Assembly (NCBI GenBank): GCA_000727475.1
Contig: KL647325.1
Location: 361,719 to 425,718, forward strand
Direction of reading: 5' to 3'
Length of the DNA stretch: 64,000 nt
Source of the DNA: Sarcocystis neurona
Lineage: Eukaryota; Apicomplexa; Conoidasida; Eucoccidiorida; Sarcocystidae
The position numbers were made by a program, and so were the translations under genes. The notes beneath the pieces were generated by a model. It was given only the letters and a program-made list of their open reading frames with translations. It had not been told where the DNA came from and made no database searches. Shown here one piece after another: positions 1 to 64,000 of the stretch (position 1 is the first letter of the stretch; every line of letters starts with the position of its first letter).

Positions 1-1094
1 TATGTATTCCTGGTTGGACGTATCGTATACGGGAGAAGACAGGGAGGCCAGGTCAGGTTTACAAATGTAGAACAGAAAGAAAGCGATAGATAGACAGACG
101 AATTAGCCGCCTTTCAGGAGGACAAGAGGAGAAGATTAGGTATACAGGAAAGGCTTCGTGTACTGGTGTGGATGAAATAAGACGTGTGTCAACACAGATG
201 TCTACGTAGACCTACAAATGCGTACATGTACATAGGCATGTATGTACACACGCAGATGTGTGCAGTCACAGGTACAAAGGCGCAAGTGCGGAAATACATC
301 GCCAGTGTGTGGCAGAGACATGCATATATATATATATATCATATCACATGGATATATGTGTAAATAGGTACGTGTATCTTTATGTTACGTATGGACATAC
401 ACATATATCATCCAGTGAAAATACACAGAGCCGTATCGGGACACAGATTCATTTAGAAGTCTGTGCTTCACAGACGGACACATACGCGAGCTTATTCACT
501 CATATGTGGGCAGACACAGAGGGGCGCAAACATACAAGCTAGTACAACTGGACGTAAGGTGTACACACACAGATTTGCACAGAGGTAGCAGGTGCGAACA
601 CGGACACAACAAAGGATAGATAGAATTCTGATTAGATTCAACATTTCTCCATAGCGATGTGGCACGTGTTTGTGCGTCTTACAAAACAAGATCCGGTTAC
701 ACGTAGGGGACGCATCTGCATAGACATACACGACACGGACGCACACATAGCTAGGGAGCGTGTGCGTACACCGAGCTAGGAAAAAGCGTTTTTTGGTTAC
801 TCTGCATATAGTCGATAGACGCGTATTTATACGTAGAAGTTAACGAATACACAAATAAACATACGTCTGCGCCGATTCACATGTATATAGATCTTCTCTG
901 TGTGCGTGTGGGTGTGCTTGTAGACGTATGTGAACACATATTCATACAGGTACGTTTGCGTATGAATAATATGCTTAACAAAATACACATACGTACCAAT
1001 ACCTAGATATGCGTATATACGTCCGTCTCTAAAGTAAGATGCAAGTATGTCCAGGCGTTTGTATGCTGGAGAATTACGCCGTCATGTTCCCCAC
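1..1094. other. Microsatellite-rich DNA, probably NAXE intron
   Basis: TG/CA/TA-rich alternating sequence with no frame that resembles a protein beyond tyrosine/isoleucine/valine repeats produced by the microsatellites. I looked on the minus strand for the NNGGDG-type segment that should follow CGPG and did not find it, so this stretch is best read as the beginning of the next NAXE intron. Confidence 0.5.
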
Positions 1095-2683
1095 CAGGGC
1101 CGCAAACAACAAGAAGTTTCCTCGGTCCGCTGCGTGCAGCAGCAGGCGTAGCAGCAGGAGTAGAGGAGGAACAAGAGTGGAAATCTGCGACGGCCTGCGC
1201 GACGCTGAGACCTGCAAGCTCCATCAGCTGTACGTACACCGAAAGTAAGTTCCACACGAGTAACCGCACCAGGATCCGGCACGGCATGAATTTTCCAAAA
1301 GATGCACCACATACACAAGTAGGCATATATATATTTATACATATACACGTAGATAGATAGATAGATATATAAGCACTTTGTATACACGTGATACACACAA
1401 ATGCTGCATATTCATGTATAGAGCTACATCACATACAAGTACATCCTTATATATATATACATATATACATATATATAGATAGATAGATAAACAGCTACAT
1501 TCATGATACACGCATATGTTTGGATATGTAGGTATAGAGCTAAAGTACACACACCTACATCCTTATATATACATATATATGCATACACATAGATATATAT
1601 ATATATATACAGAGAGAGATAGATAGATAAGCGTCACGTATATACATGGTACACACACGTGGATGTATATGTATGTGTGGTGCCACATCATATATAACAA
1701 CATGGATACACACATATACGCATACATAGATAAGCACACGTATATGCATGATACACATATGTGTGTATGCATATGTGTAGTGCCACCTCTTACATATTAG
1801 CAACGTACACATATACACATATGCCTATGTATGTAATGCACGTATTTAGAGACTGCAGCACTCCTCTGCTGTGTTACGCGTGCCCGACGCTGTGAATGCT
1901 TTTTTTCCCAAACGGGCACATACGGTGAAACCTGTGCAGTCCACATTTCCACGTGCCCGCGTACATAACGTTTTACGTGTAGGAGTACACGCACTGACGC
2001 ATATGTGACCTTAGAAATGCAAGTTCTCCCCAATGTGTATTAATGTACACACACACATGTATACATACATACAGACGTTCGGTTCAATTCTCTTGTGCCT
2101 GCACACCGTTTTGTACGTACACGGCAATATGTATACACAGGTATGTGTATGTCGATGTGCAGACACGTATACCCGCTTCTGTCAAAAAGTGCGGGTTTAT
2201 ATCTCCCCCTATCCACTCATACGTGTGTGTTCTTTCACATCGATAACACACCCACATATATGTAAATAATATACTTTTTCATGTGTACCATCATACGTGC
2301 GTAGCTTCTGGTGTGCGTACATAGCTGTGCCTCTATATTTCCGTATTGCAAATAACCATATCCACCGTGACCTACAAAGAACTACATATATATATACACG
2401 TGTCCCCAAAGGTACACGTATAAGAACTATATATATATACACACATGTCTCCAAAAATACATGTCAATATGTATATACGTATATAATATATACGTAGATA
2501 CTTATATATTTTACATGTATGCATAAGCGTATATGTGTGTGGTGTGTTGTACAAATTTTTTTTTTGATGTATCCGTAAAAATGGACACAAGATTTACGGA
2601 AAGTGTACCTGATCAACGGAGTAGCCCACGTGGGGGCCCATCAAATCAGCGTCGATCTGCTGCGCCTGTTCCTGCGTCAGGTA
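1095..2683 (-). CDS. NAXE: NAD(P)H-hydrate epimerase, NAXE/YjeF N-terminal domain (partial, two exons seen)
   Basis: Two minus-strand exons join in phase 0: 2683-2609 (25 codons) and 1227-1095 (44 codons plus one base). The first reads YLTQEQAQQIDADLM and ends GYSVDQ. The second opens LMELAGLSVAQAVADF and ends RKLLVVCGPG. This is the start of the epimerase fold: the helix that receives the substrate, then the first Rossmann strand with its glycine turn, matching the human order of a YLSQEEA-type start, an SVDQLMELAGLS-type join and a VICGPGNNGGDG-type turn. The family converts R-NAD(P)HX to the S form so that the dehydratase can repair it, often in mitochondria. Borders are TAG|TAC, CAG|GTACAC, TACAG|CTG and CTG|GTGGGG. 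About 18 Ser/Pro/Ala residues are inserted before the strand. The exon with the initiator Met and all exons after CGPG were not found; the latter should lie left of the window. Family assignment is firm, gene model partial. Confidence 0.85.
1350..1810. repeat. Degenerate minisatellite, about four tandem copies
   Basis: Within the NAXE intron region a block of roughly 90-140 bases recurs about four times. Each copy has a GATA-type run (GATAGATAGATA), then a segment like CATGATACACAC, then a GTAGAGCTA or GTAGTGCCACAT box, then a TA/CA run. Approximate starts are 1350, 1477, 1617 and 1725. The copies differ by many substitutions and small indels, so this is an old, diverged array built on microsatellite cores. 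Confidence 0.55.
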
Positions 2684-2840
2684 CTACCCAACAACAGCCG
2701 CGGCACCAGCAGCAGCAACACCAGTGCCAAGAGCAGCAGCAGTGGCAACAGCAGCCGCAAGAGGAATAGCGGATGCACCACCAGAACCACCAGGAGAAGG
2801 AGCAGCAGCCGCGGCAGTGCCCATGTGTACCGACCTATTT
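2684..2840 (-). repeat. Intronic GCT/CTG triplet tract next to the NAXE 3' splice site
   Basis: On the sense (minus) strand of the epimerase gene, GCT/GTT/CTG triplets run right up to the acceptor TTGTTGGGTAG of the 2683-2609 exon. The reading frame of the tract meets a TAG at the splice site, so it cannot be a simple extension of the exon. On the plus strand the same bases read as poly-Gln/Ser. The tract seems to stand in for a polypyrimidine tract. Confidence 0.55.
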
Positions 2841-2989
2841 ATATGCATATATATGTATACACATACTTATATATATACAGAGCTACATCTATATTCCTAC
2901 GTCTAAGCATACCTAAATATATATTTTTGAATACATCCGTATGCTGATATACGCGTCCCCACAAATCTATATCCACATGAAGCCGCAAG

Positions 2990-3235
2990 ACGAGCAACAG
3001 GAGAAGAGACCCAAGGACGTCAAGGCGCAGCAGGAGCAGCCCAGCCGCACTAGTATCGGCAGTCGTAGCAAAAACAGCATCAGCGGCAGAAAGAACTCAC
3101 AAACGGCAGCAGAAAGAACTTACAAGCAGCAGCAGAAAGATCTCACAAGCAGCAACACAAGAAGAGGGAAAGCAGCAGCAGCAGCAACAGCAGCAGTAAC
3201 ACAAGCAGCAATAGCAGCGGCGACAGCACGACAGA
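2990..3235 (+). repeat. CAG/AGC triplet tract
   Basis: Imperfect CAG, AGC and AAC triplets, densest at 3120-3220. The plus strand could read Gln/Ser/Ala-rich peptide and the minus strand Leu/Cys-rich peptide. No supported exon border or conserved sequence was seen around it. It may sit in the 5' part of the minus-strand epimerase gene. Confidence 0.45.
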
Positions 3236-4402
3236 GCACTTGGGAAATGCTCGTGTGTCAGTTGCCTACTTGACGCGTCACTCGGAGCGGAGAGGTACAA
3301 CGTATGATTGCAGTGAATGTGCAGAGTACGCGTACATGTATCTTTATTCGTTCGTGTATGTATATATGTATAGAAATATACGGCTACACATATGTGTATC
3401 TACATAAATACATTCATAGGAGTGCGTGTGTGTCCACTTTTATAGATGTCATGCAAAAGTTGTACTCAGGTCGCACACGTATATCGTCCACATAACTGTA
3501 TATATATACATGTATATATATATATACACATATACACGTAAACATTCCGTAGCTACACGTATGACTCGTATGTGTTCGTGCGTATCCGTCTGTCACAAAT
3601 ACAGACACGTATGCATGTAGTATATACATCTATGAAGCACACAGCACTAGGACGTGGACTGTGAGTGAGTGCGCCTCTCAGGAGGTGCGTGGCGTGCATG
3701 TGCATGTCCATACATTTAAATATCCATAAGTACTCATGATATTCGTGTATATATATACATGTATATGCACAAATGTAAAAATACATATATATGTATATAT
3801 ATATGTATGTGTATACATATATATACATATATACCCACACAGAGGCACACACGCGTCTCTCTCTCTATATATATATATGTAGTTATGTTTGTGTATTTAT
3901 GTTTGTGTATGCCTATATCAGCCTGCGTCCTGGAGAGATAAATGCATACGTATGTGTGGCAGCCGTGACTGTCTGCTTAGAGAGCTGCTGCAGGGCGCGC
4001 AGCAGACGACTGTGGTCAACGATTCCGTCGCATTCAACAGTGCGTCCTCCACACGATACACACAACTACATGCATGCGTATCCAGAAAGAAAGAAAGAGG
4101 TAGACGGCTATATGTACATATATATATATATATATATGTACACTAACTACTTGTACGTATCTATCAGTGAACTTTATGACATTATACGGAGACACACAAT
4201 TACGTAAGTCTTTCTCTCTCTACCTGTGTACAGAAATGTATGAACATATCCTTAGGAGTTGTGCATCTCTGTACATTATATGTATATAGGCGCACACCGA
4301 CACGTCTACAGAGACATTCGTAAATACAACACGTATGAATAGACGAGTAGTGTAGTATTTCTCTGGGGTCTTGAACATTGGACAGGCACTTCTTTTTCGC
4401 AG
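3236..4402. other. Microsatellite-rich non-coding stretch
   Basis: TA/TG/CA runs (for example 3500-3535, 3745-3880, 4105-4140) with a short island of ordinary composition at 3950-4080. I see no exon that can be supported here. Confidence 0.5.
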
Positions 4403-4559
4403 GCTGCTGACCGACCGGCTGTCTCCATTCTTTGAATTTATCCTTGACCTTACCGAAATGCTTGCTATATCCATCTTCCGTGCCGTTGGAACCTTAAATT
4501 CTCGGCTGCCTGGCAGGGGCTGTCTGCAGCTGCATGTGCCGCAACGAAAAAGCAGAAAG
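4403..4559 (+). CDS. Candidate internal exon, family unknown
   Basis: A 157-base exon bounded by a good acceptor (CTTTTTCGCAG|G) and a good donor (AGAAAG|GTGAGA). Only one plus-strand frame is open. It gives 52 codons, starting with one base that completes a split codon, then LLTDRLSPFFEFILDLTEML and ending QRKSRK. The first half is amphipathic/hydrophobic and the end is basic. I do not recognise it and found no partner exon nearby. The case rests on splice signals and composition only. Confidence 0.35.
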
Positions 4560-6414
4560 GTGAGAAGTGAAAAGTGCGTCTGTAGTGACGCGATGCTAGG
4601 CAGCAAAAACTTACTATCTCAGGCAACAGGTAGTTTTGTTCTGGGTGAAATACTAACGTTTGAAAAGAATCACTGTCCAAAAAATCTTTCAAACGAGAAG
4701 CTTTCCAGTGTGAAGAACGCTTGCACGTACATGCGCATGTCATCCGTATGAAGACCTATACGTACATATACATTTCAACACACATACATATATGTAGACA
4801 TGTAATGCACGGTTACACACGTAAATGTAAGAAAACATGCAGGTATCCATCTATGTGTGCACACTAAAGGAGGTATACACAGAAGCAGATGCAAAAGTGC
4901 ATGAACAGCGGCGGCGCAGTCAGTCTCATGTCAGTTGCCTTGCGTATTGATTGGAGGTGGGGGAACGGCTGCCGGGCGACATACACGTATTTTTTCCACT
5001 ACGTAGCCGCTACCAATACGTGGAGACAAAAGCGCATTGTACATGCAGACCTAGCACCGCGCCGTACTGCATTGCGCGCGCGTGAAGGGTGAAGGTACTC
5101 ACAATAAAGAAAACATAGGCCGAGGAAACGAAATTCCGGCAGATACACTAAAGAGACGCACATCAATCTTACATGTATTCTCCTCACATGTACACGCATG
5201 AAAGTACTTGTAAATATACTTATTTGCGCATATATACACGTATTCATAGACACGTGAATCCTCGCTTATACTCGTACGCACATATATATATATATATACA
5301 TACACACCATACGCCTCACCAGCACCCGTATCATACATACACAGCCACATCCTCGTACGTTAAAGTATATGCAGATATTTACGTATTTAGATGCACAGAA
5401 GGCCCACCGTATACGACTATGTCGGGCATATACACAAAGATCCTTGCGCGCATGCCCATACAGGCTAACGCGGAAGAGTATGGTGAAGCAATGGCATAAT
5501 ACTTGTCTTCTCTCGAACGAAAGGCGGCAACGATAGTGCAGCTGCCGCCGCTGCTGTGTTTCGCGTTTCTCAGTGGCGATGCGATATGCCCATCATCGTG
5601 TAGCTTCGTTACACCTACGATGAACGGCCCCATCAATACTCTCTCTTCTGTAATTGTGTCTTAACGATTACAGTGTCCTAGAAACCAAGTGGTCTCGATG
5701 AAATCTGGAAACACAGTTTGTTTGCCGTTTCGTGCGGTAGTGTGCAGACTCGCCGACGGCGATCATCCGTTGCAGAAAGCTACGAGGACGAAAGTTGGCA
5801 CAGACATGCGCAACAAACAAAGGGAAGACGAAAAAAATTGCAGAGAGACAAACAAATAAATTGCGAACCGAAGAACACATTGATACAATCCAGCGAAGTA
5901 ACGCATCGCGTTCATGGACGACAGAGCACCGTGCGGAGACAAGCTCCCCGCTAGGTAGTCCTCTGCTTGTTCTGACGTGCTGTACTGTGTGCTACCTAAC
6001 AGAGAAAGACGCCCTGCTGAGGAAGAAGAAAAAAAAAGAGAAAGCGTTCTGCAGCCTTTTATGGGTGAAGGCGGAGATTCACGTTGTAGGGATCTCTATG
6101 CATCTTTCCGCACCAGAGTCAAGCTAGGGGAAACCCTATCCACTTAGGCAGGAGAATTCCTTGTACTTTAGGTGAACGAACGACTTCTGGTAGAAAACAC
6201 TGCATCTGCCGGCGGCCAGACGAGACACTGCAGCATCGGTACACCAGGTCGCTAATCAGTACACGCAGTGCATTGGGGGATACAGATGGTGCTGAACGTG
6301 TAGAGACTCGTGACATCCCAGTTTCAAGCTTTAAAGACACCACACGGGATGCGTTTCAAAAGGCGATGAGCAAGCTGTTCAGCGGCAACGTAATAATTCG
6401 TCGGACACATTTAC
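4560..6414. other. No supported gene
   Basis: Mixed composition with TA/CA microsatellites at 4740-5350 and an island of more ordinary composition at 5370-6340. Open frames occur on both strands, for example a plus-strand frame ending in NAEEYGEAMA near 5500 and a minus-strand frame near 5880-5671 with a hydrophobic start. None has convincing borders or a family match. Confidence 0.4.
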
Positions 6415-6566
6415 CTTGTGCCCACAAACGCGAAGGTGCGCGCGTGCCGCGGGTCACGCGTTAACAACAGATTCGTCTCCTTCCTCTTGTTCGACAGATG
6501 CCCAGGGAAATTCCTGAGTAGCTCTGATTCCTCCTTGGAAAGGCGCCCTTGTTTCAGAAACGACGG
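6415..6566 (-). CDS. Candidate internal exon, family unknown
   Basis: A minus-strand exon of 152 bases, with acceptor TTGCAG|CCG at 6566 and donor CACAAG|GTAAAT at 6415. It starts in phase 0 and ends in phase 2. It reads PSFLKQGRLSKEESELLRNF and ends with a segment like HARTFAFVGT. The charged, helix-like character is typical of real coding sequence, but I cannot assign a family. No neighbouring exon could be joined with confidence; a further minus-strand frame at 6320-6119 is one possibility. Confidence 0.35.
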
Positions 6567-9431
6567 CTGCAATGTGAGAGAGGTGCCGCGGTAGACAGGG
6601 GGGTTATACCAAGGTACGGATGGTAGTAGATGCGGCGGGCGAGGGGGTCGGAGGGAGATCCCTGTAGCCAAAGTCATAAGCATGACATGGTTACGATGTA
6701 CGTTGCCTCGAGGATAAAACATTTGTGCGCTGGAAAAGAAATGGTAAGACGAAGTGGTTCCATCGAACAAGGCCGCGAGTGTGCAAGCCGTGTCGCACAC
6801 GACTCGCCAGGGGGAAAAAAAGTCTACTCCCACCCGAATGACACCTTAAGCGCACACGGTTTGTCAGCGGTGTGCTGGGAAATAGAACTCTGCACGCACA
6901 TTGGTTTCTCTACGGTAGCGCAAGTCTAAATTTCTTTTGTCTTTGCCTTTCATGCCTTAAAATGAGACGGAGTCCCTTCGAGGGTGTAGCAGGCCCTGCG
7001 GTGTGCGGGTGCTCCACCGAACACCGCTCCGTAGGGGGACTACTCTTCCGCGTAAACGGGGCTGAAAATCATGAAGATTTACGACAGAAAACAAGAAGAG
7101 AAGCTATAAGTCTATCCGTTCCATTCGGTAATTGACGCGGACCACGCGGCTAGCCACTGTCAGAAGGTGTTAACCAGCACCTGACGCTTAAGAGCTTTGA
7201 CACCTGAGTACACTCCCACGACAGCCAGAAACTCCATTTTTTTTCGGTGGCGAGCTCTGTACACACGAAACTTACCGCCAGCTGGAAGTGACGAATGACT
7301 ACATATGAAATTTGTGTGTGTCCCCTTGCGTGTCTGCCCGCACGACGGCGGTCGTCTGTGCGTGGTAGAAGGCAGACAAGGACTTCCCCATACAATGCGC
7401 TTCCAATATTAAAAGAGATGCGCTCTATCTCATGCTTCAGCCACAAACTAGAAGGTGTCTGATGATGATCAGCTGTAAAATCTGCAGTGTGGAGAACTGT
7501 GACGGACACAATGAAGACAGAAACACCTTCGAGTTGATCTTGAGGTTGAATCTCTACAGTGTACAGCAATGAAACAACGGAGTACGAGAGGAAGATATTT
7601 CCACCTTGTAGACACTTCCTGTTGTAAAAAGAAGTCCATTTGGATACAATAAGTAGTACAAGAAACGTTCATTACATGTCTTGCACGTAAGCTCACTGTA
7701 CTCAAGTATTTATCTTGTGTTCGGTACCGCACGACTTCGTCAGCGTGCCGTATATCTTCTGGTATACCACATTCGTAACCTACGTAAGTACAATATACAT
7801 TCGTTGGGGGCCACACTTTCTTCCTCGTACCTCAGTGTTCCCCATAGTCACGCAGGACGAAAACAAAGCTGGGCGTAGAGCAGAACCATCTTCCTGTGAA
7901 AAAATCTTTGTAAATAGAGCACGAAGCATACATGCGTCAACTCAGGTATGCATTCAAGCAGGACACAGCGCAGCACGCATGTACGTGCAAGTGGACGCAC
8001 AATAGTTGTCTCATGCATTCTCTCCGATCAGATAGGAAGCAGCTGCAGCATTTATGCGAAGAAGCGTGTGCCGCCGGCGGCACGCATCCATAGAAGATGT
8101 AGGTGGAAAACGACTGTGCCCAACTCACATCCGTCTCGATGCCTTTTAGTGAGGTATCGAGAAGAGAGAAGGACACCACGTGAGTCAGGGCTGAACAAAA
8201 CCATCTCGCAAGCCAGTACTGTGTGGCGCCTTACCTTTCCTTGAGAGAATAACGCCTTTCAAATATATGTGCACCCTGTGTTCGAGTAATAAAAGTGATA
8301 CGCACATTTATTGAAGCAGCGTCTACCCACAAAGAGGGCAGCCGCACGAACGAAAGGTACAGAAGCACGTTTAAGCGACATATTTCTTTTAAGCTGTCCT
8401 TCTGTATTCGCGCCTACACACACAGATCCACGTACAGTGCCCGACGTGTCTGTGCATCCGCATATAAAAACACACCAATATACACGCGTGAAGAGCCACG
8501 TGAAAGTTCCCACTTCAGTTGCCGACCCTTGAATTGAAGGATACAACATCGACTGGAGCGCCCCCAGTTCAAGCACGCTAGTACGCACACTCACGCTCCA
8601 ATACACGTACGCACACATATATTTGGATTTGACAAAGTATATATGTTTCCTCGAGAAAGGAGACACTGTCACGTCACATCTACAGCTCTACCGCAAAGCA
8701 TCCTGAACATACATACATATATATATGTCCATACATATATATCTACATCTATCTATCTATATATATATATATATTCAGGGACACTTATCCAGTGGATTGC
8801 AGATTCGAGTATCGCTGAAATCCCTTCAGCTCGGAGCCTTCCAATTGTGACTGCATCACCCACGCTGTCGCAAGCTGTGTAGGCGCGTGCAGGCTAACGA
8901 AGTTTTGCTTCTGCCTAGAGCTCTCACAGGATGGCGCAAGCCTCGTTGCTCCAGATATGGGTCGTGCCGCGATTGTGGACGCTACTTCTGTGCCACTTTT
9001 GGGTTTGTCAGAAAGTGCTACCTGTTCGGCGTCCACTGGCTTTATTGAACAGGCAAGTGCACCTCGTTCCCCTCACCACACACAGACACACACGTGCCCA
9101 AACACACATACACGTTCTGATACACACTTGCGTGTGTACGTATTCACATATGGACATACGTACACAGATGTATATATAATTTCACGCTGATGTGCGCGGT
9201 ATTTCCACGTGTGTGTCAATCTCGTTTTCATAAACTATCAAGTCATCTTCGACAAAACCCGACAACTTTCCTTTTCGATGTTTAGGCGCACGATTTTAAT
9301 CTACTAAATTGCGCAGCCAAATCACCTGCAACACGGCGAAGCGGGTGCTGCGCCGACAGTCAGCAGCGACGCCGGAGGGGGCCGCTTCCGTGGGCACACC
9401 GTCCCGATGAACACTTTCCCCGCTCTATACA
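6567..9431. other. No supported gene
   Basis: Ordinary-composition sequence to about 8250, then mixed sequence with microsatellites near 8720-8775 and 9080-9180. A plus-strand frame at about 8950-9050 (ending STGFIEQ before a GCAAGT) looks protein-like but would need a rare GC donor. The opposite strand is open over the same bases, so I do not call a gene. Confidence 0.35.
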
Positions 9432-9565
9432 TTGTCCTTTGTGTAAGGCACATTATAGGAGGAGAGGTGGTGACTTTTGTTGCCATTCTGATGAATTCTA
9501 ACCTCACTCCTTCTTGTCCTTTGTCCAAGGCACACTATAGGAAGAGAGTTGGTGATTTTTCGTGC
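9432..9565. repeat. Pair of imperfect 52-bp direct repeats
   Basis: Copies at 9432-9483 and 9514-9565 share TTGTCCTTTGTnnAAGGCAC, then TATAGGA, GAGAG and TTGGTGA-type segments, separated by 30 bases. Differences are scattered substitutions. No terminal inverted repeats or target duplications were seen, so this looks like a local duplication and not a transposon footprint. Confidence 0.6.
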
Positions 9566-9579
9566 ATTTCCTGCCTGCC

Positions 9580-9700
9580 CTACCTGACCTGTTGCCGGTG
9601 CCTCCGGTGTTGTTGCTGTTACTGCTGGTCCCGGTGCTGCGATTGCTGCGGCTGACCATGTATGCTGCGGCAGTTGGTGGCGCCCCTGTTGACGCGCCTA
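9580..9700. repeat. CTG/TGC triplet tract
   Basis: Imperfect TGT/TGC/CTG triplets ending near a GCGGCAG at about 9680. The plus-strand frame that follows (PTASFAVASGLPAWKRDLL, stop at 9810) is open and could be an exon entered through that AG, as happens at two other places in the window. There is no family match or partner exon, so it is left as a repeat. Confidence 0.4.
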
Positions 9701-9810
9701 CTGCAAGCTTCGCTGTTGCTAGCGGCCTGCCTGCATGGAAGAGAGATCTTCTGGGGGAGGAAAGCCATCAAATTGGTGCCGTGCGTCCAGTTTTTGTCGT
9801 AACGCCGTGA

Positions 9811-11884
9811 TCTCTGTTGCCTGTTTCATCGTTTGCCACACTGCTTCTCCCGCTTCGTAGCGCTCCGCAGATCACCCATCTTTAGCCGTAGCGTAGCGGC
9901 GTGAATGTTGGCTTACCCCACCCCTCTCCGGTTTCCCTTCCTACAAAAGATACATGATTTGTCATCTGATTTGACCAGCTGTTCAGCTAGGGTTTACTCC
10001 CGTGCGATCGTTCCTACCCCCTACCTGCATTTACACGTTTCCGAATGTGCTGCTGCACAACGTGGCGTGTGTCTCCCACTACGTCGCTAGCTGATGTGTC
10101 CGTCCCTCTGGGAGACCGACGTCCCTCAACGCTGTAAAAGTCCTTTCCTCAGTTGTTTCCTCTCTTCTCCGTTGGTGCATCTCACCCCGTCCTCTTGTAT
10201 CTTGTGGAGTATCTAGGGTGGGCACACAACGTGGGAGAGCGTGGAATTCGCGTCTCACATGCAAATCTCTGGTCGTGCTGACGTCAGAGAGAGGTATACA
10301 TGAGTTTCTCTTCGTTGGCGTAGAGAGGACATTAACGAGCAGGCTCTCTAGTTAACGGAGCCACGTGCTGGTCGACCCAGCACCAGATGTTCACACACAG
10401 ATCTAAATGCAGATATACACATCGAAAGTAAGTGAGGGAACCGGGCACTCATCACGCTTGACACGTTTGCTGAATTCGCGTAGATGCCGTATATTTACAA
10501 GCAGGTGCACACTCGTATGACTTCGCGTCCGTAGATCCACACCTGTGTTGATGTCTGTGTGCCTGGGTGCTGACGTTATACGTTCTGACCTTACTACACA
10601 TCCTAGCAATGGAAATAGGCCTATTTGTATGTATGTATATATATATAAATATATACCTCTATATGCGCCCTTATATGTGAGTACGAACTTACACGTTTGT
10701 CATTTAGTGTAGGCGTACAGGTCCGCATCTCCTGGAAGCATTCGTGTGTAGTGTGTGTGTGTGTGTGTGTGCTGATGGGTCGGGAACACCTGAAGGAGTT
10801 GTACTTGTGTAATCAATGCTTCCGTCGAAAAACTCCCGCAGGCGCAACGAGACCCGTAAGCCTTTCAAATATACAGATGACATGTACGTTTATAGGGCCC
10901 TCCGTCTCTCTTACTCCCATACGTGGGATAGCTCTCCCTGTATGCATGCGTGCTCGTAGGCAGACGGCATACGCCCACCATAGACAAAAGCAAGGAAAGA
11001 GCCCCCGCACCACGTCCGCACAGCCAAAGAGCCCCGGAAACGTGTATGAATACATAGTGGGGAGACTCTCCACGCTGCATCCAACCCCGAATGCATATAC
11101 ATATGTATATATATATATGTGTACATATACGTACATAGGGATATACACATATCTGCACGCATGTGGTGTGAAACTGAGGATGCATGTGTGCTGTGGTCGT
11201 ACAACCCCTGGCACTTCTACTGTCACTACTACTGAAACTACCACGCGCATCACTCCTGTCAGTGACGACTATTGATCTAACTGCAACTACTACATTTCTG
11301 GTCTCATATCCTACGTATTTTACGCTGCTTTTCTCCTTCCCGTTGTTTTTTATATTACTGCCGAGGTCACCAGTGGCACTGCTGTCATTGACCGTACTGG
11401 GGCTTTTGGTTGTCAGTCCATCACGTGGCGGCGGTAGCCTTTTCTTTCCTCACGCAGAGGCCAGCGAGAGGTTGTTCAAGTACACGTAGACGCTTAGCGC
11501 AGCTTACACACGTAGACGCACGTGTGCATTTGTGTGTAGCTGAAGGGAAAAACACATATACGCACCTGCAGAAGTAAACATGTCTCTACCAGCAGATGTT
11601 CGCCTAACCGTGACTTCTCGGTAGATGATCCTTTCGCCTACATACACAACGATAAACATCATGTCGTCTGTGTACATCTATACATATGTGTGTATATGTA
11701 TATGTATATGCAGGTGTACCTACTTACACGTGTGTATGCAAATAGTACACGTGTAAGTACGTGTATGCACACGCGTGTGTGAACGAGTCCACATAAAGAA
11801 CGTCTACACTGAAGTTCATCTCTCGCCCTTATCCTCCTCGTGAGAACACTACCTGCTGTTTTTTCGCTTTGTGTCTGCTTGCCC
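9811..11884. other. No supported gene
   Basis: TG- and TA-rich microsatellites alternate with islands of ordinary composition. It includes a pure (GT)10 run at 10751-10770 and TA/CA runs at 11095-11150 and 11690-11780. A 192-codon plus-strand frame at 10697-11275 reads through the microsatellites and is not credible as a gene. Confidence 0.5.
10751..10770. repeat. (GT)10 microsatellite
   Basis: Uninterrupted GT dinucleotide run of ten units, flanked by GTGTGTA on the left. It is the longest pure GT run noticed in the window. Confidence 0.9.
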
Positions 11885-12245
11885 TTTCTCTCAGCTCCTG
11901 TCGAGTAGCAGCAACAACAGCAGCGACGACAGCAGCATCGGGGTCCGCAACAGCAGCAATCGCTGCACCGACCCTAGCAGCCCACGCGGGAGCAGCGGAG
12001 CAGCAGCAGCGAGAAGACAAACGACAACAGCAGCGGTCACCACAGAAGCACCAGCAGCAACAGCAACTACAACTGCAGCACGGAGAGTGTTGCAGAGAGC
12101 CAGAGGCTAGTAAAGTAGCAGCAAGGGCAGCGACACAGCAGCAACAACGGCGTTAGCAGTACCAGCAAAAGCAACAGCGGCAGCAACAATTGCGGGAGCA
12201 GCAGCAGCAGCAGAAGCAGCAGCAGTAGCAGCAGGAGCAGCACCA
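11885..12245 (+). repeat. CAG/AGC triplet tract upstream of the PGES2-like gene
   Basis: Dense imperfect CAG, AGC and ACA triplets for about 360 bases, ending 80-250 bases before the candidate start codons of the next gene (12321 and 12495). The plus strand can be read as Ala/Thr then Gln-rich peptide with a stop at about 12156. It is more likely 5' untranslated or promoter-proximal sequence than a separate protein. Confidence 0.5.
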
Positions 12246-12494
12246 ACTGAACAGGGGCACGAGCAGCAGGAGCATTCTCCGAGCAGGTGTTGCATGTGAC
12301 TGGACACGCAGCAGCAAAAAATGCGTGACATATCTTTTCTCGGTCTGACCCGTCCCTCTGCGGTCTGTGTTTACCCGAGTGTTGCGGCGGGTGTTTGCAG
12401 ACGGACAGTTGTGGGCGAGACACTGAGGAAAGGATACTCGGGTGCATCAGAAGGGAACAACAGCGAAGACATATTTATTAGCGGACGGTTAAAA

Positions 12495-15400
12495 ATGACC
12501 CGCCGCATCGGCAGCTGCAGCGGCAGCAAACTCTTTGCTTCACGCGTGCTGTTAACCAGCTGCTTCTTCAAACCTCCTCCCTGGACCGCGAGTTCTCTTC
12601 TCTCGCGGCGAGCTGCTTCTTCTTTTCATCCTTCCCCTACTAGTTTTTCTTCTTCCGGTTCTTCTGTGTCTGCCTCCATCTTCTTTGCTTCTGCTTCTAC
12701 ACATCGACGCGAAGCTCTCCTACAACAGACTCTGCCACCGCACTTTTTCTTCCTTTCTTCGTTCGACCCGTCCCCTCCTCATCCTGCTTCTTGTTGGTCG
12801 TTTGCTGCGGGCAGTTTTCCGTATGCACTCCAGCGGTCTCTCTCTCCTTCTTATATGTCACGTACTGGCACTGCGTCTGCTCCCTTCTGTTCCGCTCCGT
12901 CTCTTTCCGCTGCTGCTGCCTCCCCTACTGCGGCTTTCTCTCTTCCTCCTGCTGCCGCGCCTGCCACCCGTGCTGCACGTTCTTGTGCTACCGCTTCCGC
13001 TTACCCTGCTGGTGTCACTGGTTCTCTCGATGATTCTGCTGCCATCGGTGCGCTGGCTGAACAGCAGAAGAAAGTCGAAGGAGAAGCAGCAGATGCCGCT
13101 GTGTCTACAACTCTCTTCCAGTACACAGGTAAACTGAGAAAACAGATATTTTCGTCGATTGTGCCGGCCGCAGCAGCTGCGTCAGCGATCTCTTCCGCTG
13201 GAGCAAACGGGAGAAAGAGCCAACTTTGTAGGAACAGACCTGTGAAATACGTCCTACATCAAATGCATCTACATACACGTACGCACATGCGTGCACGTTT
13301 GTGTGTGTCCCTATATATATATATACATAGATAGATAGATATTTAGACGTCTCTATACACTGGTATAGCTATGTGTAAATTTATGTAAAGGTGTTTAGGC
13401 GTGTATATACAATCGTTTGTTAATATGACAGATTCATCTGCGGGGTGAATATTTCTCAATTCGTGTGTACATAAATGTGGCTCCACATTCGTATATGCAC
13501 AAGCCAATAAAGTACAGGTCCGTTCACGTGTACTAAATAGTCGTACTTTTCTTTAGTAGATTCAATCAGTAATATGATAGACAAAATAAGAAGTTGAAGC
13601 TTTCTTACGTTCACACATACAAAATACGTGTGACTGCGAGAATATATATATATATATATATATAAATATGTGACTCTTCTGTAGGTCTTCATGTAATTGG
13701 TACATAGAACTACGGTCGAGCTGCGTGCAGTTCTCTGGAAAGATATATATGTATATGTATATATGTATATGGCTATTTGAGTGTAATTAACCATATGCAT
13801 CCATAACTCGAAGTGGTGACACGTGGAATCTCGGGGTTCGTTATTCTTTTTGGTATCTTCCGTTGTGTAGCAGGTGTCTCACTGCGGAATCACGGCGCCG
13901 CACAAATTGCTCAATATTGTCCCGTATACATATGTAAATGCATACATATGTATACACTGCATTTGTACAGGCAAAGGTACATATATATATATATACACGT
14001 GACGCACGCATCTGTTCGCGTATCTGTAGCCACACACACATAACTCTACACCTCTGTGTGTATTTGTCTGTACAAGTGTACAGATGTGTGCCTCATACAC
14101 TACCGTATACACGTATATAGAAATATGCACATGTGTGTATAGACAGATACACACGTGCAGGTGAGGTAGCGAAATTAGTAGTTGTGTGGAAGTGGGAACT
14201 ACTTCAAGTTAGAAGCTACGCGCCGTATACGTCCTCGTGTGTGTCTGGCATTTGCGTCTACGTGCAGTGACCCGAAGAGGCGTGCGTCGCAGAGTCCTCT
14301 TTTCGTCTCCCCTCTCTCTCCGTCTCTGAGAAAATGCACCACGCGATGTGTGGCGACACAACACACGTCATATCTGGTGTGGGGACATTCTACCTGTGTG
14401 CACATGTATGTATCCAAAAAGCTGTTCGCGTGTATCTGCCTTTACGTGTGGGTGGATTGTTGTAGATACCGAAGGAAAATTCATTTGCAAGCGGTGTGTC
14501 GTCTCAGTCGCTATGTGCGTGTATCTGTCCCTGTGTACATACTCATTTCTGCGAAGCACTCTCTCTCTTCCTGTGTCTATGTGTGGCTGTAAACGCACAG
14601 CGGTACATGCATCAGCATGTATACAAATGTTGTGTCTCGTTCTTTGTGGCTGAGAGTCTGAAGGTGTGTATGCACGCAGGTACATACGCATTAAAGTAAG
14701 TGTATGGAAGTTATGTGTATATATATATATAAGTGTATGTGTAGAAGTACATGGGTATATAACGTGTACGTAAGTGTTTACAAAAACGGTGCACAGATTA
14801 TCTCACTGGGTGCTTGTGTGGTTCTCTCTCGCTTCTCTCTTTGTACACATGTAAATGACGACGGCGGCATAGAGAAATCTAGTCCCAGATAAGTTTCTGT
14901 AAAATTCGTTCAGATTTCTGTTTCCACTTCTTTTCAGTCTGCGCGTACTGCACAAGCGTCCGGGAGGTGCTGCGCTTTTTTCGCCATCCCTACCGCGCCG
15001 TGGAGGTAAACAGAAACGATATGTAGGTGTGTAGGTGTGTACAACGTGCACAGAGAGGAAGGAAAAGCAAGAAAGAGGTATACGTTTATACTCGAGTGCA
15101 CACCTGTAAAAATGCACAGCAAGGGAGGAAGACGAAGACGGAAGATACATATACATATATATATATGTATGTATATATGTCTATAAACGTACGTAAAGAG
15201 AGAAACAGGAAAGCGAAAGGCCGACATCAATATATATATGTATATATGTAGAGAGAAGGAGCCAACTGAGGACGTGTACATATACACATGAGTGCGTGTA
15301 TGTGAACATATATATATATACACACTATATATATGTGTATGTACGTGTTGGGGGAGTGCGAGAGACATACACACATCGGCGCATACATATACGTGTGTGT

Positions 15401-18400
15401 GTGTATATCTAAAGTGTATATATCGAGCTGCATATGTGCGCGTATATATGTTTTGAATTGTTGAATAAATCCCCATGTGTTACTACGTACGCCTGTGCCT
15501 ACACGTACATATATGTATGCATATATGTATGTGTATACGTACTTGAATAAAGGGGAATGTCGAGTTTGTAGACCAGTGTTTACAGGTACGTGCAGAAGTG
15601 TGTGGGCGTCTGTGGACGCATATATATATATATATGTGTAGACGCACGTGTATACATGTGTACATTCTAGAATGACGAAATAGAGACGTAAAGAATTCCT
15701 CTGTCGTGCTGTGTGGAAAAAATTGGGTGAGACAACGAGTTGTCTTCCTACCCTGAATGTGTGTGTGCCAGATTGATGTATCACGACGTATGCCTACTCA
15801 TGTTCAAGGGCGCACATGTACGAAGCGGTTTTCTTCTCGCCCGTGAATCACATATATATATATATATACATACATATATGAAAAGGGTATACGCTGTTGA
15901 ATAATGTACATCCATGTGTGTACATATCTATTAAATACATGTATGTGTGTATATATATATGACACGAGAGACAGAGAGAGATAGTCTGTTGAACAAAGTA
16001 CACCTATGTGTAGGCATGTCTATGAGATGTCCCGAACTTCTATCTCAGTTTGTGCGGGAGCGTTTAAATGATATACGTATGTCCGTGTTTAGAGAGAACT
16101 CAAGTGTCAAGTTGCATGCGTATAGACGCGTGTACGTGCATCTTAAAAGGAGTTGTCTCCTGACAATTATCAAGTGAACACGCGTACGTACTTACGAGAT
16201 ATGTATGTTCATCCGCAATCTGTAAGTATATATATATATATCTGGCGGGAAATCATACGACAAGCTGATAACAAATTATACCTGTGTATATGCGTGTTTT
16301 CTCTCTCTCTCTACATATATATGTGTATGTATATATATATATATGTATAAGGCTACAAATACCTGACACACATACATGTACAGATATATGTTTATACATA
16401 CGAGTAGAATCTCTTTCTGGAGAGTACACAATTTTCGCGACGCATATAGATATATTCATATATATATATGTAAATTTGGAGAGAACTCGAGTTCCTCGAT
16501 ACACATATACGTACATATATACACATGTATGGGTATATATATCTCCACACATAATCAGAAGCGTCTACATATCAAATTACGCGTATGTGCGAGCATGTTG
16601 CCTATATATATATATATATATATGTATAAATAAGGCTATAAATACCGACACACATATATGCACTGAATGTGTATCTTCGGAGGCTTCAACAGCCATATAT
16701 GCACATCTGTATGTAAGACTTTATAATAATTCAAGTGCCCTTTTATATCTTTGGTACTGTCTCTCTCCTATATGTATATATATATATATAGGTGAGAGGT
16801 GTGCAAAACGAAGAGAGCAAAAGTACAAGTAACGTTTAAAAAAGTTTTGATAATTACGATCTCTGCTATACGTCTACAACTGAGTGTACTGCAAACGACC
16901 ACAAGACTCTCCGGTGGGTCGTTATAGAAAGGTTTGTAAATATATCTCCCCACATATATGTATATATATGCGTACGTACATGTCTCCCATATACAAATGT
17001 AAGTAGGTCGATAGACAGATACATTTAAAGGTATACGCTTTCCCACATCAAGAAATTTTGAGACGCGTGAGTGTAGGCGTACTTGTTTGTGAAGCTCCGC
17101 TGAAAAGGTCGTTGTAGGGTAAGCAACGAAAATTCTTCAGACACACGCACATGCGAACACACCCACTTCTCTTTAGTTGCACGAAAGTGCTGCTTTGCTT
17201 GGACGGCTGTGCTGCAGGTGAGCCCTTTCGGGAAGAAGGAGCTTTCTGTACTTCCTGACAAAGCCTACCGCAAAGTGCCTATTGCGTTGATTGAAGGCGA
17301 GCAAGTGAGAATTCTCCACATGTCCGAAGAGCAAAACGAAAAGGACAGAAAAGAAAACAGGAAGTGCAAGAAATACAAAATGACTGCAAAGCACGTGGTT
17401 CTGCCATGCTCCGTTCCGTGCCCTTTTTTGCTGCTGGCACTTTTTTTTATTGTTGGATCTCTCCATGCGTCTTCAGAGTTCTTCATGCGACTTGCGCTCC
17501 GACTTGTCCTCTGTCTTACTGCCTATATCTACTTTCCTCTCTCTGCACACGCTTTCTCTGTTTCGTGCTTGCGGCTTCTCTCAGTAACTTTTTCTTCCGC
17601 GCATGCACTCTGTTTTCCTTCCAGGCGACTTCGTCGACTGCCGTCAGACACTTAAACTTTCCTAACGTGCGGTCCTCCCTTTCCACTCGTGCATTCCGCA
17701 TTCATTCCGCGTCTCTTTTGCATTTTACGCGTGTTTCCGTTTTTTTGTCGGCCCGGGGTGTAAGAACAAAAAGTGACTGGACGCGAACGCGCTGTGGAAG
17801 TGCCTGTCTTGTTCCGCAGGCGCCAGTGCAGCAAGGGTGAGAGCGGTACCTGCATACACTTACATATATACATGTACGTAGTATCTGTATATGTATATAT
17901 AAGTGCGTCTATATATGCGCAAGTCTAGTAATGTGCATGAATATTGGCTTATGATGTCAAACTCTGCACAAACAGGACGTGCGAAGAAGAGCAGTTGTGG
18001 CCGCTAAGCGGGTACGACCGTATTGCACACAGGCGTCGCTGCAATCTCGAACGTCTCCAGCATCCTTCGGTACCCCAAGAGATATTTAAATCTAAAAAAA
18101 GCAGCATCCACACGAGCGAGTATCCTTATGATATATATATATATATATGTGCATGGTTAAGTGTACCTCGAGTAGGCAGCCGACGTCCTATTCGTAGAGA
18201 TAGACGTGCCTACACCATGAGCGAACTGGCACGCAGAGAACAGCATCTCTTTCTAGAGGGCACGCGCACACCTGCATCTGCTGAACGGTGTTGCACACGT
18301 ATATTAATTTGTGTGTGTATACGCTTTTATACGTGCATAGTCCGCAGGGCTTCACACACGCTCAAGCGTACACCTTTTACTAGTATGTAAAAACACCACT

Positions 18401-21400
18401 CACTACCGGCGCTATATTTAGTGCAACTCATACTCTGACGTCTCGTATGACTGCAGCTCATGCATGCGGGGAAGGGGTGCCCTCGCCTTTGGAACCCGCA
18501 ACACCACGTTTCAGTCCCATAAGCTACCGCCCCGTGCTTCCCCAGATACGAAATGGCCCTATGCCCACCTGGTTACACAGTTCGTACGTACGTACACATC
18601 CGTGCTAGTCTCTGCATACCCCCAATCATGTATCTATAGACATACGTATATGTATGTATGTGCTGCCGTGTCAGCGGTAGGGCTAACTATATAAATATAT
18701 ATACATACGTATGGGCACCTACGGGATTACTGGGCAGTCTTTTAGCGTGTATAGTGTAGGCCCTTCTTTCCGTCCGTATTATCTCCGCACATGCGTATAC
18801 ACGGAACTATAAGCCATCACACATAACGCACATGAGCCCATTTGATTCGACACGTACATACGGGGATGTCGCTGCGCATAAATATGTAAGTGCGTTTGCA
18901 GCACGTTCTCAGGGAGTTACGGAGGCGTGTACATAACGACACACAAGTCCTGCTACGCGGCTCTTCTACGTTGTACGTAAATATACAAGTGTATTTCTTC
19001 CATTTTTTCGTCTTTGTCTTTTGCAAGCCATCAATTTGGAGCGAAGGATGTGTCAGTGCACCCTGCGGCACCCGCCGAAGTACCTGAACACGTCGGAGTG
19101 TACACACGCTCGCCAGCAGGGGTGTTTGTGTGTCTTCTGCGGGTCTCTTCTCCCTCGCGTATTTGCCTCACTGATTCGTCTACTGGCAACGGTTAGTTGT
19201 TCTCCACCACCCCTTCTGATTTCTTTCATGTCCTTTTTCGGGTTACTTTAGCCTTGGTCGAATAACACGGGAAAGATACGCTGCTCTTCTCCATCGTCGA
19301 CGCCTTCTGTTTTGTCGTCTTCCTGGCTTTTGCCTGGTGATCCTGCCGCAGGTAAACGGGTCCTTGAACATCACGCGGCAGCTCTGCAGGTTGCACGGCT
19401 GGAATGCGCAACAGCGACCGTTCCAGGCGAAAGAGAAAGTGAAGGAAACGGGAAGGCTGCTGGACACCGAAGAGTCTGCGATTGTCTGGGCGCACGATCA
19501 TCTCGTTCCTATTTTTCCGGCGTGCATGTACGAGTCGCTGAAGGACTGGTGAGAAAGAAGAGAAACGAGGCAGAGAAGGAAGACGCCGGAGAAGAGAGGC
19601 AGAGGGAAAGGAGGGGGAGATTGAAGAGTCGCTCCTGAACAGTGTTGTGTCTGAGTACGACGAAGACAGACGCGAGACAAAAAGAGAACATGAGAAATAA
19701 AAAGGGACAGAATGTTGGTGGTATCACGTGCACTGCAGAGGGCACTGCGACTCCTGCCACTGCTGCAGCTGCTGTTGTTCTGGCTACAATAAGTGCGCAC
19801 CATAGACCGAAAGGCAAGGCAAGACAGCGTCCTGCCACTGCTGCGCTGGTCTTGCTGCGGCTGACACACCGAGCAGAAACTTCATTGTGCGGGCAGCCCC
19901 TGTGCGATAGAGAAAGAGCTGCTGGAACGTTTACTTGTGGTGCGGCTGTTGTTGCTGCCTTTACTGGCGGTTTTATCCTTGTGTTACGAGCCCCTGCTGC
20001 TGCCGGTGCTTTTGCTGCGCGTGTGGCTGCTGCTATTGCTGTTTCTATTGTTGCCACGATTGCTGGTGTTGGTACCGCTTGCGCTCTTGCTCTCGCTGCC
20101 GCTGGACGACCAGTGAGTGTTGTTATTTCCGCTACTGCGGCTCCATGTAGAACTGCTGCTGCGATTACTGCTGCTGCTGCTGTTTTTACTGTCACTGCTG
20201 TTGATGCGGCCGTTGATGGGGCTACTATTGTAGCTTATACTGCTGTTCCTCTTGGTGTCGCTGTTGCTGCTGCAGTTGGACTGTTGCCGGACGCATCTGC
20301 GCTAAGAGTAATTTCACTCCGTTGGAGAGGTTTCTCGTCCGAGTCGGAGCACCACCAGCTCTCTACTACGGTAATGCGTGCAAGAAACGAAACACATTTC
20401 CTGTTTACGTACCTATGTATCCGTCTACCTATCTATCTACACATACATATATGTATATACGAATATGATGTGTGTACTACTCCACCTGCATAGAGACATA
20501 TATATAAGATATAATTGGGGGGTATCTACCTAAAAGGCGGGAGCGAGAAATACTGTATGAACTTGTTGAGAAGTACGTACGCGTACGCGTGAAATCACTG
20601 CTGCACGCAGAGAGCATATACACATCTCTATGCACACTGTCACTGTATGCATATGTATGTATATATATATATATATATATTTATACTTATATATATGTAT
20701 GTATATATATATATGTATATGTATATATATGTGTGACAGCTAATATCCTAGTGTTAACGCACGTGATTACACAGTATAAGCTCTTGTGTACGTAGATACC
20801 CATATGTGTGATAACTGCGCATATCTATATATATATATATATATATATGCTTGTATGTACATACATACATACATACATGTCAACTGTAATGCTGCGTATG
20901 TACACACATGTCTAATCTGCTACTCGTGTATATATGTATATACATATATTCATATGTATATGTATATACATACATGCATACATGGGTACACACATACACA
21001 CAGGTCAAGTGTTGTGCATGAACATATGCATGTGTACTGACTGTATGATGGACACACATACGTGTAAACGCAAATGGGAAAGAACATATGGGTAGGCGTA
21101 CACTGAGGGACCTGGTCCACGCGTATCCGAGTGTACGAGCGCTGCTCCTGTACATTCAGCGCAGGCGTACATACGCGTGCACGTGCCTACGTGTTTGACT
21201 GACGTCCATTCATACGCATACATATACACACACACACCCTCACAAACACGTACACACATATGTATACATACGTATACGATTGTCACTTGTACACACGTGT
21301 GTGTACCTGCACATGTGTATATATATATATATCTATATGTACATGTACATATACATATATGTACACATGTGTGTACACACGAAAGTCAGACATGTTTATT

Positions 21401-23570
21401 GATCCATGCCCCGCGGCAGCGGTGCATGGAAGGACGGACGTAAAGATTGAATCAGAATTTTTGTCTCTTTCTCAATCTCAGATGGATTGCTCGGCGTATG
21501 TAGTGGGAAGCTAGACGAATAACAATCCGTAGAAAGGCAGACTACCTAGACGACTAAATAGGGGGAACGCGCCTGCATCTCATTTTTACCGTAAGGCTGG
21601 TGTGGTGTTTCCAGTAGGAAAAAAGACGCAGAAGAAGCGGGGTATCAAAGACCCGCTGGAAGCTTTGCATGAAGGAGTTGCGAAGTGGATGCAACGCGTC
21701 AGAGAGAAAGAAGAAGGGAAAATTTTTCACGGAGGCGCGCAGCCTGATGTAGCAGACGTTGCTGTTTACGGATTCCTACGGTGGGGCCGCAGAGACGCTT
21801 TGTATGTGTTTTCCTCTTTAAAAGCGTCTACGTGCTTATGCGTGTATACGCGTATGTATACATATATATATATATATATACACGTGCGTACTTCCGTATG
21901 CGCACGCACGTGTGTTGGCTGTGAGCGTGACGGGTGTACCTTCGATCACGTACGTCTGCGACAGCTCTATCGTCTCACGTCCCTTTGTCGTGCACATTTC
22001 TTGTCCCCGTGTCTTCATCTGTTTGTGAAGCTGCAAATATATCTCCGCCGCAGAGAGGGAACCTAACGCAGATCTCGGCGTCTCCACACTTTTCCTTTCC
22101 CGTCTTCTTGCTACTCTCCTTTCCTCAGTAATCTCTGTTATACTGTGTATATGAGTATTGTTGTCACTAACACGGAGTTACTAATATTGCGTCAAGAAAC
22201 ACGTGTGCAGCAGCTCGTGCAGCGAGAGGCAGACGTGCCTGCAAAAAAAAATGTCCTACACACGTGTATATATGTATGTGTATATGTGTGTGTATATCTG
22301 TCTCAGTGTGATACCTGGATGTGTGTCAGATTTGAATACATGCCCTTCTGTACACAAATGCGCACGTGCATGCTAGCATTTATATCGCCGCTCGACGTGT
22401 GTGTACACATATATGTATATATATATATATATATATCAAGACTAAACACACACCTATGAAGATACACATGCCTGCGTCTTTATGTTCAATCGCTCTCTCC
22501 ACAGGTGTATGTATATATGCGTGGTACACATACGAACACGTTTGCGGATATAAAAAGCCGTACATTTGCAGGTCAGTGCTGTACACTTGGATGGTTACTC
22601 ACGTACATATCATTCCATGAATCTGTGCACGCGTGTATACATGGATATATACACAGATTTGTTTATAAAACTTCTACACAAAAATATTTGCGTAGATAGA
22701 GCTGTATATGTTAGAGGAGTGTGCGTATTACGCGTGCCCTTAGTGCGCATACGAAGGGGGCATGTGTCCGCGTGGACGTCCACTGGAGTGTACCTACACC
22801 TCGAAAATCTGGTTAGCACACACCCTGTTTTCTTCGTGAGCTTATCGTTGTGCCCCCCCATCATATCAGGGTGGATCTCTCTTTCCCTGTGAGTCTGCAC
22901 ACGTGCTCGTAAACCTGCCTCTGTGCATCTGTCTCTATTATTATCTCTGTCCGCCTGTGCTTGTGCGTACATGTATGTGTGTAGGTATATCTGCCACATG
23001 TACTTCTTTCTCCATACATGCTTCAGCGAACATCTGTGTGCATGTCGATATGCCTCTCTTGCGTCACCTCTTGAGTAGTGTATACCTCTCTCAAGTTAGA
23101 ACACGTACACGTACGTGTGTCAGCGTGTGCATGTACAGACCTCCCCACACAACGTATACCAGCCTCTAGCTGTATGCACACAGTTCATTCGTTTCATTCC
23201 CTATGTGGCTGGTCATCAAGCTCTCAGCACGTCCTGCATACGTATGTAACCTGGAGTGCACATCCATCGCAACACGTAAATATATATGTATCAGTCACTC
23301 TACATATCTCCCTGTTTACATTCCTTGCTGACCCTCTAACACTGTGTATCTCTCCTGCATAGACAGAGAAATACATCTGCGGCAATACATACGCAGCGCA
23401 CCCGTACAGGTGTGTACACAGATACACACTTCTGTGTGTATGTGTCTGCGTTTCTTCTTACGTCTGGGTGCGTGCTTGGATCTGTCCGTGATATTGTTTT
23501 TAGAGCCTTGCAGGTGTGTCCGGCTGTTGAGGAAATTCGCAGTAGGAGTGCAGAATTCGATAAGTGGTAA
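12495..23570 (+). CDS. Prostaglandin E synthase 2-like protein (glutaredoxin + GST C-terminal fold), seven exons
   Basis: Exons 12495-13128, 14938-15005, 17218-17304, 19352-19548, 20276-20370, 21615-21801 and 23504-23566/70 keep phase 1,0,0,2,1,2 and give about 444 residues. Residues 1-200 are an Arg/Ser/Ala/Pro-rich leader that looks mitochondrial. Then come TLFQYTVCAYC (glutaredoxin strand and CxxC, C213/C216), VSPFGKKEL, YRKVPIALIEGEQ (cis-Pro loop), VNGSLNITRQL (thiol-substrate Ser turn), a GST helix with WAHDHLVPIFP, NFTPLERFLVRVG, GKKTQKKRGIKD and FHGGAQPDVADVAVYGFLR. Order and spacing follow human and plant mPGES-2. The fold binds glutathione/heme and acts at membranes; activity here is inferred. 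An in-frame ATG at 12321 could add 58 residues. The end is uncertain: TAA at 23568 overlaps a donor TG|GTAAGT, so a further exon may exist. Confidence 0.8.
13129..14937 (+). other. Intron 1 of the PGES2-like gene
   Basis: Starts GTAAAC and ends TTTTCAG. It is filled with TA/TG microsatellites, including an (AT)11-type run at 13642-13664 and GATA repeats near 13330. No other exon of this gene is needed between the two flanking exons: the spliced QYT|V|CAYC sequence is continuous with the family pattern. Confidence 0.75.
15006..17217 (+). other. Intron 2 of the PGES2-like gene
   Basis: Starts GTAAAC after the codon for Glu in RAVE and ends GTGCTGCAG. TA/TG microsatellites dominate (for example 15140-15250, 15850-15880, 16220-16350, 16600-16625, 16770-16790). 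No additional exon is missing in the protein at this point. Confidence 0.75.
17305..19351 (+). other. Intron 3 of the PGES2-like gene
   Basis: Starts GTGAGA and ends CTGCCGCAG. The first 500 bases are T/C-rich, the rest mixed with TA runs. A short open frame near 19020-19110 (containing HPAAPAEVPEHVG) looks protein-like, but inserting it would break the alignment of GEQ|VNGSLN with the family, so I treat it as intronic. Confidence 0.65.
19549..20275 (+). repeat. Intron 4 of the PGES2-like gene, with a long GCT/CTG triplet tract before the acceptor
   Basis: From about 19735 to 20275 the sense strand is mostly GCT, GCG, GTT and CTG triplets ending in GCTGCTGCAG|T. Both strands carry long Ala-rich open frames (283 and 228 codons), but splicing the tract out restores the family sequence exactly (ESLKDC followed by WTVAGRICAKSNFTP), with the same spacing as the plant homologue I recall. 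It is therefore intronic, unlike the coding CAG tracts seen elsewhere. Confidence 0.7.
20371..23503 (+). other. Introns 5 and 6 of the PGES2-like gene (around exon 6 at 21615-21801)
   Basis: Intron 5 (20371-21614) starts GTAATG and ends GTTTCCAG. Intron 6 (21802-23503) starts GTATGT and ends GTTTTTAG. Both are packed with TA/TG/CA microsatellites (20660-20740, 20825-20850, 21320-21360, 21860-21880, 22405-22435). No extra domain is expected between these exons. Confidence 0.65.
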
Positions 23571-26500
23571 GTCTTCCAAGTTGTTTCTGCCTTTTTAAAA
23601 AACCAACTTTGTTGATCCTAAGAGTAATTGAGTCCGTTCTCCAGTGAATGCCTGAGTGTTTACACGCTGGATAAAAAGTCCCGTTTTGCGCGCAGCGCAG
23701 AAGGATTGCCTACGCTTCAAACAACGAAGCTAAAGAGACGTGCGTACTGTTAAGTACCCACGTCTCTGCCTCTTCGCTTCGTGGTGTGCAAGTAAATGAT
23801 TACATATACAGTGCGTGACGCTGCACTGAATGCTCAGGTATATATATATATATATGCATATACAGACATACGTAGATATGTACATACTGCCGACGCCTGC
23901 GCTGCGAACACTTTCAAATAATTGATTTTGTACAAACCAGGAGATCACCTTAAATATGTATTTCTAGATAAACGTATGATGATGACGTTTTGTTTGCATC
24001 TACCATACATAGACTTATTTTCCTACGTACTTGTCCATGTACATCACACGCCTGTGTACATATGTAGGTGAATTCAGTTCCACGTTGATACACTGCTCTT
24101 CGAGTAAAGATAACACCGCTTCACCCACAAAGCTCGACTCTGTAAACGTGAAGCATGCACACACGCGTAACGTCGTGAGTTGGCAAAGAACAGCACTGTG
24201 TCTTTCAAACAGCGCGGCGTACACCGGCACAGCCGAGACGTCTGAAGTGTACAACTACGCGCACGATTTTGCAAATGTCTTCGTAGGCATACCTGTTAAC
24301 GTATTTCGTTACAAAGCGATACGTGTGTTTCGAGTATACCGGCGTCATTGTTCAACTATTCATCAGTCCATACATATGGATGCGTCGCTCAAATCTCGGT
24401 AAATATGCAGAGAGGAATATTGACGAGTGGACGTCGCTTCATGGATATAAAGTCTTCCTGGTGCGTGTACGTGTATGCGTGTATCTAAATGGAGCTTTGT
24501 AATCCACGGCGGTACACCAAGAGATAGATGCGCTTTACCACATTTGAGCTCTACTGTAATTGCTTCCAAGCGTACGTATCCCGTGCAGCAGACTACAGAG
24601 CCTTAAAGGACCAGGTGGGCGCTGCACGCGGGAGCGAACCGGCATGTCGTCTGTCGGTATAAATAGAGAATGCTGCTGTTGTTGGCGTCGGTGCGTGCTG
24701 CAGGTTTGCTGAGGTGGAGAAGCACTTGGCACAGAGATCTGGGACCTGATAAAGGATAGACTTGTGCTGTCACTAGGACCTGGTAAAGGATAGACTTGTG
24801 CTGTCACCATACGTATCGTTCTTTCTGTTGGCATAGCTACACTTCGCCGGGAACCACATTTGCCTCTGTACAGTTCGAAGTTTCACACGTACGTATAGGT
24901 ACACATATTTACTTGCGTGTACACACACACACACATACACACATACACACGTACTTCTAGGAATGTGTACGTGTGAGATGCGTGTAACATATTATAAAGA
25001 AGCTCCTTTTGAAGGAAATGTGTGTAGCGTATGCGTACCCTGCAGTATAGCACAATTTCCAAATCTGAGTGAATCAGCAGGGCAAAGATCGTACTCTACA
25101 GAAACCGATTTCAGTCTTGCAAATGAGGTACACTTTTATTTTGTTTGAGTGAACAGGTGTCTTCAGACGGTGATATATATATATATGCATCTCTAAACGG
25201 GTTTGAATGCTTAAGCAGGGTACACATATGCTGGAGAGGTGCAATTGCGAGGCGACCCCATTACCGCAAGGTGGTCTACGTGAAAGAACCTATATATACA
25301 TCCGTGAAAAAGTGTGCACTTGTGCAGTCTCAACGCCGCGCAAAGCAACCTGTTTTTTAGTGGGGATCTTGCGTGATATTAAGCAGATGGTTGATTTTTT
25401 GTGAGTTTTCACAGATCAGATGCAGGCGTGCGCAGGGGGACACACTGCGGATAGATACACGTTAGGCGTCACACAAACCCTCTGTACCTTTCACGCGTCT
25501 GCCTCGTTCGGATTTTATGCCGCTCTTGGCGAAGTCAGGAGCAGTCGTGCTGCATACGATTCTTCGTGGCGTGATTCTTGCGGGGTGGCTGTCGACGTGT
25601 GATAGGTTCAGCATACATATATATATATATATATATGATACATATCTACTTGCATGACTTGGCAACATCTGCGAGATTATAGTTGCGTGTATATACATAT
25701 GTGTATGTATATCTACTAACGATGTGATTACTAACGCATAGCATCGTCTTCAACGATCTACACGAGCGTACTGTTCGTTACGAGAATTATCTATATGTAG
25801 TGTGTGCTGCGTAGTCAAGCTTTGGATTTATGAGATGTATCGCTGCACACTAGATCCAAAGGAACGGTCAACCATGTACCTGTCCAGATCGAAAGTACAT
25901 ATGGGTGTATCACAGTGGGTATCAGTCCGATTGCATTCCCCTGCACGTTTTACTCTTTGGATTCGTGATCCGTTAGGAGGCGGACTACGGGCGAGCGAAG
26001 TCGTCTTTCTCTGTCCTCCGGCTGACTTCATGCACAGCACACGCTGTGGTGTGCAGTCTTCCATGTGCAAGTCCCTCAAGACACATCGACATTCTTACAT
26101 ACGCGTACTATACCTACATACGAGCGTACCTGCTCCAAGCTCGCTCGCACGTGCACTCTTCGCGGGAATACATGCGACTAGCGTAGTCGTGTACGTGTGT
26201 CCGTATACCCAGGTATGACTACGTGCCTTTCTTTTCGTACTGGTGTGTCATCGTACGCGCGCACACATATCCACGTACATATATATAAATATACAGACAA
26301 ATAGCAGCCTGGGTCCGCGCACGTACCCAGCTGTATGTGCCCTTGCAACGCGTCACGTACTCTTTGTCAGGAATACGAGCAGTCATAGAGAAATAGCCGT
26401 TGCAAATTCAACAATCCTTGCTGCTGTACGTGTGTATAAACAGATATGTGTCCACGCGTTTACACGTGTACAAACATTAGCACCGTTGTCCCTACTTGCA

Positions 26501-29500
26501 TTTTTCGTTACAATGTTCACTGTTACTGTTGACGTCCCATGATGTCTTCAGATAGTGCAGTTGAACTCACCACATAAAAGTACACGTAAGTGCCTCGCCG
26601 CGCACACAGGTAACGGTGTCTGGTACATAGTGAGATAGGTGCATTTATGTGTGTATATGCATATATACGTATTACATGTGTACAAGTATGGAGCTGAGGA
26701 TGTGCACACGTTGTTGCGGACGCTTATTAATACGTAAGACCACTTCTTTTCAACGACTAGCCGCAAGACAGCCGCTCTTCATGCAGAAGTAACCCTGTTG
26801 CACATCGCTTCGCTTGTGTAACAAGTTGTACGGCTCGCAATCCTGGGGGGCGGAAGTGCCGTGGAAAACACAGTACATGCTAGACAAGCGTACTTACATA
26901 TGGGGAAAAAGAAGTCAACGTTCACGTGGTACGTGTATGTATCTTTAGAGAAGAAAAAGATAAATGGCATCGACAGTGTCAAATGGCTATGATATCGCAC
27001 TTCCGGCTGCAGATGCGAATGCTCCTGTCGTGTAGCGTTATGCAGGTGAGTATATGAAAGGGCAGTACGACCAGACACGCAGCTACTGAGTTTGTAGTTT
27101 GTGCAACAATGTCAAATGTGTCCACAGCCCCTGAGGTTCGCATGTATCAGACAAGCTCAGCTGTCGCCTCTCATGTGGGGGATGTGTGCATTCACGTGAA
27201 TGTATACGGAGGCACACACCTGCGAATATTCATACAACATGTATATATATACGAGCTTCACATATCTGGAATTCCTAAACGTGTAGCAATACGTATTCGC
27301 GTGCATCCGTCTGTGCGTGTGGGCGATGTTTACACAGCCGTACACGACACAAGGGGGTTCTACGAATGAAATCTAAGTAATTACGTCTATATCCCCATGA
27401 AAGCGTGGACGACTACGTGGATTTGCACACAGCACCGCGTGTATTAGGTATCCACACGGATATACGCATATTAAGGAATAGGACAAGGTAGCACGAATCC
27501 CTGTGCAGCAGGTGGGTACTATTCTATAAAAATGTACAGGTACACAGATGTGTGTATAGGTACTTCGTACGTGCAGGCGTGTGGCGATCCACACGTAAGT
27601 ACACTCTGGGTAGTCACGCCCTTCTAAAGGAGGCCTGCTTCGGCATTTCTGGAAATATCAAAAGTGCCACGTAAATGCGAGAATCTGTACCTATGGGTAA
27701 GCAAATCCACATCTGTGTCCACACCCTCCAGAGCTACCCTTCACTCGCCAAAATAAGCGTTGAAGAACGTTAATCTAAAAATTGTATCTGTGTATATGTT
27801 AAAACATTGCACGTATGTGTGCGCACTTACACAGTTATACATTAATATATTCACAGACGTTCGGACAAACATATACCTGTATATATACGTGCACTTATCT
27901 CTGTAAATATCTACTCCTACATACTTGTATTAATGAATACGCATGCGTGCGCAGGCGCACATATATGTACATGTATATATACCTGGACGTGTACATATAC
28001 ATATACGTATACATACACATAGGGATAGACAGATAGATAAGCTTCACAGAAGAGTTCAGTTCTCGTGAAGACCTGTAGGGGCGTCCGTAAAAAAACAGCC
28101 CAAGGGTGTCTTAGTAAATCACAAAGAAGACCCAGTGTATCATTCCGTGCCCTTCGTCTCGTTCGGGAGATAAAACTTAACAGCAGTTCCTCTAAATCAC
28201 TTCTTGAACACACTTGAACTGACACGCCTCAGGCGAGTAGCTGCCAAGAACAGTGTGCTCGTTACATTCAAAGCTAGCTTCTGAAATTAGTTCTCCTCTT
28301 CTATACCAAGCATCCATACATGTAAACATATATATAAATTGATGTACACATATGTGTATAGCTCCGCCAATAAATAAGCTGCAGATACCTAAAATACGTA
28401 CGCGGACTGATGTAACCGTCGGAAGCAAGACTGCTGGATCGGTGCACACGTGTCCCTGCCTCTTCGCGTATAGGCGTTCCACTACGGTAGCACGAACTAG
28501 GGTGGGATGTACATGTACCAGATGCAGAGACAGAGAGGCTAGACAAAACTACACACACGGGCATATAAATACGCATGTGACCAGTATCCCTTGACAACCA
28601 GCTGGAATTCTGTATCTACGTCAAGAGGGCGACCCTTGAGCCCTCTGTACGTATTTCGCTATCAGCATATTCCACGTAAGTGATTCAAACTGGACGTGTA
28701 CGTAGACTCGGCAAGACGAGAGAGACCCACACCCAAAAGAACGAACAGACAGGCACGATTGACTTGAACGCAGACGCACACCTATGTCTGTGTCGGTGCA
28801 TTCGTATTCGTTGTTGATGAATATGCGTCGCTCCCTCTGTATGTGTCCATATAGATATATGTGTGCCTGCAGAATCTACCGCTCATCTATATAAAGTAAG
28901 TATACAGCAGCATGAAGACAGTGACGCGGCAAATTAGGATACGAGCGAAGGGCGTTTACCTCCTTTTGCCACGACCGCTTCGAGTTCGCCAAGACGGATA
29001 TACACCAAGTAGACTTTGTAGACACGTACGCGCGCGCGCATGTGTATGTATATATGTATGTACGCGGGGTGAATCAAAAGGTGAAAAAGACAGAGTGAAA
29101 TGCACACAAGTGTACGAAAATTCAGTGAAAGGGAAACTTTATCCAGACCGCCGCACAAACACACGTACAAATTCAGTAGAATTCATGGAGACACACGCTC
29201 ACGTGCACATAGAGATATAAATTTGCTGACAAAGTGTATAGATACATACGATGTAGGCACGTGCATTAGTATAGGCATCTTGGAACAAACTGTCCCGTCA
29301 CACGGCCACGAAATAGCTACGACGCATCGCGTTCCCCTTTATCCGTGCGTTTACAATCTTGTTATGGTATGCAGAGCAATACAGGTGTCACGTCCACCTG
29401 TATTAATGCACTTCTTTCAAAGTGCGTAAATCTCCATGTATACAGGTCAACACCTGCGGAAAGAGACACAGACTACAATTTACACATTATGTTTGTATAT

Positions 29501-30572
29501 ACACATACTTCCGTGTACGCACATACCATATGTATACATACATGTGTAGATATGTACAGACCTCAGTACAGTTACGTATGTACGTGAATGTGTGAAAACC
29601 ACTATGTACCTATATATTTGCACATATATTTACAAGCTTGTACAGACCTGCACACATGGACAAATATTGTTTCCATATTCGAAAAGACAGCTAAGTAGAC
29701 ACGCATACCCAGATAGGGTGAGAAAAATAGAAAACGAGGCACAAAGCTTCTTTTCCTACCAGCGTTGAGATGCTCGTTAAGAACCAGTGTCATATACAGC
29801 ACTGTAGATTAGCAACTGCAGGCTGGAAGTGGGGAAAACAAAGCACAGCCAATGTAAACGCCGCAGACGTCTACAGAGTCTCCCAGTGTAGGTGTCCTTA
29901 CGCCTACACGTACACGTGAACACACGTTACGCAGTAGAACATTCACAGGTGTGCGCAGTGTACATGGTAAACGTACACACGTCCTATGTGGTCGCCTCTG
30001 TAGACACGTTTCTACAAATACACACTTGTTTTTTCATCTGTGAACCACATATCCCGTCACAAAGACGGTAACTCTCAATAACATATATATATATATACAT
30101 ACATACATAGACAAATCCTTTACACGCCTACACATACACACTCCTCGCCGCGCATTCAAATACGTATACGTATATGTATTTACACGGTTCTGCCACGTGC
30201 TTGCATGTGGTATGCATAAACACCCCCACGTTTGCGTTCAGGCGGCCCTGTGTCCCCAGCTTTGTCATAGGTATGTACGTACTCATATACATTAGATCTT
30301 CACACAAGACGCTTTATGTATACGTATAGATGGAAGGATACACAAGAAGATATGTTCATTAACACACATGTGTTCACGTATATTTGCGTATACGAATCAA
30401 TTTGGTTGAAGCGTGTGCAATGAAACGCTTGTGCAAGAGTACGCCACTTTTTATGAGGTGTCTGGGTCCGCGGGTAGCGCTGAGCGCAGGGGAACAACCG
30501 GCACGTCTGAGATACAGGGCACCTCGGAGACACGAAAGGCTTTCGCGGAAAGTGAAGTCTGCACTACTTTAC
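23571..30572. other. Long intergenic stretch without a supported gene
   Basis: Microsatellite-rich DNA with islands of ordinary composition at 24030-24420, 25800-26220, 28050-28300 and 29690-29810. A minus-strand frame near 28200-28075 (DLEELLLSFISRTRRRARND) looks helix-like but lacks a good acceptor. A final exon of the preceding gene could start near 23700 after GCGCGCAG, but that would replace a conserved Trp by Cys, so it is not proposed. Confidence 0.4.
24742..24809. repeat. Tandem duplication of a 34-bp unit
   Basis: Two adjacent copies (24742-24775 and 24776-24809) of a unit containing AAAGGATAGACTTGTGCTGT differ at only two positions, so the duplication is recent. It lies outside any supported exon. 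Confidence 0.9.
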
Positions 30573-30687
30573 CTCCCGCCTTTTCCAGAACTTCAAGAAA
30601 TACCTCTCCATCTACTACGGACGCAATCGCGTTCACCACCGCAACAACTCCGTCCACCTGCACGCGGCACAGCGCACTTGAAGCCCC
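30573..30687 (-). CDS. Candidate internal exon, possibly the N-terminus of a RAD9-like checkpoint clamp subunit
   Basis: Minus-strand exon with acceptor CTTTTGCAG|GGG and donor GGGAG|GTAAAG, 38 codons plus one base. It reads CRVQVDGVVAVVNAIASVV then DGEVFLEVLEKAG. The pattern of a strand, an amphipathic helix and a strand ending in FLEVLE resembles the first PCNA-like segment of RAD9 (strand, AVHSLSRIG-type helix, LYLEPLE-type strand). A phase-compatible continuation at 29801 (LYMTLVLNEHLNAG) is possible but weak. The similarity is short and judged by eye, so the family name is tentative. The plus strand is also open here. Confidence 0.25.
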
Positions 30688-32419
30688 CTGCAAAAGCCTT
30701 TCTGTTTCTTTTGTAATGAATACCAGTCCGTGTACACGCCGGGACTCAGAGCCCCACCTCGCACGTGGACAAACACTTAGCAACGGTCTGGATGACTCTG
30801 TGCTCGCACACACGTAGCTGGACAACACGCACGAGTAGACAGTGAGGAAAAAACACTAGACACAATCTGGATACACACACAGGTGCACACTCGTATGGAA
30901 TAATCTCTGAAATTATACGTAGGGAAAACTAGGTCTCTGTAGGCACACACATAAATGCACGACCGGAAATATCTTTGCACGAGCACGTTCCGAAGTTTGT
31001 GTGATGTACGTGAGCGTACAAACACGTGTCTAGGGTGTACGGGATGGACTCAAGTGTCCCGGGGGGTCCTTACAAACGACGGACTGATTAGATTGACATC
31101 TGTGCTGCGCTGCTCTAGCGCGTCGATGTTGTTTTGAAACGACAGCTCCACGTAAAAAGCAACAATTCAAACGACATAAACGCGTGAACCTTTCAGCGGG
31201 GACAGGTAGATGGAGCGGATATATGTATATATATACACATATACGTATATACTCGTACAGACGTACAGGTACAAAGACTGAATAAATACGCATATAAATA
31301 CCCGTATAAACTGGTACGGGTTGACACCTTTCACAAAGGCCTCCTCCTCGACTATGGTATACCTGTGAAGACCTTACACAGAGAAGCGTAGGCTACGTCG
31401 AGTAGTCACGGCAGGTGCGTACGGGCGGCAGAGCTATTATGCTGGATATTCTCCACAATACGCTTTGTAGCGATTGTGTGCTTATTCTCTCTGGACGTAA
31501 AGGGAGCACATACAAACCTGCACCCAGGAACAAGCTACTGCGTAGCCCGCGGTGAGTAAGCAGTACCGTATACAAGCATACATATGTATATATACAGTCA
31601 AATACATGTATGCATACACGTACGTATGTGTATATATATATATATATGTATACAAATACAAACGTGTACCGTGAGTGCACTCTACACTTGAATATCAGAG
31701 TGCATCCGCAGTTGTTTGGCACTTCTTCGCTCGATGAGCTAACCTCCACAAAACACAGTATATACACGGGGACCTCTGATTTTGCATGGTGAAGGTGTAA
31801 TACTGTGTGAACGCTGTTTCTTTCTCCGCGCGGGAGGACTGCGAGTACAAGCAGCACACGCACAGTACGCCTGAGCATCGTCAGACGTTGGCGTACCAGC
31901 GTACGTATGCACGTACAGATATATACATGGAGCGCTTGTAGTGTACCTATCAGCAAACGGCTGACGGTCACTACTACTACACAACTGGGTAATTTACAGT
32001 AGTAGCCAGCACTAGCCAATGGGCCGCTCTGCGGATGCACTTTGTCGTGCAGCAGACACGTGCAGCCGTAAAAGTAATGCTCCTTCTACTCCTGCGTACT
32101 GAGTGGCTGCTCTTCTAGAGTTATATGCCTGTACGTGTGGAATGGCTACAAAATTTCACACTAGAAGATAAACGTAAGAGTAGCCTACATGCCTCCACGG
32201 ATCCTCCTTGGTGCTTTTACCATCGAAGATGACCGCGCAAACGCAGACGTCTACAGACAGTCGGGGACTCGCGTACAGATTGCACGTGAAGTGCGATCCG
32301 GAGCAGAGGGGGCAAACAACACGTCGCCTGGGAGGGCACCGTACACGCTTGTGTGACTACGCCCTCTATGGTGAGGTCGAGTGAACGCAGAAACGTCTTC
32401 TGGCGCACAGACAGCTCTT
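30688..32419. other. No supported gene
   Basis: Mixed composition with TA/CA runs at 31220-31260 and 31560-31660. A 215-codon minus-strand frame (32040-31393) passes through the microsatellites and has no family features. This is the 3' flank of the minus-strand OB-fold gene. Confidence 0.45.
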
Positions 32420-33341
32420 TCATCGAGTAGCCGAGGCGTCAGGTGTAACGATGGACTCACATTCCACTTCTACTAAGTCCTCTACTGTTAATGCAGGACC
32501 TAGGCTCTCACGCTCTTTCAGAGAGGCGCAGACTCGCATGTTGTTCTCGCTCGTGTATGTATACCCAGTCAACGCCAAGAGGTAAGTAGTGTGGTAAATT
32601 CGTTCTTTCTCCTCCCGCCCAACTGGGCGCGTTATCCGACAAAGGATTGAATTGTGGTCGACAGGCAACTTCTCTGATTTCGCTTCCCCACGCAACGCTA
32701 CTGTCAGGTTGCTTTATTCAGTGTATGTTTGTGATTCCACTTATTCGGAATGAAGACGGTAGTGCAACTAGCGTCTCCACTCTACTTGTCCTGTGTGTAC
32801 TTACTTTGCATGCTGCGCAGTACTTTTGGTCGTAAATCACTAGTTTCACGCTGCCGGTCTGATCGGCTACGAGGAATTCATAGATAGTCAACAGGCCGTC
32901 GTCCTCATCTTCGCCCTTCGCACCGCGCAGAGGCAAACCACTGTTTCCGATGTTCAGAACCGTACCGGAACTACCAGTTGAATATGTGCAAAGCGACGGA
33001 GAAGAGAGCGAGGGCTGGTCAGTAGAAGGGGAGAAAGAGAAGGGAAATGGATTAGCGGAGACGGCGGAAAAAGGATGCAGCGGTCGGGTGCTTGCTATAA
33101 GTAGGCGCAGAACGCGGACTAGACAGTTCACATTGTGTTGGCCAGGCTGCACCACTGCAACAGGAATAAAGAATGACGGCAATGAGAAAATTCCCTCAGA
33201 AGAATTCGAAGTACTTTCTATGTCAAGTTTCGTGTGCGGATGTTTCCGTTGCGCAGACCTCCTTGGTGGGTCCTCCATGTCAGGTTTGACACGATCGTCT
33301 ACATCCGAAGTTTTCTTTGACAACCCTTCCATTGCTGTCAT
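32420..33341 (-). CDS. OB-fold nucleic-acid-binding protein (SOSS-B / plant At4g28440-like), two exons
   Basis: Exons 33341-32805 and 32608-32420 join in phase 0 (TGCAAA|GTAAGT, GGAG|AAAG) to give 241 residues. The OB domain starts FFIPVAVVQPGQHNVNCLV, continues YEFLVADQTGSVKLVIYD, and after the intron has LLALTGYTYTSENNMRVCAS and GPALTVEDLVEVE before the stop. The 'LVADQTGSVKL' strand pair is the hallmark LVGDETG-type segment of this family, and MRVCAS fits the MRLAV strand. These proteins bind single-stranded DNA or RNA through the OB barrel. About 75 Ser/Pro/Gly-rich residues interrupt the barrel between its first and second strands. About 70 charged residues precede the domain. Met codons at 33341 and 33332 are both possible starts. 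The second acceptor lacks a clear pyrimidine tract, so that border is uncertain by a few codons. Confidence 0.6.
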
Positions 33342-33439
33342 CCCAGTTCCCCCTTTACCTGCGACTCCCTCCACTTCGGCACCACCCCGCACACGACAGC
33401 TCACACGCTGTGACGTTCGGGCCCTTACACACTTGCCAG

Positions 33440-33835
33440 AACGTCACGAAAAATACGTGCGTTTTTCAAGACTCTATCCAGCGTCTTTTTTTGGAGACTT
33501 ATGCACACTATGGTACAAACACATCTGGAAGGCACTGCGTCCTTTCCTTCCCTGGGGAGCGGGGACTTTTTCGCCACAAGACGCGCACAGGCGAGACGAA
33601 TACGGTGCCGTTTCTGGGAGCAATATTCGGTGCTGCGGTGGGAATCGAATGTGTGTGTGCGTCTGCTTCGGCCTTGCCGGGTAGTTCACTGGAAGACGGT
33701 GCCAGATGGGTGAAATTGCGGGATGGAGGTTTTGAGCTTTCCGATGTTTGTATTTCCAAGCTTTTAAGCAAGGAGAGGGACCCTGACATACGCAGAAAAT
33801 TCAGTGATGTTTCAGAAGTCAGAGGAGACGATTAG
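33440..33835 (+). CDS. Candidate terminal exon, family unknown
   Basis: An acceptor CTTGCCAG|AAC is followed by 131 open codons to TAG. The frame contains RLFLETYAHYGTNTSG, a small hydrophobic segment VPFLGAIFGAAVGIECV, and a charged end (LLSKERDPDIRRKFSDVSE). Against it, no upstream exon was found, and the minus strand is also open here with an ATG at 33789 (MSGSLSLLKSLE), which could instead be a 5' exon of the OB-fold gene. Confidence 0.28.
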   Translation, partial: NVTKNTCVFQDSIQRLFLETYAHYGTNTSGRHCVLSFPGERGLFRHKTRTGETNTVPFLGAIFGAAVGIECVCASASALPGSSLEDGARWVKLRDGGFELSDVCISKLLSKERDPDIRRKFSDVSEVRGDD

Positions 33836-35806
33836 GTTGAACAGGCGCACAGGTTAAAAATTCGACGAAAAAGGTAAGCAAAGCTTAATATCTTGTGAGG
33901 GGGCATGCTTTTCGTGACGTGGTATGTGTATCCAGAAGGTAGTTACGTGTTAGTGACGACCGTACACGTCTCAAATGTGGTCGCTGTAGCAATCAGCAGA
34001 CAAGCGGATGTCCCCGTGTGCGAACGCCGTCCACACACTTCCACGGAAACGCTGTCCGGCGTAGAAACTGAAGCAACAACCTGTTCCCACCATAGATTTG
34101 CAAGTAGAGTCACAGTTCATTTTATTGAGACACAGAACCCGGGAGCCGCTAGAGCATTCCGTGGCGACGAAAAATAAGACTTGTCACCATATTTCTATTA
34201 AACGTAGACGTGGACCTCGGTCCCGAGTGTTCCCGTATCTCTGACGTAAGCGAGTTACGACAGCCTCCAGAGGAGAACAGTAAGACGAGCGGAAACGAGA
34301 GCACATATATATATGAAGATGTCCAGGGTAGTATATCCTCTCGAGTTTCCGCCCATGCTGGTACGCGGTTATCCAGGCGTGCTGAGCACCCAAAGTAAGC
34401 CGATGCGCGTCGCTGGATGAGCGGCGAACTCTGTTGTCGCACTGGTTAGTTGTACCACCACCGGACGGAGTCGGTGGCAGACCCTCTCTGCAATTTGTTA
34501 ACGGCGTGCAACAAGTGGTAGCAAGACACCTCGTATCCGATTAACTCACAGTTTGTAACCCATTAATAAACAGGATGCGGGTCAGTGCAGTGGCGATGAT
34601 GAAACTTGTGAGAAGACAAATACGTTCTGAATGCGTACTGTCACCGTACATCGACCAGCGCGTTCCGCGGTCGCGGTGTCTAACAAGCTATCACACTGAA
34701 TACGAGTAGACGGGCGGGGCACTGCGCCGCACGGTGTACACGCTGTTTTCCAAAATAACCCCTGGAGCATTATCCTGGCAAGCCGCTAATGAAATGTGTC
34801 CTTGCGACCAAAACCAATAATATATTGATCGAACGGCAATGGGTTGAGGAACTGGGCCCTTTGGGAGTCGCCCCCCTCACAATGGTGGGAATCACTGCAA
34901 CGAGTAACGTGCGAGAGATTAACAGCCAAAAAGCAGCTTTTTGGCACAGGGACAGCTGAGTGAATGGGAGAGCGTTGGGGCCGTTCAGAAAAAACCTCGC
35001 TGAAAAGGTACTGAACCGTTTTTTTGGGAACTCAAGTCCGCTGAACTGCACGTATGTGGCGTGGACTCCGGTGATAGCAACTGAACGCACACGTTACGTA
35101 TCATGTATTACTATGAAGACCATGAAAACCCCTGGTATTCTGATGGTGAAGAGAAAAGGAACGAACTGCTTCCGGCGGCCGTGGCACAAGGAGCGTTTCC
35201 TCCACGCAGTTAGGTGTAATACTCTCCGATTCTGCATACAGGAAATCGGTATGTATATTCTCTGGTATCGGTTCACAAAAGGTCTGGACTTATCCCGTGC
35301 TGCCCTAGTCCCTGAAAATAATCTCAACCGTCCCGACTAGCTTCGTCGTCGGGCCGCTGCTTGTTTAAATTTGGGCACCCTCTCAAAGACCGCATACGCC
35401 ACATCACCGTGGTTATTGTTGATGTTCGGTGAAGTTTTCTTACCTGCGAGTATCACTGTGCCTTTTCAAATGCTGTTGAACCTGCAGGTGAATTACAGGC
35501 TTCCAAAAATTTTGTGCCATGTATATCGGTGCTGCATAGGTGGTAGGAGGTGAACATTGTTGTTCAGTCCAACAGTGGGAGGTAGACACTCCTGCTGAAC
35601 TTGTAGTAGCATGTGAAATTTTCTTCTGGAGCCAGCGTAGGCGAGCTGGTCCCTTGATAGGGGTTCGGTCACAGCCCCCGTAACATAAGCGTGCGTGAGA
35701 CCGTGTTCGAGCTCTCTCAGAAAAAATGCCTCAGCACGGATTTCGACGGTCACTCTTTAATCACAGTGCCAGGATCGTTCAAGGTTTTGCAGGGTTGCCT
35801 GGTGGA

Positions 35807-35927
35807 GGGTGATAAGAAAAATCAGTTGGAGGGGTTGTAGCACTGTAATTCTTTGGACCCTTGGCCTACTAGGGGATGATCAGAAAAATCTGTTGCAGAG
35901 GTTGTAGCAGGCGTTGTAGCAACGTAA
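35807..35927. repeat. Imperfect direct repeat pair
   Basis: 35807-35848 and 35874-35927 share a GATnAGAAAAATCnGTTG core followed by GGTTGTAGCA. The second copy carries an extra internal repeat of CGTTGTAGCA. Non-coding as far as I can see. Confidence 0.55.
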
Positions 35928-36372
35928 GTGTAAACTGGATACCACGGATTGACAGCGCGAATGTGTAGCTGCTCTTTTTATGTATAGTAAAAGTGTTAGT
36001 TGCATTAGCCGAAGGAGGGCGCCTAGAGATGCTGTAAGAATTCTTTTCATAAATCAGGAAGACTTTGCAAAAGCTACGACGCCGATCACCATCACCTACA
36101 GAAAGTAGCAACGGTATGACAAGACAGTCATACAACCGTTACTACGACACGTTGTACAGCTGTTGAGGTGTTCCTTGGAATGTGAAGAAGGGTGGAGAGC
36201 ATTCATGAGTCATGAATTTTGTACATCCTTGTCTCCACGTCTAGTCGAGCGTCACGTAGCTGTCCGTACACTCCATACTTGTTCACTTCTCCCCCAAAAT
36301 ATCGTGCAGACGACGACAGAGAATTCGAGATTCTTACGCTCTCCGGACAACTTCATACATGTTCCCCCAACT

Positions 36373-39300
36373 ATGGCACCGGTGGGTCCAGCGAGAGAAG
36401 GCTCCGGAGGCCTTAGCGACCTCTCTAAAGGTAAGACAAAAAATCAACCGTGTGTGGCAATAATTTTGCAGAAATAACCTCTGGACAAAAGCCCCAAAGG
36501 AAAGAGATGAGTGTTTGGTGATACGAACGCATATAATTTTCTAGTGTAGCGCTGCCGTAGATAGTTTTCAAAACTGTCTAAATTGTTCACGTTCCGTGAC
36601 ACACAGCTGCAGACGGTATTTATTGCTTGAGTGTGGTCGCCCACTTCCAAGCACGATCACGTAGGCCTGCATATATCAAGTGACGACCTTATTGTTTGCT
36701 GTGTTCCCCTTCTGTGAATGGAAGAAACGACATTATTATTTGGTGTGTTCCCGTTTCGCTGGCTGCCTGAGTAAGGCGCTGTCCTCCAATGTGTTGAAGC
36801 AGGGACGCTAGGGATGCCCTTTGAGGTTTGGAAGACACGCATGGGTAGGTACGTTCTCTACACGTGAACTACGTAAATACGCCTGCAGTTGCAATTATCA
36901 GTTCTTGGTGAGACGGGGCGCCTCTACTGAAAGCAAACACAGATCTGTAGGCACTAGAATTCGGTAGCTGCCACGCGGTCGGTGCGCATGTGCAATATCA
37001 CTGTAAAGGTGTGCCCGAGCCTTAGCTTTGTACGCGTTGTGGCAGGAAGGAAGGGGCTTTGGAACTGCGTGTTCGCACCTGTAGTTTGTCTATCATATTC
37101 AGAGATCGCCATTGTGGAGCACTGAGTATGGGTGTGACTGATGGAGAGTTGTGTAGAATGACGCCCGTGTGCCTGGGAGACGCCTCACGGTGTCAACACT
37201 CACACCCCTGTCTGTATCTAGAGACGTAAATCGTCCGGTCACATTCCTGAATTATAAGAAGAATGAAAAAAATGCTCATTCAACAGTATTTTACTTCGTA
37301 CTTGTCTTCGACTGGTAAGGATAGAACAGCAATTGTATGCGTTGGTTTACTTGATCTCCATAGCGGGTGCTTGTAGCGCTCTGTGTACACTCAGGGAATT
37401 GTGTAAAAACACGCAAAAAACGTTCCCAGGTTTTTTTGCCTTGCAGTGTATTCCTTCTTTCTTAATCCATTGGAGAATGCTTGTTTGCCAGGTCCCCCAT
37501 GAGACGGTAGATGGAAGGGGAAATGTAGTCGTGGTTGGATTTGAGTTTTGTGTGCTATTCGTTGTACATCTGTAGAACGAATAGCTGTGGAACAATCGAA
37601 ACGTGTGAGGCCCCTCAAGAATAGGTGCTGCATTGTGGCTTTAGATCCTCTTTTGTAGAGAAATACTAACTTCCATAGCTTGACTAACTTCCATGTCTTC
37701 GAGCCTCGACAAAGGGACCGAACTGTGTGTTCCAAACAGCAATCGATCGTGATTAGGTTGCACGTACATCGAGTTCAGGCGTCCTTAAGGAGACTTTTCT
37801 TTTGCGTTACTTCACTGAAAATAGTTGCAGTGATGGCACAGCTCGCGACTCAGTGGCGCTGGGAGTCCAGTTATTTTCAACCTTCTTAACTGCATTTTGC
37901 CATCGCGTTTTTTTTTGCGATATCAATGGGACGTCCGTACAGGTACCGAAACGAGAACACAGTGCAAGCCTTTAAGCACATATATCAGCGGGGCGGTGTA
38001 GGCGCGTACTGGCAGGGTCTCAGCGCGAAGCTCGTAGAATCCGCGACGAAGGGAGCCATTTTCTTGTACTCGAAAGTAAGGAAGTGCGCCTAGGTTCGAC
38101 GTTAGGTGAAGAACCTTGTTTCGCTTGGCATGTGTTTCGCTCTGAACGAGGAGACCTACTGCGGGGTGTACGGTTGAACAGCACTCGCTGATCCGGTCTT
38201 CCTTTACAAACACAGAAACTGAACAACAGGACAAGTACACATATTTATCCGTGCAGCGTAGCACACATTTCCCTGAAAGTAAGTCCCTATCCAACAGTCG
38301 AAGTCTACGGATGCCCGGGAAAAAAAATGACAACCCCACAGTGGACTAACACCGCAACTCTAACAACGATCCACAGGTTCTTGCATGTGTACTGATGGTC
38401 TGATGGCCCCCTACGACTGTACTGATGAGCTGAATGGTATGTACGCCTGCACCTATCTTGTACGTAAACCTACCAGACTACTTCGACTGCAGTGCATCTC
38501 CCCTGTCGTATCAACTGGAACTCTGTTTTTGGACTTTTCCTCCTCTAAGTCCCTGTACTGACCACAAATATGAGGACGTTTCTCCACGTCCGTGAAGCGA
38601 GGTGTCGACTGATGGTTGCAAGGTTTCAAGTTCGACTGATCACATATGATCTTTATGTACTTGAAATTACACCATGGCACCTTCTGCAGTACCCTTGCGT
38701 GGATGTGTTTGAACGGATGTAGTTTGAGGAAGCACAGGAGTCGCTTCTGTCCACGCGTCAAAATCCACGGCGCACACCGTGTTGCACAACTTTATATCTT
38801 ACGGGTTGCCTCTATGTCTTTTCCGGAGGTTTTTCGTGCGTCACTGTCTCAGGAGACGCTCTTCGACGGCATGAGACGTCTAAATTTTTCTGAGACTGCC
38901 AGTGGTTTCGTTGCTGGTGCTGGTGGCGGAATTTGTCAAACTGCAGTAATGGGACCTTGCACGTACGTTGTGACGGCGCTTGTGACGGGGACAAGCACAA
39001 AACCAGAAGCTGCTACTGAAAAGATTCGTCAAGTCTGGAGGGATCAAGGCATCCGCGTAAGAGGCGTTTTCTCGGCTTCTTTATGTGGGCCTTTTCTGCA
39101 AGACAACTGGCGTGTCAGTAGTTTCCTGATTCCCTAGGGAGTTCAGGCATATGTAAGAAGTTTCGGCACTTACCGTATGTGATTCGATCACTACGGCTTG
39201 GTGGCAGTGTGACTTTATCCAGTACACGTTTTTGGAAGTGAGGGGGATTGCACCTGATAGAATCCGTCAGATATGCTGAGTGCGAGGCAGTCGCGCGAGG

Positions 39301-42300
39301 TAGTTTTTCCGTGGTTGACGTAAGTATGTCCTTGTCTCCAGCTAGTGACCAGCCGCAGCTCGCAGCAGCCACGAAAGGCATGGACAACGTCAGTGGCGAA
39401 GGCAATGTGTGCAAGGACTGCTGGTAGGATGTATCATCTGCTTACTGGTTCTGTAGTTCTTTTGCTTCAGAAATTCAAGGGTACACCCGCATTTTCTGAC
39501 ATGCGCCCGCACTACCATTTACTGTGGTGTGAAATGTCTCTACTCAGCATTTGTTTTGATCGTGTAGCTGTGTGGTGAGCACGATTGTTGCACTTGAGAG
39601 GGGGAGGTCAAAACTTGAGCCTGCGGGAGTTTGACCACACTGCACTTGAACTAGGCAGCACACGTGACTAATAGACTACCGCAACGGTCTCACTTGTTCC
39701 GTTGACCCCTCAACAAAGGCACTTCTTGAGAGGCAACGTGAAAATGCGACGGCACAGTTACGTGTTTGAAGATTGGAGCACAGATGGAAACCCCCTGTTT
39801 TCCGGCCCTCTGCGAGAATTTCCATGAAAGGGTCGGGTGCGGGTGCTCGCAAAGGAATCATTTTCATGTATTCACCGTCTGTTCTTTTCAGCGGCTCTCA
39901 TTACACATCTCTTTCTTTCTTCCTCTTTCGGCCACTAGCCTGACCTTTCGGCACTATTCGAGGTGCGCGTAGGCCTACCCCTACCCGGCTGTTGCTTCGT
40001 CAATCGTTTTGTAATATTTCTGTGGCACCTTCGGCTCATCATCGTCCTTTTCGTAGGTTATTCCTTCTAGTACTTTTTGTCTTCTTCACAGGCTTTCTGT
40101 ACAGAATTCAGCTTCTCGTATCCTACAGTTTCTCCTCGCCTATTGTCTCATTCTTATTTGTAGGATTTGAATTCTAATCAGGATCTCTTTACAATCTATG
40201 GGGCGTCCGTCCGGCCTATATTTTTCTCCCCTCTCGCATTGTTCCTGGTCGTCGAGATTTGCTCCATCTTTTTTTTTCGGTTGTAAGTCTGACGCGGAAC
40301 ATATGCTGGTTCTTCCGTACTTGGCTTCTTTCTAAGATCGTTCTCGCTCGAGGGGACGTTGGGCCGTCATGGCACTTCTTGTCTCTTCTGTTTGTAGGGC
40401 TTGTACTCCGGAAGTTCGGCCATTGCCTTCCGACAAGCCACCAACTGGGCCTCTCGCCAAGGATTTACTGAATTTGCTCGCGCTAAGATGAAGGGAGGAG
40501 ACGAGACGAGAAAACTCACAAAAAGGCAGGAGGTTTGCGCCGGCATCATCGTAGGTCATGTCTGTAATTGTACAACGCCTATAATTCACCCGAGCACACG
40601 CGTGGAGGTGTGTCCACAATGTAAGATATGAAGGGATGGTGTTTCGTCAAGAACAAGTTTAGCGTACTCCATTACAGTGCACAAAACAACAAAGTCGGCA
40701 AAGGCTTTGCGGTGTTTTCCAGTAGCGACGAAGCGGCTAATCTTTCGTAACGCATACGTACATCCTTGAGTTCCGAATACTGGGCTGTTCGCCCACTTTG
40801 CCGAAAAAAATTTTGTGTAGTCTTTAAAGTGAACAACTAATCTTTTCCCCACGTCAAAGTGACTCTAATGCATGTAGCAGCACTGCTTATCCTAATACTG
40901 CTTCACTTGCACGCTGGAGCGTGTCCGGCTGGAGCCGGAGATGTCGTTCTCTCGTGGTACAACACTGATAAAGAGAAACTGATATTTTGTAGCAGCCTTA
41001 TTTACTCTGGTGCGCTGCTATTCGGCTTAATACAGAAATAAGACACTTTTATCATATAAACACAACATCCTCACAGTAATCTCCTGATAAGTTGTCAGCC
41101 ATTTTCCCCTATGCTAAGCGAGACGCACAGTCATCTACCTCTGTGCACTGCATGCTTCTTTCTCTTCCTCAGTTTTGAATGCCAAAATATCACCTTTCTT
41201 TCACAGCAAGTTGTTCGTAGTGAAGGTGACCCGTTTAGATTTACACATTACACCTGTGATTGAAATGCACGTTGGAGTGTGATCCTTCGTCCGCAGTTGT
41301 GCTATTCGTAAAACTTCTGGTAACACAGCTGCAAAACGATATGGAGGAGCGTTAGGAATCAACAAAAATCTATGGCAGAGAACGATATGAATATACGCGA
41401 AAACGTGAGGGGTAGACATATCGAAAAATAGTAGAGACACAAGTTAAAGACCGGCAAAAGTACGCCGAGAACACGAGTACAAACGCACTTCAAAATAAAG
41501 AACGTCTTGATGCCAGTATATAACCCAGCTGCGGAGAAGCAACAGAGCACATGTGCGGGGGTGTTGCTCGTGATATGGTGTTGGCCGAGGCGGCATGGCA
41601 CAACAAAAAATAAATTCGTCAGAGTAAAAGCTGCAAGCGGCTGACTCGCTCCTGCTGTTAGGAGTGACAAAAGTTCGTTTACAGGAACTGTTTTGCTCTG
41701 CCACCTAGCAAAAAACCGACCCTGCGTTTGCTGTGACTTCTAGGGGGGAACACTTTCTACGTGGAACCAGCCCTTCGAGGTGGCACGGATCCATATGCAA
41801 GCAACCGCCAACCAAGGCAAACCTGCGCAAAGCTTGCCTGCAGTGAGTCACACACCGTGCGTTATTTGACAAATCAGCGCGAAAAAGGAGCAGCTTGATC
41901 AGAAAGGCCTTCACGAACAAGCTGCGATACGGAGTTACACTCCGGCCTGTCGCTTTTGGAGCTTGAGCGTGATCAAGTCATTCACGAAAACACGTACACG
42001 TTTATCTGCGTGCGAATGTGCGTATGTATTCATGTGTCTATAAACACGTATATCCTACACACCAGTCAGTTTGTGTGGAAGCGCTTCATGTGCGTACACA
42101 GGCGTTTATAGCTGTGTGTCTACACCCTTTTCTCACAGCTCGTGCACATCTGGGATGACCAGCAGTGAGCATACGTATACATTTTGAAATTTCATTGGAA
42201 GTGCCTCTCGTGAAGCGCTGAGGAACATACACTCTTTCAAGGCTTGTGTTACCTTCGAAACATCCCACCTTGTCGATCTCCTGGGTCTTGCCTCTGCGCA

Positions 42301-42665
42301 CTCACCTTACGACATCTCCTGCAAATACACAGGTTGTAGAATCGTGAGGGTTTCTTCTCTTTGTACCCTTATGCAGACTCACAGGAATGCGTACTACGTC
42401 TGGATACATATATCTCTATACATTAGTAGATACTTCAACTGACGGGGGGACGGATTTTTTTCTCTTCGCATGCCACATGGTTCTCGTTCTGGTTTGGACT
42501 TTTTCTACTCCTTCGCTGTTTTGTCAGACGTTTGCGTGTATCGTGAGGGAGAATGGTCCGGCTGCGTTGTTCAAAGGCATCGTGCCCCGCATCGGTTTGG
42601 CCATCTGGCAGACGCTGTTTATGGTCACTGGCGCGAAAATTTTACGAGATTCTTTTGGCTGGTGA
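36373..42665 (+). CDS. Mitochondrial carrier, YHM2-type citrate/2-oxoglutarate carrier, seven exons
   Basis: Exons 36373-36430, 36776-36848, 37943-38075, 38853-39056, 40398-40550, 41744-41842 and 42528-42665 splice in phase 1,2,0,0,0,0 to 285 residues. The product has the three-repeat layout of the SLC25 family. Repeat 1 has TLGMPFEVWKTRM (residues 30-42) and GAYWQGLSAKLVESATKGA. Repeat 2 has GFVAGAGGGICQTAVMGPC and GLYSGSSAIAFRQATNW. Repeat 3 has GGTLSTWNQPFEVARIHMQ (208-226) and KGIVPRIGLAIWQTLFMV. The 'PRIGLxIWQ', 'RQxTNWxSR' and 'STKGA' signatures are those of yeast YHM2, which exchanges citrate for 2-oxoglutarate across the inner mitochondrial membrane; the substrate here is inferred. 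There is no cleavable leader, as usual. Repeat 2 lacks the charged pair of the P-x-D/E-x-x-K/R motif (it reads PCTYVV). Start: ATG in CCAACTATGGC, 19 residues before the first helix. Confidence 0.88.
39057..40397 (+). other. Intron 4 of the carrier gene, T/C-rich 3' half
   Basis: Starts GTAAGA after GIR and ends CTGTTTGTAG before GLYSG. From about 39880 the sense strand is strikingly T/C-rich for some 500 bases, far longer than an ordinary polypyrimidine tract. No coding sequence is missing here. Confidence 0.7.
40551..42527 (+). other. Introns 5 and 6 of the carrier gene (around exon 6 at 41744-41842)
   Basis: Intron 5 starts GTAGGT and ends GACTTCTAG. Intron 6 starts GTGAGT and ends TTTTGTCAG. 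Neither holds a needed coding segment. A short open frame at 40865-41041 (LILILLHLHAGACPAGAGD) has a signal-peptide look but lies inside intron 5 and is not supported. Confidence 0.65.
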
Positions 42666-43918
42666 GTAAGAGACGATGTCATGCCTTGAGATTGCTTTTG
42701 GGGAGTGTAGGCGAAGGATCTGAGTATTTCAGCATAGGGTCTACTGGTCAGCTTTTCCTGGCGGTATTCGGGATGAAAATATGCCTCGATAGAAAAGTGG
42801 GCGTTTCGTGTTTGTCTGAATGTAGTTGTAAAGAAAATTCACCCAGTGCATTGGGATGGGAAAGTGTCACCACTACGAGACGTCCTTCTGGGTGTGCTTG
42901 TCGGTTGCCACATAACTGCAGAGTCACTGTTACCTTGTGGCCTCGGCTGCGGAGCGTTTGGTACGCATCAGCCGTCTGCTTTTACGTTCAAGCAGTGTAC
43001 CTGGTACGAAGTGTAAGGTTTATTGTCACTTTGTGGTGAGCCTCCCGTACAGCCAGCAAGAAGGACGGTTTTTCGTTCGTAACTCCGTGGTGCAAGTTAA
43101 CGCTTGATATCATTTGCGAGCTCCCACCTTGCTATTCTGCTAAGAAGTGAGCCCCAGGATGTGTACGGATGTGTACACGTGTGCAACATTTGTGAACACG
43201 TCACGTATAAGTATATGTAATACATGTACAGACGCTGTACGTTTCTATATCCATACGTGTATGTGTGCGCCGACGAAATTACTGAATACATACATGAGCG
43301 GATGCACAAGAAAATAGCCCGCATGTTTCTATGTAAGACAGGTTTGCGTGTGAAAAACGCTGTTCCACCAGCCCACCGTTCAACTGCTGGCACCGCGCCG
43401 TTACAAACCTGCGTATGGAGGTCGTAGGTGGCAAGACAGGAGCATTAGAGCAGTGGTCTCCTGTAGGGTGCAACCCCACCATAAGAAAGGAGATGCATTG
43501 AACGCTCTAGAACATTAACTGCAGTCTGTGTATCTACCTTACACACATTTTGCAGGTTATCAGCGGTGCGCACACGGAGGGCGCGAAGTCCGCGAGGGTG
43601 GTATAGGGGGGTGAAGGAAGAGATGGTGCAGGAGAAGAGAGGCTATATGCGTGTGTGTATGTGCGCACACATATGTCTATATAATATATATGCATTTATA
43701 CATGTATATAATCCTTCACATGAAAGTGTATATGTAAGCACATGTGTATGAATCAACAAACATATGCATATACGTATTTCTGTGCGTGCAATTACGCCGT
43801 AAAGCACCAGAACTATGTTTTGTTGTGCTTTTCAGGTGAGACAGCATAACAACGCGATGTACTCGAACCCAATGAAAACTGGGAGCAGTAGTGGTCCACT
43901 GCAGCATTAATTCGATAA

Positions 43919-44197
43919 ATGTGCGTAGCTGTCCTCAGAAAAATAGTTTCGCCTTTTGTTAGCGTCTCCGTCGTTGTAGAGGGACCTGAGATTCTACAGA
44001 CAATCGGGTGTACCTCAGGTGTCTTCAAATGTAGAAGCTTTCGGTACAACGCGTGGCTGCATGCAGCAGCTGAACGCAAACGCGTGTCTATGCAGAGGAT
44101 GACTATGACGCTGATGCCTCTACTCTTCGCGTCTACTCTCGTTTGGACGGTCTTCATTACGGGACTGTTGTACAGAGGTCTGCCGTCCAAGAAATAG
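43919..44197 (+). CDS. Candidate small membrane protein, 92 residues
   Basis: An ATG-initiated frame of 92 codons ending with a hydrophobic segment (LMPLLFASTLVWTVFITGLL) and a short basic tail, giving a tail-anchored look. It has no family match. The minus strand is also open here. Just upstream, a strong acceptor TGCTTTTCAG at 43835 leads into 24 codons (RQHNNAMYSNPMKTGSSSG) ending in TAA at 43910, which may belong to a different gene. Confidence 0.3.
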   Translation: MCVAVLRKIVSPFVSVSVVVEGPEILQTIGCTSGVFKCRSFRYNAWLHAAAERKRVSMQRMTMTLMPLLFASTLVWTVFITGLLYRGLPSKK

Positions 44198-44339
44198 AAG
44201 CATATTCAAATCGGCTGATTTGTGTGGCCATACCCGGTCACTTCAGATGGGGGGGGTGTTCTGGAGGAAAGACACTTTGGTAAAACGCTTACATACTCAC
44301 ACTCAAGTGCGAATATTTGTGATTGTTTACACGTTTCAG

Positions 44340-44400
44340 CGGTATTGTTGAGCAGTGTCTGGCAGAACTCTGGCGCCGACACGAGCTGAACTCGGATTAG
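44340..44400 (+). CDS. Candidate terminal exon, family unknown
   Basis: After acceptor ACACGTTTCAG, one base completes a codon and the frame reads GIVEQCLAELWRRHELNSD then TAG. The short amphipathic helix with a charged tail is typical of a protein C-terminus. The upstream exon was not identified. Confidence 0.3.
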
Positions 44401-46546
44401 CATGTGTTTGTTCTTCAGACAGTCACCAGTGCTCTGTATCACGTGCGTCGGAGCCTGTGTTTTACACTGTACATAGTGTGCTCATGTATGTATGTATGTG
44501 TGTATGTGCATGTTGCCTGCCTGCAATGAAGATGCCTCCTGTGTTTTTCACTATACGTCACCCGCGCGCAGCTAAGTCTGTACATAGCATTTATAAGTTT
44601 CACCACGCTAATAGCTATATCTGTACATACTGCGAGTGGTTTTCACTGCGCCCTGCGCTCATAGCTGTGTCTGTACAAAACGTGTAGTAACTTCATGCGA
44701 GGACTTCATTGTACGACGTAAGGTGCGCAGGACCAAATGCCGGACCAATCTCCGGCATTTCTATTTCGAAAACCGGAAAATGCTTCAAGAGAGAGCCTCC
44801 GTGTGCGAAGGGGAAGTCTCTGGCTATAGAGTTTCGTAAAAATCGGATACGGTTGCAAGCCCGAACACACTGTTTCATGCTACGTGAGGTCAATCGACCC
44901 TTCGACGCCTTTTCTTGCCCTGTTGCCTTGCTTGCGGAGTATTACGTTCAGGTAAATGCTTATGCATTTATACGCATACGTATACGTATAGTCGTATCTG
45001 CATATCCGTCACCGTATAAATTACAGTTCCCACCTTCACATCTGTGTATGTTCGTAGCGTTGCGGGCCTCTCCGTGGATGTTGCCGTTCAAATAAGGAGA
45101 TGTGTACGTGTAGGTGAACACTTAGTAGGTGTTCAAGTGCCGACACGTTCCTGCATTTATTTCCGTGAGGGACTACATTTCAATTTCTATGGTAGGTATC
45201 AACATGCATGTCCTTTTTCACGGACATGTTACTGACCCCATCTTTGTATTTCCGAATGCCCCTTCACAGCGTTTTGCCTACTTGTGCACACCACTGGGGT
45301 GTACTAGTCCACCTCTGTTCGTTATATAAAACCAAACATGAATTTCTGTACATGCGTATGCCCTCATAGGTGGAGTGTGGCAGCACGGGCTAGAAAGCTT
45401 TTATGAACAACAGAGGCGAACTGAGATGTGCACTGGAGCGCCATCGCTGGATTTGTTGGTTGGCTACGTGGTAGGCGTTTGTCTTTGGGGACACGTCGTT
45501 CGTGTTGCGAACTCGAAATTCATGCTATTTCGAAAACTGTACCAAGAATGTATGTTCCTTGCAAGGCGCAACGCACCTTGCCTGCCTCACCCGCCAAACC
45601 CAAGCGTAATCAGGAGGTTTTTACACATACAGGAGCTGTCTTGATGCGCTCTGCTTCGAGTCATTCGCGCACGCACACATGCATATACGTACGACTGACG
45701 TTTGTAATTTTCTGAACGCATGTGCTCATAGATAGGAACCCAGTACCTGGTCACCGCCTTCTGTATATTGGTAGGTGTACGCAGGTTTCGGGGAAGTTCT
45801 ACATATGTACATATGAACTTGATTTATGAATATTCGTACTACATATGTGATGATCATCACGTGGAAACAGGTGAATTCTTCAACTCACTTTCGGTGCACA
45901 AACGCCTTCTTGGTCACAGAAGGTAGACGACACCACTGGAGCTCTACAGGGGGGTGGCTGAGTACATACATAAGCTAGTCGGCACGCAAGCGACAATCAT
46001 GTGACACAGCATATTAACGCACAGACTGAATTCGCGCGGGCACATCCATGAGAATGGAATGCATTCTCGGCCTGCATTGAACTGTAGCACCACCAGCTCG
46101 TACAGCACGGCCGCGGCTTCGTAGCTTTCAACAGCTACCTAAAGGAAGCAAATAATGCTGGCTTACCCAAAATATAGCATCGCTACTGCACAAGTAACAC
46201 AGTTGCTTCGCGGTTGTGTGCACAGAGCATACACAGGTACACACCGGGGCAAAAAGACTTTGGACTCTGGAAGCTATCAACCACGTACACACCCGAAGAG
46301 TATATTATTGTCTTTCAATACTAACGACGTAGCGTATGACTTTATTAGCCGTTCAAAGACGCTGGAGGTGGGGGACACTAACCGGTTCCCCCCCAAAATC
46401 GTTACGATCGTCGCGGAAGACCACTCCTCTCGCAGACTCCGTCTATTTTGTGTTCACAGTCGTTTCTTTCCGCGTATGTATTCCGCAAAAGCAAACCCTT
46501 TGGATTCTGGTTTTCCGGTCAGGCATATGTGAGCCTCACGACGCAG

Positions 46547-46856
46547 CAGTCGCCATCCTGCGAAGGACTACTTTCCTGTGTACTACGACGACCCCTCGGA
46601 AGAACAAACCCAGTAAATTTGCAGTCAGATCCTGTTGTACCTTTCAAGGACGCAATTTGATGCCCCCTTTGTCCAGCCTCGTATTCTTCCGTCTTTTCTC
46701 TTCCGCTTCCTGTCCACATGCAGAAGCAATGTATGTCTACTTCACTGCAGCCGAACTACCGATCAGGAAGCCACGCCGGTACTCCCTGAGCTGTTACGCG
46801 GTTCTCTTCGTGCCTTCGCCGCGAAGAATATTTATCCAGAGGGTAGGGAAAGCTGA
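46547..46856 (+). CDS. 3' end of an unidentified gene, two exons
   Basis: Exon 46547-46612 (SRHPAKDYFPVYYDDPSEEQ, donor CA|GTAAAT, phase 2) and exon 46724-46856 (acceptor after a long pyrimidine run, CACATGCAG) fit in phase. The end reads TDQEATPVLPELLRGSLRA then FAAKNIYPEGRES and TGA. A second AG at 46750 would also keep the frame. The upstream exons were not found, because a TGA precedes the first exon in this frame. Composition and matching phases support a gene; I do not recognise the family. Confidence 0.4.
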
Positions 46857-48943
46857 AAATAATTATTTGATGGCAGTGTGCTGCATGACGTCAGAGAAAG
46901 TAACATGTACGCGAGTGTCAGTGACAAAGGAGTAGAAACAACGACTGGTGTCGTAGTCCAAGGGAGACGGCGAGCTCGCGGCCCTATCCCTGGGCGCCAC
47001 GAAAACGGGTGCGTCACGGCTTGCGCTCGTTCTCGAAAACCTTAATATTTTCATTTTCGCGATAACGCCACTCCCTGCGCGTCGTCTTCCTCATCGTATG
47101 GTATGTGTAGAGTTTGGCTACTGCGGAGGTAATTTCTAGCCATTAAACGGTCCGCTTCACAGACCGTGAAGTGATCAATGGTTAAGACAACAACAAACCG
47201 GACGTGTACGGCTGTGTTTCCAGCGTGGTCAGACGTTCTCTTGTAGTCGTATTCCTATACATAATATTACTTGTATCGCTCCATTTCGATTTCGGTGATA
47301 GGATGTGTTTCGAAGCAGAAAAGGAAACGTTCCCGCACATTAGACTCGTCATGTGAGTGTGTGTGCCGTAAATGGAAGAAAAGTCTGTTATTTCCTAAAA
47401 GCGCTTCTTCGCTACGTCCTCTTGTAATTGCGGTTTTGAACCAAACAAGCATTCGCTTGAAGAACTGGCGTTCTTCCTCATGCAAACCAAGAGTGTTTCC
47501 TCTTTCCACTGCTGCCGTATATCTCCCTTCTCGCACATCTACTATAGGAACACTGTTTGTCCACTCCTGCGCACCGCACGTGGTCTGTTCCCTTCTTGTC
47601 GTCATACGCGTAGCCTTCCCTGTACTCTTTTCTTTTCGTGTGCCAACGTTGCTCCCGTTTCTCATCACAGTTCCCACTTTTGTTGGCCCTCTCTTATCCT
47701 CCTCCGTTCGTTCCTTTTCTTCCGGTTAGGTGCGTATTTCAACTGTTATGCGTGTGCAGCCCTCTTCTCCCCTCCCCTCTGTCTTCGTTGATGTGTTTTC
47801 CCCTTTAGTCGTACTTCTTCTGCTGTCCCTTCGCATGCTTGGTGTTCGTTCTGTCCGTCTCTGTACTCACATGACACTCACATTCGTTTCACGTTACCCT
47901 CCTGAGAGGTCTTCTTGCTTCCCCACCTGTGTCCCTATTTTCGTTTGTCTCGTGATCCCGCGTCTCTCCGTTTGACTCACAGAAAATTTATTCTATCCCC
48001 TCTCCCTTCCACAGCTCAAACTCAAACTTCATCAGTACATGTGCTCGTACGCCTCCTTTTATGTTCTTCACTTCTGCATGCCAATTCGGATTTTCTCCTC
48101 TTTTCTCGCTTCGTTGTCTCGACTTTGTCCTCCATTCCAGTGTAAACTTCCTGCACGTGAACATCTAAATTCTGACAAACGGGTCGAGTGACCGCGGCGG
48201 AGCATTGCCCTCCTCTTTTCTTCGCATTCGTTGTAGGGTCAATGCTACTACACGGTAACGTCATATTAGACTGTTTGTATCATCTTCTATAATTGATAGG
48301 GCTGCGTCGCATTTTGCTGTATTTTCGGACGTACAAAGGTAGTACACGCCTAGATAATACGCAGGAGATACGTATTCGCCTGCGTGAATACGTCTGCGTA
48401 AAACTCTTCGAACACACCGCACGTGTTACCAAGAGGGGTTGACGCACTTCAGCGGACGTGTGCACTGTCGTGTGGAAGTGTCCCTTTTCATTCACTACAA
48501 CGGAGGAGCCGTGTGCGTTTCACTATCTAGATACGCCAGCAGACGCATCTGCGTATGTATGTGCCTGTATGTCTTCGCGTGCATGTCTACCATTGACCGT
48601 CCATCCGTCTGCCCAGGTATTCTTTCCACGTGTACTACACATGGGGAGTGATAAAGTGTGCGTATGTGCGCTTCTGTTTGTGTACATATTTGCCATGCCA
48701 AGATGCCTGCCAATCTAGGAGGCTACCGTTAGTTGTCCAGTGCCAGTGGAACTTTCTCGGGTGTGTGCAGCTGCACTTGCTTGGAGTACAAAAGCTGCCG
48801 CGCACGTAGTGCCTTCGAAAGTTTCCGGAGAAGAATGCGTAGTGGCTCTATGCTTTCTCCTCTTTTTCCTCCCTTTTGGGAAGAGGACAAAGCATCCGTG
48901 GTGTACCTGCTGCAGCTGCCGTTTCCACTGGCTTCCTTTTCCG
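46857..48943. other. Region upstream of the GATD1-like gene, including a long pyrimidine-rich block
   Basis: From about 47450 to 48140 the plus strand is strongly T/C-rich (TCTTCC, TTTCCC and CCTCTT words), which opens frames on both strands without any protein-like pattern. It may be a 5' untranslated intron or a promoter element of the next gene. 48280-48730 is ordinary sequence without a supported exon. Confidence 0.45.
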
Positions 48944-50978
48944 ATGGAGTCGACGCGTGTTTCTTTCCCTCTTGTCTCGTCTCGGCCTGCACACATGTCT
49001 CCTGCCATCTCCCAAGCCTTTGCATCTTCCTCTTCTACTCCAAGCAGCAGACATGTGACTGCAGCCTCGACAGGTAGCAACAACACGAGCCAAAATCCAT
49101 CGCCTGCCGCAGTGGCGTCTACTGTTTGCGGACCGTCACCCTTCCATATGAATTTCTCTTCTTCTTCTCTGCCGTCCGCCGACTACCCCGCACCTCTCGA
49201 CTCCCCCTTCGCTGTCCCTACTCCGTCCACGGCTGCTTCTTCCTTCCCGTCGTCCGCTGCTTCATCTTCTAATCAGTTGACCACACCAGCCGCTGCTCCT
49301 GCTTATCCGTCTCAACCGCCTGCTTCTGAGGCCGCCTGTCCACTCCCAAGCTCTGCCGCTCCACACCAGTCTGCTGCGGGTTTCTCAGCTGTCGCTGCGC
49401 CTGCTTTCTCGACTGCTGCTGCAGCTGCTTTCCACCTCCCTGCAGGCGCTCCTCCTACAGCTGCCGTTGCTGCTAATCCGCCAGTACCAGCCACAGCTGC
49501 TTCACAGACACCGTCTCGTGCCGCTGCTACAACACGCCTGGGTGCGGTTCCTGCTGCTGCAGCTTCATCTGCTTCTGCCTCGACTGCTAATGGTGCTGGT
49601 AGTATCTCGGCGGCCACTCCTGCCGCAGCAGATGCTGTTTCCTCTACACCACAGCCCCCACTGCGTGCTACTGCTGCTGCTGTTTCCTCACCTACTGCAA
49701 CTCCTGCAGCACCCGCCGTTCTAGTCGTGTTGTCATGTGAGCAGCAGCTAACCGCACCGTCTTCGACTGACTTCTCTTCTTCGCCAGAAACCAGCTATTC
49801 TTCCATTTCCTCTTCCTCTTCTTCATCCTGTACCGTATCATCTTCTGGGCGTCGCTGCGTCCAGGGCGGCGGTGGGCGCGCAGTCGAGTCTGCTGACTTT
49901 CTGGCGGAAGCTGGTGTTTCTCTCCCCTCTTTGTTAACAATTCACCACGTGTTTGAAAACACAGGGATTTCGTATCGTATAGCAACGCCTACAGGGCATC
50001 CGCCAGCTGTGTCAAATGTAAGCGCAGCCCCCGCCGCTGCTGCTATTGCTGCGGCATCCGCTGGAGCGGCTTCTGCCGCTGTAGCAGCAGCGCTCGAAAA
50101 AAGTGTGCCTGCGGCTCTCTACGAGCAGCTGCTCCATCCCCTGCCGCTGCGCAGCGTGAAACTTAACGAGTTCCAAGGCCTGCTGTTGCCGCACCACCTC
50201 GGGGCTGCCCTTGACCTGCTGCATAGCGCCGCGCTGGCGAAGCTCGTTGCTGCCGCCCTGCCGCCTCTTCGCAACTGGGCCAGCAATAAGAAATCCTCTT
50301 TTTCAGCACGAGGCTGCGGTAGCAGCGGAAAAGAGAAAAAAAATCCTTTAATTGTCTGCGCTGTTGGATACGGCGCCTTTGCCCTCTGTGCGAAACGCCT
50401 CCCTGCTGCCAGTGCTGCCTCCGCTACCGCAGCGGACCTTCCAGAGAGAGAAGAAGCGGCAGCCGCACCCCATCGCTGGGGATGGACTGCAGATGGTACG
50501 TGCCGTTATCCTTGTCTTCCTATCTTTTGTGTCATTCTTCGCTTTCCCTATCTAACGTTTCGCGCATAGAAGAGTAGGAAGCGTCACTTGCGCAATGTAT
50601 CTATAGAGTGCTGGGTCCTGCCTTTGGAAGTGCCAGAAGCATGTAACAGCAGCGCACGTGCTTCTGTAGTCATTTGTCCAACTTTGTGTTCTCTTTTCAC
50701 ACACGTGTATGTGTGGGTACTTGTATCCGTACATAATCGGTGATGCAGACGAGTATCAACTGCAACACACGGGTACATGCTCGCGCACCTGTACATATAT
50801 AAACCACGTATTGTTGTACAAAGCTTCTGATTGATTTCTGTCTGGTGTACGTCTAGATGGAGAAGCTGTCACGTTTGATATGCATGCCCAGATACGCTTC
50901 TGCAAATCTAGACAACGATATATAGGAAAGCCTACATGCGTACCGATATCCCTATCTTAATGTCACCCTACGTCTCCC

Positions 50979-51011
<33 letters not shown>

Positions 51012-54000
51012 CTTTTAAATATTATGCCTGTCTGTGGTTTGACGGTGAACAGCATCGAGATGCAGGAGGCAAGCAGTACCCTCACGTAGCTGAAAACTAC
51101 GCACTTACCTGTCGCAGCCACAGGCACTACGACGCACGCCTATATACGCGCACGCCTGTACATACGTAAGGTGGGGAAATGGATCGATGGATTTCAATGG
51201 TATATACATATATATATGTAAAATGTATTGCATGTGTGAGCAGCACTATGACTGAAGTGTTCATGCCAAGGTTCTGTTTTCCGACTACACTGGTGCCTTC
51301 CTACCTTCCGTCTCTCTCTATTTTTTGAAGTGTACAAGCAAGCAGACGCACATGTATATACGTATATATATGTGTATACGTGTGTGTGTCCGTATATAGT
51401 CACCCTGATGCTCTGCCGATGACGACGTACACATATATATACGTAAAAGAGCGACGGTCCGGTTGCCGTCTCTCCCTCTCTCCATCTTTAGTGTTGACCT
51501 TCGATTCTTTTGCTGCAACAACACATTTGCTGTTTGTTGGCTGCGTCTGCGGATGCATCTGCAAGGAAATATAAAAGTGTCCATGAGTAACTGTAGCTCC
51601 ACTCGTAGAAGCACAGGCGTCGACACCTTTTCGATTTCGGTGTTTAACTTTGTTGCCATTTCGTTGCCCGCTTCTTCCAACATCCATCCGTACGCAGACG
51701 TTGACAAGTGTGTACACAGGTGCGTCTATATATTGTGGGAGCAGTTGCCGCGCTGTTGCTTGTGTGGCTATCTCTGCCTTTCCGCCTGCGGGGACTTCCT
51801 TTCCTGTGCACCTTCCTTCGGGAGTTCCACCACTACGTATGCGGTTGTATATTTGTCTTGACCTTCGCAAGTACACACACACGTATTTATACGTGTATGT
51901 GTGTATGTATGCGTCTTGCTTTCGCTAGTCCCACCACTGCATAGGCGGTTGTATACTTTTGTCTTGACCTTCGCAAGTAGACATACACGTATTTGAATGC
52001 ATGAGTATATATACGTGTATATGCGCGCCTTGCTTTTGTGTCCAGTTTCGGTTCCTTCTGGTGCTGCTGTGCTTCCCCTTGTGCAGCAGCGACACCAGCG
52101 TCCGAGTCTCCTTTCGAAGGGTACGTGCTTACGAGTGTAAGTCCGTTCGACGAGTGTCGGTATCCTTTTTTTGGACAGTTGCCCTACATGCTGCAGGAAC
52201 TGCTAGAAGATAATGGAGCTTCCTTCGTCTCTTTTTCTCGGTCGTTGGATTCTCCTGCCTGCGTCATCGATAGAAATGTTGTGACAGGTCCTAGCGAAGC
52301 CAGCACGCAGGTGTGTCTGCAGGTGTTCGCCCTACTGCTCCTCAATGCTGCTGCTGCTGCGGCAACTGATCGAGCCGCTGCTGCTGCTGGGACCCCTGCC
52401 GTTGCGGGTGCCGGTGCCTCTGAAGCAACGGTGCACGCTGCTGCTGCCAGTGCCGCTGCTTCTGTCCAGACGGTTGCAGTTGCTGCGGTAGAGGCGGCCG
52501 CAGAAGAGCGCCAGCACCAGCTGCTGCTGCTGCAGCAGCGACAGCAACAACAAAGGCAACAGATGCAGCACCCACCCGTAGAACAACACCATCTTGTCCA
52601 CCAGCAGCCAGGGACACACCAGCGGCACCTCCAGCAGCAACTTCCGAAGCAGCAGGAAAAACTTGTGCAGGACCAGCTGCAGCCGTGGAAACCTGTGCAG
52701 CAGCAGCAACTGCAGCCCTTGCAACTGCAACAACAGGCCTCGCAGCAGCAACAGCCCCTGCAGCAGCAGCACCTCGCACCCCAGCAGCAGCAACTCACAC
52801 AGCAGCAGCAGCTCCTGCCTCAGCAGCACGAGGTCGCGAAAGACCAACAGCAACTCTCGGAGCTGCAGCAACCCTTTCAGCAGTCGCCTGCGCAACAGCC
52901 GCACCACCATTCCCTGCAACAACAACAGCGGCAAACGCTGGAGCGGAATAATCGAGAAAAAGATTTTGAAAGAGGAGTTCTTCGTGTGAGTCAAGGGGCT
53001 GCGGGGATTGCTGTCGAAAGCAGTAGACATACTTCTGTTACAGTTGCGTCCACCTCTGGTGTAGCACCGGCTGCCACATCAGCACTGTCACTTGCACCCG
53101 CTGAAGTAGCAGCACTGCCAAATCCACCAGAAACAGGGGTATCACCAAGAGTCAGTAAAATCTGTAGTGCAGAAGGCGGTGTTGCCGGGGAACTATTTGC
53201 CGTCCGGGTGCCCACTGCTAACACTGGTGTCACGGAGGAGATTCACCCAGAAGCAGATAGATATTTACGTTCCTCGACACCGGTGCGTGCCGGTATCTCA
53301 CCTCCGACACTAGCACAGACATCCTTCCAAGGCAGTGAGGAAAGCAGTCCATTGCAGAATGTGCGTAATGCCGACGCAGAGCGGCAAGCTGGTGCGTCTT
53401 CTGCAGGTGATCCGTATTCTGCTGCTGGTAGTGTTGCGGTCGAACGTCCTGGTGGGGATGGCGCCGCCGCACGCGCCGCTGGTGATGCTATTGGCAGTTG
53501 TTCTAGCCCTCCTTGTGCTCTTGTAGTAGGTGCTGCTGTGCGCGCACCTACTACTGATGCTGGGAATGCAGCGACTAACGAAGGCGCGCCGTTTAACAGT
53601 GACATTGCATGCACTGCTAGTACTGCCGCAACACCTGCTACTATGAGGCTCGGCGGGGCTGCAGGTGGTTGCAGCAGCAGTCGAAGCCAGAGTAACCCGA
53701 GCGTAGGTGAACTCAACTCAGTGACGAACGCTGCCATCCAGCGTTCACCTGCGGAGGCGGGGGCTCGCAGCAGCTGCGGGAGCAGCGAAGGGGGTGGTTT
53801 CTTACCAGTAGAGCGTACAGCAGCTGCCGCAGACAGTTACCAAGTGGTTTCACGCGCATGTGTCGAGGGCACCAACAGCGAGAGGGAGAGCGCCAGAGGG
53901 AGGGAAGACGCTTGCAGCAGCACCACGAGCAGCGCACGTACATCTGCGCGTTGGAACCCCTTTGAAGAGCGTGAGGATGCTGCAGAAGAGACGGCGTCCG

Positions 54001-56288
54001 CGATTCCGGTTACTCTCCATTTGTCTGATACTACCGCCGCCACCAGTAATGCTGCTGCTGTTGCCTACGCTCCTATGGCTGGTGCTGATGCTCGTGATGC
54101 AGCAGCTGCTGCTGTAGGTAAGGAGAAATTTAGCAGGGTGGCTCTGTCAAGCAGGCCAGAAAACAAAGCAGCGGCTAGCCACTTGTGGTCCTCATCTCGG
54201 TACACTAGGAGCAGTCATATCAGCGGTAGCGGCTTCGGTACAGGCACGACTATCACCAGTGGGGCCAACAGTAGTGGCAGGACCAGCGACAGCACTAGCA
54301 CATGTAATCCAGGTAGAAAACGGGAAGGGATGTTCGAGGAAGGCGAAGAACCTTTTAACGAGAGGGCAAGAAAGGCGGCAGCAGCTGCAGCAAGCGGACA
54401 ACAGCAAAGCGTCTCCCACACTCCTTGCCAGAAGCCGGAGCACACACAGGAAGGAACGAAGCACGAAGGCAATTTGCACGCAGAGGACGTACGAGGGCAC
54501 GTGCCATTTGAAGGCTGGATAGACAGCACAGGCAATTCCAACAAGACTGCTCCAGTCATTTCTCCTGGTCATCTTGCTCCACGCAGAAACTTTCAGCTCC
54601 ATACGACACGGGGGGACGAGGAATGGGATTACACAGCGGATCCTGAAAATGCTCTGAAGACGTGCAGCGCTGCTTCTGACGCAGTTGCTACTGCTGGTAC
54701 TAAGTGCACAGGTCCAACTGCTTTGGACGCTGCTGCTGGCGCTGCAGCTGCCCGTGCACGTGGTGTCGACTCAGGTGATAGTGTTGCTGCTCCGGGCGGC
54801 AGTGCTGCTGCTGTTCACTGTGCGCACACCGCAGCTGACGATGAGACAGAAACTGGTGTTGCCCGTGCAGAAGCTAACTTTGAAATGGCTGCTGATGCCC
54901 CTGCGCAATCTGGGGATGCTGGGTGGCCGGTGTCTACTGCACTCCACAGACTCGATATTGGCACAGGAGGTGGCACGGTGTTGAAGGCAGCGTGCAGTGT
55001 GCAGCAGTCAAGTAAGGCGTTCTACTCTTTAAATGAGACGGGAGAATCTTCTCCACGGAAAGTCGAGCATTTCGCCGATGTAGAGTATTCTTCTGTAGCT
55101 GGGAGCACTGAACGTGACTCGTACTGGTCGAGGCCGAAGTGGCAGCAGCAGCAGCACAGCATTCGCGCTGGTACTGCGGCCGGCACTCCGTTCAATGCTG
55201 CCACGTCGCAGGCGGTTGCACACGAATGTGCAGCTACTTCTGCAACTTCTGTTCTTGATGTCGCTGCTGGTGGTGCTTCTCATATTTCTGGGACGTCTGG
55301 CGGTGTGAAAACTGCTGTTGGTAGCGACGGAACTAGCCCAGGCATGGCACCAGGATGCCAGGCTTCCGGCTCAACAAAAAGGGTTTTGGCAGGAATAGAC
55401 GAGCAAATAAAGTATGCAGACGAGACCAGGAGAAGCACTTATGAGCTTAACAGTGTAGACGCACCGTCACTACGGTCGACAGATGGTGCAAATAGCGCGT
55501 TCGTTGGTTTGCTGCCGCAACATGATGACGGGGCATCGGTGGCAGCTGAATTGTCAATGACGCGCAGTTCAGCCCTGCACCAACGGGAAAGACAAGTGCA
55601 GCAGCTGCATCACCAGGAGGAGGAGCAGCAGGAAGAACAGCAGCTGGTGCAACGAGATCAGCTGCAGGAACACCGGTTAGGGGTTGCTGACGAACGAAAG
55701 TGCCACAGAAGTCTAAGCACTTCTTCGAAAACAAGTGCCAATGAGTCGGTTTATCCACGTCGAACAGATCATATCACACGCGTATCAGAGGGGGAATCAG
55801 GTGTGGGTCTACCAGAGTTACCGCGCGTACGACCAACAGAACAGCACGGAACACCAGCGGAACAGGGAATGTTTGACAGTCAGGAAGATGATGAATTTGG
55901 TAACTTCGTAGCGAATCCCGGAGCTGTCCCAGTTGACAACGAAATGCTGTCTCTTGCAGGAGCAGCAGCACCAGGAAGTGGCGGTTTTGCCTCTCTTGTC
56001 GATATGAACGACGCAGGAACTGCGGACTCAGCAGTAGGAGCGGATTCAACGCCGGCCCCTGCCAGATGCGATGCAGTGACTGTGGCGGAGTGTCGTAGTG
56101 GATACACTGCTGGGAAAACAGCTGTCATGTTTGAGGGCTTTTCAAGCGGCAAAACATACTGCAACAATACTGAAAGCCGTCGTCACTCCGTCTCACCCCG
56201 AGGAACGTATGACGGACAACAACTTATAGGCCCTTCATCTGCCGAACAGGAGCCGTTCAGCAGAAGTGACTGGTTTCAGTGGCAGTGA
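48944..56288 (+). CDS. GATD1-like protein (DJ-1/PfpI, class I glutamine amidotransferase-like fold) with a giant low-complexity tail
   Basis: Exons 48944-50495 and 52120-56288 join in phase 1 (GATG|GTACGT, CGAAG|GG) to about 1906 residues. Core pieces match human GATD1 in order: PAVLVVLSCEQQ (about 255), HHVFENTGISYRIATPTG (330), NEFQGLLLPHHLGAALDLL (405), NPLIVCAVGYGAFALC with the nucleophile-elbow Cys (472), then across the intron ADGYVLTSVSPFDE, PYMLQELLEDNGASFVSF, VIDRNVVTGPSEAST and FALLLLNA. About 250 Ala/Ser/Pro-rich residues precede the core and about 70 Ser/Gly-rich residues interrupt it after strand 1. Beyond about 600 there are roughly 1300 residues of Ala runs, a Gln-rich block (650-790), and Ser/Gly/Thr/Ala-rich sequence, all in one open exon. 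GATD1 function is poorly known, so none is assigned. The start is the first ATG in frame; 48995 is an alternative. The core match is firm, the N-terminus less so. Confidence 0.82.
50496..52119 (+). other. Single intron of the GATD1-like gene
   Basis: 1624 bases, starting GTACGT and ending CTCCTTTCGAAG. It contains TA runs (50975-51010) and a roughly 104-bp tandem duplication near its 3' end. Splicing here gives W-G-W-T-A-D-G-Y-V-L-T, which aligns without gap to the family, so no exon is missing. Confidence 0.8.
51826..52043. repeat. Tandem duplication of about 104-115 bp in the GATD1-like intron
   Basis: Copy 1 (about 51826-51928) and copy 2 (about 51929-52043) share CCACCACT, GCGGTTGTATA, TTGTCTTGACCTTCGCAAGT, a CACACGTATTT run and a CTTGCTTT end. 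The copies differ by substitutions and microsatellite length. Confidence 0.75.
52500..52960 (+). repeat. Coding CAG tract (poly-Gln block) in the GATD1-like gene
   Basis: CAG and CAA codons make up most of this segment, interspersed with CTG, CAC and CCG, and are translated as Gln/Leu/His-rich sequence. The antisense frames (Cys- or Leu-rich, up to 232 codons) are shadows. The tract directly follows poly-Ala runs coded by GCT and GCC. Confidence 0.85.
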
Positions 56289-58740
56289 AGTAGTCCTTTT
56301 TGCGCCTCAGCTACTATTGTTGCATTGCACTTTCGTTAACCGCTTCTATGCCTCTGCTTTTCACATGTGTGTGTGCGTGTATGCGCATGGTTCATGAGCG
56401 CGCGCAGTTTGATGTCGGATCCAGGTATGTCAAGTCAACAGCATGCAACGTCGCTTGCTTCAATGAAGTGGAGAATCTGCGTCGAACGGCAAATGTCGTC
56501 AGTGATGTGATATATTGCTCATTAGTATGAATGACAGTCGTTCACTCTGCTCTGTAAACAGTCCAAAACCTGGCTTCTACGGTCGTAGCACGACACGTTA
56601 ACGGAAGTGAAACTAGATAGACGCGGGCCTCAAATGAAGTTCTGCAGACTACCTTCTGCAGCTGTTTCACGTGCCACCTGCCGGGCTCATGATATATCAT
56701 TGCTTACCTTTCCGTGAGCGCTGCGGTGGTCATCGGGCAATGTACTGTCAGCTACTTTATAACTTGGTTGGATCGAATCATGTGCATCCCTCCAGCACAC
56801 GCAGACTTCTTTACACAGTTACCAGTTTCATCCTCTCTGCAGCGTTTGCTGTGTTCAAGGATGTTATTCGTCAAGGCGAAGGGCGAGGTCCGCTGGTAAC
56901 GAAATGTAGTCGCGCTTTCGACGTCGTATGTTGTCCTTGTTCCTCGTAACACGGCCAGTCAGAACTTACGCTTCACCCCCGTATCTTCCTCCGTCTCTCT
57001 CCAGATGCATGTATACCTGCACCACTGGTGTCCCTGTTTCTATACACATACTCCGTGTACGTACACATATAAATACACGTGTATAGCTTCGTGCATCAAG
57101 AGTCGCGGTGCCCTAAATCTACTTTGCGACACAGCTTTAAAGTGTGCTGCTCGGTAGCGCTTCTGTTGATGCACGTACACATGTTTGTATCTAGTGTCTC
57201 CGCTTCCGCTGGTAAGCTGTGTCGAGGGTTCGCACCGTGATCGGCAAATGCCGTGGGCCAAAGAGGTACTTAAGCGAAGAGCTAAGAAAACACTGAGAGG
57301 GAGTAAAATAATACGTGCGCCTGTACACGGCGAATCCAATCACATTCACAACCTAAAAAAATTACTACTTACTGCTAAAATTTTAGAGCCAGTATGACAC
57401 GGCATAGGAGATGGACGTCTTTGTTCTGTGGTCCGGAAGTAACGGCCTCGCAGAGGTACAGCAACATGCAAACTGCATCGGGCAAGCCACTGCGTAGAAG
57501 CTATAACAATAGGAAAAGTAGTAGTGCGAGTCTCAGACGTCCGCGTGCCTCTCATTACCTATTCTGTCTCACTTTAACGCCTTCGGAGGGCTCTTGCTGA
57601 CCACGTGGAGGATTTTCATTCCAAAGGCCGGTTTCTTGTTGCCAAAACAGTACTGCGATGAAGTTGTCACCTCCGTAGCAGTGTCCACAAAATGTCACCT
57701 TTTCTTCAAAAAAAGGCCAGCGGACCGCTTACGCGGAAGATGCCGACGCGTACAACGGGTTTTGTGTTTTTCATAAAGACACGCTGTTCTCTGCCGTGTG
57801 TACAAACGTACACCTAGTAGCTGTCTAATAAAATGCCCCTTTTCAAGGTGACTACTGTCAGAGGGGTTCGCATGTGAGAAGTTCACACATTACTCTCCGC
57901 CTCTGTTCACGTAGGGCTGTGTGCATACACATACACAGCAATACACGCAGCACTGGACGTGTCTATCTACACGTATATCGGCGAACTGAAGGAACATGTT
58001 TTAGGCCTCAACACGGTAACTTCCAGCTCAGTCTTCACGCAGCCACAAGCCGTCTCCGCGGTCTTTGTTTTTCAGTGACAACACTTTCAACGCAGCAAAA
58101 AAAAAAAGATTTCAAACAAGTGACCGGCCCTCAGAGGAGAACAACGGAGGAACGCGAACGCGGGTGTCGTTGTTTTGTTGTCCATCACATGAGTCCAGGC
58201 ATCGAGCCCCATGTAGGAAATACTGACGGCAGCGGAGAGTATCGCCTTCTGAAGCGTCAGCGGCACTCAATGCACGTCCAGCCTCCGGTGTTTCAAACGT
58301 AGACATCAAACTGAAAATCCAGTTTAGGTTTTTCTATCGAAGGACAGCTAAGCACCAACAGCTGGTGACGTATATTGCACCTCCGCGTTTAGCACAGGTC
58401 CACGGGTACTAGTGCTTTCTTACATCTAAGCCCAACATATGCACTGATGGTATTTCAAAAAAACTGTCAGTAAACGCAAAACGGATGGCAATTATGTGAT
58501 ATACACGTACGCATATACAGACGTGCAGCTACGTAAGCGTCAGAGTTTCACCTTACCACATAATCGCCCTTCCAAACCTTTTTTGCCCCTGAAACGCTGC
58601 AGCTGCCGTCTCGACTCTCCATTTGTCCATTCCCAACTCTTCTTTTTAGAAGCAGAGTAGAACAACGTTGATCAGCAGGTGAAGGACAGACTGTCTCCCT
58701 CACGAAATCATTAGCGAAATAGAGGTCCTCTGCTCTCCGT
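56289..58740. other. Convergent intergenic region, no supported gene
   Basis: Lies between the 3' ends of the GATD1-like gene (plus) and the ATP synthase c gene (minus). It has ordinary composition with few microsatellites (57045-57085). Open frames at 57394-57600 and on both strands at 58112-58312 have no borders or family features. The untranslated 3' ends of both genes should be here. Confidence 0.5.
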
Positions 58741-61700
58741 TTACGAGTACAATAGCACAGCGCTCATCAGCACGCAGATAATCCCGAGAAATTCCAGAAA
58801 GCCCATTCCAATGAGCGTGTAAGTAAAGAGGTCTTCTTTTATTGCTGGATTTCTTGCGGTTCCAGACACCAGGGCAGCGAACAGGGAGCCGATACCTTGT
58901 GCCACACCACCTACTGACATCAGCGCTATAGCAGCAGCAAGGCTGGCCACACCCGCTTCATATCGAGCGCCAACTTGCATGCCGTACGGGTTTTGACGAG
59001 TAATCAGTGGCTTCTAAAAAATAAGAGAACAATAAAAAGTGAAACAAAGGGACACCTAAATGCATTCGACATGGACATGAACACCGGACAGAGGCACAAG
59101 AAAATGTTGACAAGTATTTGTCAAAGGATGCCCCCACAAAACATAGTCTCTGCCGTCCAGCTGCCAATAAATTCTAAACTGAGGAACAGTAACATCACAC
59201 GACAGCCTTTCACGAGTCACTAGCGCGGTTCGTAAAAGAAACGCAAAATACACACCAGAAGCTACCTTCTACACGACCATAACTCCCGTGCGACACATTG
59301 AAGTCGCACCATGTAGACCTGAAAAACAATTACTGGTCTCTGACGAAGGGCGCATGGCTCGCCCCTCAGTGTGTTACCCATGATACACGAGCGCAGAGGT
59401 GCCCTGGTGTTACACCTAGTGGCGGGCGCAATCCAGGTTGTTTCAGTTAACCGTGTACGAAAAACTTATGGGAGGTTGCATCAAGAACCTACAGGGAGGT
59501 GACCTGCCTGCCTCAAGGTAGGAGCAGAGCACTGATTTCTCCACGCTGGCGACTCAGAAAAGAAAAGCGGGAGGACAGCACTGTTATGGTACAACGGCAC
59601 ATCGACGACAGCCACAGCTACAGGTCTACGGACAGCCGAACCGCAGACGTTTCCAACAAATGGAGTGAAGAGGCTGTACAGAAAGTGAATGCGCACACGT
59701 GCCTGCAGACAATCACCCCCCAGCTGCTGCTGTTGCTCCTTTTCTGCACTCCGGATACGACAAGCACGTGTGCACCGGGCACAGAAAGACACGCACAGAT
59801 TTCCTGTTGCAGCTTCTACGTTGTTCTGAGTGCTAGGCGTATATTCTCTTCATGATGTGTGCATCTACGTAGCGTGGTAACGGAGTCGTCTTTGTGTCCC
59901 AGGTGCAGAGATACGGGTGGCTGGCTGCCTTGCGGGGCGAAAGAAGTGCGAGCACATTGCGGAGCAACTAGGCAAAGCCGCAGTGGCAGACACACCCGTG
60001 CGTGTCCTTTGATACTTCGTGAGCATTTTTCCGTTAGTTTTCTTAAAACTCCTCGCTGAGACTCTAGAACAGGCTGCAGATTCACTGCTGCATATACTAA
60101 CTTCTGCTCAGCCTGTGGAGTTGGGCTTCTCACGGCACTCCCGATCAAACACGCGCGCCCTACTGTGTGTGCAGCTCAGGCTTGCTGGCTGGCGCTACGA
60201 TGTCCTTCCTGTACAAGTTCAACATTCCCGACTACCGCTAGCCGTTCTGTAATATATAGCTACACTCAGATTTACCTGTGTGTCCAGCCGTCTACGACAG
60301 CGGTGGTATAGCAGCAGTGTGCAGTTCTTACATGTCCCCCCTTCTCCTTTAGACTGACCTAATAATTCTGTCAACAACTACGCAGTGTCTCTTTCCCAAA
60401 TATCCTTCTCCACAGAAAATCCCTACTAGTTCCATTACGTAGCACAGTTGTGCCTTCTGTTATGTGCGCGCACATAGCCTTCGCCGTGCAGTTGGAGCCG
60501 CTACTAATCACATTTCTCTCTTGAAACTTCCATCGGAGATACCCCTCCTCCTCCTGTTCTGCGTTCTTTTTCTCCACCCTCACTCCCAAAGCAAAACTCC
60601 GGTGCGCTGTCTCTCCTGCATACAGCTACTAGCAGACGCACACGTGTACAATTGCTTACATATATTCACATACGTTGACAGAAGGAGACCGCCAGTGTTG
60701 CTGTGCGCCAACACAATTACGATTACACATGTGTGGCCACTTTCTTGCACACGAAGGAGCAGGCGGCGGGATGTCAAGAACATGCCCAAATCTACATGTG
60801 TGCAGATATATTCGTGCAACCAGAGGGGGAGACAGAGACAACGCAAGAGACTCTGTTAAAGCACCTGTTCTCCTGTACACGCGTAAACACCTAGCGTGAC
60901 GCGAGTGTACCTTGACGCTCCTCCCGCGTGCAAGCGTACATTTACAGGCGTGCAGAGGACAGATGTATACAGTAAAGGAACGCGTGTCCAGGCTCCGACG
61001 TCTCTCCCTTGACTGCACGGAAGCAGAAACTTTCGTTCTACTGGGGCGGAGACGAGACAGCTACGCGTGGCCGCCGTTCATTAGTGTCTTACGGCGCCTT
61101 CTGTCTTTCCACACAGAATTTCTGAATCCACGGAGGTTGCGAATCCGTGTGCACATACGCATATACATCTGCATGTACCTATATAAGCCAGAAAGGGACT
61201 TGCATATAGACGAGCAAAAGAAACAGGTGCAAATTTATCGATCGCGTCTGGGTATATATACATTTAACTAGATCTTAGTGTGTACGAAGACGGCGCGCAC
61301 ACTTATAAAGATACTTGTACACCGACGCGTAAATAGATCCTCTGAAAGGCCCTGGCCCACCGCAGGTAGAGTGCATGCATAACTACTAATGTATCTGTAC
61401 ACGGGTATATGTGGAGTTTTAGTCCTCCGGGCCCTAGCCGCTTTTCCCTAATCCAGCACACACGGGCTTACACGGGATTGTAAACGGATGTTCATATAAC
61501 ATATGCACACATACATACGTACGAAGCAGGGGAACGCCTCCATGCCGATGCGTGCATACGTGTGTGTACGGTCTATACGCAGACATCTAATGGTATGTGA
61601 GCGTGCGTGTGTGTGCAAGGACTTTATGCGGCTTTGGGTTCGACTAGATCGACGAGGTTGCGTACGCATGACTACATCTGGATTACTTCTGCAGCGAGAG

Positions 61701-62303
61701 CAGAACAGCAGAAGAGTCCTCAGGAACCCTGTCCTGCCGTGCATGTGTGTAGCGAGTGTGCGTGGGGGGCGTCGCACACAGCTGCAGTCTGCTGTGGTCA
61801 CGCAGTTCGCAGTTGCATGTTCTTTCCGTTTGAGTAGTAGTTAAGCTGCATTCCACCATGACAGAGCTGCAGCACTGTCACCGCTCCTGCGGTTGTTGTC
61901 TGCGCGATTGCTACACTTTTGCTGCAGTCTCTTCATTTCTCACCTGCGTGGGGACAAGGGCGTTGACTGCGGCGATGCGCTGGTTGCAGTGAATCGCGGC
62001 ATGCTTCTGGAAGATGGGAGACTGGGAGAAAGATCTGCTTGCAGAGAAGAAAGACGATGACGACAGGAGAGGAGGGCGACAATAGGCGTCGTTTGTGTTT
62101 GTGGGGAATAACGCTGCTCCCCAAGAATTCGTGCGTGGCGCTGTTGTTGCTGCTGTGATCGCTCCTGTTCGTGCTGCTGCCGCGCGTGCTGCGCCGAAAA
62201 TACTCGATGTGGACGAGTTGCAAAAGCGGAGGGGTATCTGCCGAGAAACTGCTGCGGCTGCAGCTGCTGGGGCGGGGCCTGAGGCGAGACGTGCGTAATA
62301 CAT
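58741..62303 (-). CDS. Mitochondrial ATP synthase Fo subunit c (proteolipid), two exons
   Basis: Exon 1 (62303-61944) and exon 2 (59013-58741) join in phase 0 (CACGCAG|GTGAGA, TTTTTTAG|AAG) to 210 residues. Exon 2 codes almost exactly for the mature subunit: QNPYGMQVGARYEAGVASL, helix 1 with IALMSVGGVAQGIGSLFAAL, the polar loop SGTARNPAIKEDLF, and helix 2 with LIGMGFLEFLGIICVLMSAV. The loop Arg-Asn-Pro contacts the F1 stalk, and Glu194 in FLEFLG is the proton-binding carboxylate, so the protein should be functional. Exon 1 is a 120-residue Ala/Ser/Arg-rich mitochondrial leader, longer than usual; MYYARL with CAAAATG context is the chosen start. The intron is 2.9 kb, and a small extra exon cannot be excluded. 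Confidence 0.93.
59014..61943 (-). other. Intron of the ATP synthase c gene
   Basis: Starts GTGAGA and ends ATTTTTTAG on the minus strand. It has mixed composition with CA/TA runs near 61150-61260. Open frames on both strands (for example 59499-59855 and 60464-60859 plus, 60148-59816 minus) show no family features and are taken as intronic noise. Confidence 0.65.
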
Positions 62304-63789
62304 TTTGAACAGGGGGAGGACAGCGAAGATCAGCAGCGACGCCCAGCAGCAGCAGTGGAGGTACCGACCGGCTACGCCACAGAACAAAGAGCTGTGTACA
62401 AAAGGCGTAAATAAAATCTACAGATGAACACAAGCGCCCATACCTTCCCAACACACGCAATAAAGATGACAGAATCAAAGATCTTGCTGCTGGTGCTGCG
62501 GCAGACTCCAGTCACCATGTGGCATGACGATGCAGCTGTGGCTGCTACAGGTCCTGCTTCTGCGCTACCCCTGCACCGCTGTTGCTGCTGCTTGTCCTGC
62601 TGCAAGTCCTCGGGTGCTGGGCGCGGTGCTGCTAACGCTGCCGTCCTGGCGCCCTCCTGCACTGAGAACAGTGCTGCCGCTGCTCGCACGACGAGCTGCT
62701 GCTGGTGCTCGTGCTGCAAACATGTGCGAAGCGGGATCGGCTTTTTACGACCTGGAGGGAGGATTCGCGCGGAGGCGGCAATATTAGTGGCAGCCACAGA
62801 ATTATCAGCAACACTGACAACTGCGCCTGTCAACGAAGGGGGTAGCGTCGCGGGGGGACAGGAGCACGAGGGACGGCAGCACCACGCCAACAAGGAGACA
62901 GTGGCCACCAGAGAACAGTCTCCTTTCCCGGCTCTCGGCTTTTACGTGACGCTTACAGCAAATGCATATCGTAGGGAGTACGCCCGATCTTCAGCAGTCC
63001 GCGTCTGCGGCTCTGAGTTCGCTGATGTTGCACATAGTCAACTCAACGCACACAGAGATGAAGGAGGCATAATTTTTTGTGCGCGCTGGCAGTAGATAAA
63101 TTTTTAAAACAGTGTCGCGCACGTACGACACACCGTCTGCTTCCGAACACCCCAGCGCACGTCTGTCGTCCTCTACACCCCCTGCAGCATTATAGATAAA
63201 GTAATGAGAATACAGTGGTACCTTTTTGCAAATGCTGGCCACGTGCACGGGCAAAAGAATTAAAACCGCTCTTGTGTGTCTGGCCGTGAGGAAAGCACGG
63301 TGACGCCGTATCACACATGCAAACATCAGTGTGCACTTGCCGATGTCCACAGACGGTTAGACATGTGCGCACAGGTGCAGCACTACAGTGTGCACTTCTG
63401 TCGGTGAGCAAATGGAGTGACACATGTGTAGTGGCTACAGAATGTCCATATAAGTGTACCTTCTCTTTAAGCGACAGTCTCCTTCTGCGCTGCCTTCTCG
63501 GGAAGCAATTTAGTGGCATAAATTAGTAGCTCCCAGGCACCGACGTCCACGTGCTAACGCTATGTACAACGCACGAATGAACACAGGGCAGCATACTCGC
63601 GTTCCCACATCTGTGCATCCACAAGGGTACTGAAGGATACATACATATATATATATGTATATGTGCACGCGTGGGTGTATGTGCATGTATGCATAGGTAC
63701 CTATAGATAGATATGTATTTATACTTATTTATGCATGTTTATACCAGTGATTTACTGTTAGTGCAAAGTGAACGAGTGCTCTATTGCAG
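62304..63789. other. 5' flank of the ATP synthase c gene with a triplet tract
   Basis: 62530-62730 carries GCT/CTG triplets on the plus strand (CAG/AGC on the sense strand of the ATP synthase c gene). Overlapping frames on both strands (a 223-codon plus frame, and an ATG frame at 62524 with a hydrophobic start) come from this tract. 62740-63780 is ordinary sequence with a TA run at 63645-63660. No gene is supported. Confidence 0.45.
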
Positions 63790-64000
63790 CTGCGTCTGTG
63801 CTGGATCTGAGGCCTCATGAGCATTGGAGAACAGCGTGCTCCGTGCTGGAGAGCTTGCTGCCGCCTGCGATTGGAGAACCTTCAGAGACACAACGTGTTA
63901 CAACTACAGGGGCGGGCACGTGGAACAGAGAAAGAACCACCACCCTGAAGAGTCAACGGAGCAAGAAAGGAGACCTTGCACGTTGTAGGAAGTGTGTTCT
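63790..64000 (+). CDS. Candidate exon running off the right edge, family unknown
   Basis: After acceptor GCTCTATTGCAG, two bases complete a split codon and then about 70 codons stay open to the end of the window: ASVLDLRPHEHWRTACSVLE, then SLLPPAIGEPSE and a Thr/Arg/Lys-rich stretch. The other two plus-strand frames close within ten codons. The helix at the start and the charged tail look like real protein. No family recognised, and the upstream exon was not found. Confidence 0.42.

What the first reader, a model, noticed from the sequence alone, without database searches (positions are those of the whole stretch)
48944..56288. GATD1-like enzyme-fold protein carrying a ~1300-residue Gln/Ala/Ser tail
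A small single-domain protein (about 220 residues in human) is here spread over about 1900 residues, with low-complexity DNA at the N-terminus, inside the core after the first strand, and as a continuous 1300-codon tail. The tail is a single uninterrupted exon with the last core strands at its start, so it is a true fusion. The core keeps the elbow Cys (VCAVGYG). I know of no described GATD1 protein with such an extension.
Basis: partly seen in the sequence, partly recalled or inferred. Interest (0 to 1): 0.75.

Follow-up and report, generated by a model that had tools for sequence, protein, structure and literature searches.

The report
GATD1-like protein with disordered tail
A coccidian parasite carries a relative of the human endosomal protein GATD1 that has kept the small folded core, lacks the catalytic cysteine and has a very long low-complexity tail; similar padding occurs elsewhere in this genome, so the gene looks like a lineage variant and not a new kind of system.

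Summary
A two-exon gene (48944-50495, 52087-56288) encodes about 1917 residues. The core matches human GATD1 (8a3p, E 8.5e-7); a vertebrate GATD1 profile finds only exon 2 among 6159 ORFs. The last core strands and a 1314-codon tail share one open frame; simulated sequence gives at most 455 codons.

The Cys of VCAVGYG lies three residues upstream; the nucleophile position is Gly here, in human GATD1 and in 119 of 120 listed GATD1 hits (elbow not found in the other). This looks like a pseudoenzyme. Human GATD1 is a subunit of FERRY, a Rab5 effector complex.

The tail follows the style of this genome: other long Ala/Ser-rich frames exist, and a Ras-type GTPase carries about 500 such residues. 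Six PF[N/E/S] sites, one NPF and one EFGNF hint at endocytic-adaptor binding; the hint is post hoc and weak after correction. No tailed relative was found, but the searches could miss one. PPP1R21 and TBCK were not detected; FERRY3 and CRYZL1 remain untested.

The parts
48944..50495 (+). exon 1: N-terminal low-complexity region and first part of the GATD1 core (residues 1-517 plus first base of codon 518)
   Evidence: residues 251-517 align to the N half of a vertebrate GATD1 (P0001) with z 6.6, 0 of 1000 shuffles as high
48944..49693 (+). N-terminal Ser/Ala/Pro-rich region, residues 1-250
49715..49735 (+). first core strand AVLVVLS (residues 258-264), placed by position before the insert
   Evidence: alignment (with low-complexity stretches left out); placement inferred
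49739..49900 (+). Ser-rich insert after the first strand (about residues 266-319)
   Evidence: read from the sequence
50138..50248 (+). conserved core block PLPLRSV...GLLLPHHLGAALDLLHSAALAKLV (residues 399-435)
   Evidence: low score on its own (3.4 bits)
50357..50374 (+). nucleophile-elbow segment CAVGYG (residues 472-477); Gly475 (50366-50368) stands at the nucleophile position, not the Cys
50496..52086 (+). intron, GT-AG, 1591 bases, tandem CAG|CAG acceptor
   Evidence: inferred, no RNA
52087..56288 (+). exon 2: last core strands and the whole tail, stop codon included
52113..52337 (+). C-terminal part of the GATD1 core (residues 527-601)
   Evidence: E 3.2e-8 for this ORF, the only hit of the vertebrate GATD1 profile among 6159 ORFs
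52344..56285 (+). tail, residues 604-1917, low complexity
52497..52919 (+). Gln-rich stretch of the tail (about residues 655-795, limits by eye)
53955..53963 (+). NPF (residues 1141-1143), candidate EH-domain ligand
   Evidence: 3.8% of shuffles as high
55893..55907 (+). EFGNF (residues 1787-1791), candidate adaptor-ear ligand
   Evidence: 0.38% of shuffles for [DE]FGxF; 1.8% for a looser pattern; fails a stricter recalled pattern

Best explanation
The core is a DJ-1-type fold without the catalytic nucleophile. It most likely works as a protein-binding scaffold, as human GATD1 does in four copies in the endosomal FERRY complex. The loops and both ends have been padded by low-complexity sequence, as in other open frames of this genome. 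Most of the tail is probably a weakly constrained disordered linker; a few PF/acidic islands may bind endocytic adaptors. Shown by sequence: family, Gly at the nucleophile position, core end and tail in one frame, similar padding elsewhere in the genome. Inferred: splicing, scaffold role, endosomal place, disorder of the tail, any tail function.
For: Core to human GATD1 8a3p E 8.5e-7 and 7nd2 chain E E 1.2e-6; the two other hits up to E 10 are at 0.22 and 3.1. Profile from 12 of 120 listed GATD1 hits: one hit in 6159 ORFs, exon 2, E 3.2e-8. Exon 1 against the N half z 6.6, exon 2 against the C half z 18.0; the mismatched halves give z 0.5 and 1.3. A single match to the exon-2 core piece in the own genome. 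FERRY membership and ratio 1:2:1:2:4 (TBCK, PPP1R21, FERRY3, CRYZL1, GATD1) from passages of PMC11928052. Other padded frames.
Against: No Pfam family up to E 1 for the spliced core, exon 1 or exon 2. The exon-1 half is weak in sequence (profile domain 3.4 bits in the spliced protein; exon 1 alone not hit at E up to 10 in the 6159-ORF search). Structure models of the two half-domains are poor (mean pLDDT 40.1 and 56.6). FERRY partners: KLRAQ no match, PPP1R21_helical E 0.396 below the cut-off, TBC and rhodanese matches never on one contig; FERRY3 was asked for eight times without answer, CRYZL1 was not searched. So the endosomal role rests on the human protein alone.
Confidence: 0.62

Rival explanations
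1. The tail is a selected endocytic-adaptor platform: the GATD1 core multimerises and the tail presents PF, NPF and acidic-Phe motifs to EH and adaptor-ear domains, tying an endosomal scaffold to vesicle coats.
For: PF 7 against 1.4 expected, PF[NESD] 6 against 0.37, [DE]FGxF in 0.38% of shuffles. In 18 other long frames (11,035 residues, not verified as genes) PF is as expected (22 against 20.3, summed), PF[NESD] occurs 3 times and [DE]FG.F never. The DNA pattern for PF is frame-specific in the tail: 7 in the coding frame, 3 and 1 in the other two. Acidic residues around Phe 17.7% against 11.1%, p 0.001. EH domains (3 matches) and adaptor-ear domains (2 matches) exist in the genome. A passage of PMC10105704 reports NPF motifs in apicomplexan AGFG.
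Against: Patterns were chosen after reading the sequence. PF as a dipeptide has p 7.5e-4 among 400 dipeptides, about 0.3 after correction, behind QQ and AA; in residues 801-1917 it ranks fifth. NPF occurs once. No FxDxF, DP[FW], clathrin box, PWxxW or strict ear motif; WxxF, Yxx-hydrophobic and dileucine counts are as in shuffles (patterns recalled). Conservation could not be tested.
Confidence: 0.17
2. The core is an active DJ-1/PfpI hydrolase or glyoxalase and the tail only places it.
For: 1u9c, Hsp31 and DJ-1 homolog D appear as relatives of human GATD1; that some of these are active enzymes is recalled.
Against: Nucleophile position is Gly here and in 119 of 120 listed GATD1 hits, and the following His is Tyr here.
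Confidence: 0.03
3. The gene model is wrong: the tail, or part of it, is a separate gene or a retained intron.
For: No transcript data; parts of the tail are simple repeats in which frames stay open more easily.
Against: One frame is open for 1427 codons from before the conserved core end, simulated maximum 455, and the other five frames carry stops in all seven windows.
Confidence: 0.08

Closest known systems
Human GATD1 (PDDC1), subunit of the FERRY Rab5 effector complex (PDB 8a3p, 7nd2 chain E)
   Same: Same order of conserved blocks (L-x-S-[IV] block, CAVG-x-G, DR-x-x-VTG); Gly at the nucleophile position
   Different: 220 residues against about 1917; no N-terminal region, loop inserts or tail; His of VGHG is Tyr here
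DJ-1/PfpI superfamily members with Cys at the elbow (1u9c, DJ-1 homolog D; Hsp31 also listed)
   Same: Related by sequence to human GATD1
   Different: The elbow Cys is Gly here; the alignment was seen for 1u9c and DJ-1 homolog D, not for Hsp31
Low-complexity padded proteins of coccidia (Eimeria homopolymer repeats; Ras-type GTPase of this genome in L001)
   Same: Ala/Ser-rich extension of a small conserved domain in L001; CAG repeats coding for homopolymers in Eimeria (passage of PMC8785600)
   Different: Different core; in L001 the padding seen lies mainly before the P-loop
Apicomplexan AGFG (KIC7 of Plasmodium) with NPF motifs
   Same: NPF in a parasite protein (passage of PMC10105704)
   Different: No relation to GATD1 is known to me; the paper counts it among endocytic-complex proteins, which is untested for the window protein

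Membership tests
GATD1 family | Significant sequence match to GATD1 above other DJ-1 relatives | tested here: met
   8a3p E 8.5e-7, 7nd2 E 1.2e-6, next hit 0.22; profile E 3.2e-8
GATD1 family | Gly in place of the nucleophile Cys (C-A-[VI]-G-x-G) | tested here: met
   window VCAVGYG; Gly in 119 of 120 listed hits, elbow pattern not found in the other
GATD1 family | Compact size of about 220 residues | tested here: not met
   about 1917 residues; I do not take size as a defining feature of descent
catalytic DJ-1/PfpI enzyme | Cys nucleophile at the elbow | tested here: not met
FERRY complex subunit | Presence of partner subunits in the genome | tested here: inconclusive
   KLRAQ none, PPP1R21_helical E 0.396 below cut-off, TBC 30 and rhodanese 2 matches, none on a shared contig; FERRY3 did not complete, CRYZL1 not searched. 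Exon-by-exon search in a genome with introns can miss them
FERRY complex subunit | Several copies bound to PPP1R21 on Rab5 endosomes | not testable with these tools
   needs protein experiments
NPF/ear-motif endocytic adaptor | Motif enrichment beyond chance after correction | tested here: inconclusive

The most novel reading that the evidence does not exclude
Coccidia have fused a non-catalytic, multimerising GATD1 core to a long disordered tail with spaced PF[N/E], NPF and EFGNF ligands, making a one-protein bridge between an endosomal scaffold and EH/adaptor-ear coats that replaces parts of the FERRY complex.
Probability: 0.1. Interest if true: 0.6.

Novelty: new variant of a known kind. 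Interest (0 to 1): 0.33.

Why it matters
If the tail is functional, it would be a lead to endosomal scaffolding in coccidia, where the uptake of host material is under study. Even if the tail is neutral, the gene places a GATD1-type protein in a parasite genome in which searches for PPP1R21 domains and for a TBC-rhodanese pair found no convincing match, which asks what GATD1 does there.

Tried and rejected
Protein search with exon 2 over its whole length: the 7985 candidates sharing most words were scored, none at E up to 0.01; I suppose the words were swamped by simple repeats. Search with the core part of exon 2 among proteins of about 550-1750 residues: 47 candidates, none. So tailed relatives in other coccidia are neither shown nor excluded; I had no coccidian genome other than the window's own to compare.

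Half-domain structure predictions from A3 and A4 were poor and were not used for a fold search.

PPP1R21_helical match at L029 (E 0.396) was looked at and set aside as not significant. Other open frames of the window: 10 scanned against Pfam, one weak hit below the cut-off; two compared with solved structures, none.

Literature: one search is the only search that named parasites beside GATD1/PDDC1; it was swamped (11,610 papers with two of five terms; the 15 listed have no occurrence of GATD1 or PDDC1), so it does not show absence. Searches looked for GATD1 and FERRY in general; I saw their listings only. The two original FERRY papers are not held. Searches gave no genome paper of Sarcocystis neurona.

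Full report
What is there. The window lies in a genome of 123 Mb in 74 contigs; size and sequence style suggest Sarcocystis neurona, which is recall and not a tool result. On the plus strand an open frame begins at ATG 48944, runs to donor 50496 and continues from acceptor 52087 to the stop ending at 56288, giving 1917 residues. The acceptor is a tandem CAG|CAG, so 1916 residues is as possible. One search lists many formally possible joins; I chose this one by its splice signals and by homology. No RNA was at hand.

Core. The spliced core finds human GATD1 in the PDB (8a3p E 8.5e-7, 7nd2 chain E 1.2e-6); the only other hits up to E 10 are at 0.22 and 3.1. A profile from 12 of the 120 listed GATD1 hits finds one ORF among 6159 from the window and the loci held then: exon 2, E 3.2e-8. 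Exon 1 alone is not found by that search at E up to 10. In a shuffle test against P0001 (a mammalian GATD1) residues 251-517 score 72 against a mean of 36.0 (z 6.6, 0 of 1000) with the N half, and the first 103 residues of exon 2 score 106 against 25.1 (z 18.0, 0 of 1000) with the C half; crossed halves give z 0.5 and 1.3; residues 1-250 against the N half give z 2.7 (18 of 1000), and the tail against the whole protein gives z 0.1 (85 of 200). Pfam gives no family up to E 1 for the core, exon 1 or exon 2. The exon-2 core piece has one match in the whole genome, itself. Folding the two halves apart gave poor models.

Not an enzyme by sequence. Human GATD1 aligns with 1u9c and DJ-1 homolog D so that the Cys of their VCHG/ICHG elbow faces Gly of VGHG. 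That the elbow Cys is the nucleophile in those relatives is recalled knowledge.

What GATD1 does. Passages of PMC11928052 state that FERRY holds TBCK, PPP1R21, FERRY3, CRYZL1 and GATD1 in the ratio 1:2:1:2:4 and that PPP1R21 binds active Rab5. I infer a scaffold role for the window protein. In the same genome KLRAQ of PPP1R21 has no match, PPP1R21_helical has one at E 0.396, below the cut-off, TBC has 30 matches and rhodanese 2 at E up to 0.1, none on a shared contig. FERRY3 could not be searched and CRYZL1 was not tried. Since the search goes exon by exon, absence is weak evidence.

Tail. Residues 604-1917 are 16.2% Ala, 10.9% Ser, 8.4% Gly, 8.3% Gln. The open frame of 1427 codons compares with maxima of 331 and 455 in 300 simulated sequences each of order 1 and 2. 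Such frames are not rare here: in 20 sampled stretches of 10 kb, one of which is all N, there are frames of 1846 and 1061 codons, both Ala/Ser-rich (not verified as genes). In L001 a Ras-type GTPase (GEASVGKS, DTAG, NKVD) follows about 500 Ala/Ser/Pro-rich residues in the same frame. A passage of PMC8785600 reports CAG repeats coding for homopolymers in Eimeria. The plain reading is padding of a kind that occurs elsewhere in this genome.

Motif hint. PF occurs 7 times against 1.4 in shuffles, PF[NESD] 6 against 0.37, NPF once (3.8% of shuffles), [DE]FGxF once (0.38%). In 18 other long frames (11,035 residues; pieces with N dropped; not verified as genes) PF occurs 22 times against 20.3 expected, PF[NESD] 3 times, NPF once and [DE]FG.F never (sums mine). 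In the tail DNA the six-base pattern for PF lies 7 times in the coding frame, 3 and 1 times in the other two, and 8 times on the other strand in all. Acidic residues around Phe are 17.7% against 11.1%, p 0.001. Against this: the patterns were picked after reading; PF has p 7.5e-4 among 400 dipeptides, behind QQ and AA, and ranks fifth in residues 801-1917; FxDxF, DP[FW], clathrin box, PWxxW and the strict ear motif are absent, and WxxF, Yxx-hydrophobic and dileucine counts are as in shuffles (motif patterns recalled). The genome has EH domains (3 matches, two in one frame of 1259 residues) and ear domains (2 matches), and a passage of PMC10105704 reports NPF motifs in apicomplexan AGFG. I rate an adaptor function at 0.17.

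Verdict.

Noticed in passing
L001:1-2355 (G000:C13:109959-113312): Ras-superfamily GTPase motifs (GEASVGKS, DTAG, NKVD) after about 500 Ala/Ser/Pro-rich residues in one open frame; the frame also holds one NPF.
   Followed up: partly
L019:1298-6835 minus; L018:5101-8283 plus: Open frames of 1846 and 1061 codons, Ala/Ser-rich, not identified.
   Followed up: no
window 52084-52089: Tandem CAG|CAG splice acceptor that would add or drop one residue.
   Followed up: no
window 50979-51009: TA microsatellite (15.5 copies) inside the intron.
   Followed up: no
window 12300-13331: 344-codon open frame, Ser/Ala-rich; no Pfam or PDB match.
   Followed up: partly
window 17104-17652: Weak match to DUF2162 (E 0.0036, 17.2 bits, below the curated cut-off of 34.4), likely chance.
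   Followed up: no
window 32721-33443 minus: 241-codon open frame with YEFLVADQTGSVKLVIYDQ, which reminded me of an OB-fold; no Pfam or PDB match.
   Followed up: partly
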